64,000 nt of DNA from Cupriavidus neocaledonicus (GTDB lineage Bacteria; Pseudomonadota; Gammaproteobacteria; Burkholderiales; Burkholderiaceae): NCBI RefSeq assembly GCF_000372525.1, contig NZ_AQUR01000094.1, positions 62,001-126,000 of the forward strand. Reading direction: 5' to 3'. The notes under the pieces are model-generated. The model was not told where the DNA came from and searched no databases. It saw only the letters and a program-made list of their open reading frames with translations. The translations under genes were made by a program, and so were the position numbers. Positions 1 through 64,000 of the stretch are shown here, piece after piece (position 1 is the first letter of the stretch; each line of letters begins with the position of its first letter).

Positions 1-385
1 GCGCCATGCCGCGCCACAGCGGCCGCAGCGCGATGCAGGAGCGCTGCAGCGCATAGGCAAAGCCGAACGCCAGCGGCACCACCAGCGCCACCACCGTCAG
101 CGACACCGCCACGCTGCGCCCCAGCATCGGCAGGAAGTTGGGGCCGGATACCAGCGCGGCCATGCGCGCGCCCAGCACCCACTGGCCGGCGCCATCGAAC
201 CAGGCCTGGCGGAACAGCGCCAGCAGCGGCAGCAGCAGGCCGAGCGCAAGCCCGGCCAGCCACAGCCACTTCATCGCGGCGGGGGCGCCGTGCGCCAGCC
301 GCGCGTCCAGGCCGGTACCGCGCCGATGTGAAGCCGGTGTTTGCGCCGGAGGTGCGACCGTGGTGGCGGTGGCGGCGCGCATCAT
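1..385 (-). CDS. ABC transporter inner-membrane permease, partial (2-aminoethylphosphonate type?)
   Basis: This is the N-terminal ~128 residues of a permease that runs off the left edge. Translation shows a ~36-residue cytoplasmic N-terminus rich in Ala, Thr and Pro, then a hydrophobic helix (WLWLAGLALGLLLPLLALF), a periplasmic stretch, and the SVAVSLTVVALVVPLAFGFAYAL segment that opens a typical BPD_transp_1 fold. The start ATG overlaps the stop of the ATPase gene as ATGA, so the two genes are translationally coupled and belong to one importer. A second ATG lies one codon downstream. The substrate assignment rests only on the resemblance of the pair to PhnT/PhnV-type aminoethylphosphonate importers, so iron, polyamine or other small-molecule import remains possible. 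Confidence 0.75.
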   Translation of the reverse strand, partial: MMRAATATTVAPPAQTPASHRRGTGLDARLAHGAPAAMKWLWLAGLALGLLLPLLALFRQAWFDGAGQWVLGARMAALVSGPNFLPMLGRSVAVSLTVVALVVPLAFGFAYALQRSCIALRPLWRGMA

Positions 386-1494
386 GCGAACACCCGCAGC
401 GCCGGCGCCGGCAAGGCAATCCAGAACTTGTGGCCGCCCGCCTGCGGCAGCCGGTGCCGCGCCTCGCGCGCCACGTCGGCAAACAGCGTCAGGCCGGGCA
501 GGCGATCGGCTTCCAGCGCCAGCCGATAGCGATTGCCGAGGTAGGTCTGGTCGACCACGCGCGCCAGCAGCCGGTTGGGCTCGGCGGGGTCCGGGTCCAG
601 CCGCACGGCCTCAGGCCGGCAGCACAGCCGGCCGGCGGCAACTGCCGGCTGCGGTGTGTCGACCTGCAACTCGACCGCCTCGGTGCCTTCGCCAATCATG
701 AAGCGCCCGCCCGGCGCGCTGTGTCCGGGCAGCCAGTTGGCCTGCCCGACAAAGCCGGCGACAAAGGCCGACGCCGGCTGCTCGTAGATCTCGGCGGGCG
801 TGCCCTCCTGCACGATGCGCCCGCCCTCCATCACGGCGATGCGGTCGGCCATGGTCATGGCCTCTTCCTGGTCGTGGGTGACCATCACGGTGGTGATGTT
901 CAGGCGGCGCTGCAGCTGGCGCAGCTCCACGCGCAGGTGCTCGCGCACGCGCGCGTCGAGCGCCGACATCGGCTCATCCAGCAGCAGCAGCGAAGGCGCC
1001 GGCGCCAGCGCACGGGCCATCGCCACGCGCTGCTGCTGGCCGCCGGAAAGTTGCCCCGGGAACTTGCGCTCGCTGCCGGCCAGGCCGACCAGGTCGAGCA
1101 TCTCGGCCACGCGCGCGTCGCGGTGCGCGCGCCCCATGCCGCGCCCGTACAGGCCGTAGGCGACGTTTTGCGCCACCGTCAGGTTGGGGAACAGGGCGTA
1201 GGACTGGAACAGGATGCCGTAGTCGCGCGCCTGCGGCGGCAGGCCGGTCAGCTCGCGCGCGCCGGCGTGGATGCGGCCGGCGTCCTCGCGCTCCAGACCG
1301 GCGATGATGCGCAGCAGCGTGGTCTTGCCGCAGCCGGACGGGCCCAGCAGGCACAGCAGTTCGCCCTGCGCGACCGACAGCGACACATCGTCCAGCGCGA
1401 GGAAGCCACCGGAGCCACCGGCGCCACCAAAGCGCTTGCTGACCTGTTCCACGGCCAGGAACGCCCTGCCCTGCGTTGGCTTGCCTGCCTGCAT
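382..1494 (-). CDS. ABC transporter ATP-binding protein (2-aminoethylphosphonate/polyamine type)
   Basis: A 370-residue ATPase that powers the importer whose permease follows it. Walker A GPSGCGKT is at residues 51-58, followed by the signature LSGGQQQRVAMARAL, Walker B LLLLDEP and the H-loop VMVTHDQEE. A C-terminal ~120-residue TOBE-type domain shows it belongs to the long PotA/FbpC/PhnT class. An insertion RFGGAGGSGGFLALDD precedes Walker A. The start was chosen at the ATG preceded by AGGGAGA at good spacing; an in-frame ATG at 1512 has no such site, and the open frame above it reads as antisense of the next gene. Family membership is firm, but the PhnT identity is an inference. Confidence 0.85.
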   Translation of the reverse strand: MQAGKPTQGRAFLAVEQVSKRFGGAGGSGGFLALDDVSLSVAQGELLCLLGPSGCGKTTLLRIIAGLEREDAGRIHAGARELTGLPPQARDYGILFQSYALFPNLTVAQNVAYGLYGRGMGRAHRDARVAEMLDLVGLAGSERKFPGQLSGGQQQRVAMARALAPAPSLLLLDEPMSALDARVREHLRVELRQLQRRLNITTVMVTHDQEEAMTMADRIAVMEGGRIVQEGTPAEIYEQPASAFVAGFVGQANWLPGHSAPGGRFMIGEGTEAVELQVDTPQPAVAAGRLCCRPEAVRLDPDPAEPNRLLARVVDQTYLGNRYRLALEADRLPGLTLFADVAREARHRLPQAGGHKFWIALPAPALRVFA

Positions 1495-1618
1495 CACCGA
1501 ATCTCCCTGCATCTCGATCGAACCGGCCGCCAGCATAGGCAGCCCAGATGCCAGCCGTATGGCAGATCGGCAAAGGTTTTCGATGGAGGTATCGGGGGAT
1601 TTGCGATGCGGGGCGCGA

Positions 1619-4600
1619 TCAGGCCCGTTGCGGTGCGGACACGGCGGGCAGGCTGGCAGTGTCCGGCACCGCCAGCGGCGTGCGCAGCACATCGCGCAGC
1701 GCCGCCTGCGGCACGCCCTGGCTGAACAGGAAGCCCTGCAGCCCGTCGCATCCCTGCGCGCGCAGGAAGGCAAACTGCGCCGCGGTCTCCACCCCTTCGG
1801 CAATCACCTTGAGATGCAGCTGGTGCCCCAGCGCGATGATGGCCGCGGCCACGGCCTGGTCGTGGCCCGGCGCGGCCACGCCGTCGACGAAAGACTTGTC
1901 GATCTTGAGCCGGCTGATCGGCAAGCGGGTCAGGTAATTGAGCCCGGAGTAGCCGGTACCGAAGTCGTCGATCGACAACCCCACGCCCAGCTCGCGCAGG
2001 CGGCGGAAGGTCTCGATGGTGGTCTCGCCGCCATCGACCAGGATGCCTTCGGTGACCTCGATCACCAGCCCCTGCGGCGGCAGGCCGGCCTGCTGCAGGC
2101 AACGTGCGACGGTATCGGGGAAGTCGGCCTGGCGCAGTTGCAGCGGCGAGATATTGACCGCCACCTCCAGCTCGCGCCCCAGCTCCGTGCGCAAGGCCTG
2201 GATCTCGCGGCAGGCAGTGGCCAGCGCCCATTCGCCCAGTGGCACCACCAGGCCGCTCTGCTCGGCAATGGGAATGAACTCGGCCGGCTGCATCACGCCG
2301 CGCTCCGCGGTCTCCCAGGTGATCAGGGCCTCGACCGCGGGAATGGTCAGCGTGGCGGTATCGACGATCGGCTGGTAGCGCAGCCGGAATTCATTGCCGG
2401 CCAGCGCGCGCCGCAGCAGGCCTTCGATGGTGAAGCGCGTCAGCGAGGCCTCGGCCATGGCGCTGGCGAAGCGGCACAGGCGTGCGCGCCCGCCCTGCTT
2501 GGCGGCGTAGACCGCCGAGTCGGCGGACTTGAGCAGCTCGGTCAGCGTGTCGCCGTCGTCGGGGAACACCGCCATGCCGATCGACGGCGTCACGCGCAGG
2601 CGCTGGCCGCCGGCCAGCAGCTCTTCGTTGACACGCGCCTGGATCTTGGCGGCGATCAGCTCGGCTTCGCCGTCGTGGCGCAGGCCGCCCAGCACCACGC
2701 CGAACTCGTCGCCGCCCATGCGCGCCACCAGGTCGCCCTGGCGCACCGTGCCCTTGATGCGGTCGGCCATGGTGCGCAGCACGTCGTCGCCCACCGGGTG
2801 GCCGAGCGAATCGTTGATGCGCTTGAAGTGGTCCAGGTCGAGCAGCAGCAGCGCCACGCGCTCGCCGCGGGTGCGCGCGTGCAGCAGCAAGGCCTGGGCG
2901 CGCTCGCTCAGCTCGGCGCGGTTGGGCAGGCCGGTCAGCGGATCGTGCAGCGCCAGGTGGCGGATGTACTCGTCCACGCGCAGGCGCTCGGTCAGGTCAT
3001 GGCCGAGCGCCTGATAGGCGGGCGACGCGGCGGCTGCAGGCATCGGCAGCGCGGACACCGCCAGCCGCACCGGCATGCGCGAGCCGCCCTTGCGCACCCA
3101 GGTCCATTCGCGTTCATCGGTCAGGCCCAGCCTCGGCTTGGCCAGCAGCGCGGGCAGGCCCGGCGGCACCGGCGCGCCCAGCTCGGCGCTGAGCGCGCGC
3201 GCGTGGTCGGCCAGCTCGGCGGCGACATGCAGCCCGGTCATCGGCATGTGGCCGACCAGTTCGGCGCTGCTGTACCACAGCATGCGCTGGCCGGCCGCAT
3301 TGATGCCGGTGATCAGGCCGTGCTCGTCGAAGGTGATGACGCAGAAGGGGGCGTGGTCGAGCAGTCCGGCATAGCGCGCCGCCTGCACCGCGGCGGCATC
3401 CTGCGCGCGCCGCTCGGGCGCGAGGTCGGTGACCGCCCACAGCCAGTGCGACGCCACGCCCTCGGCGGCGGGCAGGGGCGCGACGCTGACGCGCAGCGCA
3501 AGGCTGTCGCCGTCGGCACGCACGCCGGCCAGTTCGCGGTGGATCGCCGAGCCCGCGGCGGCGTCGGCCGGCACCACGCCGGTGGCGCCGGGAACCAGCG
3601 CGTCCAGGCTGCGTCCGGCCAGGCGGGTGGCCTCGGTGCCGAACAATTGCCCGGCGCGCTCGCTGGCGCGCACCACCACGCCCTGCGCATCGGTCACGAC
3701 GAAGCCGTCGGCGGACTGCGCCAGGCAGCCCTGCAGCATGGCGCTGTCGTCTTCCCAGGCGTGCACGGCCCGCGCCTCGCGCTGGCGCGCGGCGCGGCCC
3801 TGGCGCGCCAGCGCATGGGTCAGCCAGGCCAGCAGCAGCGTCGCCAGCGCTCCGGCGGCCGGCACCAGCAGCGCGGGCCGCGGCCCATGCGCGGCTTCGA
3901 AGGCCGGACGGGTGGCGGCGCGCAGCGTCCAGCTGCGGCCGCCATAGTGGAACTGGCGCTCGCCCCGCAGCAGCGGGGCCCTGCCGTCTTCGCGCAGCTC
4001 GCCTTCGGTGGGGCCGCCCGACAGCAGCGCGCCGGCGGCGGCGGGGCTGCCCTCGTGCAGCGACAGTTCGAGTTCGTTCGACGCCGAGGCCCCGACCGCG
4101 CGCATCAGGTCGCCCAGCCGCAATGACAGGTAGACGTAGCCGAGCACGGCCTCGCGCCGCTGCGCCACCGTGCTGAGTGCGGCACCGCCGCCATAGACCG
4201 GCAGGAACACCAGCGCGCCGCGCTGGCGCGCCGCGGCCTCAGGCTCGCCAATCGGATCCAGGCCGGCGCTCAGGCGCGGCTCGCCGCTGTCGCGCGCGGC
4301 TTCGAGCGCAGCCTGGCGGGTGGGTTCGGACAGCATGTCGAAACCGGCGACGCGCATGCTGCGCCCGTCCAGCGGATCGATGTAGAGGATGGGCGCGTAC
4401 AGCTCGCGCGCGCCGGCGGGGTGGATGGTGTAGTCGGCAAGGCCGTCGGCGCGGGCTGCCTGCACCAGCTGCGGCACTTGCCGTGGCGTGGCGAGCGGCG
4501 CGTAGCCGATGGCCTGGGTGCCGGCCGGCAGGTCGTCGCGCTGCGCGGTATAGAGGTAGTTGCGCCATTGCGCGCGCGAGGTGCCGGGATTGGCCGTCAT

Positions 4601-4810
4601 CACCGCGGCCACGCCGCGCAGCAGCCGTTCGTTCTCCAGCATGCGCTCGCGCAATGCGCTGCCGGCCTGCGCCAGCAGCGCGTCGAAGTGCTGCTGGGCG
4701 GCGCGGCGCTCGAGCCGGTCGGCCTGCAGCCATGCCCCCGCCGTCAGTAGCGCGCCGCCGGCCGCAACCAGCAATGACAACAGGGCGGGAGAAAGCGAAG
4801 TCAGTCTCAT
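1619..4810 (-). CDS. Membrane-anchored CHASE-PAS-GGDEF-EAL cyclic-di-GMP enzyme
   Basis: A 1,063-residue bifunctional signalling protein. An N-terminal helix (about residues 7-25) and a second near 305-325 bracket a periplasmic CHASE-type sensor. Two PAS-like regions follow (about 370-480 and 490-600), then GGDEF (intact RMGGDEF near 697) and EAL (VEALITWE near 825, with the later EVTEG and DDFGTGYS motifs). RQGD sits five residues before GGDEF, so the inhibitory c-di-GMP I-site is present. Both diguanylate cyclase and phosphodiesterase residues look intact; which activity dominates cannot be read from sequence. The start is the ATG directly before the hydrophobic segment, as the longer frame adds a non-helical N-terminus. 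It is divergent from another GGDEF gene 262 bp away. Confidence 0.93.
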   Translation of the reverse strand: MRLTSLSPALLSLLVAAGGALLTAGAWLQADRLERRAAQQHFDALLAQAGSALRERMLENERLLRGVAAVMTANPGTSRAQWRNYLYTAQRDDLPAGTQAIGYAPLATPRQVPQLVQAARADGLADYTIHPAGARELYAPILYIDPLDGRSMRVAGFDMLSEPTRQAALEAARDSGEPRLSAGLDPIGEPEAAARQRGALVFLPVYGGGAALSTVAQRREAVLGYVYLSLRLGDLMRAVGASASNELELSLHEGSPAAAGALLSGGPTEGELREDGRAPLLRGERQFHYGGRSWTLRAATRPAFEAAHGPRPALLVPAAGALATLLLAWLTHALARQGRAARQREARAVHAWEDDSAMLQGCLAQSADGFVVTDAQGVVVRASERAGQLFGTEATRLAGRSLDALVPGATGVVPADAAAGSAIHRELAGVRADGDSLALRVSVAPLPAAEGVASHWLWAVTDLAPERRAQDAAAVQAARYAGLLDHAPFCVITFDEHGLITGINAAGQRMLWYSSAELVGHMPMTGLHVAAELADHARALSAELGAPVPPGLPALLAKPRLGLTDEREWTWVRKGGSRMPVRLAVSALPMPAAAASPAYQALGHDLTERLRVDEYIRHLALHDPLTGLPNRAELSERAQALLLHARTRGERVALLLLDLDHFKRINDSLGHPVGDDVLRTMADRIKGTVRQGDLVARMGGDEFGVVLGGLRHDGEAELIAAKIQARVNEELLAGGQRLRVTPSIGMAVFPDDGDTLTELLKSADSAVYAAKQGGRARLCRFASAMAEASLTRFTIEGLLRRALAGNEFRLRYQPIVDTATLTIPAVEALITWETAERGVMQPAEFIPIAEQSGLVVPLGEWALATACREIQALRTELGRELEVAVNISPLQLRQADFPDTVARCLQQAGLPPQGLVIEVTEGILVDGGETTIETFRRLRELGVGLSIDDFGTGYSGLNYLTRLPISRLKIDKSFVDGVAAPGHDQAVAAAIIALGHQLHLKVIAEGVETAAQFAFLRAQGCDGLQGFLFSQGVPQAALRDVLRTPLAVPDTASLPAVSAPQRA

Positions 4811-5072
4811 GGTCGGTGAATTCCGGCATGCGGCAGGGGCACCGCCCCTGCGCAGGCATGCCGCCACGCGGTCCGCCTTCGCCTTAGCGGGGGACTATAC
4901 CGTGGCGCACGCAGCGCGCCCAGCCCCGCCGCGGCATGGAGCCGGGTGCGGGGGAAATGCCCGATGCCCCACCAAGGCAGGGGTATGGTAGGGTTGCACC
5001 CGAGACTCGACCTGCAGTTTGCGACAAGCCTGCGCTGTTCCTCGCTGCCCTTGCGCCCCCACTGCACCCGAC
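4811..5072. promoter_or_regulatory. Divergent intergenic region between two c-di-GMP genes
   Basis: 262 bp separate the start codons of the two oppositely oriented signalling genes, so both promoters must lie here. No convincing sigma-70 hexamers or palindromic operator could be picked out by eye, and no coding frame is supported. Confidence 0.4.
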
Positions 5073-7088
5073 ATGCCCGTTTACACGCCCACGCTGAAAG
5101 CGCGCATTGCGATCATCACCACCGTGCTGGCCGCGGTGTTCGGCACCGGCATCGTGCTGATTGCCCTGTATGACGCGCACAGCGATCTGCACGATGCGCT
5201 CGAGGGCCAGCAGGACTCCGTGGTCAAGCTGACCGCCAACCAGCTCGACACGGCCATGAACGACCGTATCCAGCTGCTGTCGCACCAGGCCGACCAGCTC
5301 GGCGGCCTGTTCGCGCAGGCGCATGGCGCGCAGGCCGCCACGGCGCGGCAGCGCGCGCTGCAGGCGCTGTCCGAGGCGATCCCGGTGCCGGCGGCGTTCA
5401 ACGCGCTGCTGGTCGCCGACCAGCACGGCAATATCCTCAGCGACCAGGGCGACGGCGCCGCGGTCGGCGACCGCGCCTACTTCCGCGAGGCCGCGCGCAC
5501 GCTGGCCCCCGTGGTATCGCCGCCGATCCGATCGCGCACCAGCGGCCAGATGGGCGTGCTGGTGGCGGTGCCGGTGCTGTCGCCGCAGCGCAGCTTCCTG
5601 GGCCTGGTGGGGGGATGGCTGGACCTGTCCAGCGCCAACTTCCTGGTCGACATCCTGCACAACCGGCTCGGCACCACCGGCTACTACTGCCTGGTATCGG
5701 CCGGGCGCGAGCCGGTCTACGTGCGCCATCCCGATCCCGCCCAGGCACGCCAGCCGGCCCGGCCCGTGGCCGACACCTGCGGCGAGGACGACAGCCCCGC
5801 GCCGCTGGAATTCCTGACGCCGGCGCGACCGGTGATCGCGCGCTACCTGATGTCGAGCACCGGCTGGGAACTGGTGGCATTGCTGCCGGCGCGCGAGGCC
5901 TACGCGCCGCTGCGGCAGATGCAGCAGCGCTTCCTGAGCATGGCGGGGGTGGCGATGGCCGGGGTGGCGCTGCTGATCTGGCTGGCGGTGCGGCGCCAGC
6001 TGACGCCGCTGTCGCGGCTGCACCGGGTGGTGCTGGCCAGCGCCAACGACCTGTCCGCGTTCGAGCGCCTGCCCACGCGGCAGCAGCGCGACGAGATCGG
6101 CGACCTGACGCGTGCCTTCATCAAGCTGATGCGCGACGTGCGCGAGCGCCGCCAGGCGCTGGACCGCAGCGAACGGCGGCTGCGCGCGGTGACCGACACG
6201 CTGCCGTCGCTGCTGGCCTTCGTCGATACCGAGGCGCGCTATGTGTTCAACAACCTGGCCTATGAGCGCGTGTTCGGCCTGAAGCCGGAAGAACTGCGTG
6301 GCAGGCCGATGCGCGAGGTGCTCGGCGAGGCCCGCTTCGCGCGCGTGCGGCCGTTCCTGGAACGCGCGCTGGCCGGCAGCGCCGTGACCTTCGAAACCGA
6401 GGACGAGGGCCCCGACTACCACTGCATGGAAACCAGCCTGCGCCCCGAATGGAGCGCCGACGGCAGCGAAGTGGTGGGCGTGCATGTCCACGTGCAGGAC
6501 ATCACCCAGCGCAAGCTCGAGACCCGGCGCCTGGCGCGCATGTCGCGCACCGACCACCTGACGCAGCTGCTCAACCGCAGCGCCTTCGAAGGTCAGCTGC
6601 ACGCGGCCATGGCGCGCAGCCGCGAGCACGGCACGCTGATGGCGCTGCTGTATCTGGACATGGACCGCTTCAAGGCGGTCAACGATATCCACGGCCACGC
6701 CGCCGGCGACCTGCTGCTGCAGGACTTCGCGCAGCGCGTGCGCCAGTGCGTGCGCGACAGCGATACCGTGGCCCGGCTGGGCGGCGACGAGTTTGCCGTG
6801 GTACTGGAAGACCTGCCGCAGCCCGCCGCCGCGCGCCGCGTCGCGCAAGCGATCCTGCAGGCGATGGACGTACCCTTCCGCTTCGAGGGCGTGCGCGCCG
6901 ACGTCGATGTCAGCATCGGCGTGGCGCTGTACCGCGGCGGCCCGGCGCAGGACCCCGAGCTGATGCGGCTCGCGGACGTGCTGCTATACCGCGCCAAAGG
7001 TGCGGGCCGCGGCCGCTACGAGATCGGCCCGCCGGAGCTGGCCGACCAGCCGAGCCCGCAGCACGCGGGGCCTTCCGCGGCTCAGTGA
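5073..7088 (+). CDS. Cache-HAMP-PAS-GGDEF diguanylate cyclase
   Basis: A 671-residue inner-membrane protein predicted to make cyclic-di-GMP. A first helix (residues ~12-32) and a second (~289-304) enclose a double-Cache-like periplasmic sensor. A HAMP-like linker follows, then a PAS domain (near 370-490, with PSLLAFVDTEARYVFNN) and a GGDEF domain with intact RLGGDEF near residue 569. RDSD lies five residues upstream, giving an I-site for product inhibition. There is no EAL domain. The start MPVYTPTLKAR sits right before the first helix; an upstream in-frame TTG would add 18 non-membrane residues and was rejected. Its last 7 bp overlap the convergent zinc-ribbon gene. Confidence 0.93.
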   Translation: MPVYTPTLKARIAIITTVLAAVFGTGIVLIALYDAHSDLHDALEGQQDSVVKLTANQLDTAMNDRIQLLSHQADQLGGLFAQAHGAQAATARQRALQALSEAIPVPAAFNALLVADQHGNILSDQGDGAAVGDRAYFREAARTLAPVVSPPIRSRTSGQMGVLVAVPVLSPQRSFLGLVGGWLDLSSANFLVDILHNRLGTTGYYCLVSAGREPVYVRHPDPAQARQPARPVADTCGEDDSPAPLEFLTPARPVIARYLMSSTGWELVALLPAREAYAPLRQMQQRFLSMAGVAMAGVALLIWLAVRRQLTPLSRLHRVVLASANDLSAFERLPTRQQRDEIGDLTRAFIKLMRDVRERRQALDRSERRLRAVTDTLPSLLAFVDTEARYVFNNLAYERVFGLKPEELRGRPMREVLGEARFARVRPFLERALAGSAVTFETEDEGPDYHCMETSLRPEWSADGSEVVGVHVHVQDITQRKLETRRLARMSRTDHLTQLLNRSAFEGQLHAAMARSREHGTLMALLYLDMDRFKAVNDIHGHAAGDLLLQDFAQRVRQCVRDSDTVARLGGDEFAVVLEDLPQPAAARRVAQAILQAMDVPFRFEGVRADVDVSIGVALYRGGPAQDPELMRLADVLLYRAKGAGRGRYEIGPPELADQPSPQHAGPSAAQ

Positions 7089-7456
7089 AGCGTGCCCGCG
7101 GGCTTGTCCGGCAGCGCGCCGGCCGCGCCCTCGGGCTCGAACGGCACGTGGCGGCCGTCGCTGGACTGGTAGCCGAGCTGGGCGTCGGCGCCGAGCATCT
7201 TTTCCCAGGCGATCATGGCCTGGGCGACGGCCTCGGGCGCGCCCTTGAACACCACCACGTCGTTGCCGCAGTTCGGGCATTCGCCGCCGAACACCGCGTC
7301 GATGCCGGGCAGGCCCGGCACGTCGAGCGCGTCGAACTGCGCGAACGCGGTCTTGCAGTGCCCGCAGACCAGCTGGGCGGGGCGCAAGGCCTCGATCTTT
7401 GCGCGTGCCTGTGCCGCGCGCTCCTCGGGAGTCCCCCGCCGTTTTGCCTCGCCCAT
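7082..7456 (-). CDS. Small zinc-ribbon protein of unknown function
   Basis: 124 residues. The N-terminus MGEAKRRG followed by a charged helix is a common start of small PF-type zinc-ribbon proteins. Two Cys pairs, CGHC (about residues 32-35) and CPNC (about 60-63), spaced ~25 residues apart, form a likely structural zinc site. The rest is mixed alpha/beta without membrane segments or a signal peptide, so it should be cytosolic. It is transcribed towards, and overlaps by 7 bp, the diguanylate cyclase gene. No function can be assigned. Confidence 0.75.
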   Translation of the reverse strand: MGEAKRRGTPEERAAQARAKIEALRPAQLVCGHCKTAFAQFDALDVPGLPGIDAVFGGECPNCGNDVVVFKGAPEAVAQAMIAWEKMLGADAQLGYQSSDGRHVPFEPEGAAGALPDKPAGTLH

Positions 7457-7781
7457 GATGTCCTTCCTTCCCCGGTGCTGCCGGTGTGTGTGTTTGCGGC
7501 AGCCGGCCGTCGTGGCCGGTGTCGTGCCTGTTAGATGCGCAATGCGGGCTGGTGGTGCCCCGCACCGTAGCGCAGGTGACGGCGGCGATGCCTGCGCGCC
7601 GGCGCCTGGCTGCCGCGCTTAACCGGCATTGTAACCAGCGCTGCGCAGCAAATACCGGGCCGACAGGAAGCGGCAGCGCCTGCTATTGTGGATAACGATG
7701 CCCGGTGCGGGCGCGCATGCGCCGCCTGCCGCACCGCGGGCATGCCGGTTCCAGCCACCTACCCCCGAAGGAGGACGTTCC
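7457..7781. other. Intergenic region upstream of the copper-storage-like gene
   Basis: 325 bp carrying the promoters of two divergent small genes. A TATTGTGG/GATAAC-like AT-richer patch near 7684-7695 is the only promoter-like sequence on the plus strand. No MerR/CueR-type dyad was recognised and no coding frame is supported. Confidence 0.35.
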
Positions 7782-8132
7782 ATGATCCGACCCACCGTGC
7801 AGGAAAACGCCGCCCGCTACGCCGACTGCATTGCCGCCTGCAATGCCGCGGCGGCGGCCGCCCTGAAGTGCGCGGCCGCGTGCCTGGAAGAACAGGACGT
7901 GCGCAAGATGGCGCGCTGCATTGCGCTGGACATGGATTGCGCCGGCATTGCCCAGCTGGCCGCGTCCTACATGCTGCGCAACAGCGAGTTCGCGCCGCTG
8001 GTGTGCGAGGACTGCGCCGAGGTCTGCAAGTGGTGCAAGGAGGAATGCGAGCGCCATGATGCCGAGCACTGCCAGGAATGCGCGCGCGCCTGCGCCGCGT
8101 GCATGGAGCAGTGCCTGAAGATGACGGCGTAG
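7782..8132 (+). CDS. Cytosolic four-helix-bundle copper-storage-like protein (Csp3/DUF326)
   Basis: 116 residues with 16 cysteines in repeated C-x3-C and C-x2-C spacings (DCIAAC, KCAAAC, CEDCAEVC, CKEEC, CQECARACAAC, MEQC). This is the hallmark of the four-helix Csp family, which packs many Cu(I) ions into the core of the bundle. No signal peptide is present, so it fits the cytosolic Csp3 branch rather than the exported Csp1 branch. The start is fixed by a strong GAAGGAGG Shine-Dalgarno site 8 bases upstream; longer in-frame extensions lack one. No copper pump or regulator lies next to it. The binding role is inferred from the family. Confidence 0.85.
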   Translation: MIRPTVQENAARYADCIAACNAAAAAALKCAAACLEEQDVRKMARCIALDMDCAGIAQLAASYMLRNSEFAPLVCEDCAEVCKWCKEECERHDAEHCQECARACAACMEQCLKMTA

Positions 8133-8143
8133 CGCCAGCCGGC

Positions 8144-9040
8144 TCAGTCGGCCGCGCCGCTCGCCTGCGCCGGCGGCGTGTGCGGCGTGTGCGCCAGCGC
8201 GGCGAAGGCATCGATCAGCCGCGCGCCGCGCCGCTCGCGCAGGCAATACAGGTATTCGTGCAGGCACGGCGCGGCATCGGTAAAGCCCAGCACGCGCAGG
8301 TCAGGATGGCTCGGCACCTCGTGCCGGGCGATCACCGATACACCCAGGTTGCGGATCACCGCCTCGCGGATCGATTCCCGGCTGCCGATTTCCATCTGCG
8401 CCGCGGGGCTGACGCGGGCCTGCGCCAGCATGTCCTCGGTGGCGATGCGCGTGGTCGATCCCAGTTCGCGCATCAGCAGCCGGCAGCCCGCCAGCGCGCT
8501 GACCGGCACTTCGGCATGCCCGGCCAGCGCATGGGTGCGATGCACCACCAGCATCAGCGGATCCACGCCCAGCAGCATGCGCGACAGCCGCGCATCGTCG
8601 ACGCGCTGCGACGAGGTGGCGAGGTCGACGCGGTATTCCTGCAGCGCCTCCAGCACCTCCTGCGAGTTGCCGGTGACCACGCTCACGTCGATCGCCGGGA
8701 ACCGCTCGCTGAAGCGGCGGATCAGTTCCAGCACGTAGTACGGCGCGGTGGCGCCCACGCGCAGGCTGCCGGTGCGCAGGTCGCCTGAATGGCGCAGGAA
8801 GAAATCGATCTCGGTTTCCTGCTGCACCAGCGCCTCGACCCTTGGCAGCAGCGCCAGCCCGGCGTCGGACAACGCCAGCCGGCGCCCGCCGCGATGGAAC
8901 AGCTCCACCCCGTAGGCCTCTTCCAACGCGCGGATCTGCGCGGTGATGGTGGGCTGCGACAGGCCCAGGCGCTTGGCCGCCTGGGTGACGCTGCCGATGC
9001 GGGCCACCATGAAGAAGGATTTGAGCTGGGCGATGAGCAT
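8144..9040 (-). CDS. LysR-family transcriptional regulator (possibly aminoethylphosphonate-associated)
   Basis: 298 residues. The N-terminal winged helix-turn-helix (MLIAQLKSFF through LSQPTITAQIRALE) is followed by a periplasmic-binding-protein-like effector domain. The opening and the GVELFHRGGRRLALSDAG segment resemble regulators annotated near 2-aminoethylphosphonate catabolism genes. The phosphonate-type ABC genes at the window's left edge are 7 kb away, so the link is only suggestive. It is divergent from fumC (139 bp apart). LysR proteins usually control the divergent neighbour, but fumarase control is not implied by anything else seen. The longer upstream frame was dropped because MLIAQLKSFF is the normal LysR start. 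Confidence 0.88.
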   Translation of the reverse strand: MLIAQLKSFFMVARIGSVTQAAKRLGLSQPTITAQIRALEEAYGVELFHRGGRRLALSDAGLALLPRVEALVQQETEIDFFLRHSGDLRTGSLRVGATAPYYVLELIRRFSERFPAIDVSVVTGNSQEVLEALQEYRVDLATSSQRVDDARLSRMLLGVDPLMLVVHRTHALAGHAEVPVSALAGCRLLMRELGSTTRIATEDMLAQARVSPAAQMEIGSRESIREAVIRNLGVSVIARHEVPSHPDLRVLGFTDAAPCLHEYLYCLRERRGARLIDAFAALAHTPHTPPAQASGAAD

Positions 9041-9179
9041 GCGGCGGGAACAGGGCGCGAACGCCGGCAATGCGGCAGGACGGCGAGGACGCAGGCACCC
9101 GCCATGGCGAAGCGGTATTCTAATGGACCGCACCAGCCCTCCGGCCCAGCCGCCCGCCGCCTTGCCAAGGAGTCAGCCC

Positions 9180-10586
9180 ATGCCAGACCCGTCCACCGCC
9201 GCCACCCGCATCGAAAAAGACAGCCTGGGCGACGTGCCCGTGCCCGCCGACCATCTGTGGGGGGCGCAGACCGAACGCTCGCGCCAGAATTTCCGCATCG
9301 GCACCGAGAAGATGCCGCCCGCGCTGATCGAAGCCTTTGCCGTCCTGAAGCTGTGCGCGGCGCGCGCCAACGGCGAACTGGGCGTGCTGCGGCCCGAACT
9401 CGCGCACGCCATCGAGCAGGCCGCCGCCGAGGTGATCGAGGGCCGCTGGCCCGAGGAATTCCCGCTGTCGGTATGGCAGACCGGCTCCGGCACGCAGACC
9501 AACATGAACCTGAACGAGGTCATTGCCAACCGCGCCATCCAGCTGCTGGGCGGCGAGGTCGGCAGCAAGACCCCGGTGCATCCCAACGACCACGTCAACG
9601 CCAGCCAGTCGTCCAACGACAGCTTCCCCACCGCGATGCACATCGCCGCCACGCGCGCGATCCAGCAGCAACTGCTGCCCGCGCTGGAACAGCTGCAGCA
9701 GACCTTCGCGCGCAAGGTCGAGGCCTTTGCCGATATCGTCAAGGTGGGCCGCACGCACCTGCAGGATGCGGTGCCGCTGACGCTGGGGCAGGAGTTCTCC
9801 GGCTACATGGCGCAGGTAGCCGATGCGCAGTCGCGCCTGCAGCAGGCCATGCTGCGCGCGATGCCGGTGGCGCAGGGCGGCACCGCGGTCGGCACCGGAC
9901 TGAACGCGCCGCACGGCTTTGCCGCCGCCTTTGCGCGCGCGCTGGCCGATTACACCGGCCTGCCGTTCGAGCCCGCGCCCAACCGCTATGCGCTGCAGGC
10001 CGCGCACGACGCGCTGGCCGACCTGTCGGGCGCGCTCAATACCACCGCCTCGTCTTTTTTGAAGATCGCGCGCGACTTCATGCTGCTGGGCTCGGGCCCG
10101 CGCGCCGGCTTTGCCGAGCTGGTGCTGCCGGCCAACGAGCCGGGCTCGTCGATCATGCCGGGCAAGGTCAACCCGACCCAGGCCGAGGCGCTGGCGATGG
10201 TGTGCTGCCGCGTGATCGGCAACCACACCACGGTAACGCTGGCGAACGGGCTCGGCACGCTCGAGCTGAACGCCTACAAGCCGGTGATCATCTACAGCCT
10301 GCTGCAATCGGTGAGCCTGCTGGCAGGGGCGGCCTCCAGCTTCGCCGAGCATATGGTCGAAGGGGTCGAGGCCGACCGCGAACGCATCGCCGAACTGCTG
10401 GAGCGCTCATTGATGCCGGTGACCGCGCTCAATCCGCATATCGGCTACGACCGCGCGGCGGAAATCGCCAAGCTCGCGGTCAAGCGCAACCTGTCGCTGC
10501 GCGAGGCCGCGATCGCGTCGGGGCATGTCACCGAGGCGCAGTTTGCCGAGTGGATCGACCTGAAGGGGATGACGCGCGAGGTGTAG
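9180..10586 (+). CDS. fumC: Class II fumarate hydratase
   Basis: 468 residues, matching the usual ~465 of the iron-independent homotetrameric fumarase, which interconverts fumarate and L-malate in the TCA cycle. Visible signatures are SGTQTNMNLNEV, HPNDHVNASQSSND, TVGRTH-type (VGRTHLQDAVPLTLGQE) and the superfamily signature GSSIMPGKVNPTQ near residue 325. An N-terminal IEKDSLGDVPVPADHLWGAQT is typical of FumC and excludes argininosuccinate lyase and aspartase. An AAGGAG ribosome-binding site 8 bases before the ATG sets the start. It ends convergently with the ferredoxin reductase gene. Confidence 0.96.
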   Translation: MPDPSTAATRIEKDSLGDVPVPADHLWGAQTERSRQNFRIGTEKMPPALIEAFAVLKLCAARANGELGVLRPELAHAIEQAAAEVIEGRWPEEFPLSVWQTGSGTQTNMNLNEVIANRAIQLLGGEVGSKTPVHPNDHVNASQSSNDSFPTAMHIAATRAIQQQLLPALEQLQQTFARKVEAFADIVKVGRTHLQDAVPLTLGQEFSGYMAQVADAQSRLQQAMLRAMPVAQGGTAVGTGLNAPHGFAAAFARALADYTGLPFEPAPNRYALQAAHDALADLSGALNTTASSFLKIARDFMLLGSGPRAGFAELVLPANEPGSSIMPGKVNPTQAEALAMVCCRVIGNHTTVTLANGLGTLELNAYKPVIIYSLLQSVSLLAGAASSFAEHMVEGVEADRERIAELLERSLMPVTALNPHIGYDRAAEIAKLAVKRNLSLREAAIASGHVTEAQFAEWIDLKGMTREV

Positions 10587-10605
10587 CGCGCGGGTATCGA
10601 AGGAG

Positions 10606-10633
10606 GCGCCCGGCGCGGAGCCGCGCCGGGGCG
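10606..10633. terminator. GC-rich hairpin between convergent fumC and fpr
   Basis: A GCGCCCGGCGCGG / CCGCGCCGGGGCG stem with a three-base loop lies in the 55-bp gap between two convergent genes. It lacks a T-run on either strand, so it may be a pause or protective hairpin rather than an intrinsic terminator. Confidence 0.4.
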
Positions 10634-10641
10634 GGCCGGCC

Positions 10642-11412
10642 TCAGCCGACGAAGGCCTTTTCCAGCACGAAATGGCCGGGGTGGCTCATATTGCCTTCGG
10701 CAAAGCCGCGCGCTTCGAGGATGGCGCGCACGTCCTTCAGCATATCCGGGCTGCCGCACAGCATGATGCGGTCGTTCTCGGTCGAGAACGGCGCCATGTC
10801 GAGGCGCTCGAACAGCTCGCCCGAGGCGATCAGGTCGGTGATGCGGCCGCGGTTGTCGAACTCTTCGCGCGTCACGGTCGGGAAGTACACCAGCTTCTCG
10901 CGCACCAGCTCGCCCAGGTGCTCGTGCTGCGGCAGGTGCTCCTGGATCAGTTCGCGGTAGGCCAGTTCTTCGACGAAGCGGCAGGTGTGGGTCAGCACAA
11001 CCCGGTCGTAGCGCTCGTAGACGTCCGGGTCGCGGATGATCGACAGGAACGGCGCCAGGCCAGTGCCGGTGGCCAGCAGCCACAGGGTCTTGCCGGGCAG
11101 CAGGTTGTCGACCAGCAGGGTGCCGGTCGGCTTCTTGCCGACGTAGATCTGGTCGCCTTCGCGCAGATGCTGCAGGCGCGAGGTCAGCGGGCCGTCGGGC
11201 ACCTTGATGCTGAAGAATTCCAGCGTTTCTTCGTAATTGGCGCTGGCGATGCTGTAGGCACGCAGCAGCGGGCGCCCATTGACTTCCAGGCCGACCATGG
11301 CGAACTGGCCGTTTTCGAAGCGGAAACCGGGGTCGCGCGTGCAGGTGAAGCTGAAAAGGGTGTCGGTCCAGTGATGGACGGAAAGGATCGATTGCTGGTT
11401 CAGATTGCTCAT
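10642..11412 (-). CDS. fpr: Ferredoxin/flavodoxin--NADP(+) reductase
   Basis: 256 residues, the size of bacterial FPR. The FAD-binding half carries RAYSIAS (the RxYS motif) near residue 50, and the NADP half carries GTGLAPFLS near 115 and CGSPDM near 225. The family moves electrons between NADPH and ferredoxin or flavodoxin for Fe-S repair, redox stress and biosynthetic reductions. The start MSNLNQQSI is the usual one; the frame extends 12 residues upstream without homology-like character. It is monocistronic, divergent from the SDR gene 260 bp away. Confidence 0.93.
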   Translation of the reverse strand: MSNLNQQSILSVHHWTDTLFSFTCTRDPGFRFENGQFAMVGLEVNGRPLLRAYSIASANYEETLEFFSIKVPDGPLTSRLQHLREGDQIYVGKKPTGTLLVDNLLPGKTLWLLATGTGLAPFLSIIRDPDVYERYDRVVLTHTCRFVEELAYRELIQEHLPQHEHLGELVREKLVYFPTVTREEFDNRGRITDLIASGELFERLDMAPFSTENDRIMLCGSPDMLKDVRAILEARGFAEGNMSHPGHFVLEKAFVG

Positions 11413-11672
11413 GGCAAGACGCGGAATGCAGCGCAACTGGCGCGCCAAAAAAACGGCTGGGAAGGATGCGATCTTAACGCAAGGCCCGGGCCGGCGCAGG
11501 CGGAGCCTGCAACGCCAGCAAGGGATTTGCCCGAATCCCGCGCGGTTGAGGCGGGTTAGTCACGTGCGCCATTGTTGATCGATTCTGTTTAATTCTTTTG
11601 GATTGGCGCTATTTATCCAGCGATCGCCAACATCCATCATGCAGCCATTCCCAACCAACCAAGGAATCTGCC

Positions 11673-12422
11673 ATGACCTACCTCCCCGCTACCTCCCGCC
11701 GTGCCGCACTCGTCACCGGCGCCTCCCGTGGCATTGGCCGCGCCATTGCCTTGCGGCTGGCCGCCGACGGCTTTGACGTGGCCATCGGCTATGCCGGCAA
11801 CGCCGCCCGCGCCGAAGAGACCGTGGCTGCGGCACGCGCGGCCGGCGCCCACGCCATCGCCGTCCAGGGCGACGTGGCGCAGGCGCCCGACGTGGCGCGC
11901 CTGTTCGATGCCGCGCAACAGGCCTTCGGCCGGCTCGACGTGGTGGTCAACAGCGCCGGCATCATGACGCTGAATCCGGTGGCGCCGGCCGGCGTCGAGG
12001 CCTTCGACCAGACCATCGCCACCAACCTGCGCGGCGCCTTCCTGGTGCTGGGCGAGGCCGCGGCGCGGCTGGGCCAGGGCGGGCGCATCATCGCGCTGTC
12101 CACCAGCGTGATTGCGCGCGCCTTCCCCGGCTACGGGCCGTACATCGCGGCCAAGGCCGGCGTCGAAGGGCTGGTGCGGGTGCTGGCCAACGAGCTGCGC
12201 GGCCGCGGCATCACCGTCAACGCGGTGGCGCCGGGTCCGGTCGCAACCGACCTGTTCTTCGACGGCAAGTCAGAGGAGCAGGTGGCGCAGCTGGCGAAAC
12301 TGGCGCCGCTGGAGCGGCTCGGCACGCCCGACGACATTGCCGGGGCGGTGGCCTTCCTGGCGGGGCCGGACGGCGCGTGGGTCAATGCGCAGGTGCTGCG
12401 CGCCAATGGCGGCTATGCCTGA
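11673..12422 (+). CDS. Short-chain dehydrogenase/reductase (classical SDR)
   Basis: 249 residues with the classical SDR layout: cofactor loop TGASRGIG at 15-22, an NSAG motif near 93, catalytic Ser in the ALSTSV strand, Y-x3-K in PYIAAKAG near 155, and the PGPVATD segment. Absence of an acidic residue at the end of beta-2 (AIGYAGN) suggests NADPH preference, as in 3-oxoacyl-ACP-reductase-like SDRs. An AAGGAA site precedes the start by 7 bases. The substrate is unknown; no pathway partners flank it, only a small secreted protein and a LysR gene downstream. Confidence 0.88.
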   Translation: MTYLPATSRRAALVTGASRGIGRAIALRLAADGFDVAIGYAGNAARAEETVAAARAAGAHAIAVQGDVAQAPDVARLFDAAQQAFGRLDVVVNSAGIMTLNPVAPAGVEAFDQTIATNLRGAFLVLGEAAARLGQGGRIIALSTSVIARAFPGYGPYIAAKAGVEGLVRVLANELRGRGITVNAVAPGPVATDLFFDGKSEEQVAQLAKLAPLERLGTPDDIAGAVAFLAGPDGAWVNAQVLRANGGYA

Positions 12423-12440
12423 AGCCCCGAGGTCCCGGCT

Positions 12441-12782
12441 TCAGCCGCCGGGCGTGAGCGCGCCGGACAGTTCGCAGCGCTGGCGCGCCAGCGCTTCGCG
12501 CGAATAGCCGTGGCGCACGCGCAGCTGGTGCTCGACGGCATCGGCCTGGTCCAGGCAGGCGAACACCAGGTCGTCCTTGACGCGTTGCGACACGCCCTTC
12601 AGGCGCGGCGCCTCGTAGGCAATCTGGCGCGCGCGGCAGCGCAGGAACAGCAGGGTTTCCTGGGAGGCGATGATCAGCTGGTCATGCTCGATCCGCTTGC
12701 AGTCGACCAGGTCCTGGGCGGAGGCGCTGGCGCCGGCAAAGAACAAAGGCAGGCACAGCCATCGGCGCAACGAGCGGTGCAT
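12441..12782 (-). CDS. Small secreted protein of unknown function
   Basis: 113 residues starting with a Sec signal peptide (positively charged MHRSLRR, a hydrophobic stretch, then ASA-QD cleavage near residue 25). The mature part is charged and helical and holds four Cys (VDCKR, LRCRA, FACLD, RQRCE), which could make two periplasmic disulfides. The start is the Met directly before the signal peptide; the frame remains open further upstream but as low-complexity sequence. It is convergent with the SDR gene and divergent from a LysR gene. No family was recognised. Confidence 0.6.
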   Translation of the reverse strand: MHRSLRRWLCLPLFFAGASASAQDLVDCKRIEHDQLIIASQETLLFLRCRARQIAYEAPRLKGVSQRVKDDLVFACLDQADAVEHQLRVRHGYSREALARQRCELSGALTPGG

Positions 12783-12973
12783 GGCAAACGGGGGCGCAGA
12801 AGGCCAGTTGAGGGTCCGGCTCGAATCATTGCCCAGACCCGCGCTCAGTGCAAGCCGCAGTGCGCGCAACATCGCATTGCGGCACGCGGCACTGGCGCCC
12901 CCCGCCGGGCACGCGGCGCCGGCATGGCAATATACGGGAGCTGTCACCGCCCCCGTCTTTCTCTGATCACCCC

Positions 12974-13897
12974 ATGGACCTGAACGCCCTGCGCCTGTTC
13001 GTCGACATCGTCGACGCCGGCAACCTGAGCGCGGCCGCGCGCAAGCTCAAGATGACGCGCGCCAATGTCAGCTACCGGCTCAAGGCGCTGGAAGAAGAGC
13101 TGGGGGTGCAGCTGCTGCGTCGGACCACGCGCCATGTCGAGCCGACGCCGGTGGGTGCCGGGCTGTACGAGCACGGCCGCAATATCCTGGGCGAGGTCGC
13201 CGCGGCCAATGCACTGATCAGCAACATGGGCAAGAGCCTGCAGGGCCATGTGCGGCTGTCGGTGCCCACCGGGCTGGGCCATTCGCTGCTGTCGCCGCTG
13301 CTGGTGCGGTTCAAGCAGCGCTACCCGGACATCACGCTCGACGTGGTGTTCGACAACCGCGTGCACAACCTGGTGTCCGAGGACGTGGAGGTGGCGCTGC
13401 GCATCATCTCGACGCCGCCGGATTCGGTGGTGGCCACCGAGATCGGCGCGGTCGACTGGATCGTCTGCGCCGCGCCCGCGTACCTTGCCGGGCACCCGGC
13501 GCCGCAGGCGCTGGGGGAGCTGCAGTCGCATGCCATCGTGTGCGCGTCGCCGGTGGGGCAGAAGCTCAAGGCAGCGGGCTCGCGCGCAGGCGGCGCCGAT
13601 GGCGAGGTGCGCGAACAGGTGGTGCTCGAGCCCACCCTCAGCTCGGAGAATTTCGCCTTCTTGAAAGAGGCGGTGCTGGCCGGCCTGGGCGTCGGCATCT
13701 TCCCGATCTATGCGATCGGCGCGGAACTCGACAGCGGCGCGCTGGTGCCGCTGCTGTCCGACTACCGCATCAGCGTGTTCGGCAGCAAGCTCTACATGCT
13801 GACCATGCCCAACCGCTACCAGACCCTGGCGACGCGCTACCTGCTGAACTTCCTGAAGACCGAACTGCAGGCGGTGTGGCCGCGGCTGCATCGCTAG
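12974..13897 (+). CDS. LysR-family transcriptional regulator
   Basis: 307 residues. The N-terminal HTH (MDLNALRLFVDIVDAGNLS, then KMTRANVSYRLKALEEELG) and the RTTRHVEPTPVG linker are typical of LysR regulators in the group that acts on oxidoreductase and efflux genes. The effector domain runs from about residue 90 to 300. The start ATG directly follows the short intergenic region shared with the divergent secreted-protein gene. Target genes cannot be named; the divergent small gene and the SDR upstream of it are the nearest candidates. Confidence 0.9.
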   Translation: MDLNALRLFVDIVDAGNLSAAARKLKMTRANVSYRLKALEEELGVQLLRRTTRHVEPTPVGAGLYEHGRNILGEVAAANALISNMGKSLQGHVRLSVPTGLGHSLLSPLLVRFKQRYPDITLDVVFDNRVHNLVSEDVEVALRIISTPPDSVVATEIGAVDWIVCAAPAYLAGHPAPQALGELQSHAIVCASPVGQKLKAAGSRAGGADGEVREQVVLEPTLSSENFAFLKEAVLAGLGVGIFPIYAIGAELDSGALVPLLSDYRISVFGSKLYMLTMPNRYQTLATRYLLNFLKTELQAVWPRLHR

Positions 13898-13980
13898 CCG
13901 CGGGCCATCGCCATGGCGCCGGCGCACTATAGTAGGAGCACAAGGATAACCGTCGGCGCATCCGGAACCTAGGAGCAACC

Positions 13981-14454
13981 ATGGCCCTGGCTAGTACGCT
14001 CGCAAACTGCCTGAGCAGCAAGAACACCCGCTACGACATCATCCGTCACCCCTATACCCTGAGCAGCATGGCCACGGCAGAGGCCGCGCACGTGCCCGGG
14101 GACCGGCTGGCCAAGACGCTGTTGCTGGAGGATGAACGCGGCTATGTCGCCGCTGTGATCCCTTCGAGCCATCACCTGCAGATGGCCGCCATCTGCGAAC
14201 AGACCGGGCGCAACCTGGTGCTGGCGCACGAGGACGAGATCCGCGAGATTTTCAAGGATTGCGACCTCGGCGCGATTCCGCCGGTGGCGATGGCATACGG
14301 CATGACGACTTATGTGGACGACAGCCTGATGCAGCAGCCCGAAGTGTATTTCGAGGGCGGCGACCACCAGGACCTGGTGCACATGAGCGGCGACCAGTTC
14401 AAGCAACTGATGTCGGATGCCGGGCACGGGCAGTTCTCGCGCCGCATGATGTAA
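13981..14454 (+). CDS. YbaK/aminoacyl-tRNA deacylase-domain protein
   Basis: 157 residues comprising a single YbaK/ProX-like editing domain. Such free-standing domains hydrolyse mischarged tRNAs such as Ala- or Cys-tRNA(Pro). Recognisable pieces are the N-terminal LSSKNTRYDIIRHPYT, the conserved lysine in GDRLAKTLLLED, VIPSSHHLQM, and the GAIPPVAMAYG stretch that corresponds to the G-x-x-P-P/F motif of the family. An AGGAGC site precedes the start. A strong hairpin terminator follows the stop. The exact tRNA substrate is unknown. Confidence 0.85.
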   Translation: MALASTLANCLSSKNTRYDIIRHPYTLSSMATAEAAHVPGDRLAKTLLLEDERGYVAAVIPSSHHLQMAAICEQTGRNLVLAHEDEIREIFKDCDLGAIPPVAMAYGMTTYVDDSLMQQPEVYFEGGDHQDLVHMSGDQFKQLMSDAGHGQFSRRMM

Positions 14455-14467
14455 GCGGTGCGACGGC

Positions 14468-14509
14468 AACGGCCACCACGCGGGTTGCGGCCCGCGTGGT
14501 GGCCGTTTT
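14468..14509. terminator. Bidirectional intrinsic terminator
   Basis: A 17-bp nearly perfect stem (AACGGCCACCACGCGGG with its complement) closes a 6-base loop, followed by TTTT on the plus strand. It sits between the convergent YbaK and eutC genes. Confidence 0.85.
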
Positions 14510-14515
14510 GCTTGT

Positions 14516-15334
14516 TCAGCGCATCGGTGGCGTCGCTTCGGCGCTGCCCGCGGACAAGGCCGGCGCGCTGTCGTCCTTCAGGTCCACGCCGGAGCGGCCG
14601 AGCGCCGCCGCGCCGCAAAGCAGGAACACCAGCCGCTCGGCGGCCTGCACATAGGACAGCCCCTCCGGGCGCACGTTGGAGATGCAGTTGCGCTCGGCAT
14701 CGGTACGGCCGACGCGCGGCGCATGGGTCAGGTAGATGCCAAGGCTGTCGGGCGAACTCAGCCCGGGCCGCTCGCCGATCAGCATCACCACCTGGCGCGC
14801 GCCAAGGCGTTCGCCGATCTCGTCGCCCAGCGCCACGCGCGACTGCTCGGCCACCACAACCGGACCGATCTGCCAGCCGTGCGGCAGGCGCTGGCGCGCC
14901 GCCTGGAGCAGCGGCAGCGCATGGCGCTGCGTCGCCAGCGCGGACAGGCCATCGGCAATCACGAACACCACGTCCGGCGCCTGCGGCGGCCGCGCCGCGT
15001 CCAGCCGCGCGCGGCTGGCGTCGTCCAGGCGACGGCCCAGGTCCGGGCGGCGCAGGTAGTGCTCGCGGTCCGGCGCCGCGCTGTGCACGGCCAGGTGCGG
15101 CAACCCTGCCGCATCCAGCGCCGTGGCGACGGCATCCACCTGCAGCGCCAGGTGCACCGCATCGCGCGCCTGCGCATGGGCCAGGCCGAAGGCCAGCACG
15201 GCGTCGGTGGGCTGGCTGTGGCCGGTGCGGCCCAGCGCGATGCGCGCGCGCGTGAAGCGGCGCAGCCGTTGCCACGGGTCGGCTTCGGCGGCGGCAGGGT
15301 CCGGCATGGCGGGAGCCCGGCGCTTGGCGGTCAT
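14516..15334 (-). CDS. eutC: Ethanolamine ammonia-lyase small (light) subunit
   Basis: 272 residues, the expected size. With EutB it forms the adenosylcobalamin-dependent lyase that splits ethanolamine into acetaldehyde and ammonia. Recognisable stretches are RARIALGRTGHSQPT near the N-terminus, VFVIADGLSALA, GEIGERLGARQVVMLIGERPGLSSPDSLGIYLT-type core (the VMLIGERPGLS motif) and the ERNCISNVRPEGL segment near the C-terminus. The start lies 9 bases after the eutB stop, with the TAAGGAG of the eutB end acting as ribosome-binding site, so the two are coupled. Confidence 0.95.
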   Translation of the reverse strand: MTAKRRAPAMPDPAAAEADPWQRLRRFTRARIALGRTGHSQPTDAVLAFGLAHAQARDAVHLALQVDAVATALDAAGLPHLAVHSAAPDREHYLRRPDLGRRLDDASRARLDAARPPQAPDVVFVIADGLSALATQRHALPLLQAARQRLPHGWQIGPVVVAEQSRVALGDEIGERLGARQVVMLIGERPGLSSPDSLGIYLTHAPRVGRTDAERNCISNVRPEGLSYVQAAERLVFLLCGAAALGRSGVDLKDDSAPALSAGSAEATPPMR

Positions 15335-15343
15335 GGCGGCTCC

Positions 15344-16726
15344 TTACAAGCTGTGGGCCATCTGCAGCAGCGGCTGGCGCGCGGCGGGCTCCAGCAGCCG
15401 GCCGGCGCCGTCGGCAATGCCCATGCGCTGCAGCCAGGCCTCGAATTCCGGCGCCGGGCGCAGCCCCAGCACTTCGCGCAGGTACAGCGCATCGTGGAAC
15501 GAGGTGCTCTGGTAGTTCAGCATGATGTCGTCGGCGCCCGGCACGCCCATGATGAAGTTGATGCCGGCCACGCCGAACAGCGTCAGCAGCGTGTCCATGT
15601 CGTCCTGGTCGGCCTCGGCATGGTTGGTGTAGCAGACGTCGCAGCCCATCGGCACGCCCATCAGCTTGCCGCAGAAGTGGTCTTCCAGCCCGGCGCGGAT
15701 GATCTGCTTGCCGTCGTACAGGTACTCCGGCCCGATAAAACCCACCACGGTATTGACCAGCAGCGGCGAGAACGCTCTTGCCACCGCATAGGCGCGCGCC
15801 TCCATGGTCTGCTGGTCGACGCCGTGGTGCGCGTCGGCCGACAGCGCGCTGCCCTGTCCGGTCTCGAAATACATCAGGTTGTCGCCCACGGTGCCGCGCG
15901 CCAGCGCCTGCGCGGCGTCGTGCGCCTCGGCCAGCAGCGACAGGCTGATGCCGAAGGCGGCATTGGCGCGCTCGCTGCCGGCGACGGACTGGAACACCAG
16001 GTCCACCGGCGCGCCCTGGCCGATCGCGCGCAGCGTGTTGGTGACATGGGTCAGCACGCATGACTGCGTGGGGATGTCGAAGCGGCTGCGCAGCTCGTCG
16101 ATCATGCGCAGCAGCGAGACGATCGCGCCGAGGTTGTCCGAGGCCGGATTGACGCCGATGGTGGCATCGCCGCAGCCATAGAGCAGGCCGTCGATGATCG
16201 AGGCGGCGATGCCCTTGGGGTCGTCGGTCGGGTGGTTGGGCTGCAGCCGCACCGCGAGCCGGCCCGGCAGGCCCACCGTGCTGCGAAAGCGCGTGACCAC
16301 CTGGCACTTGCGCGCCACCGCGACCAGGTCCTGGTTGCGCATCAGCTTGCTGACCGCCGCCGCCATCTCCGGCGTGATGCCCGGGGCGACCCGCGCCAGC
16401 ATGGCGCTGTCGGTCTCATGCCGCAGCAGCCAGTTGCGCAGGTCGCCCACGGTCGTGGCATCGATCGCGGCAAAGGCGGCGGCGTCGTGGCGGTCCAGGA
16501 TCAGGCGCGTGACCTCGTCGTCCTCATAGGGCACCAGCGCCTCGTCGAGGAAGCGCGTCAGCGGCACCTCGGCCAGCGCCAGCCGTGCCGCCATCCGCTC
16601 CTGTTCGCTTTGCGCGGCAAGGCCCGCGAGCGCATCACCGGAGCGCGCCGGGCTGGCCCTGGCCAGCAGCGCGCGCAGGTCGGCGAAGACGTGGCGGTGG
16701 TTGCCGATGGTATGGGTGTAGGCCAT
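15344..16726 (-). CDS. eutB: Ethanolamine ammonia-lyase large (heavy) subunit
   Basis: 460 residues, the catalytic alpha subunit carrying the substrate site and part of the B12 cleft. It matches the family from the N-terminal IGNHRHVFADLRALLA through RFRSTVGLPGRLAVRLQPNHP, the GVNPASDN segment, VFQSVAGSE, GFIGPEYLYDGKQI and NYQSTSFHDALYLRE. No microcompartment, reactivase (eutA) or aldehyde dehydrogenase genes lie beside it, as in many beta-proteobacteria that carry only eutBC. The start MAYTHTIGNH replaces an upstream TTG-type extension. It is divergent from the AI-2E permease gene. Confidence 0.96.
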   Translation of the reverse strand: MAYTHTIGNHRHVFADLRALLARASPARSGDALAGLAAQSEQERMAARLALAEVPLTRFLDEALVPYEDDEVTRLILDRHDAAAFAAIDATTVGDLRNWLLRHETDSAMLARVAPGITPEMAAAVSKLMRNQDLVAVARKCQVVTRFRSTVGLPGRLAVRLQPNHPTDDPKGIAASIIDGLLYGCGDATIGVNPASDNLGAIVSLLRMIDELRSRFDIPTQSCVLTHVTNTLRAIGQGAPVDLVFQSVAGSERANAAFGISLSLLAEAHDAAQALARGTVGDNLMYFETGQGSALSADAHHGVDQQTMEARAYAVARAFSPLLVNTVVGFIGPEYLYDGKQIIRAGLEDHFCGKLMGVPMGCDVCYTNHAEADQDDMDTLLTLFGVAGINFIMGVPGADDIMLNYQSTSFHDALYLREVLGLRPAPEFEAWLQRMGIADGAGRLLEPAARQPLLQMAHSL

Positions 16727-16948
16727 GCGTTGCGTTCCCGGACTTGGCGACAAACACGGACCGCGCGGCAAGCCACGGGCCGCGCACGATTCCCCCTAAT
16801 ATAGACACCCTTGGCGTGTGCCGATATGCCAACATCGGCTCCTGCTCGCGGCGGCCAGGCGACCGAAGCCGCGACTGACGCAGCCATTACATCTGGATCG
16901 GCGAGAATCCAGGAATTCTTTTCAGCAAATTGCATGCCGGAGACACCG

Positions 16949-17986
16949 ATGAAAGACCCCGAACCGACCGTCACCCCGCGCCTGCCGCCGGCCGCGTGGT
17001 ACAGCGTCGGCACCATCGCCTACCTGCTGACCGCGCTGGCGCTCTGGACCGTGCTGCACGCCAACCTGGTCGCGGCGCTGCTGTCCGGGCTGCTGCTGTA
17101 TTCGCTGGTGGACGTGCTGGCGCCGCGCCTGAAGCGCCTGCACCAGCGCCACGACGCGCTCGCCGTGGCGATCCTGTCGGCGCTGATCCTGCTGGGGCTG
17201 ACGCTGGCGGGCTGGCTGCTGGTGCGCTTTGTCAGCGGCGAGGGCAATACCCTGGACGGGCTGCTCAACCATGTCGCCGACATCATCGACCGCTCGCGCG
17301 GGCAGCTGCCGCCGTGGCTCAGCGACGCGCTGCCCAACGGCGTCGATGAACTCGCCGACACGCTCATCGACACGCTGCGCGAGCATGCCGCGATGGCGCA
17401 GAAACTCGGCGCCGAAGTGCTGCGCACGCTGGTACATATCCTGATCGGGCTGGTGATCGGCGCGATGGTGGCGCTGTACCGCGCGGTGGCGCGCCCCAAC
17501 CGGCGCCCGCTGGCGGCCGGGCTGGTGGCGCGGGCGCGCACGCTGCAACAGGCGTTTTCGCAGTTCATCTTCGCGCAGATCCAGATCTCGGCGATCAACA
17601 CCGTCCTGACCGCCCTCTACCTGCTGCTGGTGCTGCCGCTGTTCGGCGTGCACCTGCCGCTGAGCAAGACCCTGGTGGTGATCACCTTCGTCGCGGGGCT
17701 GCTGCCGGTGCTGGGCAACCTGATCTCGAACACGGCGATCGTGGTGGCCTCGCTGTCGGTGTCGCTGCCGATCGCGGTGGCATCGCTGGTGTTCCTGGTG
17801 GTGATCCACAAGCTCGAGTACTTCCTGAACGCGCGCATCATCGGCGCGCGCATCCAGGCCGCGGCGTGGGAACTGCTGATGGTGATGTTGCTGATGGAAA
17901 CGCTGTACGGCATCCCGGGCGTGATCGCCGGGCCGATCTTCTACGCCTACCTGAAGCGCGAGCTCGCCGGCGCCGGGCTGGTCTGA
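16949..17986 (+). CDS. AI-2E family transporter (PerM/TqsA-like permease)
   Basis: 345 residues with about eight hydrophobic helices arranged as in the AI-2E-family exporters: two near the N-terminus (IAYLLTALALWTVLH, AILSALILLGLTLAGWLLV), an amphipathic central region, then a C-terminal cluster that includes AQIQISAINTVLTALYLLLVLPLFG and the family-typical YGIPGVIAGPIFYAYLKRE ending. Despite the name, most members have no proven autoinducer role. The start MKDPEP is preceded by GGAG at 6-7 bases; another ATG 15 bases upstream is possible. Its divergent neighbour is eutB, with no obvious functional link. Confidence 0.88.
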   Translation: MKDPEPTVTPRLPPAAWYSVGTIAYLLTALALWTVLHANLVAALLSGLLLYSLVDVLAPRLKRLHQRHDALAVAILSALILLGLTLAGWLLVRFVSGEGNTLDGLLNHVADIIDRSRGQLPPWLSDALPNGVDELADTLIDTLREHAAMAQKLGAEVLRTLVHILIGLVIGAMVALYRAVARPNRRPLAAGLVARARTLQQAFSQFIFAQIQISAINTVLTALYLLLVLPLFGVHLPLSKTLVVITFVAGLLPVLGNLISNTAIVVASLSVSLPIAVASLVFLVVIHKLEYFLNARIIGARIQAAAWELLMVMLLMETLYGIPGVIAGPIFYAYLKRELAGAGLV

Positions 17987-18046
17987 ATGCCGTGGCCGGC
18001 ACGCCCGGCTGGTGGTAGGACCAATGCCGGCCTCTGCCACCTGTAG

Positions 18047-18766
18047 TCACGCCGCGTCGTGCTCCACGCGGCTGCGCACGAAGTCGATGTGGGTCTGCAT
18101 CGCCGTGCGCGCCTCTTCCGGGCGGCGCGCGCAGATGGCATCGCACAGCGTGCGGTGCTGCAGCAGTAGCAGGTCCGAGGCGCCGTCGTCCTGTTCGCGC
18201 AGGCCGGTGCCATTGATGGTGATGTGCTCGCGCAGCATGCCGATCACGCTGGTATGCAGGTGCAGGAACATGGTGTTGTGCGAGGCCTGCGCGATGGCGT
18301 CGTGCAGCTGCGCGTCGGCATCGGCCTCGGCCTGCTTGTCGTCGGCGGCGCGCGCGCGTTCCAGTTCGGCCATCAGCGCGCGGATGCGCCTGACGTCGGC
18401 GGCATCGGCGCGCAACGCCGCGAAATAGGCCGTGGCGCCTTCCAGCACGCGGCGAAACTCCAGGATGTCTTCGCGCAGCGCGGGATGGTCCGCCACCAGC
18501 TGGCCCCACGGCGAGGCAATGCCGGCGCGCAACTGGTCGGTGGCATAGACGCCCGCGCCGCGCCGGCTCTGCAGCAGGCCGCGCGCGGCCAGGCGCTGGA
18601 TCGCCTCGCGCACGGTGTTGCGCGCCACCGCGTACTGCTCGGCCAGCACGCGCTCGGCCGGCAGCCGCGTGCCGGGCGGCCAGGTGCCGTCGAGCAGCGC
18701 GGTTTCCATGCGCCGCATCACCGACTCCACGCGTCCACGGGTATGCCCGTGCCTGGCTGCCGTCAT
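18047..18766 (-). CDS. lldR: GntR/FadR-subfamily regulator of lactate genes (LldR-like)
   Basis: 239 residues. The N-terminal winged helix (RVESVMRRMETALLDG, then LPAERVLAEQYAVARNTVREAIQRLAARG) is followed by an all-helical FCD effector domain whose metal-binding residues include the D and H of LHDAIAQASHN and the LLQHRTLCDAI helix. It is divergent from the lut operon, and the intergenic region carries a perfect ATTGGT-N3-ACCAAT site of the type bound by FadR/LldR/PdhR proteins. It most likely represses lut (and perhaps lldP) until lactate is present. GAGGGAG precedes the chosen ATG. The gene name is by analogy. Confidence 0.82.
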   Translation of the reverse strand: MTAARHGHTRGRVESVMRRMETALLDGTWPPGTRLPAERVLAEQYAVARNTVREAIQRLAARGLLQSRRGAGVYATDQLRAGIASPWGQLVADHPALREDILEFRRVLEGATAYFAALRADAADVRRIRALMAELERARAADDKQAEADADAQLHDAIAQASHNTMFLHLHTSVIGMLREHITINGTGLREQDDGASDLLLLQHRTLCDAICARRPEEARTAMQTHIDFVRSRVEHDAA

Positions 18767-18818
18767 GCCGTGCTCCCTCGCTCCTGAACGTGTCTGAACG
18801 CGCGCGACCGCTTTCTGC

Positions 18819-18833
18819 ATTGGTCCAACCAAT
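18819..18833. promoter_or_regulatory. Probable LldR/FadR-type operator for the lut operon
   Basis: ATTGGTCCAACCAAT is a perfect inverted repeat with a three-base spacer and contains the TGGT-N3-ACCA core recognised by the FadR branch of GntR regulators. It lies midway in the 134-bp region between the GntR gene and lutA, 68 bp before the lutA start. Confidence 0.8.
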
Positions 18834-18900
18834 TTGAAGCGCCGCGCGGAAGCGGGAATTATGCGCCCAAACGTGCGACCCAGCACGTGTGGAGCGAGAC

Positions 18901-19683
18901 ATGAAGGATCGTCAGTACCCCAGCGGCCCTGCCCCCACGCAGGCCTACCTGTTTGCCACCTGCTTGGTCGACATGTTCGTGCCGCAGGCCGGCCTGGATG
19001 CCGTGCGACTGCTCGAGCGCGAAGGCCTGACCGTGCATTTCCCGCGCGGCCAGAGCTGCTGTGGCCAGCCCGCCTACAGCAGCGGCAACCCCGACGCGGC
19101 CCGTGCGGTGGCGCGCGCCCAGCTCGACCTGTTCGGCCAGCCGTGGCCGGTGATCGTGCCGTCCGGTTCGTGCGCCGGCATGATGCGCCACCACTGGCCG
19201 CAGCTCTTTGCCGACGATCCGGTGGCCGGCCCGCAGGCGCGCGAACTGGCCGGACGCGTCTATGAGCTGGGCGAGTTCCTGCTGCACGTGCTGAAGCTGG
19301 ACTTCGGCGCTGCCGCGCCATCGGCCCAGCCGCCGGAGCGCATCGTGCTGCATACCTCGTGCGGCGCGCGCCGCGAAATGGGCACGCGCCAGCACGGCGT
19401 GGCGCTGGTCGATGCACTGCCGGGCGTGACCCGCGTCGAGCACGCGCGCGAGTCGGAATGCTGCGGCTTCGGCGGCACCTTCTCGCTCAAGCATCCGGAT
19501 ATCTCGGGGGCGATGGTGCGCGACAAGGTGGCCTCGGCCTGCGCCACCGGCTGCGACCGCCTGGTCTCGGCCGACTGCGGCTGCCTGCTCAATATCGGCC
19601 ATACCGCCGCGCACGACCGCGCGCCGCTTCAGGTGGAGCACCTCGCCAGCTTTCTCTGGCGCCGTACCGGAGGTGCCGCATGA
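18901..19683 (+). CDS. lutA: L-lactate utilisation Fe-S protein LutA (CCG-domain)
   Basis: 260 residues with two CCG domains, each a cysteine-rich motif that binds an Fe-S cluster: SCCGQPAYSSG at ~52 and ECCGFGGTFSLK at ~186. This is the LutA/YkgE subunit of the three-protein non-flavin L-lactate dehydrogenase that oxidises lactate to pyruvate. A GGAGCG site sits just upstream of the ATG. Its TGA overlaps the ATG of the next gene (ATGA), and the order lutA-lutC-lutB is tightly coupled by overlaps. Confidence 0.93.
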   Translation: MKDRQYPSGPAPTQAYLFATCLVDMFVPQAGLDAVRLLEREGLTVHFPRGQSCCGQPAYSSGNPDAARAVARAQLDLFGQPWPVIVPSGSCAGMMRHHWPQLFADDPVAGPQARELAGRVYELGEFLLHVLKLDFGAAAPSAQPPERIVLHTSCGARREMGTRQHGVALVDALPGVTRVEHARESECCGFGGTFSLKHPDISGAMVRDKVASACATGCDRLVSADCGCLLNIGHTAAHDRAPLQVEHLASFLWRRTGGAA

Positions 19684-20381
19684 GCACGCCCGGCGCCCGC
19701 GAACGCATGCTCGGCCGGCTGCGCGCCGCCGCGCCCGTGCCGTCCCCGCAGACCACCGAGCTGGACCGCCGCATCGACGACCATTTCGAAGCACGCCGCC
19801 AGGGCACGCCAACGACTGGCGCACGCGTCGCCGCGATGCAGGCCGCGCTGCAAGGCCTGCATGCCGAAGTCTGGTGCGCCGACGCCGGCGCCTGGCCGGC
19901 GATGCTTGCCGCCGAACTGGCCCGGGCAGGTGTGAAGCGCCTGCTGCTCGATCCGGCCACCGTGGCCGGCGTGGCGCTGGCCGCCGCGCTACCGGCCGGT
20001 ATCGAAGCCATCGGCTACGACCGCCCGATCGAGGCGTGGAAGGCAGAACTGTTCGACACCGTCGATGCCGGCTTCACCGTGGCGCGCTCCGGCATCGCCG
20101 CCACCGGCACGCTGGTGCTGGCGCCCGATGCGGGCTCGCCGCGCACGGTGTCGCTGGTGCCGCCGCTGCATGTCGCGCTGGTGCGCGCCTCGACGCTGCA
20201 TGACGACCTGCACATGGCGGCGCGCGCCGAGCGCTGGGCCGACGGCATGCCGACCAACCTGGTGCTGGTCTCGGGTCCGTCCAAGACCTCGGACATCCAG
20301 CAAACCCTGGCCTACGGCGCGCATGGTCCGCGCCGGCTGTGGGTCGTGATCGAAACCGACACCGCGGAGGCCGCGCGATGA
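19680..20381 (+). CDS. lutC: L-lactate utilisation protein LutC (LUD domain)
   Basis: 233 residues carrying the LUD (DUF162) domain. The N-terminal helical part (GARERMLGRLRAAA) is followed by the core with AVARSGIAATGTLVLAP-type sequence (FTVARSGIAATGTLVL), LVPPLHVALVRAS and the terminal LVLVSGPSKTSDIQQTLAYGAHGPR, which is highly characteristic of LutC/YkgG. It works as a complex with LutA and LutB. ATGA overlaps join it to lutA upstream and lutB downstream. Confidence 0.93.
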   Translation: MSTPGARERMLGRLRAAAPVPSPQTTELDRRIDDHFEARRQGTPTTGARVAAMQAALQGLHAEVWCADAGAWPAMLAAELARAGVKRLLLDPATVAGVALAAALPAGIEAIGYDRPIEAWKAELFDTVDAGFTVARSGIAATGTLVLAPDAGSPRTVSLVPPLHVALVRASTLHDDLHMAARAERWADGMPTNLVLVSGPSKTSDIQQTLAYGAHGPRRLWVVIETDTAEAAR

Positions 20382-21823
20382 GCCAGCAAACCCTGCAATT
20401 CGTTGCGCCGCGAGAGTTCAAGGCGCGCGCCCGCGAGGCGCTGGACGACCCCAAGCTGCGCCAGAGCTTCCGCGGCGCGATGGACTTCCTGCAAGGCAAG
20501 CGCCTGGCGCAGTTTCCCGACGCCGACGAGCTCGAGCGCCTGCGCGACCTGGGCGAGGCGGTGCGCCAGCACGCGCTGGCCAACCTGCCGGACCTGCTGG
20601 TGCAGCTGGAACAGAAGCTGACCGCCGCCGGCGTGCAGGTGCACTGGGCCGAGAGCGCCGACGAGGCCAACGCCATCATCCACGGCATCGCCAGCGCCAG
20701 GCAGGCCACGCGGGTGATCAAGGGCAAGTCGATGGCCAGCGAAGAGATCGAGCTGAACCATTACCTGGCCGAGCGCGGCGTCGCCTGCATCGAGTCGGAC
20801 ATGGGCGAATACATCGTCCAGCTGGCCGGCGAGAAGCCTTCGCATATCGTGATGCCGGCGATCCACAAGACCAAGGGCGATATCGCGCAGCTGTTCACTG
20901 AGCATATCCCCGACACGCCCTATACCGAGGACGTCGACGCGCTGATCCAGACCGGGCGCCGCGCGCTGCGCCAGGCCTTTGTCGACGCCGACATCGGCCT
21001 GTCCGGCGTGAACTTCGCCGCCGCCGACACCGGCACGCTGTGGCTGGTGGAAAACGAGGGCAACGGCCGGCTCTCCACCACGGTGCCGGACGTGCATATC
21101 GCCATCATGGGCATGGAGAAGGTGGTGGCCCGGCTCGAGCACATCGTGCCGCTGTCGACGTTGCTGACGCGCTCGGCCACGGGCCAGGCCATCACCACCT
21201 ACTTCAACCTGATCTCGGGCCCGCGCCGCGCGGGCGAGCGCGACGGCCCGCGCGAAGTGCACCTGGTGCTGCTCGACAACGGCCGCACCCAGGCCTATGC
21301 CGACGCGCAGTTGCGCGCCACGCTGCAATGCATCCGCTGCGGCGCGTGCATGAACCACTGCCCGGTCTACACCCGCATCGGCGGCCATGCCTACGGCACC
21401 ACCTACCCGGGCCCGATCGGCAAGATCCTGTCGCCCCACCTGCTGGGGCTGGACGCCACCGCCGACCTGGCCACCGCCTCGAGCCTGTGCGGCGCCTGCG
21501 GCGAGGTCTGCCCGGTGCGCATCCCGATCCCGCAACTGCTGGTGCGCCTGCGCACCGAGTCCAACCGCGATCCCGCAGAACCGGTGGCCAACCCGCTGCG
21601 CGGCCAGGGCGCCAAGTACAGCCGCGGCGAGCACCTGGTGTGGCGCTTCTGGAGCGGCGCCTATTCGCACCCGGCGGCCTACCGGCTGTTCCGCTGGGCC
21701 GCCACGCGCCTGCGCGCGCTGACACCGGCGCGGCAGCTGGGATGGACGCAGCACCGCACGCCGCTGAAGCCGGCGGCGAAAAGCCTGGCGGACCTGCTGA
21801 AGGAAAAGGGGCAGCCGGAGTAG
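20378..21823 (+). CDS. lutB: L-lactate utilisation iron-sulfur protein LutB
   Basis: 481 residues. An N-terminal LUD domain (FKARAREALDDPKLRQSFRGA, VVKGKSM-type IKGKSMASEEIELNHYL, then ADTGTLWLVENEGN) is fused to a C-terminal ferredoxin-like part with two 4Fe-4S motifs, CIRCGACMNHCPVY near residue 317 and CGACGEVCPVRIP near 370. This is the LutB/YkgF subunit, which passes electrons from lactate onwards. The start overlaps the lutC stop by ATGA. About 260 bp downstream lies lldP, so the operon may include uptake as well as oxidation. Confidence 0.94.
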   Translation: MSQQTLQFVAPREFKARAREALDDPKLRQSFRGAMDFLQGKRLAQFPDADELERLRDLGEAVRQHALANLPDLLVQLEQKLTAAGVQVHWAESADEANAIIHGIASARQATRVIKGKSMASEEIELNHYLAERGVACIESDMGEYIVQLAGEKPSHIVMPAIHKTKGDIAQLFTEHIPDTPYTEDVDALIQTGRRALRQAFVDADIGLSGVNFAAADTGTLWLVENEGNGRLSTTVPDVHIAIMGMEKVVARLEHIVPLSTLLTRSATGQAITTYFNLISGPRRAGERDGPREVHLVLLDNGRTQAYADAQLRATLQCIRCGACMNHCPVYTRIGGHAYGTTYPGPIGKILSPHLLGLDATADLATASSLCGACGEVCPVRIPIPQLLVRLRTESNRDPAEPVANPLRGQGAKYSRGEHLVWRFWSGAYSHPAAYRLFRWAATRLRALTPARQLGWTQHRTPLKPAAKSLADLLKEKGQPE

Positions 21824-21875
21824 GCGGCGCCAGGCGCGGCGCAGTACAGCGCTGACGCTTCCAGCCCCCGCTTGT

Positions 21876-22003
21876 TTGCTCCCCTCTCCCGCTTGCGGGA
21901 GAGGGGCAGGGGGTGAGGGCAGGCGGTGGCATACCGACGGCCTGTACTTCGTCGACACACCGGCCCTCACCCCAGCCCTCTCCCGCAAGCGGGAGAGGGA
22001 GCA
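21876..22003. repeat. REP-like palindrome pair, copy A (upstream of lldP)
   Basis: Two arms, each a CTCTCCCGCTTGCGGGAGAG-type hairpin next to GGGTGAGGGC, face each other around a ~45-bp unique core. Its reverse complement matches the element after lldP (23842-23969) at nearly every position, including the core (GGCGGTGGCATACCGACGG), so the two copies are a ~125-bp inverted repeat around the permease gene. This resembles paired REP/BIME elements. Confidence 0.88.
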
Positions 22004-22083
22004 CACAAACGCGCAGGCTGACATCACCGCGCTTTTCAGAACAACAAAGCTTTCCCGAACCACCACAAATCAGGAGACCACCC

Positions 22084-23817
22084 TTGCAACCCTGGACCCA
22101 ACTCTACACACCGCTAGGCAGCCTGTGGCTGTCCTCACTGGCGGCAGCGATTCCCATCGTGTTCTTCTTTATCGCGCTGGCGGTCTGGCGCATGAAGGGT
22201 CATGTCGCCGCGGCGGTGACGCTGCTGCTGGCGCTGGCCGTGGCGATCTTCGCTTACGGCATGCCCGCGCAGCAGGCGCTGGCCGCGGCCGGCTTCGGCT
22301 TTGCCTATGGGCTGTGGCCGATTGCATGGATCATCGTGACCGCGGTGTTCCTCTACAAGATCGTGGTCAAGACCGGACAGTTCGACGTGATCCGCGCTTC
22401 GGTGCTGTCGATCACCGACGACCAGCGCCTGCAGATGCTGCTGATCGGCTTTGCCTTCGGCGCGTTCCTGGAAGGCGCGGCCGGCTTCGGTGCGCCGGTG
22501 GCGATCACCGCGGCGCTGCTGGTGGGACTGGGCTTCAACCCGCTGTACGCGGCGGGGCTGTGCCTGATCGCCAATACCGCGCCGGTGGCGTTCGGCGCGA
22601 TGGGCATCCCCATCATCGTGGCGGGGCAGGTGACGGGCCTGGACCCGTTCCATATCGGCGCCATGGCCGGGCGCCAGCTGCCGCTGCTGTCGCTGCTGGT
22701 GCCGTTCTGGCTGGTGTTCATGATGGACGGCGCCAAGGGCGTGCGCGAGACCTGGCCCGCGGCGCTGGTGTGCGGCGGCAGCTTCGCCGTGACGCAGTAC
22801 TTCACCTCCAACCATATCGGGCCGGAACTGCCGGACATCACTTCGGCGCTGGTCAGCCTGGTGTCGCTGGCGGCGTTCCTGAAGGTGTGGCAGCCGCGCA
22901 GCGCATCGCAGCGCGCCGGCGGCAACGCCGGCAACGTCAGCGGCGGCACGGTCGCGCTGGCGGGCTTTGGCGGCGATATTGGCGGCGGTGATGGCGGCGG
23001 TTATGGCGGCGCGATGCAGAGCCGCAAGCCGTCGCCCTACACGCTGGCGCAAACGCTGCGCGCATGGGCGCCGTTCGGCATCCTGACTGCCATCGTCACG
23101 GTGTGGAGCCTGCAGCCGTTCAAGGCGCTGTTCGCCGCCAACGGCCCGCTGGCGGGCACGGTGCTGAAGTTCAAGGTGCCGGGGCTGGACCAGCTGGTGA
23201 TCAAGGCCGCGCCGATCGTGGCCACGCCCAAGGCCTATGACGCGGTGCTGAAGATCGACCTGCTCTCCGCGGTCGGCACCGCGATCCTGCTGACCGCGCT
23301 GATCTCCGCCGTGCTGCTGCGCATGAAGCCGCGCGACCTGCTGGCCACGTTCGGGGAAACGCTGGTGGAACTGGCGCGCCCGGTGCTGTCGATCGGGCTG
23401 GTGCTGGCCTTCGCCTTTGTCGCCAACTACTCCGGCATGTCGTCGACGCTGGCGCTGCTGCTGGCCGGCACGGGCGCGGCATTTCCGTTCTTCTCGCCGT
23501 TCCTGGGCTGGCTGGGCGTGTTCCTGACCGGGTCCGACACCTCGTCGAATGCGCTCTTCTGCGCGCTGCAGAACACCACCGCGCACCAGATCGGCGTGTC
23601 CGACACGCTGATGGTCGCGGCCAACACCACCGGCGGCGTCACCGCCAAGATGATCTCGCCGCAATCGATCGCGGTGGCCTGCGCGGCGACCGGGCTGGTG
23701 GGCAAGGAATCTGAGCTGTTCCGCTTCACCGTGAAGCACAGCCTGCTGTTCGCGGTGATCATCGGGGTGATGACGATGGTGCAGGCGTATTGGCTGCCGG
23801 GGATGATTCCGGGGTAA
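22084..23817 (+). CDS. lldP: L-lactate permease
   Basis: 577 residues of LldP/GlcA-family H+-coupled lactate symporter with about 13-14 hydrophobic helices. The [21 protein letters not shown] motif and the C-terminal [10 protein letters not shown] and [16 protein letters not shown] segments are family hallmarks. It starts with TTG: the family N-terminus ([13 protein letters not shown]) begins exactly there, AGGAG lies 7 bases upstream and no ATG fits. A Gly-rich insertion of about 45 residues (near 280-325, with [16 protein letters not shown]) interrupts a cytoplasmic or periplasmic loop and is unusual. It follows lutB in the same direction, separated by a REP-like pair. Confidence 0.94.
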
Positions 23818-23841
23818 CACCCGAATCCTGCGGATTGCGTG

Positions 23842-23969
23842 CGCCCTCTCCCGCTTGCGGGAGAGGGTTGGGGTGAGGGCCGATGCGTCGACGAAGTAAC
23901 GGCCGTCGGTATGCCACCGCCTGCCCTCACCCCCTGCCCGTCTCCCGCAAGCGGGAGAGGGGAGCAAAC
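23842..23969. repeat. REP-like palindrome pair, copy B (downstream of lldP)
   Basis: Inverted counterpart of copy A, starting 24 bp after the lldP stop. Both arms keep the CTCCCGCTTGCGGGAG hairpin; one arm has a G-to-C change (GAGAC/GTCTC). The hairpins could also attenuate transcription leaving lldP towards the convergent CoA-transferase gene. Confidence 0.87.
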
Positions 23970-23996
23970 CAGTGGTGAGAGGTGACCGCGTCGCCT

Positions 23997-25118
23997 CTAC
24001 TTTAGAAACTCGTCCCCTTCAGTGAGCGGCGCATACCGGTACGTCGCCGGCGTCCGGCTCAGCTTCACCGGCGCCCCCAGCCCCTGGTACCCCCCTTCCA
24101 TCTCCACCACCATCTCGCGGTGCCGCGTATGCGGATGCTGCAAGGCATCCGCCACCGACAGCACCGGCGCGCATGGCACGCCCGCGGCCACCAGCGCATC
24201 CGCCAGCGCCTTGCCGTCGAGCGTGCGCAGGCGCGCTTCCAGTTCGGCCTTCAGCGCGACGCGGTTGACCGATCGCGCGCCGGCGGTGGCGTAGCGCTCG
24301 TCGTCGGCCAGCGCCGGCACCTGCAGGTGCTCGCACAGGATGCGGAACTGCCGGTCGTTGCCGACCGCCAGGAACACCGGGTCGGTGGCGGTGGCGACGG
24401 TGTCGTACGGATAGATGTTGGGATGCGCATTGCCGGTGCGCTGCGGCGTCTTGCCGCTCATGAACCAGTTGGCCGCATGCGGATGCAGCAGCGACAGCCC
24501 CGAGTCATAGAGCGCGGCCTCGACAAACTGCCCGCGCCCGCTGCGGGCGCGCTCCTGCAGCGCCAGCAGCACGCCGATCACGGCGTTGAGGCCGGTCACC
24601 ATGTCCACCACCGGCAAGCCCACGCGCAGCGGATCGCCATCGGCCTCGCCGTTGATGCTCAGGATGCCGGACATGGCCTGGATCGCGGCATCGTAGCCGG
24701 GCAGGCCGCCCAGCGGGCCGTCGGCGCCAAAGCCTGACACGCGGCAATGGACCAGCCGCGGGAAGCGCGCCGACAGTTCGTCATAGCCCAGCCCCCACTT
24801 CTCCAGCGTGCCGGTCTTGAAGTTCTCGACCAGCACGTCGGCCTCGGCCAGCAGCGCCAGCAGCACCTCGCGGTCCGGCGCGGCGGTCAGGTCCAGCCGC
24901 ATCACGCGCTTGTTGCGGTTCAGGCCGAAGTAGTAGGAGGCCACGCCGTCCTTGAACGGCGGCCCCCAGGTACGGGTGTCGTCGCCCTGCGGCGGTTCGA
25001 TCTTGAGCACGTCGGCGCCGTGGTCACCCAGGATCTGGCCGCAGTACGGGCCGCCCAGGATGCGCGACAGGTCGACCACGCGGATGCCGGCGAGCGCGCC
25101 GGGACTGGCTTGGGTCAT
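23997..25118 (-). CDS. CaiB/BaiF family CoA-transferase (class III)
   Basis: 373 residues. The N-terminal Rossmann part (VVDLSRILGGPYCGQILGDHGADVLKIEPP) and the catalytic aspartate at ~143 within PGYDAAIQAMSG are diagnostic of family III CoA-transferases, which move CoA between carboxylic acids through an aspartyl-CoA intermediate. The GNDRQFRILCEHL and HRE(M)V-type C-terminal segments fit. It lies 22 bp after the Bug gene and shares direction with Bug and acyl-CoA dehydrogenase, so the three probably degrade an imported organic acid as its CoA ester. The acid is not identifiable. Confidence 0.9.
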   Translation of the reverse strand: MTQASPGALAGIRVVDLSRILGGPYCGQILGDHGADVLKIEPPQGDDTRTWGPPFKDGVASYYFGLNRNKRVMRLDLTAAPDREVLLALLAEADVLVENFKTGTLEKWGLGYDELSARFPRLVHCRVSGFGADGPLGGLPGYDAAIQAMSGILSINGEADGDPLRVGLPVVDMVTGLNAVIGVLLALQERARSGRGQFVEAALYDSGLSLLHPHAANWFMSGKTPQRTGNAHPNIYPYDTVATATDPVFLAVGNDRQFRILCEHLQVPALADDERYATAGARSVNRVALKAELEARLRTLDGKALADALVAAGVPCAPVLSVADALQHPHTRHREMVVEMEGGYQGLGAPVKLSRTPATYRYAPLTEGDEFLK

Positions 25119-25140
25119 GGCTGCGATTCCCCCGGTGTCG

Positions 25141-26115
25141 TCAGTCAAGCTGGGCGCCGGACTTCTGCACCACGGCGCGCCACTTGCCGACCTCGGCCTT
25201 GACGAAGCTGCCGAGCTGCTCCGGCGTGGTCGACGGCGCGAACTCCAGCCCTTGGCCCTGCAGGGTCTTGCGCACGTCGGGCTGCTTCAGTGCGTCGGCA
25301 AAGGCGCGGTTGAGCTTGCCGACCACCTCCGCCGGCGTGCCGGCCGGCGCCACCACGCCGAAGAACACCGATACGTCGAAGCCGGGCACGCCCTGCTCGG
25401 CCACCGTCGGCACGTCCGGCAGCGCCTGCGAGCGCGCCCGGGTGGTCACGCCCAGCGCGCGCACCTTGCCGCTCTTGATGAAGGGCATCGCGGTCAGCAC
25501 GTCGGTGAAGGTCATGCTGACCTGGCCGCCCAGCAGGTCGTTCAGCGCCGGGCCGGTGCCCTTGTACGGGATGTGCTGGAAATCGGTGCCGGTGACGTTG
25601 TTGAACAGCACGCCGGCCAGGTGCGACGAAGCGCCATTGCCGGACGAGGCATAGGTCAGCTTGCCCGGATGCGCCTTGCCGTAGGCGATCAGCTCGTTGA
25701 CGTTCTTCGCCGGCACCGACGGATTGACCACCAGCACGTTGGGCAGCTGGCCGATCTGGATCACCGGGGTGAAGCTCCTGACCGGGTCGTAATTGATCTT
25801 GCGGTACAGGCTGACGTTGATCGCCAGCGGCGCCGAAGTGCCGAACATCAGCGTGTAGCCGTCAGGCTCGGCGCGCGCCACCGCCTCGGCGCCGATATTG
25901 CCGCCGGCGCCGGCACGGTTCTCGACCACCACCGGCTGGCCCAGGCTGGTCTTGAGCGCGGCCGCCAGCGTGCGCGCCATGGCATCGGTGGGGCCGCCGG
26001 GCGGATAGGTGACCACCATCATGATGGGCTTGGACGGGAAGTCCTTCTGCGCGAAGGCGGGGGCGATAAACAGCGAGCACGCGGCGATGGCCGCGACGCG
26101 GTGCCAGAGTTTCAT
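25141..26115 (-). CDS. Bug/TctC-family periplasmic solute-binding protein
   Basis: 324 residues with a Sec signal peptide (MKLWHRVAAIAACSLFIAPAFA-Q). The mature part starts FPSKPIMMVVTYPPGGPTD and holds the Bug hallmarks VVENRAGAGGNIGAEAVA, PDGYTLMFG, HIPYKGTGPALNDLLGGQV and the GKVRALGVTT stretch. Bug proteins bind carboxylates, but most have no dedicated TctAB membrane pair, and none is seen here. GGAGAC precedes the ATG. Its position between a CoA-transferase and an acyl-CoA dehydrogenase suggests the ligand is an acid degraded by them, or that it acts as a sensor. Confidence 0.92.
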   Translation of the reverse strand: MKLWHRVAAIAACSLFIAPAFAQKDFPSKPIMMVVTYPPGGPTDAMARTLAAALKTSLGQPVVVENRAGAGGNIGAEAVARAEPDGYTLMFGTSAPLAINVSLYRKINYDPVRSFTPVIQIGQLPNVLVVNPSVPAKNVNELIAYGKAHPGKLTYASSGNGASSHLAGVLFNNVTGTDFQHIPYKGTGPALNDLLGGQVSMTFTDVLTAMPFIKSGKVRALGVTTRARSQALPDVPTVAEQGVPGFDVSVFFGVVAPAGTPAEVVGKLNRAFADALKQPDVRKTLQGQGLEFAPSTTPEQLGSFVKAEVGKWRAVVQKSGAQLD

Positions 26116-26171
26116 GGCGTTGTCTCCTGATGCAGGACTTCTCCCGCGGGGTCTGCGGGATGGTTGGGGCT

Positions 26172-26200
26172 GCTCCCTCTCCCGCTTGCCGGAGAGGGGC
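26172..26200. repeat. Single REP-like hairpin (half copy)
   Basis: GCTCCCTCTCCCGCTTGCCGGAGAGG is one arm of the same palindrome family, with an imperfect 3' half and no partner. It sits in the gap between the acyl-CoA dehydrogenase and Bug genes, where it could modulate relative expression. Confidence 0.7.
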
Positions 26201-26226
26201 GCAAACAATGGGTTCAGGTTGCGGCG

Positions 26227-28029
26227 TCAGAACACGTTGACCGCGTCCACCGCGCCGGCCGCGCGCACCGCGCCATCCTCGGCGGGCGCCACCGTTTCGG
26301 CGAGCCATGCCGGCTCCTCGCTCGCCGCCAGGGGGTCCTGCGGCAGCACGCGGTGGCGCAGCACCAGCTGCGCCAGCCGCATGCGGCGCACCGAGCCGAT
26401 GCGCCCGGCTTCCCAGGCCATCGCCACCGCGCTGGTCACGTGGTACAGCGCCGAGGCCGCCTGGCGCGCCAGCAGCTCGCCGTCGGCACCGGCCGCGGCG
26501 GCGTGGCCGGCGAGTTGGGCGGCGCCGGCGATGGCGCCTTCGAACACGGCACGGGCTTCCGCGTGCATCGGCGTAGAGGCCAGCAGCCCGGCCAGGTGCG
26601 CCTGCAGCACCGGCAATGCGCCCTCGCGCCGCACCGCGCGCAGCACGTCGAGCGCGACGATATTGCTGGTGCCTTCCCAGATCGAGCCGAGGTGGGCGTC
26701 GCGCACCAGGCGCGGGTCGCTCCATTCCTCGATATAGCCGCAGCCGCCGCGAATCTCCATGGCGTCGCCGGTGACCTTGCGCGCGTCGCGGCAGGCGCGG
26801 AACTTGATCAGCGGGGTCAGGATGCGCATCAGCGCGTAGGCGTCGGGCTCGCCGGCGTCGGCGCGGCGCAGCGCCTCGGCGGTCTGGAACACCATGGTGC
26901 GCGCCTGCTCGGTCGGCAGCGTCAGCTTGAGCAGCTGGCGGCGCATCAGCGGCATGTCCCGCAGGCGCTTGCCGAAGGCCTGGCGCTCGCGCGCGATGAA
27001 CAGGCCCTCGGTCAGTGCGCGCCGCATCAGCCCGGCGGCGCGCACGCCGTTGGACAGGCGCGAGTTGTTGATCATGTCCGCCATCTGCACGAAGCCGCGG
27101 CCGGGTTCGCCGACCAGGTAAGCGTGCGCGCCCTCGAGCCGGATCTCGCCGCTGGCCATCGAGCGCGTGCCCAGCTTGTCCTTGAGCCGGATGATGCGGT
27201 AGTGGTTGGCGCTGCCGTCTTCCAGCTGGCGCGGCAGCAGGAACAGTGACACGCCCTTGTGGCCAGGCACGGCGTTGCCGGCCTCGTCTTCCACGCGTGC
27301 CAGCACCATCGCCAGCGCGGCATCGGGGTTGGAGCAGAACCACTTGTCGCCATGCAGGCGCCAGCCGCCCTCGGCCGCGGCATCGCGCACCGCGCGGGTG
27401 GCGGTGGCGGCCACGTCGGAGCCGGCGCCCTGCTCGGTCATGAACATCGCGCCCTGGTACAGGTCGTCGAACACCTGCGTGGTCAGGTTGGGCAGGAAGC
27501 GCCCGACCAGCGCCGGGTCGCCGAACTTGCGCAGCGTGCGCGTCAGCGAATCGGTCATCGACAGCGGGCAGCACAGGCCGAACTCGGCCTGCACGAACAG
27601 ATAGGTGAGCGCGTACTTGGCCGCCGGCGGCATGGGCTTGTCCCAGCCCAGCACGCCGCCGCGGTGCGACGCCGCGGCGAGCCCGAACTCGGCAAAGGCC
27701 ACGCGCTCCATCTCGACATAGGCCGGATGCTTGTCGATGCGCTGCGCGTCCACGCCGGCGCGGGTGCGGTAAGTCAGCTCCGGCGGGTTGCGGTCGGCCA
27801 CGCCGGCCAGCTCGTCAAGCACGCCGCCGGCCAGCGCGCCCATGCGCTCGAGGTGGGGCAACAGGTGGTTGAACAGGTCGGGCGGCAGGTACAGCGGCAG
27901 CAGCGCGCGCAGGTCCGGGTCGGCGGCGAGCAGGCTGCCGCCCTGGCGGTCCGGCACCGGGTGCGCCGCGGCAGCGGCGGGCGCGCAGTGGTGTTGCTGG
28001 GGGATGTCGCGCACGGCGCTGGATGGCAT
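26227..28029 (-). CDS. Acyl-CoA dehydrogenase family protein (AidB-like, long form)
   Basis: 600 residues, longer than the ~385 of standard acyl-CoA dehydrogenases and similar in layout to the AidB-type group with N- and C-terminal extensions. FAD-binding features are MTEQGAGSDVAATAT near 200 and the WFCSNPDA strand; RLKDKLGTRSMASGEI is the substrate-domain loop, and GGCGYIEEWSDPRLVRD with IWEGTSNIVALD is the C-terminal flavin-site segment. An N-terminal ~60-residue Ala/Pro-rich tail looks disordered. GGAGAC precedes the chosen start. It is the first gene of the operon divergent from a LysR gene, so it probably oxidises a CoA ester formed by the operon's CoA-transferase. Confidence 0.9.
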   Translation of the reverse strand: MPSSAVRDIPQQHHCAPAAAAAHPVPDRQGGSLLAADPDLRALLPLYLPPDLFNHLLPHLERMGALAGGVLDELAGVADRNPPELTYRTRAGVDAQRIDKHPAYVEMERVAFAEFGLAAASHRGGVLGWDKPMPPAAKYALTYLFVQAEFGLCCPLSMTDSLTRTLRKFGDPALVGRFLPNLTTQVFDDLYQGAMFMTEQGAGSDVAATATRAVRDAAAEGGWRLHGDKWFCSNPDAALAMVLARVEDEAGNAVPGHKGVSLFLLPRQLEDGSANHYRIIRLKDKLGTRSMASGEIRLEGAHAYLVGEPGRGFVQMADMINNSRLSNGVRAAGLMRRALTEGLFIARERQAFGKRLRDMPLMRRQLLKLTLPTEQARTMVFQTAEALRRADAGEPDAYALMRILTPLIKFRACRDARKVTGDAMEIRGGCGYIEEWSDPRLVRDAHLGSIWEGTSNIVALDVLRAVRREGALPVLQAHLAGLLASTPMHAEARAVFEGAIAGAAQLAGHAAAAGADGELLARQAASALYHVTSAVAMAWEAGRIGSVRRMRLAQLVLRHRVLPQDPLAASEEPAWLAETVAPAEDGAVRAAGAVDAVNVF

Positions 28030-28147
28030 GGCAGGTCTCCGGGGTATGGCGGTGCCGGCTGGCGGCCCTTTGGGCTCCATTATTCAAACCCCATGGATTT
28101 GCGTCTAATTCTAAAATTGGCTTGATCCATATAATTTCTGTATCGCC

Positions 28148-29080
28148 ATGGAATTCCGCCACCTGCGTTACTTCCTCGTGCTGGCCGAGGAACTGCACTA
28201 CGGTCGCGCCGCGCGCCGGCTGGCCATCTCGCAGCCGCCGCTGTCGCTCAATATCCAGCAGCTCGAGGCCTCGGTCGGGGCGCGGCTGTTCGACCGCGAC
28301 AGCCGCGGCGTGCGGCTGACCGCGGCCGGGCGGGCCTTTCGCGAATCGGCCACGGCGCTGCTGGCGCAGGCCGAGGCCGCGCGGGTGCTGGCGCGCGAGA
28401 TCGAAGCCGGCGCCATCGGCCGCCTGCGCGTGGGCTTTGTCGGCTCGATGCTGTACCGCGGGCTGCCGCAGACCCTGCGCGAGTTCGAGGCGGCCTACCC
28501 GGGCATCCACGTGGCTTTGACCGAACTGAATTCGCAGGAACAGATCGACGCGCTGCTGCACGACGAGCTCGACGCCGCCTTCATCCACACCGGCCGGGTG
28601 CCGGATACCCTGCAGGCCACGCTGGTGCATTCGGAGCCGTTCGTCTGCTGCCTGCCCGCCGACCATGCGCTCGCCGCGCTGACGGAGTTGCCGCTGACGT
28701 CGTTGCGCGGCGAGCCGTTCGTGCTGTTCTCGCGCAAGGCCTCGCCGGACTACTACAGCCGGATCTTCGACATGTGCGCCGCGCAGGGCTTCTTCCCGCA
28801 GATCCGGCATGAGGTGCGGCACTGGCTGTCGGTGGTGTCGCTGGTGTCGCAGGGCATGGGGGTGGCGGTGGTGCCGGCGGCGCTGGCGCGCTCCGGCATG
28901 GCCGGCGCGGCGTTCCGGCCGCTGGCGCAGGCGCCGGTGCGCTCGGAGGTCTATTGCGCCTGGAAGACGGCGCCAGACCACCCCGCGCGCGACCACTTTG
29001 TCGCCATGGTGGCGGGCAAGGCGGCGCCCAAGCGCAGCCATAAAGAAAAAGCCACCGGTCCAGGGACCGATGGCTTGTGA
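28148..29080 (+). CDS. LysR-family regulator, divergent from the acyl-CoA dehydrogenase operon
   Basis: 310 residues. The HTH (MEFRHLRYFLVLAEELHYGRAARRLAISQPPLSLNIQQLE) and VGFVGSMLYRGLP in the effector domain place it near the CatR/BenM-like branch that often responds to aromatic or carboxylic metabolites. The divergent arrangement with the acyl-CoA dehydrogenase, Bug and CoA-transferase operon makes that operon the obvious target. A TATAAT hexamer at 28130-28135 lies very close to the start codon, so the transcript may have a very short leader. The last ~17 codons are charged and include a hairpin-like sequence. Confidence 0.9.
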   Translation: MEFRHLRYFLVLAEELHYGRAARRLAISQPPLSLNIQQLEASVGARLFDRDSRGVRLTAAGRAFRESATALLAQAEAARVLAREIEAGAIGRLRVGFVGSMLYRGLPQTLREFEAAYPGIHVALTELNSQEQIDALLHDELDAAFIHTGRVPDTLQATLVHSEPFVCCLPADHALAALTELPLTSLRGEPFVLFSRKASPDYYSRIFDMCAAQGFFPQIRHEVRHWLSVVSLVSQGMGVAVVPAALARSGMAGAAFRPLAQAPVRSEVYCAWKTAPDHPARDHFVAMVAGKAAPKRSHKEKATGPGTDGL

Positions 29081-29459
29081 AGTACGCGTGGAACGGGGTG
29101 TTCAGCGTGCTGTGAGCTTAACGCCGCTGGCTTACGGCATCCATAACGCAAATGCAGTAATTGCGCCCGTTTGCAGGAATCGCGCGCATTCGGTGTTCCA
29201 TTGCCGAACCGCGGTTTTGGCTCGGTTGAACAACAGGTGCGTCGGACCCGCATCGCCACCGGCCAGCGCTCAGCCATTCGTCCCCTTAGCGGTTATCATT
29301 CGCCTCCTGCCGTGCCCCGGCGGGCAAGGCTGGCGTGCCCGCCCTTTGAGGGGGCAACGTAAAGCCTCATTTGCGATACAATGAAAACGATTTTCATTTA
29401 CATACCCCGGCGCGGTCGCATCGACCGCTTGGCGGCAGGCCGCGCCACGGACTGGAAGC
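29081..29459. other. Non-coding region upstream of feoA
   Basis: 379 bp hold no supported gene. The only clear signal is the Fur box near the 3' end, with a TACAAT (29377-29382) overlapping it that may be the -10 element. The stretch is less GC-rich than its surroundings around 29140-29300. Confidence 0.5.
29380..29398. promoter_or_regulatory. Fur box
   Basis: AATGAAAACGATTTTCATT is a 19-bp inverted repeat (AATGAAAA-N3-TTTTCATT) that matches the classical Fur consensus at most positions. It lies 62 bp before feoA, in position to block transcription when iron is sufficient. Confidence 0.9.
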
Positions 29460-29774
29460 ATGATGCGGTTGTCTGAACTTCCACGGCGCACGCCCGCCGT
29501 AGTGCAATCGGTGGACGACGCCACCCCAGGGGATCCGGTTGCGCGCCGCCTGCGCGAATTGGGCTTCGTTGCCGGCGAAGCCGTGCAGGTCATCGCCTAC
29601 GGGCCGTTCGGCATGGACCCGCTGGTGGCGCAGGTCGGCTTCACGCGCTTTGCGCTGCGCCGCTCGGAGGCGGCGCGCATCGGCGTGGAAATCGCCAGCG
29701 CCTCGGTCACCCGCATCGCCCCCGCCACGCAGGGCGACGAGACTGCGCAACCGTCCGCCAAGCGGACCGCCTGA
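29460..29774 (+). CDS. feoA: Ferrous iron transport protein A
   Basis: 104 residues forming one SH3-like FeoA domain. The motif ARRLRELGFVAGEAVQVIAYGPFGMDPL matches the family's G-(F/L)-x-x-G turn and the GDP-like strand, and ALRRSEAARIGVE matches its C-terminal strand. It acts on the cytoplasmic face to regulate FeoB. Two tandem ATGs are possible starts (29460 and 29463). A 14-bp gap separates it from feoB, and the Fur box upstream controls the operon. A ~20-residue polar tail (TQGDETAQPSAKRTA) extends beyond the domain. Confidence 0.92.
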   Translation: MMRLSELPRRTPAVVQSVDDATPGDPVARRLRELGFVAGEAVQVIAYGPFGMDPLVAQVGFTRFALRRSEAARIGVEIASASVTRIAPATQGDETAQPSAKRTA

Positions 29775-29788
29775 GCCTTCCCCGGATT

Positions 29789-31645
29789 ATGTCTGCAGCT
29801 GCTTCCCCTTCGGCCCTGCGCATCGCGCTGGTCGGCAATCCCAATTGCGGCAAGACCGCACTGTTCAACCGCCTGACCGGCAGCCGCCAGAAGGTGGCCA
29901 ACTACGCCGGCGTCACCGTCGAGCGCAAGGAAGGCTACTTCGTGTCGCCAGCCGGTCGCCAGGTGCGCATCCTGGACCTGCCCGGCGCCTACAGCCTGCA
30001 CGCGGCCAGCCTCGACGAAGCCATCACGCGCGATGTCTGCCTGGGCCAGCGCGCCGGCGAAGCGCGCCCGGACCTGCTGGTGTCGGTGGTCGATGCGACC
30101 AACCTGCGCCTGCACCTGCGCTTCGTGCTGGAGCTGCGCCAGCTGGGCCTGCCGATGGTGGTGGTGCTCAATATGAGCGACGCCGCCGCGCGGCGCGGCA
30201 TCCAGATCGATCGCGACCAGCTGTCGGCCGCGCTCGGCGTGCCGGTGGTCAGCACCGTGGCGGTCCGGCGCGACGGCGCCGCGGCGCTGATCAGCCTGCT
30301 CGATGCCACGCTGCCGCCGGCCCCGCCGTCCGGCCTGTCTGCCGGCCCGGACTTCGACGTGCATGCCGAAGTCAACCGCCTGCTGTCGGCCGCGGTGAGC
30401 ATGCCGGCGCGCACCGCCGCGCTGGACGACCGCCTCGACCGCATCGTGCTGCATCCCGTGTTCGGCCTGTTGCTGCTGGCGGTGCTGCTGTTCCTGATGT
30501 TCCAGGCGGTGTTCTCGTGGGCCGAGCCGCTGATGGACGGCATCGAGGGCGGCGTGCACTGGGCCGGCGAGATGCTGGGCGCCTGGCTGCCCGACGGTAT
30601 GCTCAAGAGCCTGCTGGTCGACGGCCTGGTCGCCGGGCTGGGCAGCGTGGTGGTGTTCCTGCCGCAGATCCTGATCCTGTTTCTGTTTATCCTGACGCTG
30701 GAGGAATCCGGCTACCTGCCGCGCGCGGCCTTCCTGCTCGACCGCCTGATGATGGGCGCGGGGTTGTCGGGGCGCTCGTTCATCCCGCTGCTGTCCAGCT
30801 TTGCCTGCGCCATTCCCGGCATCATGGCCACGCGCACCATCCAGGACCCGCGCGACCGGCTCACCACCATCCTGGTGGCGCCGCTGATGACCTGCTCGGC
30901 ACGGCTGCCGGTCTATGCGCTGCTGATCGGCGCCTTCATCCCCGAGCGCACCGTGATGGGCCTGTTCAACCTGCAGGGGCTGGTGCTGTTCGCGCTGTAC
31001 GTGGCCGGCATCGTCAGCGCGCTGGTGGTGGCCTATGCGCTCAAGTTCCTGCGCCGCGACCGCACCGACCATCCGCTGCTGATGGAGCTGCCGTCGTACC
31101 GCATCCCCAATCCGCGCGACATCGCCATCGGCTTGTGGGAGCGTGCCCGCATCTTCCTGTCGCGCGTGGGCAAGGTGATCCTGGCGCTGACGGTGCTGCT
31201 GTGGTTCCTGTCGACCTTCCCGTCCGCGCCCGCGGACGCGACCGCGCCGGCGATCGACTACAGCTTTGCCGGCATGATCGGCCACGCGCTGCAGAAAGTG
31301 TTCGCGCCGGTGGGCTTCAACTGGCAGATCTGCATTGCGCTGGTGCCGGGCCTGGCCGCGCGCGAAGTCGCGGTGGGCGCGCTGGCCACCGTCTACGCGC
31401 TGTCGGGCAGCGAAGAGACCGTGGCCACGCAGCTGGCGCCGATGATCGCCGCGCAATGGTCGCTCGCCACCGCGCTGTCGCTGCTGGCGTGGTACGTGTT
31501 CGCGCCGCAGTGCATTTCCACGCTGGCGGTGATCCGGCGCGAGACCGACTCCTGGAAGGTGATGGCGCTGTCGGCCGCCTACCTGACCGGGCTGGCCTAC
31601 CTGGCGGCGTTCGTGACCTACCGCGTCGCGCTGCTGTTCAGCTGA
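29789..31645 (+). CDS. feoB: Ferrous iron transporter B (G-protein-coupled permease)
   Basis: 618 residues. The N-terminal G domain shows G1 GNPNCGKT (16-23), the switch-I Thr in GVTVERKEG, G3 DLPGAY and G4 NMSD. A short linker leads to the membrane part with repeated Gate motifs, including SFACAIPGIMATRTI and APLMTCSARLPVY, which hold the conserved Cys residues of the iron path. It is ~150 residues shorter than E. coli FeoB, mainly in the GDI/linker and C-terminal parts, a known compact form. It imports Fe(II) with FeoA. The following gene overlaps its regulation unit. Confidence 0.95.
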   Translation: MSAAASPSALRIALVGNPNCGKTALFNRLTGSRQKVANYAGVTVERKEGYFVSPAGRQVRILDLPGAYSLHAASLDEAITRDVCLGQRAGEARPDLLVSVVDATNLRLHLRFVLELRQLGLPMVVVLNMSDAAARRGIQIDRDQLSAALGVPVVSTVAVRRDGAAALISLLDATLPPAPPSGLSAGPDFDVHAEVNRLLSAAVSMPARTAALDDRLDRIVLHPVFGLLLLAVLLFLMFQAVFSWAEPLMDGIEGGVHWAGEMLGAWLPDGMLKSLLVDGLVAGLGSVVVFLPQILILFLFILTLEESGYLPRAAFLLDRLMMGAGLSGRSFIPLLSSFACAIPGIMATRTIQDPRDRLTTILVAPLMTCSARLPVYALLIGAFIPERTVMGLFNLQGLVLFALYVAGIVSALVVAYALKFLRRDRTDHPLLMELPSYRIPNPRDIAIGLWERARIFLSRVGKVILALTVLLWFLSTFPSAPADATAPAIDYSFAGMIGHALQKVFAPVGFNWQICIALVPGLAAREVAVGALATVYALSGSEETVATQLAPMIAAQWSLATALSLLAWYVFAPQCISTLAVIRRETDSWKVMALSAAYLTGLAYLAAFVTYRVALLFS

Positions 31646-31659
31646 GGCCAGCCGCCGCC

Positions 31660-31971
31660 ATGAGCCTCTACCACGCCATCGAAACCCTGCTGGTCCCGCT
31701 GATCGTGCTGGCGTGCGCGGTATCGGTGGCGGCGCGCTATGCGCCACGCACGCGCGAGCGGGTCAAGGCGGCGCTGGCGGCACGCCTGGGCGGCCCGGCC
31801 GCCGCCGGCTGGCGCGGCCGCCTGGCACGCTGGCTGGCGCCGCAGGCCGCCGCCGGCTGCGCCAGCGGCTGCGACGACGGCGGCTGCAATACCTGCGGCG
31901 CCAATACCACCACGCCGGCCAGCCAGGACAAGCCTGCCGAGCAGGTGGTGCGCTTCGTGCGCAAGCGCTGA
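31660..31971 (+). CDS. Small Cys-rich membrane protein of the feo operon
   Basis: 103 residues. One N-terminal membrane helix (ETLLVPLIVLACAVSVAA), a basic amphipathic middle (RERVKAALAARLGG), then a compact Cys cluster CASGCDDGGCNTCG and a polar tail. It starts 14 bp after feoB in the same direction. Short Cys-rich membrane proteins commonly follow feoB in other bacteria (FeoB-associated Cys-rich family) or take the place of FeoC. Here the four Cys could bind iron or an Fe-S cluster as a sensor or docking site. That role is inferred from position and composition; no strict family match can be claimed. Confidence 0.75.
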   Translation: MSLYHAIETLLVPLIVLACAVSVAARYAPRTRERVKAALAARLGGPAAAGWRGRLARWLAPQAAAGCASGCDDGGCNTCGANTTTPASQDKPAEQVVRFVRKR

Positions 31972-31999
31972 AGCGCGCTTTTCTCCTCCCTCATCCTCC

Positions 32000-32185
32000 A
32001 CGCAGAAACGGGTACGCCCGCTGCAGCCGCATGGTGTGGCAGGCGGCGGATGGCGTGCGGGCGGGCGTGTTTGCAGGCGGCGGCGCGGGTCTTTTTACTG
32101 GTCAATCGGGCCCGTTCCGATGCACGCAGAATTGGGTACGCTTTACGCGCTCGCCTGCCGGGCAGGCACGCAGAAACGGGTACGC
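32000..32185. repeat. Three copies of an 18-bp dispersed motif (ACGCAGAAnCGGGTACGC)
   Basis: ACGCAGAAACGGGTACGC occurs at 32000-32017 and 32168-32185, and the variant ACGCAGAATTGGGTACGC at 32124-32141, all in plus orientation between the feo and lipoprotein operons. Further copies occur at 41201, 45047, 45103 and 62185 in this window, always between genes. Function unknown. Confidence 0.8.
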
Positions 32186-32212
32186 TCCACAAGTTATCCC
32201 TGCCGCTTGTGT

Positions 32213-32340
32213 ACTCCCTCTCCCGCTTGCGGGAGAGGGTTGGGGTGAGGGCCCGGCGTCGCAACGAAGTCAACGCGTTGGCATAGCGAAATCCTGCCCT
32301 CACCCCCGCCCCTCTCCCGCAAGCGGGAGAGGGGAGCAAA
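32213..32340. repeat. REP-like palindrome pair, copy C
   Basis: Same layout as the pairs around lldP: CTCTCCCGCTTGCGGGAGAG arms with GGGGTGAGGGC and its complement facing inwards, around a diverged ~45-bp core. It sits between the convergent feo and lipoprotein genes, next to the 18-bp motifs. Confidence 0.87.
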
Positions 32341-32384
32341 CCAGCAGCCCGTCTGCGTCTTCGCAAAGCAAAACGTGCAAAACA

Positions 32385-32410
32385 AGACGCCCTCCATCCG
32401 GAGGGCGTCT
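32385..32410 (-). terminator. Intrinsic terminator for the lipoprotein gene
   Basis: AGACGCCCTCC / GGAGGGCGTCT forms an 11-bp perfect stem with a four-base loop, 24 bp after the stop of the minus-strand lipoprotein gene. On that strand it is followed by a T-rich TCTTGTTTTG stretch. Confidence 0.8.
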
Positions 32411-32433
32411 CTCCAGCCGCGGGATACCGGCGC

Positions 32434-33792
32434 TTACCTGACCGTACCGTAGAACACCAGCTTCAGCGGCGTATTGTCGGTGACCGCGGTGCAGGTCGCG
32501 GTGATGGTGAAGTCGCCGGGCCCGGTGCCGCTGGCGCGCACCTGGTTGGGCAGCATCACCATGCTCGGGCTCAGCGACACCGGCCCGGTGCTGGACCATG
32601 CCCAGCCCTTGCACGCGGTGTACTGCGCATCCTCGCCCAGGTGCTTCATGCGCGCGGTTACCTCGATCGGCATCGGCGCCAGCAGCAGCAGCGTCATCGG
32701 ATCCTGGTTGTCGCCCACCAGTGCCCACAGCGGGTTCTCGGTCACCGTCAGGATGGCGCTGCGGCGCTCGCCCAGCTTGCTGCTGACCGCGGTCACTGTC
32801 AGGCCGCCCTGCACCGGACCGGTATCGCCGGCCAGGCTGGTGCGCACCGTGGCGTCATGCGTACCCGCGGCTTCCGTCGCCGACAGCGTCGTCGAGGTGG
32901 CGGTGTAGCTCCAGGTGCCGTCGAAGTCCGCGGTCACGTCCTGGCCGTCGTGGCGCAGCACGCGCGCGGTGAAGGTGTCGGGACGATTGCTGAACACCTG
33001 CAGCGCGTTGACCTCGCGCCCGCCCTTGGTGGTCACCACGCGATAGGCGGCGGCGCCGTTCTTCTGCACCGTCACCGCGATGACGCCGGCGAGGGCATGG
33101 CCGTCAGGCGCGGTCACCGATACCGAGACACTGGCCATGGCCGCGGTCGTGGGCGAGCCGTTGCTGGCCTTCAGCGTGGCGCTGTTCTGGCTGGCCGTGA
33201 CCTGGACCGCGGTGCCGCTGCTGGACCAGGCCCAGTCGGAGACGCTGGCCGACACATCGCTGCCGTTGCTGTCGAGCAGCGTCACCCTGACCGGCAGCTC
33301 CTGGCCGTCGCTCATCGACAGGCTGGTGGCGGGCATCGACAGCGTGTAGCTCGGCGCCGATGCCGGCACCACGGTGATGGTGGCCGATTGCGCGGGCAGT
33401 TGCACGGTGGTGTTGTCGGCGCCCCGGACCGTGGCCACCACCTGCACGGTGGTGGTGCCCGGCGCAACGCCCCTGACCACGGCGCTGCCCGGCGTGCCGG
33501 CGCCCGCCGCCACGGTGGCGACGGCGCTGTCGGTGCTGGTCCAGTCGAACGTGGTGCTGCCCGATACGTCGACGCCGTTGCTGTCCACGGCCAGCGCGCT
33601 GATGGTCAGCGTGCGGCCGACACCGACCTCGCCCGAGGTCACGCTCATCTTCGCGGTATAGGTCAGCGGCGTGGTGGTGCCGCCCGCTGCCGGCGTGGCG
33701 GGCGCGCTGTTGCCACCGCCGCCGCCGCATGCCGCCAGCAACAAGGCCGCCGCGGAACCCGCCAGCCAGGATGCCCACGTTCTCAGTCTCAT
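32434..33792 (-). CDS. Surface or periplasmic lipoprotein with Ig-like (Big) repeats
   Basis: 452 residues. A lipoprotein signal peptide ends in the lipobox LLAAC (Cys22), followed by a Gly run. The mature protein is almost all beta, Ser/Thr/Val-rich, with at least three bacterial Ig-like (Big_2-type) units recognisable by repeated VDSNGxDVSG / LLDSNGSDVSA / RHDGQDVTADF turns and S-x-V-A-T-V strands. A Cys pair (YTACKG, ITATCTA) near the C-terminus may form a disulfide. Such modules usually serve adhesion or scaffold roles, but nothing here indicates a ligand. It appears monocistronic, with GGGGAAC upstream and a terminator downstream. Confidence 0.8.
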   Translation of the reverse strand: MRLRTWASWLAGSAAALLLAACGGGGGNSAPATPAAGGTTTPLTYTAKMSVTSGEVGVGRTLTISALAVDSNGVDVSGSTTFDWTSTDSAVATVAAGAGTPGSAVVRGVAPGTTTVQVVATVRGADNTTVQLPAQSATITVVPASAPSYTLSMPATSLSMSDGQELPVRVTLLDSNGSDVSASVSDWAWSSSGTAVQVTASQNSATLKASNGSPTTAAMASVSVSVTAPDGHALAGVIAVTVQKNGAAAYRVVTTKGGREVNALQVFSNRPDTFTARVLRHDGQDVTADFDGTWSYTATSTTLSATEAAGTHDATVRTSLAGDTGPVQGGLTVTAVSSKLGERRSAILTVTENPLWALVGDNQDPMTLLLLAPMPIEVTARMKHLGEDAQYTACKGWAWSSTGPVSLSPSMVMLPNQVRASGTGPGDFTITATCTAVTDNTPLKLVFYGTVR

Positions 33793-34084
33793 GATGTTCC
33801 CCCAGTGGTATTTTTTCCCGCGCTAACAGCCTAGGCACAAAGCGGTCCACGCAATACCAGCCAGAGGACTGAGGTGCAGCGCACAGAACCCGGCCGCGAT
33901 TCATCCATTCAGCGCAGGGCATCGTCGCCGTACATCGCCATTCGGCCGAGGAAAACAGGAGCCGCCGGCGCGCGCCCAATGCTTGACCAGGCCCGGGCTT
34001 GTCGACTAACCTTGCCCGTTCCCATGGACCTGCGCTGCATGCGCACCCAACCGGAGCGGCCGCGGCCCTCCCACTCCAGCCACG
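33793..34084. other. Region between lipoprotein gene and leuA leader
   Basis: 292 bp with the promoters of the divergent lipoprotein gene and leuA. A weakly AT-rich GTATTTTTTCCC patch (33808-33820) lies near the lipoprotein start. No coding frame is supported. Confidence 0.35.
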
Positions 34085-34231
34085 ATGACCCTTGACCCCA
34101 GCACTTCCCGCCAGGCTGCCGATGCGTCCCGCATCGCTGCCCGCGCACGCGTGCTGGCTGCCCTGGCATCGGGCCGCGCCCTGCGCGCTTCCTCGCTACT
34201 GCTAAGCCTACCGATCGGTTGCCGGGCCTAG
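34085..34231 (+). CDS. leuL: leuA leader peptide (leucine attenuation)
   Basis: A 48-codon frame ends 85 bp before leuA. Codons 38-42 read CTA CTG CTA AGC CTA, i.e. four Leu codons in five, three of them CTA, the rarest Leu codon in such GC-rich DNA. Seven further Leu or branched codons lie in the peptide. A leucine-starved ribosome would stall there. Downstream, GTGGC (34238-34242) and GCCAC (34259-34263) can pair just before T-rich tracts at 34274-34286, a possible attenuator stem. No clear Shine-Dalgarno site precedes the ATG. The interpretation follows enteric leu leader logic; the folding was not computed. Confidence 0.72.
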
Positions 34232-34316
34232 GGCCCCGTGGCAGTTCGGCAGCCTTGCGCCACCCTGTTCCCGTTTTTCCCTTTTTCATCTTCCCTTGCG
34301 AGGAAGGAGACCCCGT

Positions 34317-36011
34317 ATGCTCGTCAATCCCGCCACCAAGTACCGCCCCGCCGCCACCGTCGACCTCGGTGACCGCACCTGGCCCGGCCGCACCATCACG
34401 CACGCGCCGCGCTGGATGAGCACCGACCTGCGCGACGGCAACCAGGCCCTGATCGAGCCGATGAACCCGGCGCGCAAGCTGCGCTTCTTCGAACAGCTGG
34501 TGAAGATCGGCCTGAAGGAAATCGAAGTGGCGTTCCCCGCCGCCTCGCAGACCGACTTCGACTTCGTGCGCATGCTGATCGAAGAACGGCGCATCCCTGA
34601 CGACGTCACCATCGTCGTGCTGACGCAGTCGCGCGAAGACCTGATCCGCCGCACCGTTGAATCCGTGCGCGGCGCGGCACGCGCCACCGTGCACCTGTAC
34701 AACCCGATCGCACCGGCCTGGCGCCGCATCGTCTTCAATGCCTCGCGCGACGAGATCAAGGCAGTCGCGGTATCCGGCACGCGCCTGATCAAGGCGCTGA
34801 CCGATGCCATGCCCGAGACCGCCTGGACCTACGAGTATTCACCCGAGACCTTCAGCCTGGCTGAACTGGATTTCTCGCTGGAAATCAGCGACGCGGTGTC
34901 GGCCGCGTGGCAGGCCGGCCCGGGCCGCCCGATGATCCTGAACCTGCCGACCACGGTGGAATGCAGCACGCCCAACGTGTTCGCCGACCAGATCGAATGG
35001 ATGCACCGCCGCCTCGCGCGGCGCGAGCACATCGCGCTCTCGGTGCACCCGCACAACGACCGCGGCACCGCAGTGGCGGCGGCGGAGCTGGCGTTGATGG
35101 CAGGCGCCGACCGGGTGGAGGGCTGCCTGTTCGGCAACGGCGAGCGCACCGGCAATGTCGACCTGGTGACGCTGGCGCTGAACCTCTATACGCAGGGCGT
35201 GGCGCCGCAGCTGGACTTCTCCGACATCGATGCGGTGCGCCAGTGCGTCGAGCACTGCAACCAGCTGCCGGTGCACCCGCGCCATCCGTATGTGGGCGAC
35301 CTGGTGTTCACCGCGTTCTCGGGCTCGCACCAGGATGCGATCCGCAAGGGCTTCGCGCAGCAGCAGCCGGACGCAATCTGGGAAGTGCCCTACCTGCCGA
35401 TCGACCCGGCCGACCTGGGCCGCAGCTACGACGCGGTGATCCGCGTCAACAGCCAGTCGGGCAAGGGCGGCATGGCCTACCTGCTGGAACAGGTGCATGG
35501 CCTCTACCTGCCGCGCCGCCTGCAGATCGAGTTCAGCCGCGCGGTGCAGGCCATGACCGACGACAGCGGGCTGGAAGCGAGCGCCGACGACCTTCATGCC
35601 CTGTTCCGGCGCGAGTACCTGGCGCGCGAGGCGCCGCTGCGCTATGTCTCGCACCAGCTGGCAAGCGACAGTACCGGCGCCACCGTGATCACGGTGCAGA
35701 TGGAGCGCGACGGCCAGCCCTGCAGCGTGCGCGGCAGCGGCAACGGCCCCATCGACGCCTTCATCGATGCGCTGGACCTGCCGGTACGCGTGATGGATTA
35801 CCACGAGCATGCGATGACCGCCGGCGCCGATGCGCGCGCGGCCTGCTACGTCGAAGTTCGCGTGGGCGATTCGCCGACCGGGTTCGGCGCGGGCATCGAC
35901 GCCAATCTCGTCACGGCTTCATTGCGTGCGGTGCTGTCGGGCGTGAACCGGCACCTGCAGGCAGGTTTTGCCGCCGGCGCTCACACCCCGGCCAGCGCCA
36001 CCATGGCCTGA
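34317..36011 (+). CDS. leuA: 2-Isopropylmalate synthase (type 2)
   Basis: 564 residues, catalysing the first committed step of leucine synthesis (acetyl-CoA plus 2-oxoisovalerate). The catalytic TIM barrel shows [15 protein letters not shown] near 33-47, the metal-binding [26 protein letters not shown]-type motif (HPHNDRGT and [12 protein letters not shown]), then a C-terminal allosteric LeuA domain from ~435. The size and the [12 protein letters not shown] opening fit the long type also found in Corynebacterium and Mycobacterium. AGGAAGGAGA precedes the start. Transcription probably passes through the Leu-codon leader upstream. Confidence 0.95.
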
Positions 36012-36112
36012 GCGCTGACGTGTAGCGTTTCGCAAGAAAACCGGTGTGCCCCGCCCCCACGGGGCACACCCGGAAAGACGCCCTTGCGGACGCCCACGAC
36101 ATGCCTGGTGCG

Positions 36113-36147
36113 GATCCGGACACGCGTTGCGCGTGTTCGGATCTTTC
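36113..36147 (+). terminator. Probable intrinsic terminator of leuA
   Basis: GATCCGGACACGCG and CGCGTGTTCGGATC form a 14-bp stem (one G-T pair) with a three-base loop, followed by TTTC, about 100 bp after the leuA stop. Confidence 0.7.
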
Positions 36148-36280
36148 GCACAGCGTAAGCGGCAGCATCGGGCCGCGCTACGAATCATTTCGCATGTGGT
36201 TAGAAGCGATGTCCGAGGACGCCTCGGTCGTGGCTGCGTTGTAGCGCGATCGCGACGCCGCGCGCGCCATTTGGTTCCGC

Positions 36281-36294
36281 TTGTTTTGTATCAA
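36281..36294. promoter_or_regulatory. FNR/ANR-like site upstream of ompW
   Basis: TTGTT-TTGT-ATCAA matches the TTGAT-N4-ATCAA consensus except for one base in the left half. It lies 62 bp before the ompW start, a position compatible with activation under low oxygen, as known for OmpW in enterics. Confidence 0.55.
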
Positions 36295-36356
36295 GGCCCC
36301 GGCCGGCGCGCTCGGCCACACTGGGCGCGGCTTCGATAACAAACCAAGCAGACCTC

Positions 36357-36998
36357 ATGAAAACACTGTCTCTTCGCACCGCCACCTGTTCGGCCCTCGC
36401 CGCCTGCGCCATGCTCGGCGCCTTCGCCACGCCCGCGGCCGCCGCGGACGACGCCCAGGGCAACTGGATGGTGCGGCTGCGCGGCACCTACCTCGACATG
36501 GCCAACAGCTCCGATCCCGTCGGCGGCGCCGGCCCGTCGGACCGCATCACGGTCAACAACAAGTGGATCCCCGAACTCGACGTCACCTATTTCTTTACGC
36601 CGCACATTGCCGCGGAACTGGTGCTGACGGTGCCGCAGAAGCAGAACGTCTACCTCGACGGCAACAAAATCGGCACCTTCAAGCACCTGCCGCCGACGCT
36701 GCTGATGCAGTACCACTTCATTCCCAACGGCACCTTCCGCCCGTATATCGGCGCGGGCCTGAACTTCACCCGCATCTGGGGCGAGAACCTCGCCAACAAC
36801 GCGCTGCAACTGGATAGCTGGAGCGTGGGCCCCGCGTTGCAGATCGGCATGGACTACAAGCTGACCCGGAACTGGTTCCTGAACGCCGACATCAAGAAGA
36901 TCTGGCTGTCGAGCGACGTGAAGGCGGGGGACGTCAAGGTCTCCAAGGTAAGCCTGGATCCGTGGCTGTTCAGCTTCGGGGTGGGGTATCGGTTCTGA
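36357..36998 (+). CDS. ompW: OmpW-family outer-membrane protein
   Basis: 213 residues with a Sec signal peptide (cleavage after ATPAAA, about residue 29) and an eight-strand beta-barrel. OmpW hallmarks are GNWMVRLRGTYLD after the signal, the VNNKWIPELDVTYFFTPHIAAELV region, LPPTLLMQYHF, RPYIGAGLNFTRIW and the terminal aromatic VGYRF required for barrel insertion. OmpW forms a narrow hydrophobic channel, with small hydrophobic molecules as suggested cargo. A likely FNR-type site lies upstream and a strong terminator right after the stop. Confidence 0.93.
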   Translation: MKTLSLRTATCSALAACAMLGAFATPAAAADDAQGNWMVRLRGTYLDMANSSDPVGGAGPSDRITVNNKWIPELDVTYFFTPHIAAELVLTVPQKQNVYLDGNKIGTFKHLPPTLLMQYHFIPNGTFRPYIGAGLNFTRIWGENLANNALQLDSWSVGPALQIGMDYKLTRNWFLNADIKKIWLSSDVKAGDVKVSKVSLDPWLFSFGVGYRF

Positions 36999-37012
36999 TC
37001 CTGCCGCGCGAC

Positions 37013-37046
37013 AAAAAAGGCCGGCGCCCCAGGGGCGCCGGCCTTT
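37013..37046. terminator. Bidirectional intrinsic terminator
   Basis: AAAAAAGGCCGGCGCCCC / GGGGCGCCGGCCTTTT forms a perfect GC-rich stem flanked by an A-run and a T-run, between the convergent ompW and AMP nucleosidase genes. Confidence 0.92.
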
Positions 37047-37075
37047 TGCATTCCACGAGAAGGCGCAGCGGAGCG

Positions 37076-38563
37076 CTACCTGAACGCTGGCTCGTCAAAG
37101 CTGCGCAGCTTGCGCGAATGCAGTTGCTCGACGCCGTTCTCGCGCAGGATGCGGATCGCTTCCAGGCCGATGGTCATGTGCTGGCTGACGCGCTGGCGAT
37201 AGAACGCGTTGGCCATGCCGCGCAGCTTGAGTTCGCCATGCAGGGGCTTGTCCGATACGCACAGCAGGGTGCCATACGGCACGCGCAGCCGGAAGCCGTT
37301 GGCGGCCACCGCCGCGCTCTCCATGTCGATGGCGATCGCGCGCGACTGGTTGAAGCGCGCATACAGCGCCTTGGACTTCAGCTCCCAGTTGCGGTCGTCG
37401 GTCGATACCACGGTGCCGGTGCGCATGCGCGTCTTCATCTCGTTGCCGGACAGACCGGTGACGCGCGCCACGGCTTCCTGCAGTGCCACCTGGATCTCGG
37501 CGATGGGCGGCACCGGCACCCACGGCGGCAGGTCGTGGTCCAGCACGTGGTCGTCGCGCACATAGGCGTGCGCCAGCACGTAGTCGCCGAGCTGCTGCGA
37601 TCGGCGCAGCCCGCCGCAATGGCCCACCATCAGCCAGCAGTGCGGGCGCAGCACGGCGAGGTGGTCGGTCATGGTCTTGGCGTTGGACGGCCCCACGCCG
37701 ATATTGACCAGCGTCACGCCCAGCTTGTCGCCGCGCACCAGGTGGTAGGCCGGCATCTGCGGCAGCACGCGCGGGCGCGTGGCGTCGTCGGGCTCGGCCG
37801 CGCCCAGGTCCTGCACCACGTCGCCGGGCTCGACAAAGCGCGTGTAGCCGCCGCCGTCGCCGTCGCCCATCAGCGCGCGCCCCAGCGCGACGAACTCGTC
37901 GACATAGCGCTGGTAGTTGGTGAACAGCACGAAGCGCTGGAAGTGTTGCGGCGCCGTGCCGGTGTAGTGGTAGAGCCGCTGCAGCGCCAGGTCCACGCGC
38001 TCGGCGGGGAACAGCGACAGCGGCCAGGCTTCGCCGGGCACCGGCTCATAGGTGCCGTTGGCAATGCCGTCGTCGATGCGGTTGAGCTCCGGCAGCACGA
38101 ACGAGGCTTCCAGCTCGCGCGCCTGGGTGTAGCTGATGTCGGTGGTCGAGGCCTCGATCACGAACGGCAGCGGGATCGGTCGCCGGCTCAGGCCCACCAC
38201 CACCGGCACGCGGTGATAGCGCATCAGCCGCTCGATCTGGTCGCGGTAGTAGTCGGCCAGCAGGTCGGGGCGCGTCACCGTGGTGCCGTAGACGCCGGGG
38301 TACGCCACCGTGCCCCATGACGGCCGGCTGTCGGTGACCATGGTCTCGATGTTGACCGAGATGCCCAGGTACGGATAGCACGCGTGCGCGGCCGAGGGCA
38401 GCGGCTTGCCGCCGGCGAAGGCATCGAAGCGCGCGCGCACGGCGCCGACCGATGCATCGTAGATCTCGCGGATGCGGGCAATCGCCGCATCCGCGTCGGT
38501 GAACTCGGCGAGCTGGTCGGCCGGGTGCGCGGAGGAGAAGACTGGGGCGTTCATGGAGGCCAT
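37076..38563 (-). CDS. amn: AMP nucleosidase
   Basis: 495 residues, close to E. coli Amn (484). It hydrolyses AMP to adenine and ribose-5-phosphate, adjusting adenylate pools. The N-terminal Amn-specific half (YDASVGAVRARFDAF, CYPYLGISV, YRDQIERLMRYH) precedes the C-terminal nucleoside-phosphorylase-like half with VNIGVGPSNAKTMTDHLAVLRPHCWLMVGHCGG and IDMESAAVAANGF. Two tandem starts (38563 and 38554, MASMNAP or MNAP) cannot be separated by ribosome-binding sites, as neither has a good one. It is monocistronic, ending at the shared terminator. Confidence 0.94.
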   Translation of the reverse strand: MASMNAPVFSSAHPADQLAEFTDADAAIARIREIYDASVGAVRARFDAFAGGKPLPSAAHACYPYLGISVNIETMVTDSRPSWGTVAYPGVYGTTVTRPDLLADYYRDQIERLMRYHRVPVVVGLSRRPIPLPFVIEASTTDISYTQARELEASFVLPELNRIDDGIANGTYEPVPGEAWPLSLFPAERVDLALQRLYHYTGTAPQHFQRFVLFTNYQRYVDEFVALGRALMGDGDGGGYTRFVEPGDVVQDLGAAEPDDATRPRVLPQMPAYHLVRGDKLGVTLVNIGVGPSNAKTMTDHLAVLRPHCWLMVGHCGGLRRSQQLGDYVLAHAYVRDDHVLDHDLPPWVPVPPIAEIQVALQEAVARVTGLSGNEMKTRMRTGTVVSTDDRNWELKSKALYARFNQSRAIAIDMESAAVAANGFRLRVPYGTLLCVSDKPLHGELKLRGMANAFYRQRVSQHMTIGLEAIRILRENGVEQLHSRKLRSFDEPAFR

Positions 38564-38782
38564 GATACCGCGCCGGAGGGTCGCCGTGAGCGACCCTGTG
38601 GGCAACCTCGTGAGCCACCTCGCGAGCAACGCCCGGCGCCGCGCGCCAAATTGACGCGCCCGCGCACGCTCGCTACACTCCGCCAATTGCGCAGCACGGC
38701 TTGCCGTGCCGTTCTCGACTCGCGGCGCCCCTGGTGGCAAGGGGCGGCGAGGGGCCGTACATGCTTGCTGGGAGAGCCGCCA

Positions 38783-39172
38783 ATGGAAATCCGTAACCTG
38801 TTGCCCGACGACCTCGAGGCAGCCAGACAACTACTGATCGCCAACGGCTGGGCCCACCGGGTGGGCGGGCCCGAAAAATTCGCGCGCCTGGTGGCCAATT
38901 CGCAGCGCGTGGCCGTGGCGGTCGAGAAGGGCGAGGTGGTCGGCTTTGCCCGCGCGCTGTGCGACGACGTCTGCGACGGTTTCCTGTCGATGGTGGTGGT
39001 GGCGCCCGGCCACCGTCGGCACGGCATCGGCCGCGCCCTGGTGCGGCATATCGTCGGCAGCGATCCCGATATCAGCTGGATGCTGCGCGCGGCGCGCTCG
39101 TCCGAAGCCGCCTTCTTCGGCCAGCTCGGCTTTACGCCGTCGATGGTCGCGATGGAGCGGCGCCGGCCCTGA
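38783..39172 (+). CDS. GNAT-family N-acetyltransferase
   Basis: 129 residues with the GNAT fold: MEIRNLLPDDLEAARQLL start, ARLVANSQRVAVAVEKGEVVGFAR strands, and the acetyl-CoA loop VVAPGHRRHGIGRALV (R-x-x-G-I-G) near 71-86, then ARSSEAAFFGQLGF, the usual C-terminal helix and strand. GGGAGA precedes the ATG. The substrate is unknown. It stands alone between divergent amn and a convergent exported reductase-like gene. Confidence 0.88.
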   Translation: MEIRNLLPDDLEAARQLLIANGWAHRVGGPEKFARLVANSQRVAVAVEKGEVVGFARALCDDVCDGFLSMVVVAPGHRRHGIGRALVRHIVGSDPDISWMLRAARSSEAAFFGQLGFTPSMVAMERRRP

Positions 39173-39205
39173 ACCTACCCGGGCCGGTACCACCGCGGCA
39201 CAGCG

Positions 39206-39955
39206 TCAGCGTCCCCCCATCTTCTGCCGGAACTCGTCGGCCGTCCCCACCTGCCGGAACAGCGGCCCGCCCGGCGCGAAGCGATCGGCGCTGGCCAGCG
39301 GCCCCACCACCACCGGTTCGAAGCCCGCGTCGCGCACCAGTTGCGCCGCCACCTGCAGCGCGGCCGGGTCGTCGCCAGCGATCGGCACCGCCACCAGCCC
39401 GCCGGGCCGGTGATGCTCGCTGGCAAACTGTGCCGCCCCCATGAAGTTGAAGGCCCGCACCACGCGCGCGCCGCGCAGGTAGCGCGCCGTGGTGAGGCCG
39501 ATGCCGTCGCGCCTGGCCTCGTCGGCGATGGGGCCGTCGCGGTGTTCGTAGGCGTTGGTGGCGTCGAGCACGATCTTGCCTTGCCAGGCACCGGCATGGT
39601 CACGAGCGAGTTGCGGCAGCGCGCCATAGGGCGTGGCAAGGAACAGCACGTCCGAGAACGCAATGGCCTCGGCCACCGTGCCGGCGCGCGCGCGCGTACC
39701 CAATTCTTCGACCAGCGGCTTGAGCGCCTCCGGGTGCCGCGACGAGAACAGGACCGGATGCCCGGCCTTGACCCACAAGCCGCCCACGGTGCCGCCGATG
39801 CGGCCGGAACCGATCACGCCGATGCGCTGCGCCGCTGCCTCGCGGGCCGGCGCCGGGCCGGGCTGGGCGCGCACGGCGCGCGGCAGTGGCGCGACCAGCA
39901 GCAGCGCCGCGGCGTCGGCGCGCAGCCAGCGGCGGCGGGTCACATTGGCAGGCAT
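39206..39955 (-). CDS. Exported NADP-binding reductase-like protein (NpdG/F420-reductase family)
   Basis: 249 residues. The Rossmann part begins RIGVIGSGRIGGTVGGLWVKAGHPVLFSSRHPE, typical of the 'NADP oxidoreductase coenzyme F420-dependent' family, with FLATPYGALPQL and ATNAYEHRDGPIADEA following. Ahead of it is an export signal with an RRRWLR twin-arginine-like motif and an ALLLVAPLPRAVRAQ core, which suggests secretion by Tat as a folded cofactor-loaded protein. An NADP enzyme outside the cytoplasm is unusual. GAGGAC precedes the start. The real electron partner is unknown; beta-proteobacteria are not known F420 users in general. Confidence 0.8.
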   Translation of the reverse strand: MPANVTRRRWLRADAAALLLVAPLPRAVRAQPGPAPAREAAAQRIGVIGSGRIGGTVGGLWVKAGHPVLFSSRHPEALKPLVEELGTRARAGTVAEAIAFSDVLFLATPYGALPQLARDHAGAWQGKIVLDATNAYEHRDGPIADEARRDGIGLTTARYLRGARVVRAFNFMGAAQFASEHHRPGGLVAVPIAGDDPAALQVAAQLVRDAGFEPVVVGPLASADRFAPGGPLFRQVGTADEFRQKMGGR

Positions 39956-40040
39956 GGCAAGTCCTCCGGCAGGCGGGGCCACCGCCCGGTACGCGCGGGG
40001 CCCCCTGGGATGACTCTAGGCGAAAAGCCGCCGCGCGTGG

Positions 40041-41090
40041 CTAGCGGTCGTTCCGGATCGGGCCATACTCGGCCGGCACCCACGTATAGCCGGCAGAGTC
40101 GCGGCGCACATGGCCCAGGCCCGGGAACGGCATGTGCGCGCCGCCTACCCACAACCTGCCCCTGGCGGCCTGCTCCAGGATACGCTTGCGCGTGATCACG
40201 GCCTGGTTGCTGTCCACGTCGAACTCGATCGCCACCTGCGGCCGGCGCAGCTGCAGCGCGTGGTTGTGCACGATATCGCCCCACAGCAGCAGGCTGTCGT
40301 TGCCCGAGGTGAACAGGTAGCCGCTGTGGCCGGGGGTATGCCCGTTGGCCGGCACCACGCGCACGCCGGCGACGGGCTCGCCGCCGGCGCCGCCGTTGAA
40401 GGTGCGCAGGCGCTGCGCCGCCTGGTACGGCGCGACCGCTGCGCGCGCCATGGCGAACAGGCCCTGCGCCTCCTTCGGCGCGGCGCCGGCGTTGGCCTCG
40501 CTCAGCCAGTAGTCGAGGTCGGCCTTGTCGACGTAGACCGTCGCATTCGGGAACGCGGCCTTGCCGTCGTTGACCAGGCCGCAGGCATGGTCGCCATGCA
40601 GGTGCGTCAGCAGCACCGTATCGACCTGCTCCGGCGCATAGCCCGCGGCGCGCAGGTTCTCGCCGATGCGCCCCAGGGTCGGCCCGAAGCAGCCCGCGGC
40701 GCCGGTGTCGACCAGCACCAGGCGGCTGCCGGTATGGATCAGGTACGCGTTGACCGCGGTCTGCATGCCCGGCGTCGAGGCCACGAACATCCGCGCCAGC
40801 AGGCTCTGCACCTCACGCGCGCTGGTGTACTTGAAAAGCTTGGGGTCCAGGTCGATGTAGCCGTCATAGAGCGCGGTGACTTCCAGCTGGCCGACCATCA
40901 TGCGGTAGTAGCCCGGCACCTGGGCCTTCTGCTGCGACGGCGGCGGGGCGGTCTGCGCGCTGGCCACCCCTGCGGCCAGCACGGCGCCGCCCATGGCCAT
41001 GGCGATGACGGCGCTCGATACGGTCTGGCGCAACGTCGGGCGCGGGCGCCGGCCGAAGGTGGCAGGGCGCACCAGGGACTGCTGCTTCAT
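40041..41090 (-). CDS. Exported MBL-fold metallo-hydrolase
   Basis: 349 residues. A long N-terminal signal (KQQSLVRPATFGRRPRPTLRQ then VIAMAMGGAVLAAGVASAQ) precedes a metallo-beta-lactamase fold. The metal motif is LTHLHGDHACG near 155-165 (HxHxDH), with later ligands in ANGHTPGHSGYLF and LWGDIVHNHALQL. The layout resembles quorum-quenching lactonase-like and PNGase-type MBL proteins, but no feature fixes the substrate. It is 85 bp downstream of, and in the same direction as, nothing obvious; a terminator separates it from the Bug operon upstream. Signal type (Sec or Tat) is uncertain. Confidence 0.85.
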   Translation of the reverse strand: MKQQSLVRPATFGRRPRPTLRQTVSSAVIAMAMGGAVLAAGVASAQTAPPPSQQKAQVPGYYRMMVGQLEVTALYDGYIDLDPKLFKYTSAREVQSLLARMFVASTPGMQTAVNAYLIHTGSRLVLVDTGAAGCFGPTLGRIGENLRAAGYAPEQVDTVLLTHLHGDHACGLVNDGKAAFPNATVYVDKADLDYWLSEANAGAAPKEAQGLFAMARAAVAPYQAAQRLRTFNGGAGGEPVAGVRVVPANGHTPGHSGYLFTSGNDSLLLWGDIVHNHALQLRRPQVAIEFDVDSNQAVITRKRILEQAARGRLWVGGAHMPFPGLGHVRRDSAGYTWVPAEYGPIRNDR

Positions 41091-41200
41091 ATCCTGATCC
41101 TGTTCTGATTGATGTTGTCGAGGAGCAGGCCGGCGCCAGCGGGCGCGCGGCCAGCGCATATCTTAGCCGCGCCTTGCCCGACAAGGCCGAAAGGGTCGAA

Positions 41201-41218
41201 GCGTACCTACTTCTGCGT
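41201..41218 (-). repeat. Diverged copy of the 18-bp intergenic motif
   Basis: GCGTACCTACTTCTGCGT is the reverse complement of ACGCAGAAGTAGGTACGC, differing from the family core at two or three central bases. It abuts the terminator of the Bug/AtuA operon. Confidence 0.6.
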
Positions 41219-41220
41219 AA

Positions 41221-41246
41221 AAAACGGGGCCATGCGGCCCCGTTTT
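41221..41246 (-). terminator. Intrinsic terminator of the Bug/AtuA operon
   Basis: AAAACGGGGCC / GGCCCCGTTTT with an ATGC loop, a perfect 11-bp stem flanked by an A-run (T-run on the minus strand), 30 bp after the Bug gene stop. Confidence 0.88.
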
Positions 41247-41276
41247 CCATGCATGGGAGCTTGCGCCGCCCGGTGT

Positions 41277-42242
41277 TCACTCCGGCTGGATATTCGCCGC
41301 CTTGATGATGCGGCCCCACTTGGCGGACTCCTGCGACTGGAACTTCGCCAGTTCGGCGGGCGTGCTGGTGAAGACCTCGGTGCCGCTCGAGTTGTAGAAG
41401 CCGGCGGCGGTCTCGCTGCGCGCCGCCTTCACCATCATCGCGTTGAGCCTGGCCACCACCGGCTGCGGCGTGCCCGCGGGCGCGTAGGCGGCGAACCAGT
41501 AGCTCATCTCGTAGCCCTTGACGCCGGCTTCATCGATGGTCGGCACCTCCGGCGCCAGCGGCGAGCGGGCCTTGCCCGACACGCCCAGCGCGCGCAGCTT
41601 GCCGCTCTTGACCTGCGGCAGGCCGGTGGCGGTGTCGGTGATCATCATCTGGATCTGGTTGCCGAGCAGGTCGGTGATGGCGAGCGGGTTGCTCTTGTAT
41701 GGCACGTGCAGCAGCTGCACCTGCGCCATCTGCTGGAACAGCTCGCCGGCAATGCGCGACGACGAGCTGCCGCTGCCGAAGCTGAGCTTGCCCGGCTGCT
41801 GCCGCGCCAGCGCGATGAACTCGCCCACCGTTTTGGCCGGCACCTGCGGGTTCACCACCATGATCTGGCCGCCGCGTCCCAGCGCGGTGATGGGCGCGTA
41901 GTCCTTGACCGGGTCGTAGGGCAGTTTCTTGAACAGGTGCTCGTTGGCCGCATGCGTGGTGTTGGTGCTGATCAGCACGGTGTAGCCGTCCGGCGCCGCC
42001 CTGGCCACGTCGGACGCGGCGATGAAGCCGTTGGCGCCGGGCTTGTTGTCGACCACCACGGTGACCTTGCTGTCCACCGTGATGGCCTGGCCGATGGCGC
42101 GCGCGAGCTGGTCAGTGGCGCTGCCCGCGGCAAAGGGCACGACGAAGCGGATCGGCTTGTCGGGAAACTCGGCCCAGGCCTGGCCGGCGGGCAGGATCAG
42201 CGCAAGCGCGGCAACGGCCAGTGGCTTGAAGAACGGATGCAT
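41277..42242 (-). CDS. Bug/TctC-family periplasmic solute-binding protein
   Basis: 321 residues with a Sec signal (MHPFFKPLAVAALALILPAGQAWA-E). Bug hallmarks: FPDKPIRFVVPFAAGSATDQLARA, VVVDNKPGANGFIAASDVA, PDGYTVLIST, HVPYKSNPLAITDLLGNQI and GKLRALGVSGKAR. AGGAGA precedes the ATG. It is the last gene after the AtuA-like pair, transcribed with them away from a LysR gene, so its ligand may be the acid or terpenoid-like compound handled by AtuA. No TctAB membrane genes are nearby. Confidence 0.92.
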   Translation of the reverse strand: MHPFFKPLAVAALALILPAGQAWAEFPDKPIRFVVPFAAGSATDQLARAIGQAITVDSKVTVVVDNKPGANGFIAASDVARAAPDGYTVLISTNTTHAANEHLFKKLPYDPVKDYAPITALGRGGQIMVVNPQVPAKTVGEFIALARQQPGKLSFGSGSSSSRIAGELFQQMAQVQLLHVPYKSNPLAITDLLGNQIQMMITDTATGLPQVKSGKLRALGVSGKARSPLAPEVPTIDEAGVKGYEMSYWFAAYAPAGTPQPVVARLNAMMVKAARSETAAGFYNSSGTEVFTSTPAELAKFQSQESAKWGRIIKAANIQPE

Positions 42243-42283
42243 GGAAGTCTCCTGTTGAAATCGTTATCGGGTAAGGCAAGGGT

Positions 42284-42637
42284 TCAACGGTGGCCCGACG
42301 TGCCCGGCGCAAGGCCCGGCGGCAGCGGGATCTGGAGCTGCAGCAGGCGGAACGACAGCGCCTTGCCGTGAGTGTCGAGATTGAGCGCGTCATTGACGCC
42401 GCCATCGAGCACGCCGTCGAGCACGAAGTTCATCGCGTGCAGCGACGGCACCAGGTAGCGCGTCACCGCCGCGGGCCGGCGCTCGCGAAACAGCGCGCGC
42501 ACCGCGTCTTCGGTCACGTGCGCGACCAGGTGGTCGAAGTCGCGCGGGTCATAGGCAATCACGCTGATGTTGGAACGGTCGCCCTTGTCGCCGGTACGGC
42601 CATGGGCGAACTGGTAGAGCGCTGCGGTGGCGGTCAT
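42284..42637 (-). CDS. AtuA-associated small subunit (ferredoxin-like fold)
   Basis: 117 residues corresponding to the separate C-terminal domain seen fused or adjacent to DUF1446/AtuA proteins. Characteristic opening ALYQFAHGRTGDKGDRSNISVIAYDP, then HLVAHVTEDAVR, ALFRERRPAAVTRYLVPSLHAMNFVL and the NDALNLDTHGKALS segment, which is nearly invariant in the family. It starts 10 bp after the AtuA stop with TGAGGAGG overlapping it, so the two are coupled and probably form a complex. The biochemical role is not established. Confidence 0.87.
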   Translation of the reverse strand: MTATAALYQFAHGRTGDKGDRSNISVIAYDPRDFDHLVAHVTEDAVRALFRERRPAAVTRYLVPSLHAMNFVLDGVLDGGVNDALNLDTHGKALSFRLLQLQIPLPPGLAPGTSGHR

Positions 42638-42647
42638 GGCGGCCTCC

Positions 42648-44009
42648 TCAGTCGATGAAGGTGTGGGTGGGGGTGACCGCGGCGCGCGGCACCAGGCACG
42701 ACACCGCGTTCAGCCGGGCGCGCTGCGCCGTGCGCACGCCACCGCCGCCGGCGGGGCCGCAGGTATAGAGGGCGTTGACCTCGCGCTGCAGCGCCTGCGC
42801 CACGGCCAGGTCGTCATGCGCCAGCGCCGCGCGCAGGCGCACGTCCAGCGCCTGCGCTTCGTGCGGCTGGGGCTGCGCGAGCATGGCGCCGCCATCGTCG
42901 GCGAGCACGCTGAGCACGCCGATCAGGTCGAAGCGGATCGGCGCGTCGTGGCCCAGCATGCGCATGCGCCGGCGCAGGATGTCAGCGGCCAGCCGCGCGC
43001 GCGCCGCGGCGTTCGGGCCGGCATAGGAGATCTCGCCCTCGGCCAGCCAGCCGCCGTGGCTGAACACATTGGCCTTGAGCTGCGCCGGGCGCGGGTGGCC
43101 GCGCACATTGCGCACGGCCACGCGGTCCGGGCCCACCTGTGCGACGGTGACTGCGCCGATGTCGGCCACCACGTCCGGCGTCAGGTAGGCGCACGGGTCG
43201 TGCACCTCGTACAGCAGCTGTTCCTTGACCGTGCGCAGGTCGACGCAGCCGCCGGTATCGGCGGCCTTGAAGATCTCGATGCCGCCGTCGGCATCGAGCT
43301 GCGCGATCGGAAATCCCAGCGCGTGCACGTCCGGCACCTCCTTGCGGCCGGGGTCGGCAAAGTAGCCGCCGGTGACCTGTGCCCCGCATTCGAGCAGGTG
43401 CCCGGCCATGGTGGCGGCGGCCAGCCGGTCCCAGTCGTCCCAGGCCCAGCCGAAGTGCGCCATCGCCGGCCCCAGTGCCAGCGCAGGATCCGCCACGCGC
43501 CCGCACACCACCACCTGGGCCCCGGCGGCGAGGGCCTCCGCAATGCCTTGCGCGCCGATATAGGCGTTGGCGCAGACAAAGCGTTCGGCGTCGAAGGCCT
43601 CGCCCAGGATGCCGTGCAGGCGCGCGCGCCCGGCGTCGTCGGACAGGTCATCGCCCTCGACCACCGCCACGCGCGGCGCGGCCAGGCCCAGTTCGCTGGC
43701 CAGTTGCAGCACGCGCCGCGCCGCGGCGCGCGGATTGGCGGCGCCGAAATTGCCGACGATGGCAATGCGGTGCTGCAGGCACAGGCCCAGCACCGGCGCC
43801 AGCAGCGCGTCGAGCAGCGGCTCGTAGCCCCGCGCGGGATCGTTGCGCCGCGCCAGTTGCGCCAGCGCCAGCGTGCGCTCGGCCAGGGTCTCGAAGATCA
43901 GCGCGGCGGGCTGCGCCGCGGCAATCAGCGTGCGCACCACCGGCAGCGCGGCATCGGTACGGTCGCCGGAAAAGCCGGCGCCGGAGCCAATCAGCAAGGC
44001 AGCAGTCAT
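42648..44009 (-). CDS. Acyclic terpene utilisation AtuA family protein (DUF1446)
   Basis: 453 residues matching DUF1446 along its length: IGSGAGFSGDRTDAALP at the N-terminus, IVGNFGAANPRAAA, VCANAYIGAQGIAEALAAGAQVVVCGRVADPALALGP, ECGAQVTGGYFADPG and ANVFSHGGWLAEGEISYAGPN. AtuA is essential for citronellol/geraniol growth in Pseudomonas, but its reaction is unknown. No atuC/F carboxylase or citronellyl genes are present here, so a different acid or lactone substrate is possible. It is the first gene of the operon divergent from a LysR regulator. Confidence 0.88.
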   Translation of the reverse strand: MTAALLIGSGAGFSGDRTDAALPVVRTLIAAAQPAALIFETLAERTLALAQLARRNDPARGYEPLLDALLAPVLGLCLQHRIAIVGNFGAANPRAAARRVLQLASELGLAAPRVAVVEGDDLSDDAGRARLHGILGEAFDAERFVCANAYIGAQGIAEALAAGAQVVVCGRVADPALALGPAMAHFGWAWDDWDRLAAATMAGHLLECGAQVTGGYFADPGRKEVPDVHALGFPIAQLDADGGIEIFKAADTGGCVDLRTVKEQLLYEVHDPCAYLTPDVVADIGAVTVAQVGPDRVAVRNVRGHPRPAQLKANVFSHGGWLAEGEISYAGPNAAARARLAADILRRRMRMLGHDAPIRFDLIGVLSVLADDGGAMLAQPQPHEAQALDVRLRAALAHDDLAVAQALQREVNALYTCGPAGGGGVRTAQRARLNAVSCLVPRAAVTPTHTFID

Positions 44010-44075
44010 GGTTTGGGGGGCAGTGTTAGGCAGGTAGAAGCCATTCTAGGCCGGTCGCGCCCAGCCAAAAAATGG

Positions 44076-44090
44076 ATTATTTGGATTAAT
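44076..44090. promoter_or_regulatory. LysR-type T-N11-A site for the AtuA operon
   Basis: ATTATTTGGATTAAT contains inverted ATTA/TAAT ends and a T-N11-A arrangement in an AT-rich island between the divergent AtuA and LysR genes. Confidence 0.6.
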
Positions 44091-44122
44091 CTATCGACTT
44101 GCTGGATATATCGATCGAGGCC

Positions 44123-45028
44123 ATGAACCTGTCGGTGAAACATCTCCGCGCGTTCGTCGCGCTGGCCACCTACCGCAATTTCACCCGCGCGGCGCGCGCC
44201 TGCCACCTGTCGCAGTCGGCCTTCAGCGCGCTGGTGCAAACCCTGGAAGAACAGGCCGGCAGCCGGCTGTTCGAACGCACCACGCGGCATGTGGAACTGA
44301 GCAGCGACGGCGTGCGCTTCGAGCAGACCGCGCGGCGGCTGCTGGCCGACTTCGAGACCGCCTTCGAAGACCTGCGCGCGCATGCGGAGCGGCGCAAGGG
44401 CCGGGTCTCGATCGCGGCGCTGCCCTCGCTCGCCGGGGGCGACCTGCCGCCGCTGCTGGCGCAGTTCCGCGCGCGCTATCCCGGCATCGTGCTGGAACTG
44501 TTCGACCAGCTTGCCGATGGCTGCATCGAGCTGGTGCGGCAAGGCCGCGCCGACTTTGCGCTGGCGCCCGCGCCGGCGCAGGACGATGACCTGCGCGTCG
44601 AGCCGCTGCTGCGCGACACCTTCCACCTGGTGTGCCCGGCGGACCATGCGCTGGCGCGCAAGCGGCGCATCGCGCCCGAGATGCTGGCGGGACTGCCGTT
44701 CATCCAGCTGTCGCGCACCACCAGCGTACGGCAGCACCTGGACGCCGCGCTGCATCCGTTGCGCCTGGCCAGCGTGATGGAGGTGGAGCACCTGGCGACG
44801 GTGGCGGCGCTGGTGCAGGCGGGGCTGGGCATCAGCGCGGTGCCGTCGCTGGCGCTGTTCCAGTTCCGCCGCGAAGGGCTCGCGATCCGGCCGCTGCAGC
44901 TGCCGTCGCTGGTGCGCGATATCTGCCTGGTGCGGCTGCGGGATCGCGGCGATTCGGCCGCCGCCGCCGCGATGATCGAGGCCCTGCAGGCGTTCTACCG
45001 GGGCGGCAAGGCGCCCGCGCGGCGCTGA
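44123..45028 (+). CDS. LysR-family regulator, divergent from the AtuA operon
   Basis: 301 residues. HTH in MNLSVKHLRAFVALATYRNFTRAARACHLSQSAFSALVQTLEEQ, then linker and effector domain (RKGRVSIAALPSLAGGDLPPLLAQF). The start MNLSVKH follows CGAGG; a longer TTG-initiated frame adds eight residues and was rejected. Divergent orientation with an intervening T-N11-A site points to regulation of the AtuA, small-subunit and Bug genes in response to their substrate. Confidence 0.9.
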   Translation: MNLSVKHLRAFVALATYRNFTRAARACHLSQSAFSALVQTLEEQAGSRLFERTTRHVELSSDGVRFEQTARRLLADFETAFEDLRAHAERRKGRVSIAALPSLAGGDLPPLLAQFRARYPGIVLELFDQLADGCIELVRQGRADFALAPAPAQDDDLRVEPLLRDTFHLVCPADHALARKRRIAPEMLAGLPFIQLSRTTSVRQHLDAALHPLRLASVMEVEHLATVAALVQAGLGISAVPSLALFQFRREGLAIRPLQLPSLVRDICLVRLRDRGDSAAAAAMIEALQAFYRGGKAPARR

Positions 45029-45046
45029 ACCGCGGCCACGGCCGGC

Positions 45047-45120
45047 ACGCAGAATCGGGTACGCAGGAGCGCGTACGGTGACCCGAGTACGCCGGAGCGG
45101 GGACGCAGAATCGGGTACGC
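45047..45120. repeat. Two direct copies of the 18-bp intergenic motif
   Basis: ACGCAGAATCGGGTACGC occurs at 45047-45064 and again at 45103-45120, with GCGTACGG and GAGTACGCC partial copies between. It lies between the convergent LysR and SDR genes. Confidence 0.8.
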
Positions 45121-45147
45121 CCTGGACAGCAAGCGACGCGCGGCGCC

Positions 45148-45939
45148 TCAGAAGTGACCGAGGTAGCCGCCGTCGACCGCCAGCACTTGCCCGGTGACAT
45201 AGGACGCCGCCGGCGATGCCAGGAACACCACCGCGCCGGCCACCTCCTGCGGCTGGCCCCAGCGGCCCAGCGCGGTGCGCTGGCGCAGCCACTCGGCCAC
45301 GCTCTCGTCCTCGACCATGGGCTGGTTCGGCTCGGTGGCGAAGTAGCCGGGCGCGATCGCATTGACGGTGACGCCGTGGCGGCCCAGGTCGGCGGCCATG
45401 GCGCGCGTGAGCGCGTCCAGCCCGCCCTTGGTGGCGGGATAGAGCACGTCGCCGGCGCGCGCCACCTGGCCCGCGATCGAGCTGACGTTGACGATGCGCC
45501 CGTAGCCGCCGTGGCGCATGCGCTGCGCGGCCAGCCGGCACAGCGCGTAGGGCGCGACCAGGTTGGTCTCGAGCATGGCGCGCAGGTCGCCGGCATCGAG
45601 CTGCGCCATATTGCTGCGGTTGCGCGCGCCGGCGTTGTTCACCAGGATGTCGAGCCGGCCATGGTCGGCATCGATGCGGTCGAAGGCCGCCGCCACGGCG
45701 GCCTCATCGGTGATGTCTAGCACCAGCGCCTCGGCGCTGCCGCCGCGCGCAGCCAGCGCGGCGACGGCCTCGTGCACGCGCGCCGCATTGCGGGCCACCA
45801 CCAGCACATGGGCACCGGCATCGGCCAGCCCGGCGGCAATCGCCAGGCCCAGGCCCTGTGCGCCGCCGGTCACCAGCGCCACGCGGCCGTGCAGCGCGAA
45901 CGGGGTACGGGCATCGGGGGAAGGGGTAGGAGTAGCCAT
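45148..45939 (-). CDS. Short-chain dehydrogenase/reductase (gluconate-5-dehydrogenase-like)
   Basis: 263 residues with the classical motifs: VALVTGGAQGLGLAIA at 20-35, DILVNNAGARNRS, SSIAGQVARAGDVLYPATKGG (Ser and Y-x3-K), NAIAPGYFATEPN and a C-terminal AVDGGYLGHF. Basic VVARNAARV after beta-2 indicates NADPH. The ATEPN and 'SPAASYVTGQVLAVDGGY' ends resemble gluconate/2-deoxygluconate SDRs, but the substrate remains open. It starts 46 bp after nothing in the same operon; the binding-protein gene downstream (46 bp on the other side) is transcribed in the same direction towards it. Confidence 0.88.
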   Translation of the reverse strand: MATPTPSPDARTPFALHGRVALVTGGAQGLGLAIAAGLADAGAHVLVVARNAARVHEAVAALAARGGSAEALVLDITDEAAVAAAFDRIDADHGRLDILVNNAGARNRSNMAQLDAGDLRAMLETNLVAPYALCRLAAQRMRHGGYGRIVNVSSIAGQVARAGDVLYPATKGGLDALTRAMAADLGRHGVTVNAIAPGYFATEPNQPMVEDESVAEWLRQRTALGRWGQPQEVAGAVVFLASPAASYVTGQVLAVDGGYLGHF

Positions 45940-45985
45940 GCGGGCGACTATACCGCAGCGGCCGGCACGGTCCCGTCGCCGCGCG

Positions 45986-47122
45986 CTAGCGGATCAGCTT
46001 GCCGGTGGACGACACGATCGACATTTCCACGAACGACGAGCCGGTGTGGCGTGCGGCGCTGTAGCTGATCAGGATGCCGCCGAGGTCATAGTCGCGCATG
46101 CCCTCCAGCGCCGCGACCAGCCGCTCGCGGGTCAGGTCGGGGCCGGCGCGGCGCAGCCCTTCGACCAGTACCTTGGCCGACATGAAGCCCTCCATGCCGG
46201 CGTTGGACGGCTCCACGCCCTGCTGCCTGGCCAGGCTGCGGTATTCGCTGGCCAGCGTCATCTGGCTGGAGTTGGTGCCCGGCACCACCTGCGTGATGAT
46301 CAGGCCGCGCGCGTCGTCGCCGAGTTCGCGGATAAAGGCATCGGCGGCGTTGTTGGACAGCGTGACGAACTGCGCCTCGCTGCCGGCGCGGCGCAACTCG
46401 CGGATGATGCGCGCCGCCTCGGAGCCGGAGCCGATCACCAGCACCGCCTGCGGGTTGGCCTTGTGCATGGCCGCCACGCCCTGGCTGATGTCGCCCATGG
46501 GCCGGGCGAAGTTGACCGTCGCCGCGGGCTGCACGCCGCGTGCCTGCAACGCGGTGCTGTAGCCCTCCAGCACGTCCTGGCCGAAGCCGTCGTTGGCGTA
46601 GAAGATGCCGATGCGGCTCATGCCCGAGGTCGCCAGATGGTTGATCGCGCGCGCCACTTCGTCCTGGTACTTGGCGCGCACGTTGAAGACGAAGCGGTTC
46701 ACCGGCCGGTGCAGCGTGATGGCGCCGGTCAGCGGCGCAATCAGCGGCACCTTCTGCGCGGCGATAATGGGCAGGATGCTTTCGTTCTGCGGCGTGCCGC
46801 GCACCATGAACAGCGCGAACACCTTGTCTTCGTCGAGCAGCTTGCGCACGTTGTCGGGCGTGCGCTTTGCATCGAAGCCGTCATCGTGGGTCACCAGCTC
46901 GATGCGCCGCCCGGCGACGCCGCCGTTGGCATTGACCGTGCGCAGGTAGACCTGCGCGCCGGCGATCTGCTCCTTGACCGAGCCCGCCACCGGCCCGGTG
47001 ATGCCGGCCGACTGGCCGATGCGGATGGTGTTGCGGGTCACGCCCGGCTCCGCCATGGCCGTTTGCGCGGCCCAGCCCAGCGTGGCGGCCAGCACGCCGC
47101 ACGCGATCCATTTCGCCTTCAT
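45986..47122 (-). CDS. ABC transporter substrate-binding protein (LivK/branched-chain amino acid type)
   Basis: 378 residues with a Sec signal (MKAKWIACGVLAATLGWAAQTAMA-E). The two-lobed type I fold starts TRNTIRIGQSAGITGPVAGSVKEQIAGAQVYLRTVNANGGVAGRRIELVTHDD, typical of LivJ/LivK-like proteins. No permease or ATPase is adjacent, so it is an orphan receptor that may dock with a transporter elsewhere or feed a sensor. GGCGGAGG precedes the start. The SDR gene lies 46 bp downstream in the same direction and may be cotranscribed. The ligand is not predictable. Confidence 0.88.
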   Translation of the reverse strand: MKAKWIACGVLAATLGWAAQTAMAEPGVTRNTIRIGQSAGITGPVAGSVKEQIAGAQVYLRTVNANGGVAGRRIELVTHDDGFDAKRTPDNVRKLLDEDKVFALFMVRGTPQNESILPIIAAQKVPLIAPLTGAITLHRPVNRFVFNVRAKYQDEVARAINHLATSGMSRIGIFYANDGFGQDVLEGYSTALQARGVQPAATVNFARPMGDISQGVAAMHKANPQAVLVIGSGSEAARIIRELRRAGSEAQFVTLSNNAADAFIRELGDDARGLIITQVVPGTNSSQMTLASEYRSLARQQGVEPSNAGMEGFMSAKVLVEGLRRAGPDLTRERLVAALEGMRDYDLGGILISYSAARHTGSSFVEMSIVSSTGKLIR

Positions 47123-47383
47123 TGTCTCGACCCCTCCGCCTGGACGGCTGCTTTCATTGTTCTGTGGCGGCGCCGCGGGCAGGGGCCCGCGCGCCGTCAC
47201 GCAAGGTACCGCATGCGTCGGACGCGGGCAAACCGGGAAAACCGGGGGTGTTGCAGCGGCATCACACCGGAACCGGGGGGCGGTCCCGGTGCGGGCCGGA
47301 GCGTGCGGCAGGGGGCGCGCCGCATGGGCGCGCGCGGAGAGAGATGCGGCGCCACGTGGCGCCAGCCGGCGGCAGGCGCCGGA

Positions 47384-47896
47384 TCAGGGGAACGCCGGGA
47401 TGGCCGGATCGACGCCGGCGAAGCTGGCTTCCGGATGCGCGTTGCGCAGCAGGGTTTCGACTTCCTCGACGCGGCTGCGCGGCACGTCGACCATCAGCAG
47501 AATCTTGCCCGCCTCGATGTCTTTCTCGAACGCGCGCAGCCGGCTGTTGGGCGCGGAACTGCCGATCATGCTTGCGGCCCAGGCCCCGAACACCGCGCCC
47601 AGCACCGCCAGCACGCCGACCAGCCCCCACTGCGGGGTGTCGCTGACGATGGGGAACATCGCCACCACCACGCCGGCCACCACGCCCACGCCGCCGCCGA
47701 CCATCAGGCCCATCTCGGCCGCATGGACGATGTCGGACGTCTGGAACAGGTTGGCTTCATGCAGGCCGGTCATGTCGGCACCGTCGCGCGCCACGAAGTG
47801 GATGTGGCGGTTCTCGACGCGCGCCAGCAGCAGGTCATCCATGGTGCGTCGGGCACTCGCCAGGTCGGGCAACAACCAGAAGATGCGTTTGCGCAT
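47384..47896 (-). CDS. Glycine-zipper membrane protein (DUF1269-like)
   Basis: 170 residues. A cytoplasmic N-terminal half (RKRIFWLLPDLASARRTMDDLLLARVENRHIHFVAR) leads to two close membrane helices with G-x3-G packing (MGLMVGGGVGVVAGVVVAMF and WGLVGVLAVLGAVFGAWAASMIG), then a cytoplasmic C-terminal ferredoxin-like part with VMVDVPRSRVEEVETLLR-type sequence. This layout matches DUF1269-type stress or small membrane proteins of beta-proteobacteria. It may be separate from the fibre operon upstream (218 bp gap). No function is known. Confidence 0.75.
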   Translation of the reverse strand: MRKRIFWLLPDLASARRTMDDLLLARVENRHIHFVARDGADMTGLHEANLFQTSDIVHAAEMGLMVGGGVGVVAGVVVAMFPIVSDTPQWGLVGVLAVLGAVFGAWAASMIGSSAPNSRLRAFEKDIEAGKILLMVDVPRSRVEEVETLLRNAHPEASFAGVDPAIPAFP

Positions 47897-48114
47897 GTCT
47901 CTCTCCTTGTTCAGGCCGCACCACCGGTGAGGTTGAAGCTGGTCGGAAAAAGTACCGCTGGCGGCGCGGGGTTATTTCTTTGTACGCCGTTCATGGGGCC
48001 AGCGCAAGGCGCGTTTCGGCGCTGGCGCACGGTGCCGGCGGATGTGATGCGCGCGCGTGTCCTGCCCCGTGCGGGGCAGGCGTCACGTCTTGCGCGGCGC
48101 GCTGCGCCGGCTGG

Positions 48115-49545
48115 TCAGAAAGTGATCGGCAGGCGCACATTGACCTGCAGGTCGGGGGTGTCGCGCGTCAGCCCCGCGCCCACCGAAAGGTTCAGCGTAT
48201 AGCGGTTGTTGAAGCGGTACGAATACCCCACCAGCAAGGTGCCCTGCGTGATGCGCACCGAGCCCGGCACGGTCATGCCGTTCTGCTTGGTCGGCCAGAT
48301 GATGGCCTGGTCGTAGCCGATACTGAACGACGCCTTCTCGTTGAGCGACAGCCCCATGCCGAAGCTGAACTCGAAAATGTCTCCCGGGGCGATCTTGCCC
48401 AGGTTTTCCTTCTCGCCGTTCAGCACGGTGCGGCTCACGTTGTCGCGGGAAAAGTTGTGCAGGTAGCTGAAGGTGCCGAAGAACACCGCCGGATCGGTCG
48501 GCAGCAGCCACGTAATGCCGGGCTGGATCGCATGGAAGCCAGTGCCGGTAGGCAGCCCCAGCGGCAGGCCAGTGCCGGTGGCATTGCCCACGCAGCGCGT
48601 CACGCAATCGGTCACAACTTCGAACGGGTCCGTGCCGGTGTTGGACTTGTAGCGCAGCCAGCCGACGAAATACGGAATGCGCTCATTGCCGTAGTTGAGC
48701 TGGTAGCGCACCGTGGCCTCGACATCGCCCAGGCCCTTGCCGCTGGCATTGAACACGTTGTCGACGGCGGTGCCGGTGAACACCTCGCGGCTGATGGTCG
48801 AGCCCGAGGTCTGCACGTACGGCACCTTGGCCTCGATCTCGAGCCGCTTGGTGACGCCGTAGCGCAGCGCGATCGATTCGATATAGGTCGAGGTCTTGAC
48901 CTCGCGCACATCGATCAGCCCGATCAGGATGGCCGGAATGATCGAGTAGCCGACCAGCGCGACGCGGTTGTTCGATGAGTAGCCATACTGGAAGCCCGGC
49001 TCCACCACGAGCTTGCCCTCGGCGGTAAGCACCCCGGGCTGGTCGATCAGCGGTGCCACCTCTGGCGGGCGCCGGTCAGTCTCGGGTGGGCGCCCCACGG
49101 GCTCTTCCATGGCCACCGTCTGCGGGCTGGCCGACTCGCCCGGCTGCGCCCCGGGCTGCGGCGCCTGCGCCATGACCTGCTGCGGGCTGCTGCCCAGGCC
49201 CGGCGCGCCCTGCGTGGCGCTGGCTGCGGCTGCCGCGGCGGCAGCGTTGGTGGCATTGTCGGCCGGCATCACGCCGGGCCCGGAGCGCTGGCCGCCGCGC
49301 TTGGTGGCCAGCACCTCGGTGCCGATCACGCTGCGCAGTTCGCGGATCACTGCCTCCTGCTCGGCCAGCGCCCGCTTCATGGCATCGAGCTGGCTGGCCT
49401 GCTCGGCGAGTTCCCTCTGCAGTGATTCCAGTCCGGCCGCGGGTGGCCCCGCCTCCGGCGGCGTCTGGGCCTGCGCCAGTCCGCCGAGCAACAGCAACGT
49501 CGAGCATCCCGCATTGCGGATGCCCTGCATCGAGCGCTTCTTCAT
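48115..49545 (-). CDS. FapF-like outer-membrane export channel (coiled coil plus beta-barrel)
   Basis: 476 residues. A signal peptide (cleavage near AQA-Q, residue 26) is followed by a coiled coil at ~39-75 (heptads in LESLQRELAEQASQLDAMKRALAEQ), a ~85-residue Ala/Pro/Gln-rich flexible linker, and a ~300-residue C-terminal barrel of amphipathic strands ending in NVRLPITF. The barrel resembles the Phenol_MetA_deg/transporter superfamily. FapF of Pseudomonas has the same order: trimeric coiled-coil plug, linker, then a 12-strand pore that secretes amyloid subunits. As the last gene of the locus, it probably exports the fibre proteins upstream. Homology to FapF is by architecture only. GGGGAGGA precedes the start. 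Confidence 0.78.
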   Translation of the reverse strand: MKKRSMQGIRNAGCSTLLLLGGLAQAQTPPEAGPPAAGLESLQRELAEQASQLDAMKRALAEQEAVIRELRSVIGTEVLATKRGGQRSGPGVMPADNATNAAAAAAAASATQGAPGLGSSPQQVMAQAPQPGAQPGESASPQTVAMEEPVGRPPETDRRPPEVAPLIDQPGVLTAEGKLVVEPGFQYGYSSNNRVALVGYSIIPAILIGLIDVREVKTSTYIESIALRYGVTKRLEIEAKVPYVQTSGSTISREVFTGTAVDNVFNASGKGLGDVEATVRYQLNYGNERIPYFVGWLRYKSNTGTDPFEVVTDCVTRCVGNATGTGLPLGLPTGTGFHAIQPGITWLLPTDPAVFFGTFSYLHNFSRDNVSRTVLNGEKENLGKIAPGDIFEFSFGMGLSLNEKASFSIGYDQAIIWPTKQNGMTVPGSVRITQGTLLVGYSYRFNNRYTLNLSVGAGLTRDTPDLQVNVRLPITF

Positions 49546-49620
49546 CGCGTCTTCCTCCCCCGGACGGCAGGCTGTTGTGCAGGAGCCTGCGACCTGTACT
49601 GCCTGCTACCTCGCTAACGG

Positions 49621-50535
49621 CTATCTCATGCTTGCGGCCCGCAGCAGCGCATTGTTCAGCGCCGTGTTGGCCAGTTGCGACCGGAAGGCCTGCAGCGTAT
49701 TGACGCTTGCGTCGATTGTCATCAGGCTCCGGATGCTCTGGTTGTTCAGCGTGTTCTGGATCACGGTCACCGGCGTTGCCGCCAGCGCGCCCACCGCGGC
49801 GGCATTGCCCGGGCCGTTCTGGATCACGTTCTGCAAGCCGTTGGTGACGACCTGGCCCGTGGCCGTAGTCACGACCGTGGCCGGCAGGCCCGCCGCCCCG
49901 GCCGCAGCTGCCGCGGCCGTACCGGATGCCGCTGCGCCAGCGCCGCCAGAGACGCCGCCATGGGCAGATGCCGCAGCCGCGCCGCCGCCGCCCGCACCAC
50001 CCGAAGCCGCCGCGCCGGCGCCATTGGCGCCCATCGCCGCGGCGGCGTCGGCCGTGACCGGACGGCCCGCCAGCGCGTTGGCGACCGTGGCGTTGGTGTT
50101 GGCCACAATGGCGGGTCCCAGTGCCGCGGCCAGCCGTGCGGCCTGCGCAGCAGTGATGCGGCTGACGTCAGGGATGTTAATGCTGGTGGCGACCACCAGA
50201 TCGCCGTTGATGTACACCGCGCGTTCGATACCGAACGAAACCTGCAGCCCGGGCATCTCGAAGCCGCCGCGCATGTCGTCGAGCTTGTCATGCGCCACCG
50301 GTTTCCAGCCGGCCATGCTGCCGCGCGCGGCGGCCAGCGGGTGCGAGTCGCCGCGCTCGCGCGCGGCCATGGCTGCCGGCGACGGCGGCGCCGCGGTATC
50401 GGTTGCGCCTGCCGGCGGCATCATGCCGGCCTGTGCCGTGCCGGCGTACGCCAGGCCGGCGCCCAGCACCATCGCCGCGGCCGCCGAGGCGGCGCTGCGT
50501 GGCACGGCCGGGGCCGGCAAGGAAATCTGCAACAT
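49621..50535 (-). CDS. Secreted accessory protein with LDDMRGG motif
   Basis: 304 residues: signal peptide (hydrophobic ~20-32, AQA cleavage near 36), an Ala/Pro-rich region, then KLDDMRGG at 84-91, a short beta segment (GLQVSFGIERAVYINGDLVVATSI), an Ala/Gly-rich low-complexity centre (~160-225) and an Asn/Gln-rich C-terminus with VIQN and NNQSIRS-type motifs. The LDD-x-RGG motif is shared with the small protein two genes upstream and resembles double-glycine sites cut by C39 proteases, one of which is encoded next door. GAGGAA precedes this start; a longer frame overlapping the protease gene is less likely. Composition suggests a minor fibre component or nucleator. Confidence 0.75.
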   Translation of the reverse strand: MLQISLPAPAVPRSAASAAAAMVLGAGLAYAGTAQAGMMPPAGATDTAAPPSPAAMAARERGDSHPLAAARGSMAGWKPVAHDKLDDMRGGFEMPGLQVSFGIERAVYINGDLVVATSINIPDVSRITAAQAARLAAALGPAIVANTNATVANALAGRPVTADAAAAMGANGAGAAASGGAGGGGAAAASAHGGVSGGAGAAASGTAAAAAAGAAGLPATVVTTATGQVVTNGLQNVIQNGPGNAAAVGALAATPVTVIQNTLNNQSIRSLMTIDASVNTLQAFRSQLANTALNNALLRAASMR

Positions 50536-50545
50536 GATGCGTTCC

Positions 50546-51247
50546 TCAAAAATCTCCGGCGCCATGGCGGGGCATGACCGTGAAGAACAGGTTGTCCCGG
50601 TTGACGCCCATCCAGTAAGGACCGCTGGGCGCGACGCGCCAGTCCGCGGCGACGTTGAAGCGCGCGCGCTCGGTGCGGTTGTGGATCACGAACAGCAGCT
50701 GGCTGTCCCAGATGCGCTCGAACTGTTCGCGCGACATGGCGCGCGTGCCGCGCGCCGGATCGCCGACCAGCACGCGGTTGCCCTTCACCCCCTTGACCAC
50801 CACGAAATGGTGGTAGCCGTTCTCGACGATCAGCACGATCGCCGGCACCTGCGTTTCTTCCAGCTTCGACAGCGGCAGCTCGAAGCCATCCGCCTCATAG
50901 CCCAGTGCCGCCAGGAAGCGCTTCATGTCCAGCAGCGAGAACCCTTCGGCGCGGATCTTCTGCTGATCGCCGTTGAGGTACATGTTCTGGAACACGGTGG
51001 CCTCGTTGATCGGATGGCCGTACTGGTACGTCAGCAGCGTGGCCACCGCGGCGGAGCCGCAGCTGAAGTCGAACTGCTGGCGGATGGTGGACTTGAAGCG
51101 CGCCTCGCGGATGCTGGTGACCCTGACGCTGTAGGGTTCACCGACCGGGCCGTATATCGGGACGTCGGCGGCATGCGCGCCGGGCACATGCGCCGGGGCC
51201 AGCCACCACGGCACGCACGCCAGCAGGATTCGCAGCGGCTTCATCAT
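50546..51247 (-). CDS. C39-family cysteine protease (FapD-like)
   Basis: 233 residues with a signal peptide (MKPLRILLACVPWWLAPAHVPGAHA) and a peptidase C39 domain: catalytic Cys63 in FDFSCGSAAVATLLTYQYG, His147 in NGYHHFVVVKGV and Asp163 in VGDPARGTR. It is a stand-alone periplasmic protease rather than an ABC-fused one, as FapD is in Fap operons. It starts by ATGA overlap with the stop of the small LDDVRGG gene (ATG at 51247, or the next codon). Likely substrates are the two RGG-motif proteins, which carry double-glycine-like sites. The C-terminal ~50 residues after FVIHN are family-atypical. Confidence 0.85.
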   Translation of the reverse strand: MMKPLRILLACVPWWLAPAHVPGAHAADVPIYGPVGEPYSVRVTSIREARFKSTIRQQFDFSCGSAAVATLLTYQYGHPINEATVFQNMYLNGDQQKIRAEGFSLLDMKRFLAALGYEADGFELPLSKLEETQVPAIVLIVENGYHHFVVVKGVKGNRVLVGDPARGTRAMSREQFERIWDSQLLFVIHNRTERARFNVAADWRVAPSGPYWMGVNRDNLFFTVMPRHGAGDF

Positions 51248-51642
51248 TTGAACTGGACGTTGACGATGGTGGCGTTCTGGATCAGCACGTTCGATCCCGA
51301 GTTCTGGATCGCGGTCGGGATCCCCGCCGCATTCGAGAACGCGCCCTCGGTGATGTGGTTGGCGCCGGACAAGGTATTGACCGCGGCGTTGTCGGCGACG
51401 GTGCCGTGCAGGCGCATGTCGTTGACGGTGACTTCCGCACCGCCGCGGACATCGTCCAGCCGCGACACGGGCACGGCCTTGGCCGCGCCGGCGAACAGCG
51501 CGGCCGGCGTCGATGCCAGTGCGGTGCCGGCTGCCGCCGCCGCGGTGGCCGCCAGCCCTGGCGGCTCCGCGTGGACCGGCAATGCTGGCCAGGCGAGTAA
51601 TGCCGCGGCACAGGCGCCGACGGCGAAGCGGACCGGTTGCAT
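51244..51642 (-). CDS. Small secreted protein with LDDVRGG motif
   Basis: 132 residues. Signal peptide (MQPVRFAVGACAAALLAWPALPVHA-E), then an Ala-rich propeptide-like stretch, RLDDVRGG at 61-68 and a 64-residue Asn/Gln-rich beta tail with AIQNSGSNVLIQNATIVNV. The tail shows IQN repeats like those in the larger accessory protein and in the C-terminus of the big fibre protein. The design (leader, GG site, small Asn/Gln-rich body) resembles a precursor processed by the C39 protease that overlaps its stop. A GGGGGG-type site precedes the start. No family name can be given. Confidence 0.78.
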   Translation of the reverse strand: MQPVRFAVGACAAALLAWPALPVHAEPPGLAATAAAAAGTALASTPAALFAGAAKAVPVSRLDDVRGGAEVTVNDMRLHGTVADNAAVNTLSGANHITEGAFSNAAGIPTAIQNSGSNVLIQNATIVNVQFK

Positions 51643-51820
51643 GGTGTTCCCCCCTGCCGATGCGCCGACTCTCTGCCCCCGGCTGCATGGCAACTTGGCT
51701 TGCGTAGGCATGACAGGGCCCGGGCGCCCGCACACAGGATGCGGGCGCCGGTCCTGCCGGCATGACTGCGAAATCGCCGGCCGGCCGGGGCAAGCCCGGG
51801 ATCCGGCCGCGTTGCGCGTC

Positions 51821-53422
51821 TTACCTGCCGCCCACGTTGAGGTTGGCCTGCACGTTCACGCTTTGCTGCACCAGCGAGGCCACGCCGCTGTTCTGGCTGG
51901 CCATCATGATGCCCGCCGCCGTCTGACCCACGCTGGTCATGGTGTTGGACATGTTGAAGGTGCCTGCGTCGACCAGGTTGTAGCCACCGTTGCCGCCGCT
52001 ACCGCCGGCGCCGCCGTTGCCCACGCCGCCCACGCCGCCGGTACCGCCGGTGGCCGCGCCGCCGCTGCCGCCATTGCCGCCGTTGCCGCCGTCGCCGCCG
52101 TCACCGGCGGTGGCGCTGCCGTTCGAGGCCATCGCCGTGGCCGCGCCCGAAGTCGCCGCCGCGCCCGCGCCGCCGGCACCGCCGGTGCTGCTTTGCGCGC
52201 CGCCGGCACCGCCGGTCGCCGTGCCGTTGCCCGCCGTCGCGGTCGCGCCCGCGCCGCTCGAGCCGCCCGCGCCGCCCGTGCCGCTGCCGGCGCCGCCGGT
52301 CGCGACCGCGCCGGAGCTGCCGGCACCGCCCGCGCCGCCGGTGGCACCCGCGCCGCCGCCCGTGCCCGTGCCCGCGCCCGCCGTGTTGGTGCCGGCCGCG
52401 CCGGACCCGCCACCCGCAGCGCCCGCACCGCCGGCGTCGGCGCCGCGGCCGTTGGCATCGCCGCCGCTGCCGCCCGCGCCGCCTGCCGAACCGGCCAGGC
52501 CGCCGAGGGCACCGCTGGCGCCCAGGCCGCCGCCGCCGATCGCGCCGGCACCGCCGCCACGGCCACCCGCGCCAAGCGAGGCGCTCAGCGCACCGCCGCC
52601 CTTGCCGTAGGCATCGCCGCCACTGCCGCCCTGGCTGCCGGCGGCGCTGAGTGCGCTGCCGCCCTTGCCATAGGCGCTGCCGCCATCGCCGCCCCAGCCG
52701 ATCGCGGCGCCACCATCACCACCGTTGCCGCCCGCGGCCCGGCCCGTGGTGGCATCGCCGGCGCGCGCACCGCCGTTATAGGCATAGGCCTTGGCGCCCA
52801 CCGCACCGACCGCGCCGGCAGCACCGTTGCCGCCCACGCCGCCAGCGCCAGTACCGCCGTTGCCGCCGGTGCCGCCCTTGCCGCCGAAGCCGGTGCCGCC
52901 GTTGGCGTTACCGAAGTTCTTGGCCACGTTGCCGATGTTGGCGACCGTATTGCCGGTGACCTGCCCGCTGAGCTTGCTGACGGCGATCGCCTTGCTGGTA
53001 TTGAAGGAATTGGCGATGCTCGACGAGGCATTGCCCGCGTTGGCGGCGGCATTGCCGAGCCCGCCCTGGTCCAGCGTCAGGCGGGTGCGGTTGTCGGAGT
53101 TGGTCTTGCTCTTGTTGTTGGAGTTGGTGCGGTTGTTGGAATCATTGGTCGACTTGTCGACCGCAACCGTCGCGGTGCGGTTGTTGGAGTTGGTCTGCGA
53201 CTTGTCGACGTCGATGCTGGTGGTGCGGGTGCTGGTGCTGTGATCGGAGTTGTCCTGGTTGGAGGTCGAATTCTCGTTGGCCAGGGACCCGGCACCTCTT
53301 TGGGTTGAATTGGCGGTGGCTGACTGATGGTTCCAGCCGTCCGTGTTGTTATTGGTCGGGTTACCCCACGCCGAACCAGCAAAGGCGAGGGCAATCGCCG
53401 ACGCCAGCATTGTCTTGTTCAT
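51821..53422 (-). CDS. Gly/Ala-rich secreted fibre-like protein (PGRS-like repeats)
   Basis: 533 residues in four parts: signal peptide (MNKTMLASAIALAFAGSAWG); residues ~22-115, Asn/Ser/Thr/Asp-rich with repeated DKSxTNSNNRT-like units; ~115-180, a hydrophobic, Asn-containing segment; ~180-480, several dozen GG-x / GGAGG units such as GGKGGTGGNGGTG, almost only Gly, Ala, Ser, Thr and Asn; and a ~50-residue C-terminus (AGTFNMSNTMTSVGQTAAG, then QNSGVASLVQQSVNVQANL). The Gly-rich core resembles mycobacterial PE-PGRS or polyglycine-II sheets. First gene of the locus, it is probably the main structural subunit. A GGGAG site precedes the ATG. Confidence 0.85.
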   Translation of the reverse strand: MNKTMLASAIALAFAGSAWGNPTNNNTDGWNHQSATANSTQRGAGSLANENSTSNQDNSDHSTSTRTTSIDVDKSQTNSNNRTATVAVDKSTNDSNNRTNSNNKSKTNSDNRTRLTLDQGGLGNAAANAGNASSSIANSFNTSKAIAVSKLSGQVTGNTVANIGNVAKNFGNANGGTGFGGKGGTGGNGGTGAGGVGGNGAAGAVGAVGAKAYAYNGGARAGDATTGRAAGGNGGDGGAAIGWGGDGGSAYGKGGSALSAAGSQGGSGGDAYGKGGGALSASLGAGGRGGGAGAIGGGGLGASGALGGLAGSAGGAGGSGGDANGRGADAGGAGAAGGGSGAAGTNTAGAGTGTGGGAGATGGAGGAGSSGAVATGGAGSGTGGAGGSSGAGATATAGNGTATGGAGGAQSSTGGAGGAGAAATSGAATAMASNGSATAGDGGDGGNGGNGGSGGAATGGTGGVGGVGNGGAGGSGGNGGYNLVDAGTFNMSNTMTSVGQTAAGIMMASQNSGVASLVQQSVNVQANLNVGGR

Positions 53423-53841
53423 ACGATGCTCCCAGGAGAATTTCACAGTCACAGCGGCTCAGCTCCTGGCCGGCACGCATCGAAGCGCGCGGCCGGAGGT
53501 TGCGGTCAGGCTTGCTGCCAAACCAGCCCTGCCCTGCGCATAATCGGTGCCAGCGTCGTCACCCGGGGCGGCAAGTCCTTGTATTACAAGGGCCACCTCG
53601 CGTCTCGCCACGGTTTTGGCCGATGTTTTGCCGGATCAACATGGGCCCCCGCGGATGTGCGGCCGGCGACATGTCACATGGCTGTGACAGAGGGGCCGCA
53701 TCGGGTTTTTGAGGACCTCCAGGGGCCGCCAGGAAGGCCTTGCTTTTCAAGGGCTTGCAGCGCCCGCTCGGGATTTGCCCTGATTCTCCGGCCGCGTATC
53801 GGCGGTGAAACACGGCTCCGGGGGTGCCGCCGCCGTCGCCC

Positions 53842-53859
53842 ATGTGGGCCGGCCCACAT
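53842..53859. repeat. Perfect 18-bp palindrome
   Basis: ATGTGGGCCGGCCCACAT reads the same on both strands. It lies ~420 bp upstream of the fibre gene start. A second perfect palindrome begins 41 bp further on. It may be a dimeric regulator site or a terminator-like hairpin. Confidence 0.7.
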
Positions 53860-53900
53860 TGCCGGGGGTGACGCGACACCGGTGGCATGGGCGAGTGTGC

Positions 53901-53920
53901 GCCGCGGCCATGGCCGCGGC
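53901..53920. repeat. Perfect 20-bp palindrome
   Basis: GCCGCGGCCATGGCCGCGGC is fully self-complementary. It is GC-rich and occurs in a region where such a sequence is more likely by chance than elsewhere, but its pairing with the 18-bp palindrome 41 bp away is notable. Confidence 0.65.
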
Positions 53921-54116
53921 GGCGCGCGCCGGCCGGCACGCCGCCCGCGCAACGGGACGAATCCGGCACAATGCGTCACCGCGCCCTGGCGCGGCGCCGC
54001 ACCGCGCCAGGCCCTTGTCGCGAAAACCCCTCAGCGTTTATCCTCGCTAGGCCCTATGTCTGATTTAAAGTACATTAGAGGCATTACAGACTTGTCATCT
54101 CTCCACAAGGGAAACC

Positions 54117-54902
54117 ATGAGTGAAGCCGTCGTTCCCCTGTATCACCAGATTTACGTGGTGCTGCGCCAGCAGATCGTCGAAGGCCGCTTCGGCCAGGGT
54201 CCCTTGCCCGGGGAGATCGACCTCGCCAAGCAGTTCCACGCGTCGCGCGTGACCATGCGGCGCGTGTTCGACCGGCTGGTGCAGGAAGGGCTGGTGCGCC
54301 GCCACCGCGGGCTCGGCACCTTCGTCAATCCGCATCCGGTGCGCCCGGCCGCGGCGGCCGGCGAGGAACGCGGCACCAGCCTGCTCGACAACATCATCGA
54401 CATGGGCCAGAAGACCTCGGTCAAGGTGATCTCGATCGACGAAGTCCATGCCACGCCAGATGTCGCCGACTCGCTGCAGATCGAGCCGGGCGACCCGGTG
54501 GTGAAGATCGTGCGCGTGCGCCACTACCGCAACCGTCCGCTGTCGCACATCACGGTCTACCTGCCGGCGGCGCTGGGCCGGCCGATCACGCGCCAAGCGC
54601 TGGAAGAGACCCCGGTGCTGCGCCTGCTGGAAGCGGGCGGGATCAAGCTCGGCCGCGCCAGCCAGGTGCTGTCGGCCCGGCTGGCCGACGTGGTGGTGGC
54701 GCCGCTGCTGGACGTGCCGGTCGGCGGCGCGCTGCTGGCGGTGCGCCGCGTGGTCAAGGACCAATCGGGGCGCCCGGTGCAGCTGCTGCTGGGCCAGTAT
54801 CGCCCGGACCGCTACGAGTACCGCATGGAACTGTCGCCCGCCGGCGTCGACAGCGCCAACGTCTGGGTCGAAAGCGAGACCCGTCCGGGCTTGCGCGACT
54901 GA
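54117..54902 (+). CDS. GntR/HutC-subfamily transcriptional regulator
   Basis: 261 residues. Winged HTH (VVLRQQIVEGRFGQGPLPGEIDLAKQFHASRVTMRRVFDRLVQEGLVRRHRGLGTFV) followed by a UTRA effector domain with SLQIEPGDPVVKIVRVRHYRNRPLSHITVYLP. UTRA proteins sense small metabolites. The gene lies 123 bp upstream of the Bug-hydrolyase cluster in the same direction and probably controls it. An AT-rich segment just upstream of the ATG may be autoregulatory. It is also divergent from the fibre operon, so control of that operon cannot be excluded. Confidence 0.9.
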   Translation: MSEAVVPLYHQIYVVLRQQIVEGRFGQGPLPGEIDLAKQFHASRVTMRRVFDRLVQEGLVRRHRGLGTFVNPHPVRPAAAAGEERGTSLLDNIIDMGQKTSVKVISIDEVHATPDVADSLQIEPGDPVVKIVRVRHYRNRPLSHITVYLPAALGRPITRQALEETPVLRLLEAGGIKLGRASQVLSARLADVVVAPLLDVPVGGALLAVRRVVKDQSGRPVQLLLGQYRPDRYEYRMELSPAGVDSANVWVESETRPGLRD

Positions 54903-55025
54903 CGTGCACTGGCCCGCGACCGCTGCCCAGGGGCGTTGCCCCGGGCGGGCGTTGCCGGGGGTGCGCCGGACCCGGTTCCGCGCCATACTGCGCATCCCTG
55001 ATCACATCGTGCGAGGACCGCCGCC

Positions 55026-56075
55026 ATGTCTGAGTTCCGTCCGTCCAGCCTGACCCGTCTGCCTTCGATTCCGCGCCGCGCCACCATGCGGCGCCTTGCC
55101 ACGCTCGGCACGCTGGCTGCCTGCGCGCTGGCCTTGCCGCTGTCGGCGGCGGCGCAGGCACCAGGCCAGCCGCAGGCGCAGCTTGCCGGCGGCAAGCCGA
55201 TCCGGATCCTGGTGGGCGCGCCGGCCGGCGGCACCACCGACACGCTGGCGCGCACCATCGCCCAGGAAATGTCGCAGGAGCTGGGCCAGCCGGTGGTGGT
55301 CGAAAACCGCCCCGGCGCCGGCGGCAATATCGCCGCGGACCTGGTCGCCAAGAGCGCGCCGGACGGCAGCACGCTGCTGATGAGCTTCACCAGCCATACC
55401 ATCAACGCCACGCTGTACAAGAAGCTGCCGTTCGACCCGGTGCAGGACTTCACGCCGATCACGCTGGTCGCCACCGTGCCCAGCGTGCTGGTGGCCACGC
55501 CCCGGCTGGCGGCCAACAACGTGCCCGAGCTGATCCGCCTGGCGCGCTCGGAGCCGGGCAAGCTGAACTTCGCCATCGGCTCGGTCGGCTCGTCGCTGCA
55601 CATGGCCGGCGACATGTTCAAGATGATGACCGGCACCTACATCGTCAACATCCCGTACAAGGGCACCGCGCCGGCGCTGACCGACGTGCTGGCGGGCCAG
55701 TGCGACCTGATGTTCGCCAGCACCATCAACGTGCTGCCGCACGTGCGCGCGGGCAAGCTCAAGGTGCTGGGCGTGACCAGCCCCGCGCCGTTGCCGCAGT
55801 TCCCCGGCGCGGCGCCGATCGGCAATACCGTCAAGGGCTTCGAGTCGAGCGCGTGGTTCGGGCTGTTCGGCCCGGCCGGCATGCCGCACGAGACCACGCA
55901 GGCGCTGTACCAGGCCGCGCGCAAGGGGCTGGAGTCTCCCGCCGTGCGCAAGCGCCTGGAGAACGACGGCGCGCAGCCGATGGGCACCCCGCCCGAGGCC
56001 TTCGCCGCGTTCGTGAAGCAGGACGTCAAGCGCTGGGCCGGCGTGGTCAAGTATTCGGGAGCGTCGCCGGAATGA
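55026..56075 (+). CDS. Bug/TctC-family periplasmic solute-binding protein
   Basis: 349 residues with a somewhat long signal region (basic LPSIPRRATMRRLATLGTLAACALALPLSAAAQA; the true start may be MRRLATL, residue 21). Bug hallmarks: KPIRILVGAPAGGTTDTLARTIAQE, VVENRPGAGGNIAADLVA, PDGSTLLMS, NIPYKGTAPALTDVLAGQCDL and GKLKVLGVTSPAPL. Its TGA overlaps the ATG of the hydrolyase large subunit, so it is translationally coupled to an enzyme that acts on hydroxy-tricarboxylates or dicarboxylates. Such an acid is the likely ligand. Confidence 0.92.
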   Translation: MSEFRPSSLTRLPSIPRRATMRRLATLGTLAACALALPLSAAAQAPGQPQAQLAGGKPIRILVGAPAGGTTDTLARTIAQEMSQELGQPVVVENRPGAGGNIAADLVAKSAPDGSTLLMSFTSHTINATLYKKLPFDPVQDFTPITLVATVPSVLVATPRLAANNVPELIRLARSEPGKLNFAIGSVGSSLHMAGDMFKMMTGTYIVNIPYKGTAPALTDVLAGQCDLMFASTINVLPHVRAGKLKVLGVTSPAPLPQFPGAAPIGNTVKGFESSAWFGLFGPAGMPHETTQALYQAARKGLESPAVRKRLENDGAQPMGTPPEAFAAFVKQDVKRWAGVVKYSGASPE

Positions 56076-57358
56076 GTCCCCTGTCCGCCACGCTCGCGCA
56101 GAAGCTGGTGGCTCGCGCCGCCGGGCTGGCCCATGCCGCGCCCGGCACCGTGGTGATCTGCCGGGTCGACCTGGCGATGTCGCACGACTCCAGCGGCCCG
56201 CGCCGCGTCGCGCCGCTGCTGCAGGAGCTTGGCACCGGGGTCTGGGACCCGTCGCGCTATGTCGTGGTGACCGACCATTTCGTGCCCGGCGGCGACGCCC
56301 AGGCCGAATCGATCCTGCGCTTCACGCGCGACTGGACGCGCCAGGCCGGCGCGCACTTCATCGACGCCGAGGGCATCTGCCACGTGGTGCTGCCCGAGCG
56401 CGGCCATGTGCTGCCGGGCCGCCTGATCGTCGGCGGCGACAGCCACAGCCCCACGGGAGGCGCGTTCGGCGCGTACATGTTCGGCGTGGGCGCGACCGAG
56501 ATGGCCGGCGTGCTCGCCACCGGCGAGATCTGGCTGCGGGTGCCGGACACCATCCGGCTGCAATGGGACGGGCAGCTCGCGCCCGGGGTGTGCGCCAAGG
56601 ACATGATGCTGTTCCTGTGCGCCACGCTGGGCATGGGCGGCGGGCGCTACCAGGCGCTCGAGTTCACCGGCAGCGCCGTCACCGCGCTGCCGATGCAGGA
56701 ACGCATGACGCTCACCAACATGAGCACCGAGCTCGGGGCGCAGACCGGACTGGTGGCGCCCGACGCGGTCACGCTGGATTGGCTGGCGCAGGCCGGCGTG
56801 CCGGCGCCGACGCTCGCCGCCATCGACTTGAACCACTGGCGCAGCGATGCCGGCGCGCCGGTGCTGGCCACGCACCGCTTCGATGCCGCCACGCTGGCGC
56901 CGCAGGTGGCCGCGCCGCACTCGCCCGCCAACAGTGCGCCGGTCGACCGCGCTGCCGGCGAGCCGGTGCAGATCGCCTATCTGGGTGCCTGCACCGGCGC
57001 CAAGCTGGAAGACCTGCGCATGGCCGCGCGCGTGCTGCGCGGGCGGCGCGTTGCCGCCGGCGTGACGCTGCAGGTGGCGCCGGCCTCGCGCCGCGATCAG
57101 CTGCAGGCCGAGCAGGAAGGCACGCTCGGCATCCTCGCCGATGCCGGCGCGATGCTGCTGCCCAATGCCTGCGGCGCCTGCGCGGGCTATGGCGCGGCGC
57201 GCTTCCCGGCCGGCAGCCGCGCGATTGCCTCGACCGCGCGTAATTTCTCGGGCCGCATGGGCGACGCCGGCAGCGCGGTGTGGCTTGGCTCGCCGATGAC
57301 GGTGGCCGCCAGCGCCGTCACCGGCCGCATCACCGATCCGCGCACGCTGCTGGAGTAA
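56072..57358 (+). CDS. Aconitase-family hydro-lyase, large subunit (LeuC-like)
   Basis: 428 residues, the size of LeuC/homoaconitase-type separate large subunits. Aconitase-family elements: IGGDSHSPTGGAFGAYMFGVGATEMAG-type (GGDSHSPTGGAFG and GVGATEM), EFTGSAVTALPMQERMTLTNMSTELGAQTGL, YLGACTGAKLEDLRMAARVL and LPNACGACAGYG. Cluster cysteines are present: one in ACTGAK and two in NACGACAG. The substrate (isopropylmalate, homoaconitate, dimethylmalate or another) is not fixed by sequence, but the Bug/GntR context implies catabolism of an imported acid rather than leucine synthesis, for which leuA lies elsewhere. Confidence 0.9.
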   Translation: MSPLSATLAQKLVARAAGLAHAAPGTVVICRVDLAMSHDSSGPRRVAPLLQELGTGVWDPSRYVVVTDHFVPGGDAQAESILRFTRDWTRQAGAHFIDAEGICHVVLPERGHVLPGRLIVGGDSHSPTGGAFGAYMFGVGATEMAGVLATGEIWLRVPDTIRLQWDGQLAPGVCAKDMMLFLCATLGMGGGRYQALEFTGSAVTALPMQERMTLTNMSTELGAQTGLVAPDAVTLDWLAQAGVPAPTLAAIDLNHWRSDAGAPVLATHRFDAATLAPQVAAPHSPANSAPVDRAAGEPVQIAYLGACTGAKLEDLRMAARVLRGRRVAAGVTLQVAPASRRDQLQAEQEGTLGILADAGAMLLPNACGACAGYGAARFPAGSRAIASTARNFSGRMGDAGSAVWLGSPMTVAASAVTGRITDPRTLLE

Positions 57359-57406
57359 CGCGCGGCCCCCACCTCGTGCCCGCCGCCGGCGGGACAGACT
57401 TCCCGC

Positions 57407-57934
57407 ATGACCTCTGCCCCCGCCCCTGCCCCCGCCCCTGCCGGCCGCCTCTGGCGCTTCGGCGACAACATCGACACCGATGCCATGGCCCCCGCCGTGC
57501 TGATGAAAGCGCCGCTGCCGGTGCTGGCCCGGCATTGCCTGGCGTCGGTGCGCCCGGAGTTTCCCGGCAGCGTGCGTCCCGGCGACGTGCTGGTGGCGGG
57601 CGCCAACTTCGGCATCGGCTCCTCGCGCGAGCAGGCGCCGCAGGCGCTGCGCGAACTGGGCGTGGGCGCGGTGGTGGCGCAATCGTTCGGGGGGCTGTTC
57701 TATCGCAACGCCATCAACCTGGGCCTGCCGGTGCTGGTCTGCGCCGACACCAGCGGGCTGGCCGACGGCGCGCATGCGGTGCTGGACCTGGAGACCGCGC
57801 AGTTGCGGCTGGACGACGGCAGCGTGGTGGCGTGCGAACCGATCCCGGCGTTCCTGCGCGCCATCCTGGCCGCCGGCGGGCTGGTGCCGCACCTGAAGGC
57901 GCGCCTGGCGCGCGAGCGCGGCCGCCCGGACTGA
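57407..57934 (+). CDS. Aconitase-family hydro-lyase, small subunit (LeuD-like)
   Basis: 175 residues, the swivel domain. Motifs: RLWRFGDNIDTDAMAPA at the N-terminus, AGANFGIGSSREQAPQALRELGVGAVVAQSFGGLFYRNAINLGLP in the centre, which is diagnostic of the small subunits that pair with the large subunit upstream (48 bp gap). An Ala/Pro N-terminal tail (PAPAPAPA) is low-complexity. Together the pair forms one Fe-S dehydratase. No Shine-Dalgarno site stands out, so coupling to the upstream gene is likely. Confidence 0.9.
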   Translation: MTSAPAPAPAPAGRLWRFGDNIDTDAMAPAVLMKAPLPVLARHCLASVRPEFPGSVRPGDVLVAGANFGIGSSREQAPQALRELGVGAVVAQSFGGLFYRNAINLGLPVLVCADTSGLADGAHAVLDLETAQLRLDDGSVVACEPIPAFLRAILAAGGLVPHLKARLARERGRPD

Positions 57935-57949
57935 ATCCGGCGCAACCGC

Positions 57950-58648
57950 TCAGGCCGCCGGCGGCGTGCGCAGCAACGCCAGCGCCTCTTCGTCGCTGGT
58001 CTGGCTGAAATCGAGGTAGAACGCGCCGACCGCGCCGAAGCTGGGCGGCGTATTCAGGCAGATCACCTCGTCGGCGGCCGCGGCCAGAGTGGCCAGCCCG
58101 TCCTGAGAGCCCACCGGGGTGGCCGCGATCACGCGCGCCGCGCCGGCCATGCGCACGCCTTCGAGCGCGGCGCGCATGGTAGCGCCGGTGGCCACGCCGT
58201 CATCGACCACGATCACCACGCGTCCGGCACGGGCCGGCACCGGCTTGCCGCCGCGGTAGCGCTGCTGGCGCCGGGCGATCTCGTCGAGCTGGCGCCCGCG
58301 CTCGGCATCGAAGCTGCCGCTGTCGACGGCGCGGCGGGCCCAGGGATCGTCATTGACCACCGTGTGCGGTCCGCCACCGCCGGCATCGCCTTCCACCACC
58401 GCGCCCAGCGCCAGTTCCGGGTAGCCCAGCGCGCCGATCTTGCGCACCAGCAGCACGTCCAGCTGCCCGTTTAGCGCGCGCGCCACCTCGAATGCCACCG
58501 GCACGCCGCCGCGCGGCAGCGCCAGCACCAGCGGGGTCTGGCCCAGCTGCGCGGCACCAAAGCCCAGTCCGGCCAGGTGGCGGCCGAGGTATTGGCCCGC
58601 CTCGCGGCGGTCGGCAAAGCACGGGGGCAGGTACATGGCGGTTTCCAT
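57950..58648 (-). CDS. Phosphoribosyltransferase-family protein
   Basis: 232 residues. The PRPP-binding signature VVIVVDDGVATGATMRAALEGV (VIVVDDGVATGAT) near 150, with the N-terminal LALPRGGVPVAFEVARAL and VRKIGALGYPELALGAV, matches the stand-alone bacterial PRTase-like family often linked to a hydrolase or stress genes. The usual partner domain (dienelactone-hydrolase-like) is absent here. Tandem starts at 58648 and 58636 are possible; neither has a clear ribosome-binding site. The actual base or acceptor is unknown, and it may not be a nucleotide-salvage enzyme. Confidence 0.8.
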   Translation of the reverse strand: METAMYLPPCFADRREAGQYLGRHLAGLGFGAAQLGQTPLVLALPRGGVPVAFEVARALNGQLDVLLVRKIGALGYPELALGAVVEGDAGGGGPHTVVNDDPWARRAVDSGSFDAERGRQLDEIARRQQRYRGGKPVPARAGRVVIVVDDGVATGATMRAALEGVRMAGAARVIAATPVGSQDGLATLAAAADEVICLNTPPSFGAVGAFYLDFSQTSDEEALALLRTPPAA

Positions 58649-58911
58649 GGGAGGGGGACGGCCAGCGCAGGCGGCCCCTCCGCCAAATATAGACCCTGGC
58701 GCCGGTGGCGGCGGCGGCCCGCGCGCCACTTGCCAGGCCAGCCAGGCGCGATCCGGCACCATTAGGCGCGCTCGTGCAACAGTGTGTTGAGGCGGGGGCG
58801 GCTGACTTCACCGCAGTGCAGCATTACGATGGCCGCTGGCGCTGACAACGCCGCACCGCCCTTGCCGGGCAGGCCACCGTGCCGGCCCGGCCCGATTGCA
58901 TGAGCCCTGAC

Positions 58912-59112
58912 ATGACCACGCCCTCCCCCGCCCGCGCCGCGACGGCGCCGACCCGACCCCACGCTACGGCAGACGCCACCACCGACCTCGCCGCGCTCGC
59001 CGTCCCGGACATTCCGTTCGGTTCGCTCGAAGCCGCCGCGATGGCCGAGCTGCCCTATACCTTCCGCCCGGCCGGCACCTGCACCCGCTACTACAACGAG
59101 TTCTTCGGCTGA
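58912..59112 (+). CDS. Small protein with conserved-looking C-terminus CTRYYNEFFG
   Basis: 66 residues from the ATG at 58912 (or 70 from 58900). The first half is Ala/Thr/Pro-rich, while the second half (LAALAVPDIPFGSLEAAAMAELPYTFRPAGTCTRYYNEFFG) is ordered-looking, with a Cys and an aromatic tail. Such a layout could be a ribosomally made precursor or a small subunit. Its last 22 bp overlap the convergent LysR gene. No ribosome-binding site is strong, so reality is uncertain. Confidence 0.4.
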   Translation: MTTPSPARAATAPTRPHATADATTDLAALAVPDIPFGSLEAAAMAELPYTFRPAGTCTRYYNEFFG

Positions 59113-59990
59113 AGTCCGGGCGGCGCGCCCGCCGCCATCACGGTCTCGCACAGCGCGGCCAGCCGCGCCGCCATGTCCCGCGCCGCCGCCGGCAGGTCCG
59201 GCTGCGCGTGCAGGCTCAGTTCGACATCCGGCACCGCTGCGGGCCAGCCGTGCTCCAGCACGGTGTGATGCGCCGTGGCCAGCCGCCGCGGCAGCAGCGT
59301 CACGCCCAGGCCGTCGGCCACCGCCGCCAGGATGCTGGCCAGGCTGGCGCTGACAAAGGCCACGCGCCAGCGCCGGCCGCCGGCGTCGAGCGCATGCATC
59401 ATCTCGCCGCGATACAGCCCGCCTACCGGGAATGCCACCAGCGGCACCGGATCGCGTGCCACCGCCGGACGGCTGCGGCTGTCGATCCAGCACAGCGGCT
59501 CCGGCCAGCTGGCCAGCCCCTGGGCCTGGCCGGTGCGCTGCTTGACCAGCACCAGGTCCAGCTCGCGGTCCTGGAAACGCTGCCACAGCTCGTGGCTCAT
59601 GCCGCTGGTTACCTCCAGCCGCATGCCCGGCCAGTCATCGGCAAACCCGGCCAGCACCGGCGTCAGCGGCCGCGCGGCAAAGTCCTCGGGCACACCCAGC
59701 CGGATCTCGCCCTGGCCGGCACTCTGGCGCAGTTGCCCGACGGCCTCCGCCATCAATTGCTGCAGCCGGCGCGCATAGCCCAGCAGGCGCTCGCCTTCCG
59801 GCGTGGTGGTGACATAGCGCCCGCCGCGGTCCAGCAGTACGCAGCCCAGCTGCTCTTCGAGCCGGCGCACCTGCTGGCTGACCGTCGACTGGGTCAGGTG
59901 CACGCGCTGGGCGGCGCGGGTAAAGCTGCCGCTCTCGGCGACGGCGACAAAGCTCTGCAGCAGCACGGGGTCGAGACGCGGGTCCTGCAT
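59091..59990 (-). CDS. LysR-family transcriptional regulator
   Basis: 299 residues. HTH in VLLQSFVAVAESGSFTRAAQRVHLTQSTVSQQVRRLEEQLG, then an effector domain with IRLGVPEDFAARPLTPVLAGF. The DPRLDPVLLQSFVAVAESGSF opening matches the group that often regulates nitrogenous-heterocycle or deaminase loci. It is divergent from a nucleoside/guanine-deaminase-like gene and its MFS exporter, 175 bp away, which are the likely targets. The start MQDPR is the usual position; the longer frame adds 21 residues. Confidence 0.9.
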   Translation of the reverse strand: MQDPRLDPVLLQSFVAVAESGSFTRAAQRVHLTQSTVSQQVRRLEEQLGCVLLDRGGRYVTTTPEGERLLGYARRLQQLMAEAVGQLRQSAGQGEIRLGVPEDFAARPLTPVLAGFADDWPGMRLEVTSGMSHELWQRFQDRELDLVLVKQRTGQAQGLASWPEPLCWIDSRSRPAVARDPVPLVAFPVGGLYRGEMMHALDAGGRRWRVAFVSASLASILAAVADGLGVTLLPRRLATAHHTVLEHGWPAAVPDVELSLHAQPDLPAAARDMAARLAALCETVMAAGAPPGLQPKNSL

Positions 59991-60165
59991 GGCGGCGTAT
60001 CCATTGGGTTTTCCACTGCCGGCGATTTCATCATTTAATTTCCCAATCACCAAGGCCCCGCGTACAGTTCGGCACGATGCGCCGGTGTGCGTCCGGTCGC
60101 CATCGCTGCCGTTTCAAGCGCCATGCCGCGTTCCGCGCGAGCATGTACCCACTTTTTCTGCAACC

Positions 60166-60624
60166 ATGACCACTCACCAGGAATTCATGCGCGAGGCGGT
60201 GCGCCTCGCGGTGGCCAACCGTGACCGCGGCGCGCGCCCGTTCGGTGCCGTGCTGGTGCTCGACGGCGAAACCGTCGCCACCGGCGTCAACGACATCGTC
60301 CACAGCCACGACCCCACCACCCATGCCGAGATGCAGGCAGTGCGCGCCGCCGCGCGCAAGCTGGGCCGGCCCGACCTGCGCGGCAGCGTGGTCTATGCCA
60401 GCGGCCATCCGTGCCCGATGTGCCTGGCGGCGATGACCATGGCCGGCGTGCAGGCGGTCTACTTCGCCTTCGACAACCAGGATGCCGCGCCCTACGGCAT
60501 GTCGAGCGAGGCCGCCTACCAGGCGCTGCGCCTGCCGCTGGAGCCGCCGCCGCTGCCGCTCACGCGGGTGCCGGTCGAGCTCTCCGCCGCGCAGCTCTAC
60601 GGCATGCGCCCGCGCCGTGGCTGA
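60166..60624 (+). CDS. Nucleoside/guanine deaminase-like zinc enzyme
   Basis: 152 residues with the cytidine-deaminase-superfamily zinc site: THAEMQAVRAAARKLG (HAE) near residue 55 and GHPCPMCLAAMTMAG (PCxxC) near 83. The fold and length fit bacterial guanine or tRNA-independent nucleoside deaminases rather than TadA, whose C-terminus differs. GMSSEAAYQALRLPLEPPPLPL and LSAAQLYGMRP form the C-terminal part. Its stop overlaps the GTG start of the following transporter gene (8 bp). The substrate (guanine, cytosine derivative or other) is unsettled. Confidence 0.88.
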   Translation: MTTHQEFMREAVRLAVANRDRGARPFGAVLVLDGETVATGVNDIVHSHDPTTHAEMQAVRAAARKLGRPDLRGSVVYASGHPCPMCLAAMTMAGVQAVYFAFDNQDAAPYGMSSEAAYQALRLPLEPPPLPLTRVPVELSAAQLYGMRPRRG

Positions 60625-61885
60625 AGGCGCGCGCCCGGTGCGGCCCCGGCCGCCGCGCTGGCTGGTGCTGGCGGCCGTGGCCGGTATCGGCCTGAACCTG
60701 CGGCCGTTCCTGACCGCGGTCGGGCCGCTGGCGCCCGCCATCCGCGGCGGCACCGGCCTGAGCTACCAGGGCATGGCGTGGCTGACGCTGCTGCCGATGC
60801 TGCTGATGGGAGTCGGGGCGTTCTTCGGCCCGGCGATCCGCGCGCGGCTGGGCGCGCGCACCGCGGTGCTGGGCGCGCTGGCGCTGGTTGGCGCGGGCTG
60901 CGCCGTGCGGCTGGGCGTGGCCGGCGGGACCTGGCTGATCGCCTCCGCGGCGCTGTGCGGGCTGGGCGTGGCGGTGGTGCAGGCGGCGTGCCCGGGGCTG
61001 GTCAAGCAGGAGTTCCCGGCACGCGTGGCGCCGGTGATGGGACTGTATTCGGCGGCGCTGATGGGCGGCGGCGCGCTGGGCGCCCAGCTGTCACCCTATG
61101 TGACCGAGCTGGCCGGCAGCTGGCGCGAGGCGCTGGCGCTGTGGGCCGTGCCCGCGCTGGTGGCGCTGGCGCTGGCGTGGGTGGCGCTGCCGCGCGGCCC
61201 GGCGCGCCCGCCGGCCGCGACGCCGGCGGCGCCGTCCGGGCGCCCGCCCAGCGCCGCCGGCAAGACCCGCGCGCTGCTGCGGCGCCCGCGCACGTGGCTG
61301 CTGATGATCAGCTTCGGCGTGATGAATGGCGGCTATGCCTCGCTGGTGGCGTGGCTGGCGCCCTTCTACCAGAGCCATGGCTGGAGCGCGCCGGCCAGCG
61401 GCTCGCTGGTGGCGCTGATGGCGGTGGCGCAGGCCGCCGCGGCGCTGCTGCTGCCGGCGCTGGCGGCGCGCAGCCTGGACCGGCGCGCGTGGATGGCGCT
61501 GGCGCTGGCGCTGCAGGTTGCCGGCTTCGCCGGGCTGGCGCTGTGGCCGGACGCCGCGCCGCAGGCCTGGGCCGTGATCGGCGGCGCCGGCCTGGGCGGC
61601 TGCTTTGCGCTGTACCTGGTGGTGGCGCTGGACCACCTGCCCGATGCCGACAGCGCCGGCGCGCTGAGCGCGGTGATGCAGGGCGGCGGCTTCCTGCTGG
61701 CGTCGCTGGCGCCGTGGATCACCGCCATGCTGCAGGCGCGCACCGGCAGCTTCGCCGCGGGCTGGTGGTACCACCTGGCGTGCGCGGCGGCGGTGGGCGT
61801 GCTGACCATGCGGCTGGACCCGGCGCGCTACGGCGCGTCCTTTGCCGTGCCGGCGCCCGCCGGCTGCGCCCGGCGGGCTGGTTGA
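60617..61885 (+). CDS. MFS transporter, CynX/NimT-like
   Basis: 422 residues with twelve hydrophobic helices in two halves joined by an Arg/Pro/Ala-rich loop (near 200-220). The opening PRWLVLAAVAGIGLNLRPFLTAVGPL is characteristic of the cyanate/nitroimidazole (CynX/NimT/YcaD-like) branch. It starts at GTG inside the end of the deaminase gene, giving a coupled pair; the longer frame has no membrane character before this point. Pairing with a deaminase suggests export or import of a deaminated purine, pyrimidine or small nitrogenous compound. Which of these is unknown. Confidence 0.85.
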   Translation: MAEGARPVRPRPPRWLVLAAVAGIGLNLRPFLTAVGPLAPAIRGGTGLSYQGMAWLTLLPMLLMGVGAFFGPAIRARLGARTAVLGALALVGAGCAVRLGVAGGTWLIASAALCGLGVAVVQAACPGLVKQEFPARVAPVMGLYSAALMGGGALGAQLSPYVTELAGSWREALALWAVPALVALALAWVALPRGPARPPAATPAAPSGRPPSAAGKTRALLRRPRTWLLMISFGVMNGGYASLVAWLAPFYQSHGWSAPASGSLVALMAVAQAAAALLLPALAARSLDRRAWMALALALQVAGFAGLALWPDAAPQAWAVIGGAGLGGCFALYLVVALDHLPDADSAGALSAVMQGGGFLLASLAPWITAMLQARTGSFAAGWWYHLACAAAVGVLTMRLDPARYGASFAVPAPAGCARRAG

Positions 61886-61955
61886 AACCGGCCTGGCCAC
61901 GCTGACGGCGCCGGGCTGATACCAGCCTGGCCGTCAGCCGGCGCGAGCGACCGGG

Positions 61956-62093
61956 TCAGCGGGCCGGCGCGGCCTCCACCACGGCGGTGGCATCCGCCGG
62001 CGCCGGCTCCTGCGGCAGTGCGAACAATGCCGCGGGGGGCGGCGACAGGCCCTGCAGCCATTGCAAGGCAAGCACGATGAGCATGACCGGCAT
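61956..62093 (-). CDS. 45-residue hydrophobic micropeptide
   Basis: 45 residues, MPVMLIVLALQWLQGLSPPP with a Pro/Ala-rich tail (EPAPADATAVVEAAPAR). One possible short membrane helix at the N-terminus. A strong AAGGAGG site 7 bases before the ATG supports translation. It is convergent with the MFS gene. No family known. Confidence 0.55.
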   Translation of the reverse strand: MPVMLIVLALQWLQGLSPPPAALFALPQEPAPADATAVVEAAPAR

Positions 62094-62502
62094 GGCGCCT
62101 CCTTCCCGCATACGTGGCCACTTCCCATTGGTATAGCCCATCGCGCCCGGGCGGCGCCCGATGCCGGAACGCCGCAATGCCACTGCGTACCCGTTTCTGC
62201 GTGGCCGCCAGGCCGGCCCCGGACACCGCGGCGGCTCTGCGCGGCCCTGCCCGCCTTGCGAGGTCTATTTCCCGTGTAACGTCACATTACCTTCGCAGTG
62301 GTGCCCGCGCGCTGCTCGCCGGGCCCGCCGCGTCGCCCGCGAAGCCTTGCGTGGCAAGGGTTTCGGGCTGGGGCTGCGGGCGCCACGGCAGCGCGCTCGT
62401 GCCGTCGCCCCATGTGAGACAGGCTTACAAGTGCAAGCGCGCAGCGCGGCGGCCGGCCGCTACATTGAAGCCGTGTCCAACGCGATCCCGCCAGGAGCCA
62501 AG
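62094..62502. other. Promoter region upstream of the lipoprotein and YXWGXW genes
   Basis: 409 bp. It contains one 18-bp motif copy at 62185-62202 (reverse orientation) and an imperfect palindrome GTAACGTCACATTAC at 62276-62290 that could bind a dimeric regulator. No gene is supported. Confidence 0.4.
62185..62202 (-). repeat. Copy of the 18-bp intergenic motif, reverse orientation
   Basis: GCGTACCCGTTTCTGCGT is the exact reverse complement of the 32000 and 32168 copies. Confidence 0.78.
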
Positions 62503-62619
62503 ATGAAGCGAGCCCTGTCCCTGGTGGTGCTGCTGTCCACCACCGCCGCACTGCTTTCCGCCTGCATCGTGGTGCCCCCGCGCGGCGGCGCGCCGCGCCA
62601 CCACCATCATCCCTATTGA
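62503..62619 (+). CDS. 38-residue lipoprotein-like peptide with His-rich tail
   Basis: 38 residues: basic start (MKRALS), hydrophobic VVLLSTTAALLSAC with a lipobox (LLSAC, Cys21), then IVVPPRGGAPRHHHHPY. The mature lipoprotein would be only 18 residues long with four consecutive His, suggesting metal binding. AGGAG precedes the ATG. It lies 28 bp upstream of the YXWGXW gene and may be cotranscribed with it. Confidence 0.65.
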   Translation: MKRALSLVVLLSTTAALLSACIVVPPRGGAPRHHHHPY

Positions 62620-62647
62620 TTCCACCACCGCCCAGAGGAGCCATCCC

Positions 62648-62965
62648 ATGAAACGCCAACTCCTGCTTGCTGCAGCCGTCCTTGCCACGGGCGGCGCCTT
62701 CGGCCTGACCGCTCCCGCCGAAGCCCACCAGGCGCCGGTCGCCCGCGGCTACGGCCATGCGCCGCCGCCGCCGCGCTACGAACCGCACCCGGCTGCGCGC
62801 CGCGGCCAGGTCTGGGTGCCGGGCCACTGGGAAGCCCGCGGCGCAGACTACGCCTGGCGCGGCGGCTACTGGCAGCCGCAGCGTGTCGGCTACCGCTATG
62901 TCCCCGAGCGCTGGGTACGCGGCCCGCACGGCTGGGTCATGCGCCCGGGTCGCTGGGTACGCTGA
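62648..62965 (+). CDS. Secreted YXWGXW-repeat protein
   Basis: 105 residues. Signal peptide (MKRQLLLAAAVLATGGAFGLTAPAEA-H), a Pro/Arg-rich stretch, then tandem aromatic units VWVPGHWEARG, YAWRGGYWQPQ and YVPERWVRGPHGWVMRPGRWV, the W-x-P-G-H/Y-W pattern of YXWGXW-repeat proteins of the beta-proteobacterial envelope. AGAGGAG precedes the start. The family has no known function; a cell-surface or periplasmic stress role is usually assumed. Confidence 0.85.
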   Translation: MKRQLLLAAAVLATGGAFGLTAPAEAHQAPVARGYGHAPPPPRYEPHPAARRGQVWVPGHWEARGADYAWRGGYWQPQRVGYRYVPERWVRGPHGWVMRPGRWVR

Positions 62966-63687
62966 GGCGGACGGCCGGCGTCACCCTCCCGCAGCGGGCC
63001 TGCCCCCCACCGATGGGTGGTGGCAAGCCCGGCGCGGACGGTGGCGCCGGCGCCGCAGCGTTCATCCATGGTGGTAACCACGCCTCATCCAGAAGCACTA
63101 GACCATGTGCGCGACGTGCCGGCAAATCTGCCGAATTGATTTCGCAACCCGCATTTCCGGGGCGCGTTTCATAATTGGAGCAGCGCTGCCGACGATGCAT
63201 TTCGGACACCCCTCAAGAGGGTTATAAAATCGTCATATCCGGTCGAAGATAATAGAATCTGTTTCAGATTTGCAACCAATTAAATTCTGTATGTCACATC
63301 GATGAAACCACCGGGAACCGCGCCAGCGCGGCGTTTGCGGAACCTGGCAGAGGTAAATACGATATATTTGAAAGGATTATGAAGCTCCTTTCATTCCCTC
63401 CTTCATTCCACCCCGTACCCCCTTGCTTGCATTCCCCTCCCCCACCCCATAAGATGAATTCCAACTGATTTAGGAGTAAGCATCACCCGGGTTCGGGTTC
63501 GGGGTCATCCTTCCAGTCATGGGCAAGTTCCAGCCACAACAACGGAGCCGTCCGGCATGGAAGCATGGGGGTCAGCCACAGAGCCAGCCACCAGTCACCA
63601 GCTACCGAGGTGACGGCGGTCCTGTCACGTCTTCCATACGCAAAGTGCCCCGCAGTCCGCCCCCGGGTAAAACGGGGAGTGAAGTCC
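62966..63687. other. Long non-coding region with an AT-rich island
   Basis: 722 bp without a supported gene. From about 63190 to 63480 the base composition turns clearly AT-rich (for example TAAAATCGTCATATCC and ATTAAATTCTG), unlike the rest of the window. It likely contains the promoter and binding sites of the response-regulator gene that follows. Open frames read here do not show coding character. Confidence 0.55.
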
Positions 63688-64000
63688 ATGAACGCGTTGC
63701 TGATAGAGGAGCATCCGCTGCTCCGGCTCGGGCTATTGCAGATGCTCGAGAACATCCAGGAATCCGCGCAGGTGGCGGCCATTGCACCCGCGGACATCAC
63801 CAGGCTGGACGCCCGACACCAGAACGCAGACCTGCTCGTCTTCGGCATGCCCGCCGACCCGGCACCGGGCTGGGTGCTGCTGGAACAGGCCCGGCAGACG
63901 CTTGCGCCGCAACGCATCCTGATCCTGGCCGACACCCTGCCCTTGCACGTGCCCACCGCGGATAGCGCGCGCGGCATCTGCGGCTGCCTGCCCAAGTCCG
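63688..64000 (+). CDS. Response regulator (LuxR/NarL type?), partial, with atypical receiver
   Basis: The first 104 residues of a receiver domain that continues past the window. It begins MNALLIEEHPLLRLGLLQMLE, as in NarL/FixJ-type regulators (acidic pair after the first strand), and keeps the conserved Lys at GCLPKS. The phosphorylation position in ADLLVFGMPADP is Gly where an Asp is expected, so it may be a pseudo-receiver. GGGGAG lies 8 bases before the ATG. The DNA-binding part would lie beyond the edge and cannot be checked. Confidence 0.75.
   Translation, partial: MNALLIEEHPLLRLGLLQMLENIQESAQVAAIAPADITRLDARHQNADLLVFGMPADPAPGWVLLEQARQTLAPQRILILADTLPLHVPTADSARGICGCLPKS

What the first reader, a model, noticed from the sequence alone, without database searches (positions are those of the whole stretch)
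48115..53422. Fap-like fibre export locus with a PGRS-like subunit
Five consecutive minus-strand genes form a coherent set: a Gly/Ala-rich secreted repeat protein, a small secreted protein, a C39 protease, a second secreted protein and an outer-membrane barrel with an N-terminal coiled coil and linker. The Fap functional-amyloid operon of Pseudomonas has the same kinds of parts (fibre subunits, FapD protease, accessory FapE, FapF pore). The putative subunit, however, is polyglycine-like rather than the usual Fap repeat protein, and no FapA chaperone is seen. This may be a distinct surface-fibre system of Cupriavidus-type bacteria.
Basis: partly seen in the sequence, partly recalled or inferred. 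Interest (0 to 1): 0.88.

Follow-up and report, generated by a model that had tools for sequence, protein, structure and literature searches.

The report
Fap-like export system, swapped fibre subunit
Cupriavidus-type bacteria carry a cousin of the Pseudomonas amyloid-secretion system whose surface protein is glycine-rich instead of amyloid-repeat, and its genes point to a likely cutting signal of the protease that runs such systems.

Summary
The five-gene locus is real and conserved: all five genes were found in 32 of 32 same-genus loci fetched (one copy cut by a contig end, one split). The pore is a FapF homologue and the protease a FapD-related C39. It is not Fap itself: scores lie far below the Fap cut-offs, fapA is absent, the other proteins match no Fap model, and the protease falls in a separate clade in which subunit bodies are swapped. 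The useful find is a double-glycine-type leader, V(-12)…L(-7)..[VM](-4)RGG, behind the Sec signal peptide of both small secreted proteins. A strict form, drawn up after seeing these genes, occurs in 99 of 105 genes just downstream of the C39 gene and 1 of 645 other genes; a slightly wider form in FapE of 72 of 76 Fap loci from named records. FapD's target was called unclear in 2017 and undetermined in 2018. Cleavage is inferred, not shown; a fibre is untested. A sigma-54-type promoter and a palindrome precede the operon.

The parts
51821..53422 (-). P0001, secreted Gly/Ala-rich (PGRS-like) putative surface subunit, 533 aa; conserved NPTN-like mature start, low-complexity body, conserved tail AGxFxMSNxMTSVGQxAAGIMxxxQNSGxASLVQQSVNVQANL
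   Evidence: no Pfam or NCBIfam hit at E up to 1, no PDB hit at E up to 0.001; AF2 unusable, pLDDT 33
51244..51642 (-). P0002, small secreted protein, 132 aa, with post-Sec double-glycine leader; its C-terminus resembles the P0001 tail (HMM-HMM 75%)
   Evidence: the only match in the own genome at E up to 0.01
51439..51474 (-). leader core in P0002: V57(-12) L62(-7) V65(-4) R66 G67 G68(-1)
   Evidence: LxxxRG[GKR] in 32 of 32 genes directly upstream of C39 in the genus and 17 of 20 in other genera; positions
50546..51247 (-). P0003, Sec-exported stand-alone C39 cysteine protease, 233 aa; Gln (QQFDFSCG), Cys, His (HHF) and Asp (GDPA) present
   Evidence: Pfam PF03412 E 1.6e-24; NCBIfam FapD 142.6 bits (cut-off 330), FilB 133 bits (cut-off 475)
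49621..50535 (-). P0004, second secreted protein, 304 aa, in the FapE position, with post-Sec double-glycine leader
   Evidence: detectable likeness to FapE only over the leader and about 15 residues after it
50263..50298 (-). leader core in P0004: V80(-12) L85(-7) M88(-4) R89 G90 G91(-1)
   Evidence: LxxxRG[GKR] in 31 of 32 genus loci and 20 of 20 other-genus loci; positions
48115..49545 (-). P0005, FapF-type outer-membrane barrel with N-terminal helix (coiled coil) and disordered linker, 476 aa
   Evidence: PDB 5o67 E 6.6e-26 over 162-475; NCBIfam FapF 136.2 bits (cut-off 700); AF2; Foldseek 5o67_B E 4.2e-20, TM 0.82 by target length
49291..49326 (-). weaker leader-like site just after the P0005 helix: I74(-12) L79(-7) K82(-4) R83 G84 G85
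   Evidence: LxxxRG[GKR] in 30 of 33 genus barrel ORFs but 4 of 20 and 2 of 14 in the wider sets; -4 is Lys, so it fails the C39 rule
53538..53552 (-). sigma-54-type promoter candidate TGGCAC-N5-ATGC, 130 nt upstream of the P0001 start
   Evidence: best match lies 120-133 nt upstream in 30 of 30 regions, 28 with 1 and 2 with 2 mismatches to TGGCAC-N5-TTGC
53672..53689 (.). palindrome TGTCACA-N4-TGTGACA, 137 nt (start to start) upstream of the promoter candidate; likely activator site
   Evidence: exact in 27 of 30 upstream regions; the only exact copy in the 6.77-Mb genome, one other with 1 mismatch

Best explanation
A two-step surface-export system, sister to Fap. All five proteins leave the cytoplasm by Sec. 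In the periplasm the stand-alone C39 protease P0003 binds a double-glycine-type leader that sits behind the Sec signal peptide of P0002 and P0004 (V at -12, L at -7, V/M at -4, RGG at -3 to -1) and cuts after the last glycine. The freed P0002 and P0004, and the bulk subunit P0001, in which I saw no such leader, pass through the FapF-type pore P0005. Outside, P0001 forms a glycine/alanine-rich fibre or matrix; P0002, with a similar tail, acts as a minor subunit or nucleator, and P0004 fills the FapE role. A near-identical leader sits in FapE of true Fap operons, so it is the probable recognition site of FapD as well. Shown here: gene content and conservation, homology of pore and protease, the leader and its distribution, the conserved promoter region. 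Inferred: cleavage, export order, fibre formation, sigma-54 control.
For: Pore and protease homology. Co-occurrence: 32 of 32 loci fetched. Strict leader regex: 99 of 105 genes directly downstream of C39, against 1 of 645 other genes, 0 of 114 barrels, 0 of 115 C39 genes, 0 of 112 upstream genes; the one other hit is the small secreted head protein of a canonical fap operon. A slightly wider regex: FapE in 72 of 76 loci from named records; in the seven of eight Pseudomonas FapEs mapped the leader ends at residue 40-44, close behind the signal peptide. The C39 enzyme LahT recognises hydrophobics at -4, -7, -12, and C39 enzymes cut after GG, GA or GS (PMC10885120, passages); P0002 and P0004 fit this. 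That rule is met by 53 of 65 downstream genes and 10 of 338 remaining genes. FapD acts in the periplasm and needs its Cys; FapE is the one Fap protein with complete N-terminal processing (PMC5557850, section 8). Leaders recur on proteins whose mature parts are not detectably related.
Against: No cleavage is shown anywhere. The strict regex was written after looking at the same genes, so one search is not a blind test. In canonical FapE position -1 is Arg or Lys, not Gly, Ala or Ser, so the classic rule fails there. The LahT rule is met by only 1 of 20 and 4 of 13 upstream genes outside the genus, where -4 is often Y, H, R or Q, and also by 8 of 20 barrels of the other genera. A PSSM trained on canonical FapE leaders puts P0004 second (tied) of 643 window ORFs behind a spurious one and P0002 not in the ten listed; in the genus loci the downstream gene ranks first or second in 21 of 32. 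Of eight with-leader HMM-HMM comparisons three give 77-85% and five give 18% or less. Four of 76 FapE genes lack the motif (L201, L208, L209, L210; not examined). Rouse et al. saw no FapE peptides in the first ~70 residues, further than the predicted cut at ~40; in two Pseudomonas relatives the tryptic pieces after that cut are a 6-mer and a 23-mer ending at residue 69, which may explain it. AF2 gives no fold for P0001. No experiment shows a fibre.
Confidence: 0.6

Rival explanations
1. It is an ordinary Fap operon whose FapB, FapC and FapE have diverged beyond recognition; P0001 is a FapC with a giant linker and one remaining amyloid repeat at the C-terminus.
For: Same order of protease, FapE-position gene and pore; the tails line up in register with FapB repeats, though without significance; deletion of fapA is a common variant of Fap operons (PMC3792158, text parts 1 and 2 read); P0004 resembles FapE over the leader and about 15 residues after it.
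Against: HMM-HMM probability of P0001 and P0002 tails against FapB/FapC repeats 0.5-4.7%; no FapE hit at E up to 1; separate C39 clade; genomes of the same genus carry both this system and a true Fap operon (G023, G001, G056: L066, L068, L073).
Confidence: 0.2
2. The RGG motif is not the cutting site of the C39 protease but a docking or structural element (for example for the pore or for fibre anchoring); the protease acts elsewhere, such as the linker of the pore.
For: FapE leaders have Arg/Lys at -1; a leader-like RGG also sits after the P0005 helix in 30 of 33 genus barrel ORFs, and 8 of 20 barrels of other genera meet the LahT rule; Rouse et al. suspect FapF linker processing.
Against: Spacing of hydrophobics and glycine matches known C39 leaders; the motif is on both neighbours of the protease and on unrelated proteins; the Pseudomonas FapF starts printed show no clear copy of it.
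Confidence: 0.2
3. Not a fibre: P0001 is an exported disordered glycine-rich matrix glue or coat protein, with no ordered polymer.
For: AF2 pLDDT 33 over P0001; bodies of related subunits are swapped between G/A-rich and N/D/S-rich sequence.
Against: Conserved tail with a Q/N pattern and a small protein with a similar tail suggest assembly; AF2 does poorly on low-complexity fibre proteins (own knowledge).
Confidence: 0.25
4. The barrel is an uptake channel of the COG4313 phenol-degradation type and the neighbours are unrelated.
For: 4rl8 (COG4313) is the next best fold after FapF.
Against: FapF is far better in fold and the only clear PDB sequence match; five-gene conservation in 32 of 32 loci.
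Confidence: 0.02

Closest known systems
Fap functional-amyloid system (fapABCDEF) of Pseudomonas
   Same: FapD-type periplasmic C39 protease, FapF-type pore with N-terminal coiled coil, a leader-bearing protein in the FapE position
   Different: no FapA; subunit Gly/Ala-rich without detectable Fap repeats; extra leader-bearing small protein P0002; protease in a separate clade; scores below the Fap cut-offs
Fil 'putative pilus system' (FilA/DUF6160, FilB C39, FilC barrel; NCBIfam NF050077-NF050079)
   Same: stand-alone C39 next to a FapF-like barrel; FilA-like proteins in L177 carry a leader-like LNDTGLEQATGQ
   Different: P0003 and P0005 score far below the FilB and FilC cut-offs; no FilA-type gene in this operon
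Double-glycine bacteriocin/microcin export by C39-containing ABC transporters (PCATs)
   Same: C39 fold and leader layout (-12, -7, -4 hydrophobic, GG)
   Different: protease is a separate Sec-exported protein, substrates come by Sec, outlet is a FapF-type pore, no ABC transporter in the operon
PE_PGRS proteins of mycobacteria
   Same: glycine/alanine-rich composition only (PGRS likeness recalled, not compared)
   Different: no Pfam or NCBIfam match in P0001

Membership tests
Fap system | FapD (C39_FapD, NF058616) at cut-off | tested here: not met
   142.6 bits, cut-off 330; outside the FapD clade in the C39 tree. The cut-off is strict: 0 of 369 class genomes reached it either
Fap system | FapF pore (NF058560) and fold | tested here: inconclusive
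   136.2 bits against cut-off 700, but clear homology and fold match
Fap system | FapB/FapC with Fap repeats | tested here: not met
   no NCBIfam hit for P0001, only a chance NF040680 hit (E 0.7) for P0002; HMM-HMM 0.5-4.7%
Fap system | FapE (NF058559) | tested here: not met
   P0004 has no hit at E up to 1, while Pseudomonas FapE L212 scores 290 bits, cut-off 250; only the leader region is shared
Fap system | FapA chaperone | tested here: not met
   no such gene in the operon; its deletion is a common variant of Fap too (PMC3792158)
Fap system | amyloid fibres outside the cell | not testable with these tools
   needs staining and EM
Fil pilus system | FilA, FilB and FilC at cut-off | tested here: not met
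   FilB 133 of 475 bits, FilC 38.5 of 630 bits, no FilA hit in the five proteins
Double-glycine leader (C39 substrate) | hydrophobic residues at -12, -7, -4 and G[GAS] at -2,-1 | tested here: met
   P0002 and P0004; rule from PMC10885120 (passages)
Double-glycine leader (C39 substrate) | cleavage by the cognate C39 | not testable with these tools
   no experiment available
PE_PGRS | N-terminal PE domain | tested here: not met
   no Pfam family in P0001 at E up to 1

The most novel reading that the evidence does not exclude
Stand-alone periplasmic C39 proteases (FapD, FilB and the window type) share one post-Sec leader code, LSxxELxxxRG[GRK] and variants, and together with FapF-type pores form a general export chassis onto which unrelated surface polymers (amyloid repeats, PGRS-like, Asn/Asp/Ser-rich) are mounted. 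Canonical fap operons of this family and some others also carry a further, unnamed leader-bearing small protein at their head (V[TI]LWDE block) that is not counted as a Fap part in the papers I saw.
Probability: 0.5. Interest if true: 0.8.

Novelty: new variant of a known kind. Interest (0 to 1): 0.66.

Why it matters
What FapD cuts was stated to be unclear in 2017 (PMC5557850, section read) and undetermined in 2018 (PMC6173800, passages); a 2025 review says only that it is thought to process FapE and FapF (PMC12822426, one passage). The window locus shows the motif in its classic GG form on two proteins at once, which makes the same, slightly altered motif in FapE visible and gives an exact residue to test. 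If right, it moves the double-glycine leader from cytoplasmic ABC exporters to the periplasm, gives a handle for blocking amyloid biofilm export, and shows that this kind of pore can carry polymers with unrelated bodies, of use for surface materials in laboratory strains such as Cupriavidus metallidurans CH34.

Tried and rejected
Fap repeats in P0001/P0002: in register but not significant, so not claimed. A FapF-wide leader: strong in the genus (30 of 33) but 4 of 20 and 2 of 14 elsewhere, so kept as a side note. A fold for P0001: AF2 mean pLDDT 33, nothing to interpret; no fold search was run on it. PSSM blind scan: not a clean success; the downstream gene ranks first or second in 21 of 32, 20 of 20 and 13 of 13 loci of the three sets. 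Regulator of the palindrome: the sigma-54 activator-type protein downstream of fapF in L128 has homologues in the own genome (53%, with one stop inside the match, and 51%), but nothing ties them to this site.

Selection effects. The leader regex was drawn from genes seen. In some searches the rows of the E, P2 and Head families were picked and cut by the motif itself, and FapB/FapC rows were kept only if they matched a repeat pattern (106 and 75 rows kept), so leader similarity there is partly by construction; the informative part is that mature parts do not match. In one search the 105 downstream genes leave out loci where the next gene is the barrel; L069-L072 and L173 were not in the set. 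One search kept the best 80 of more than 580 matches, so the named set is not a random sample. In some searches three of 32 loci (L045, L056, L057) were dropped because the start was not found. Genes were called by a home-made caller that misreads the PGRS gene as antisense ORFs in some loci and missed P0002 in L106 and L117. One search printed every second row only. Outputs were cut. An earlier count said 17 of 20 loci have the subunit tail; the right figure is 15 of 20 loci (17 ORFs).
Full report
Observation. The five minus-strand genes at 48115-53422 are there. They are close-set, two overlap by four bases, and all five were found in 32 of 32 orthologous loci fetched from the same genus (the P0001 copy of L056 is cut by the contig end and the barrel of L057 is split). 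The close C39 orthologue is in 55 of 60 genomes of the genus, the own one included, and, at E 4e-80 or better, in 78 of 299 genomes of the family sample, 37 of them in the own genus (my count of the tables). In the plasmid collection the four records with 73-78% identical C39 are all Cupriavidus, among them C. metallidurans CH34, whose locus I called and read.

Protease and pore. P0003 is a C39 peptidase (PF03412, E 1.6e-24) with its catalytic residues present. NCBIfam puts FapD first (E 1.1e-41) and FilB second (E 1.3e-38), both far under their cut-offs. P0005 matches the crystallised FapF over its barrel (E 6.6e-26). Its AF2 model (barrel blocks mostly above pLDDT 80) hits FapF first, 5o67_B at E 4.2e-20, with the COG4313 channel 4rl8 at 6.8e-11.

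Not a Fap member. P0001 and P0004 have no NCBIfam hit at E up to 1; P0002 has one chance hit at 0.7. HMM-HMM comparison of mature P0004 with mature FapE gives 0.5%, and of the P0001 and P0002 tails with FapB/FapC repeats 0.5-4.7%, while FapB against FapC gives 96%. A maximum-likelihood tree of 65 C39 proteins separates a canonical FapD group (24 rows, support 98/94) from a group of 30 rows with the window type and related systems (99/94); the root is by midpoint and long branches are flagged. Three genomes of the genus that carry the window type also carry a second, true Fap operon (L066, L068, L073).

Swapped subunits. In the sister loci the order is subunit(s), small protein, C39, leader-bearing protein, and a barrel that lies on the other strand in 16 of 20 loci of other genera of the family (my count; sequences). 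Many subunits share an NPTN-like mature start and a tail like FxxxxGIxxxxQNSGxxSLxQQxVxVQANL, but the body is Gly/Ala-rich in most and Asn/Asp/Ser-rich in others. The tail pattern was found in 15 of 20 loci of other genera of the family and 5 of 14 further loci of the class. A Croceicoccus plasmid (Alphaproteobacteria) has a similar layout with an N/D/S-rich subunit, a clear leader in the downstream protein (LSEEVLARQRGG) and a weak one in the small protein. The P0001 tail and the P0002 C-terminus may be related (HMM-HMM 75%).

The leader. P0002 reads VPVSRLDDVRGG|AEV and P0004 VAHDKLDDMRGG|FEM; positions -12, -7, -4 and -2/-1 fit the rule for C39 substrates given in PMC10885120 (passages read). 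Between signal peptide and leader P0004 varies freely in length while the leader stays (every second row shown). Three P0004 orthologues have two or three RGG leaders (L058, L059, L064). Over the C39 loci used the strict form occurs in 99 of 105 directly downstream genes, 1 of 645 others, 0 of 114 barrels, 0 of 115 C39 genes and 0 of 112 upstream genes; the form was drawn from these genes. The independent LahT rule is met by 53 of 65 downstream genes in the window-type and sister loci and by 32 of 32 upstream (P0002) genes in the genus, but by only 1 of 20 and 4 of 13 upstream genes elsewhere, by 8 of 67 barrels (all 8 in other genera of the family), 1 of 66 C39 genes and 10 of 338 remaining genes. 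In the window itself 5 of 58 called genes meet it, P0002 and P0004 among them.

Canonical FapE. In loci from named records the gene after FapD has a slightly wider form of the leader in 72 of 76, mostly with Arg or Lys at -1 (of 80 different canonical leaders, 55 Arg and 25 Lys). In seven of the eight Pseudomonas loci I mapped it: it lies a few residues behind the signal peptide (by eye) and stops at residue 40-44. Rouse et al. 2017 (PMC5557850, section 8 read) found FapD periplasmic and Cys-dependent, FapE alone with complete N-terminal processing, and wrote that Fap proteins lack canonical C39 sequences, that GG and GA motifs in FapE suggest it could be processed, and that the target is unclear. 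A 2018 review (PMC6173800, passages) says the substrate is yet to be determined and reports co-located fapD and fapF homologues in five further phyla. In the listings of my searches and the passages I read, no such FapE leader is described; preprints and most subscription papers are not in the library.

A further leader-bearing protein. In 18 of 20 canonical loci of the family a small secreted protein upstream of the fapA-like gene reads like LDDQTLARQRGG|… and has a VTLWDE block; relatives with VILWDE occur in L144-L146 and a Halomonas locus, L190. The two examples tested (from L128 and L144) have no NCBIfam or Pfam match. FilA-like proteins in L177 carry LNDTGLEQATGQ or MTDTAMSNATGQ (FilA and DUF6160 matches for one of them). 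With leaders, P0002 against P0004 gives 77%, this head protein against FapE 85% and P0004 against FapE 81%, over the leader (the last also over about 15 residues after it); without leaders 17%, 0.1% and 0.5%. The other five with-leader pairs gave 0.2-18%. The rows were chosen by the motif, so only the loss of signal without it is informative.

Control region. A TGGCAC-N5-ATGC element lies 120-133 nt before the start in 30 of 30 regions, and TGTCACA-N4-TGTGACA about 137 nt further up, exact in 27 of 30. The exact palindrome occurs once in the genome. I take this as a sigma-54 promoter with an activator site; it is inferred from pattern and conservation.

Mechanism and confidence. I commit to periplasmic leader cutting by P0003 followed by export through P0005 (0.6). 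Fibre against amorphous coat is open.

Noticed in passing
L124-L143 (18 of 20 loci), L144-L146, L190: An unnamed small secreted protein with a double-glycine-type leader and a V[TI]LWDE block sits at the head of canonical fap operons, upstream of the fapA-like gene where one was called; two examples tested have no family match.
   Followed up: partly
L128 8252-9790 (+), L138 8191-9672 (+): A sigma-54 activator-type gene (with GAFTGA) lies just downstream of fapF in these canonical fap loci; homologues at 53% (one stop inside the match) and 51% exist in the window's genome.
   Followed up: partly
L058, L059, L064 (P0004 orthologues): The leader segment, PVxxxxLxxLRGGF-like, is present two or three times before the mature protein.
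   Followed up: no
L069, L070, L071: Same-genus loci with a short C39 protein (165-170 aa called) and a 301-aa barrel beside it and no E-like gene; with L072 they form their own branch on the C39 tree.
   Followed up: no
L177 (upstream of its C39 gene): FilA/DUF6160-type proteins next to a C39 begin with a leader-like LNDTGLEQATGQ or MTDTAMSNATGQ.
   Followed up: partly
window 53577-53591: A second short palindrome, CCTTGTAATACAAGG, lies between the TGTCACA palindrome and the sigma-54-type element and is largely conserved in the genus alignment.
   Followed up: no
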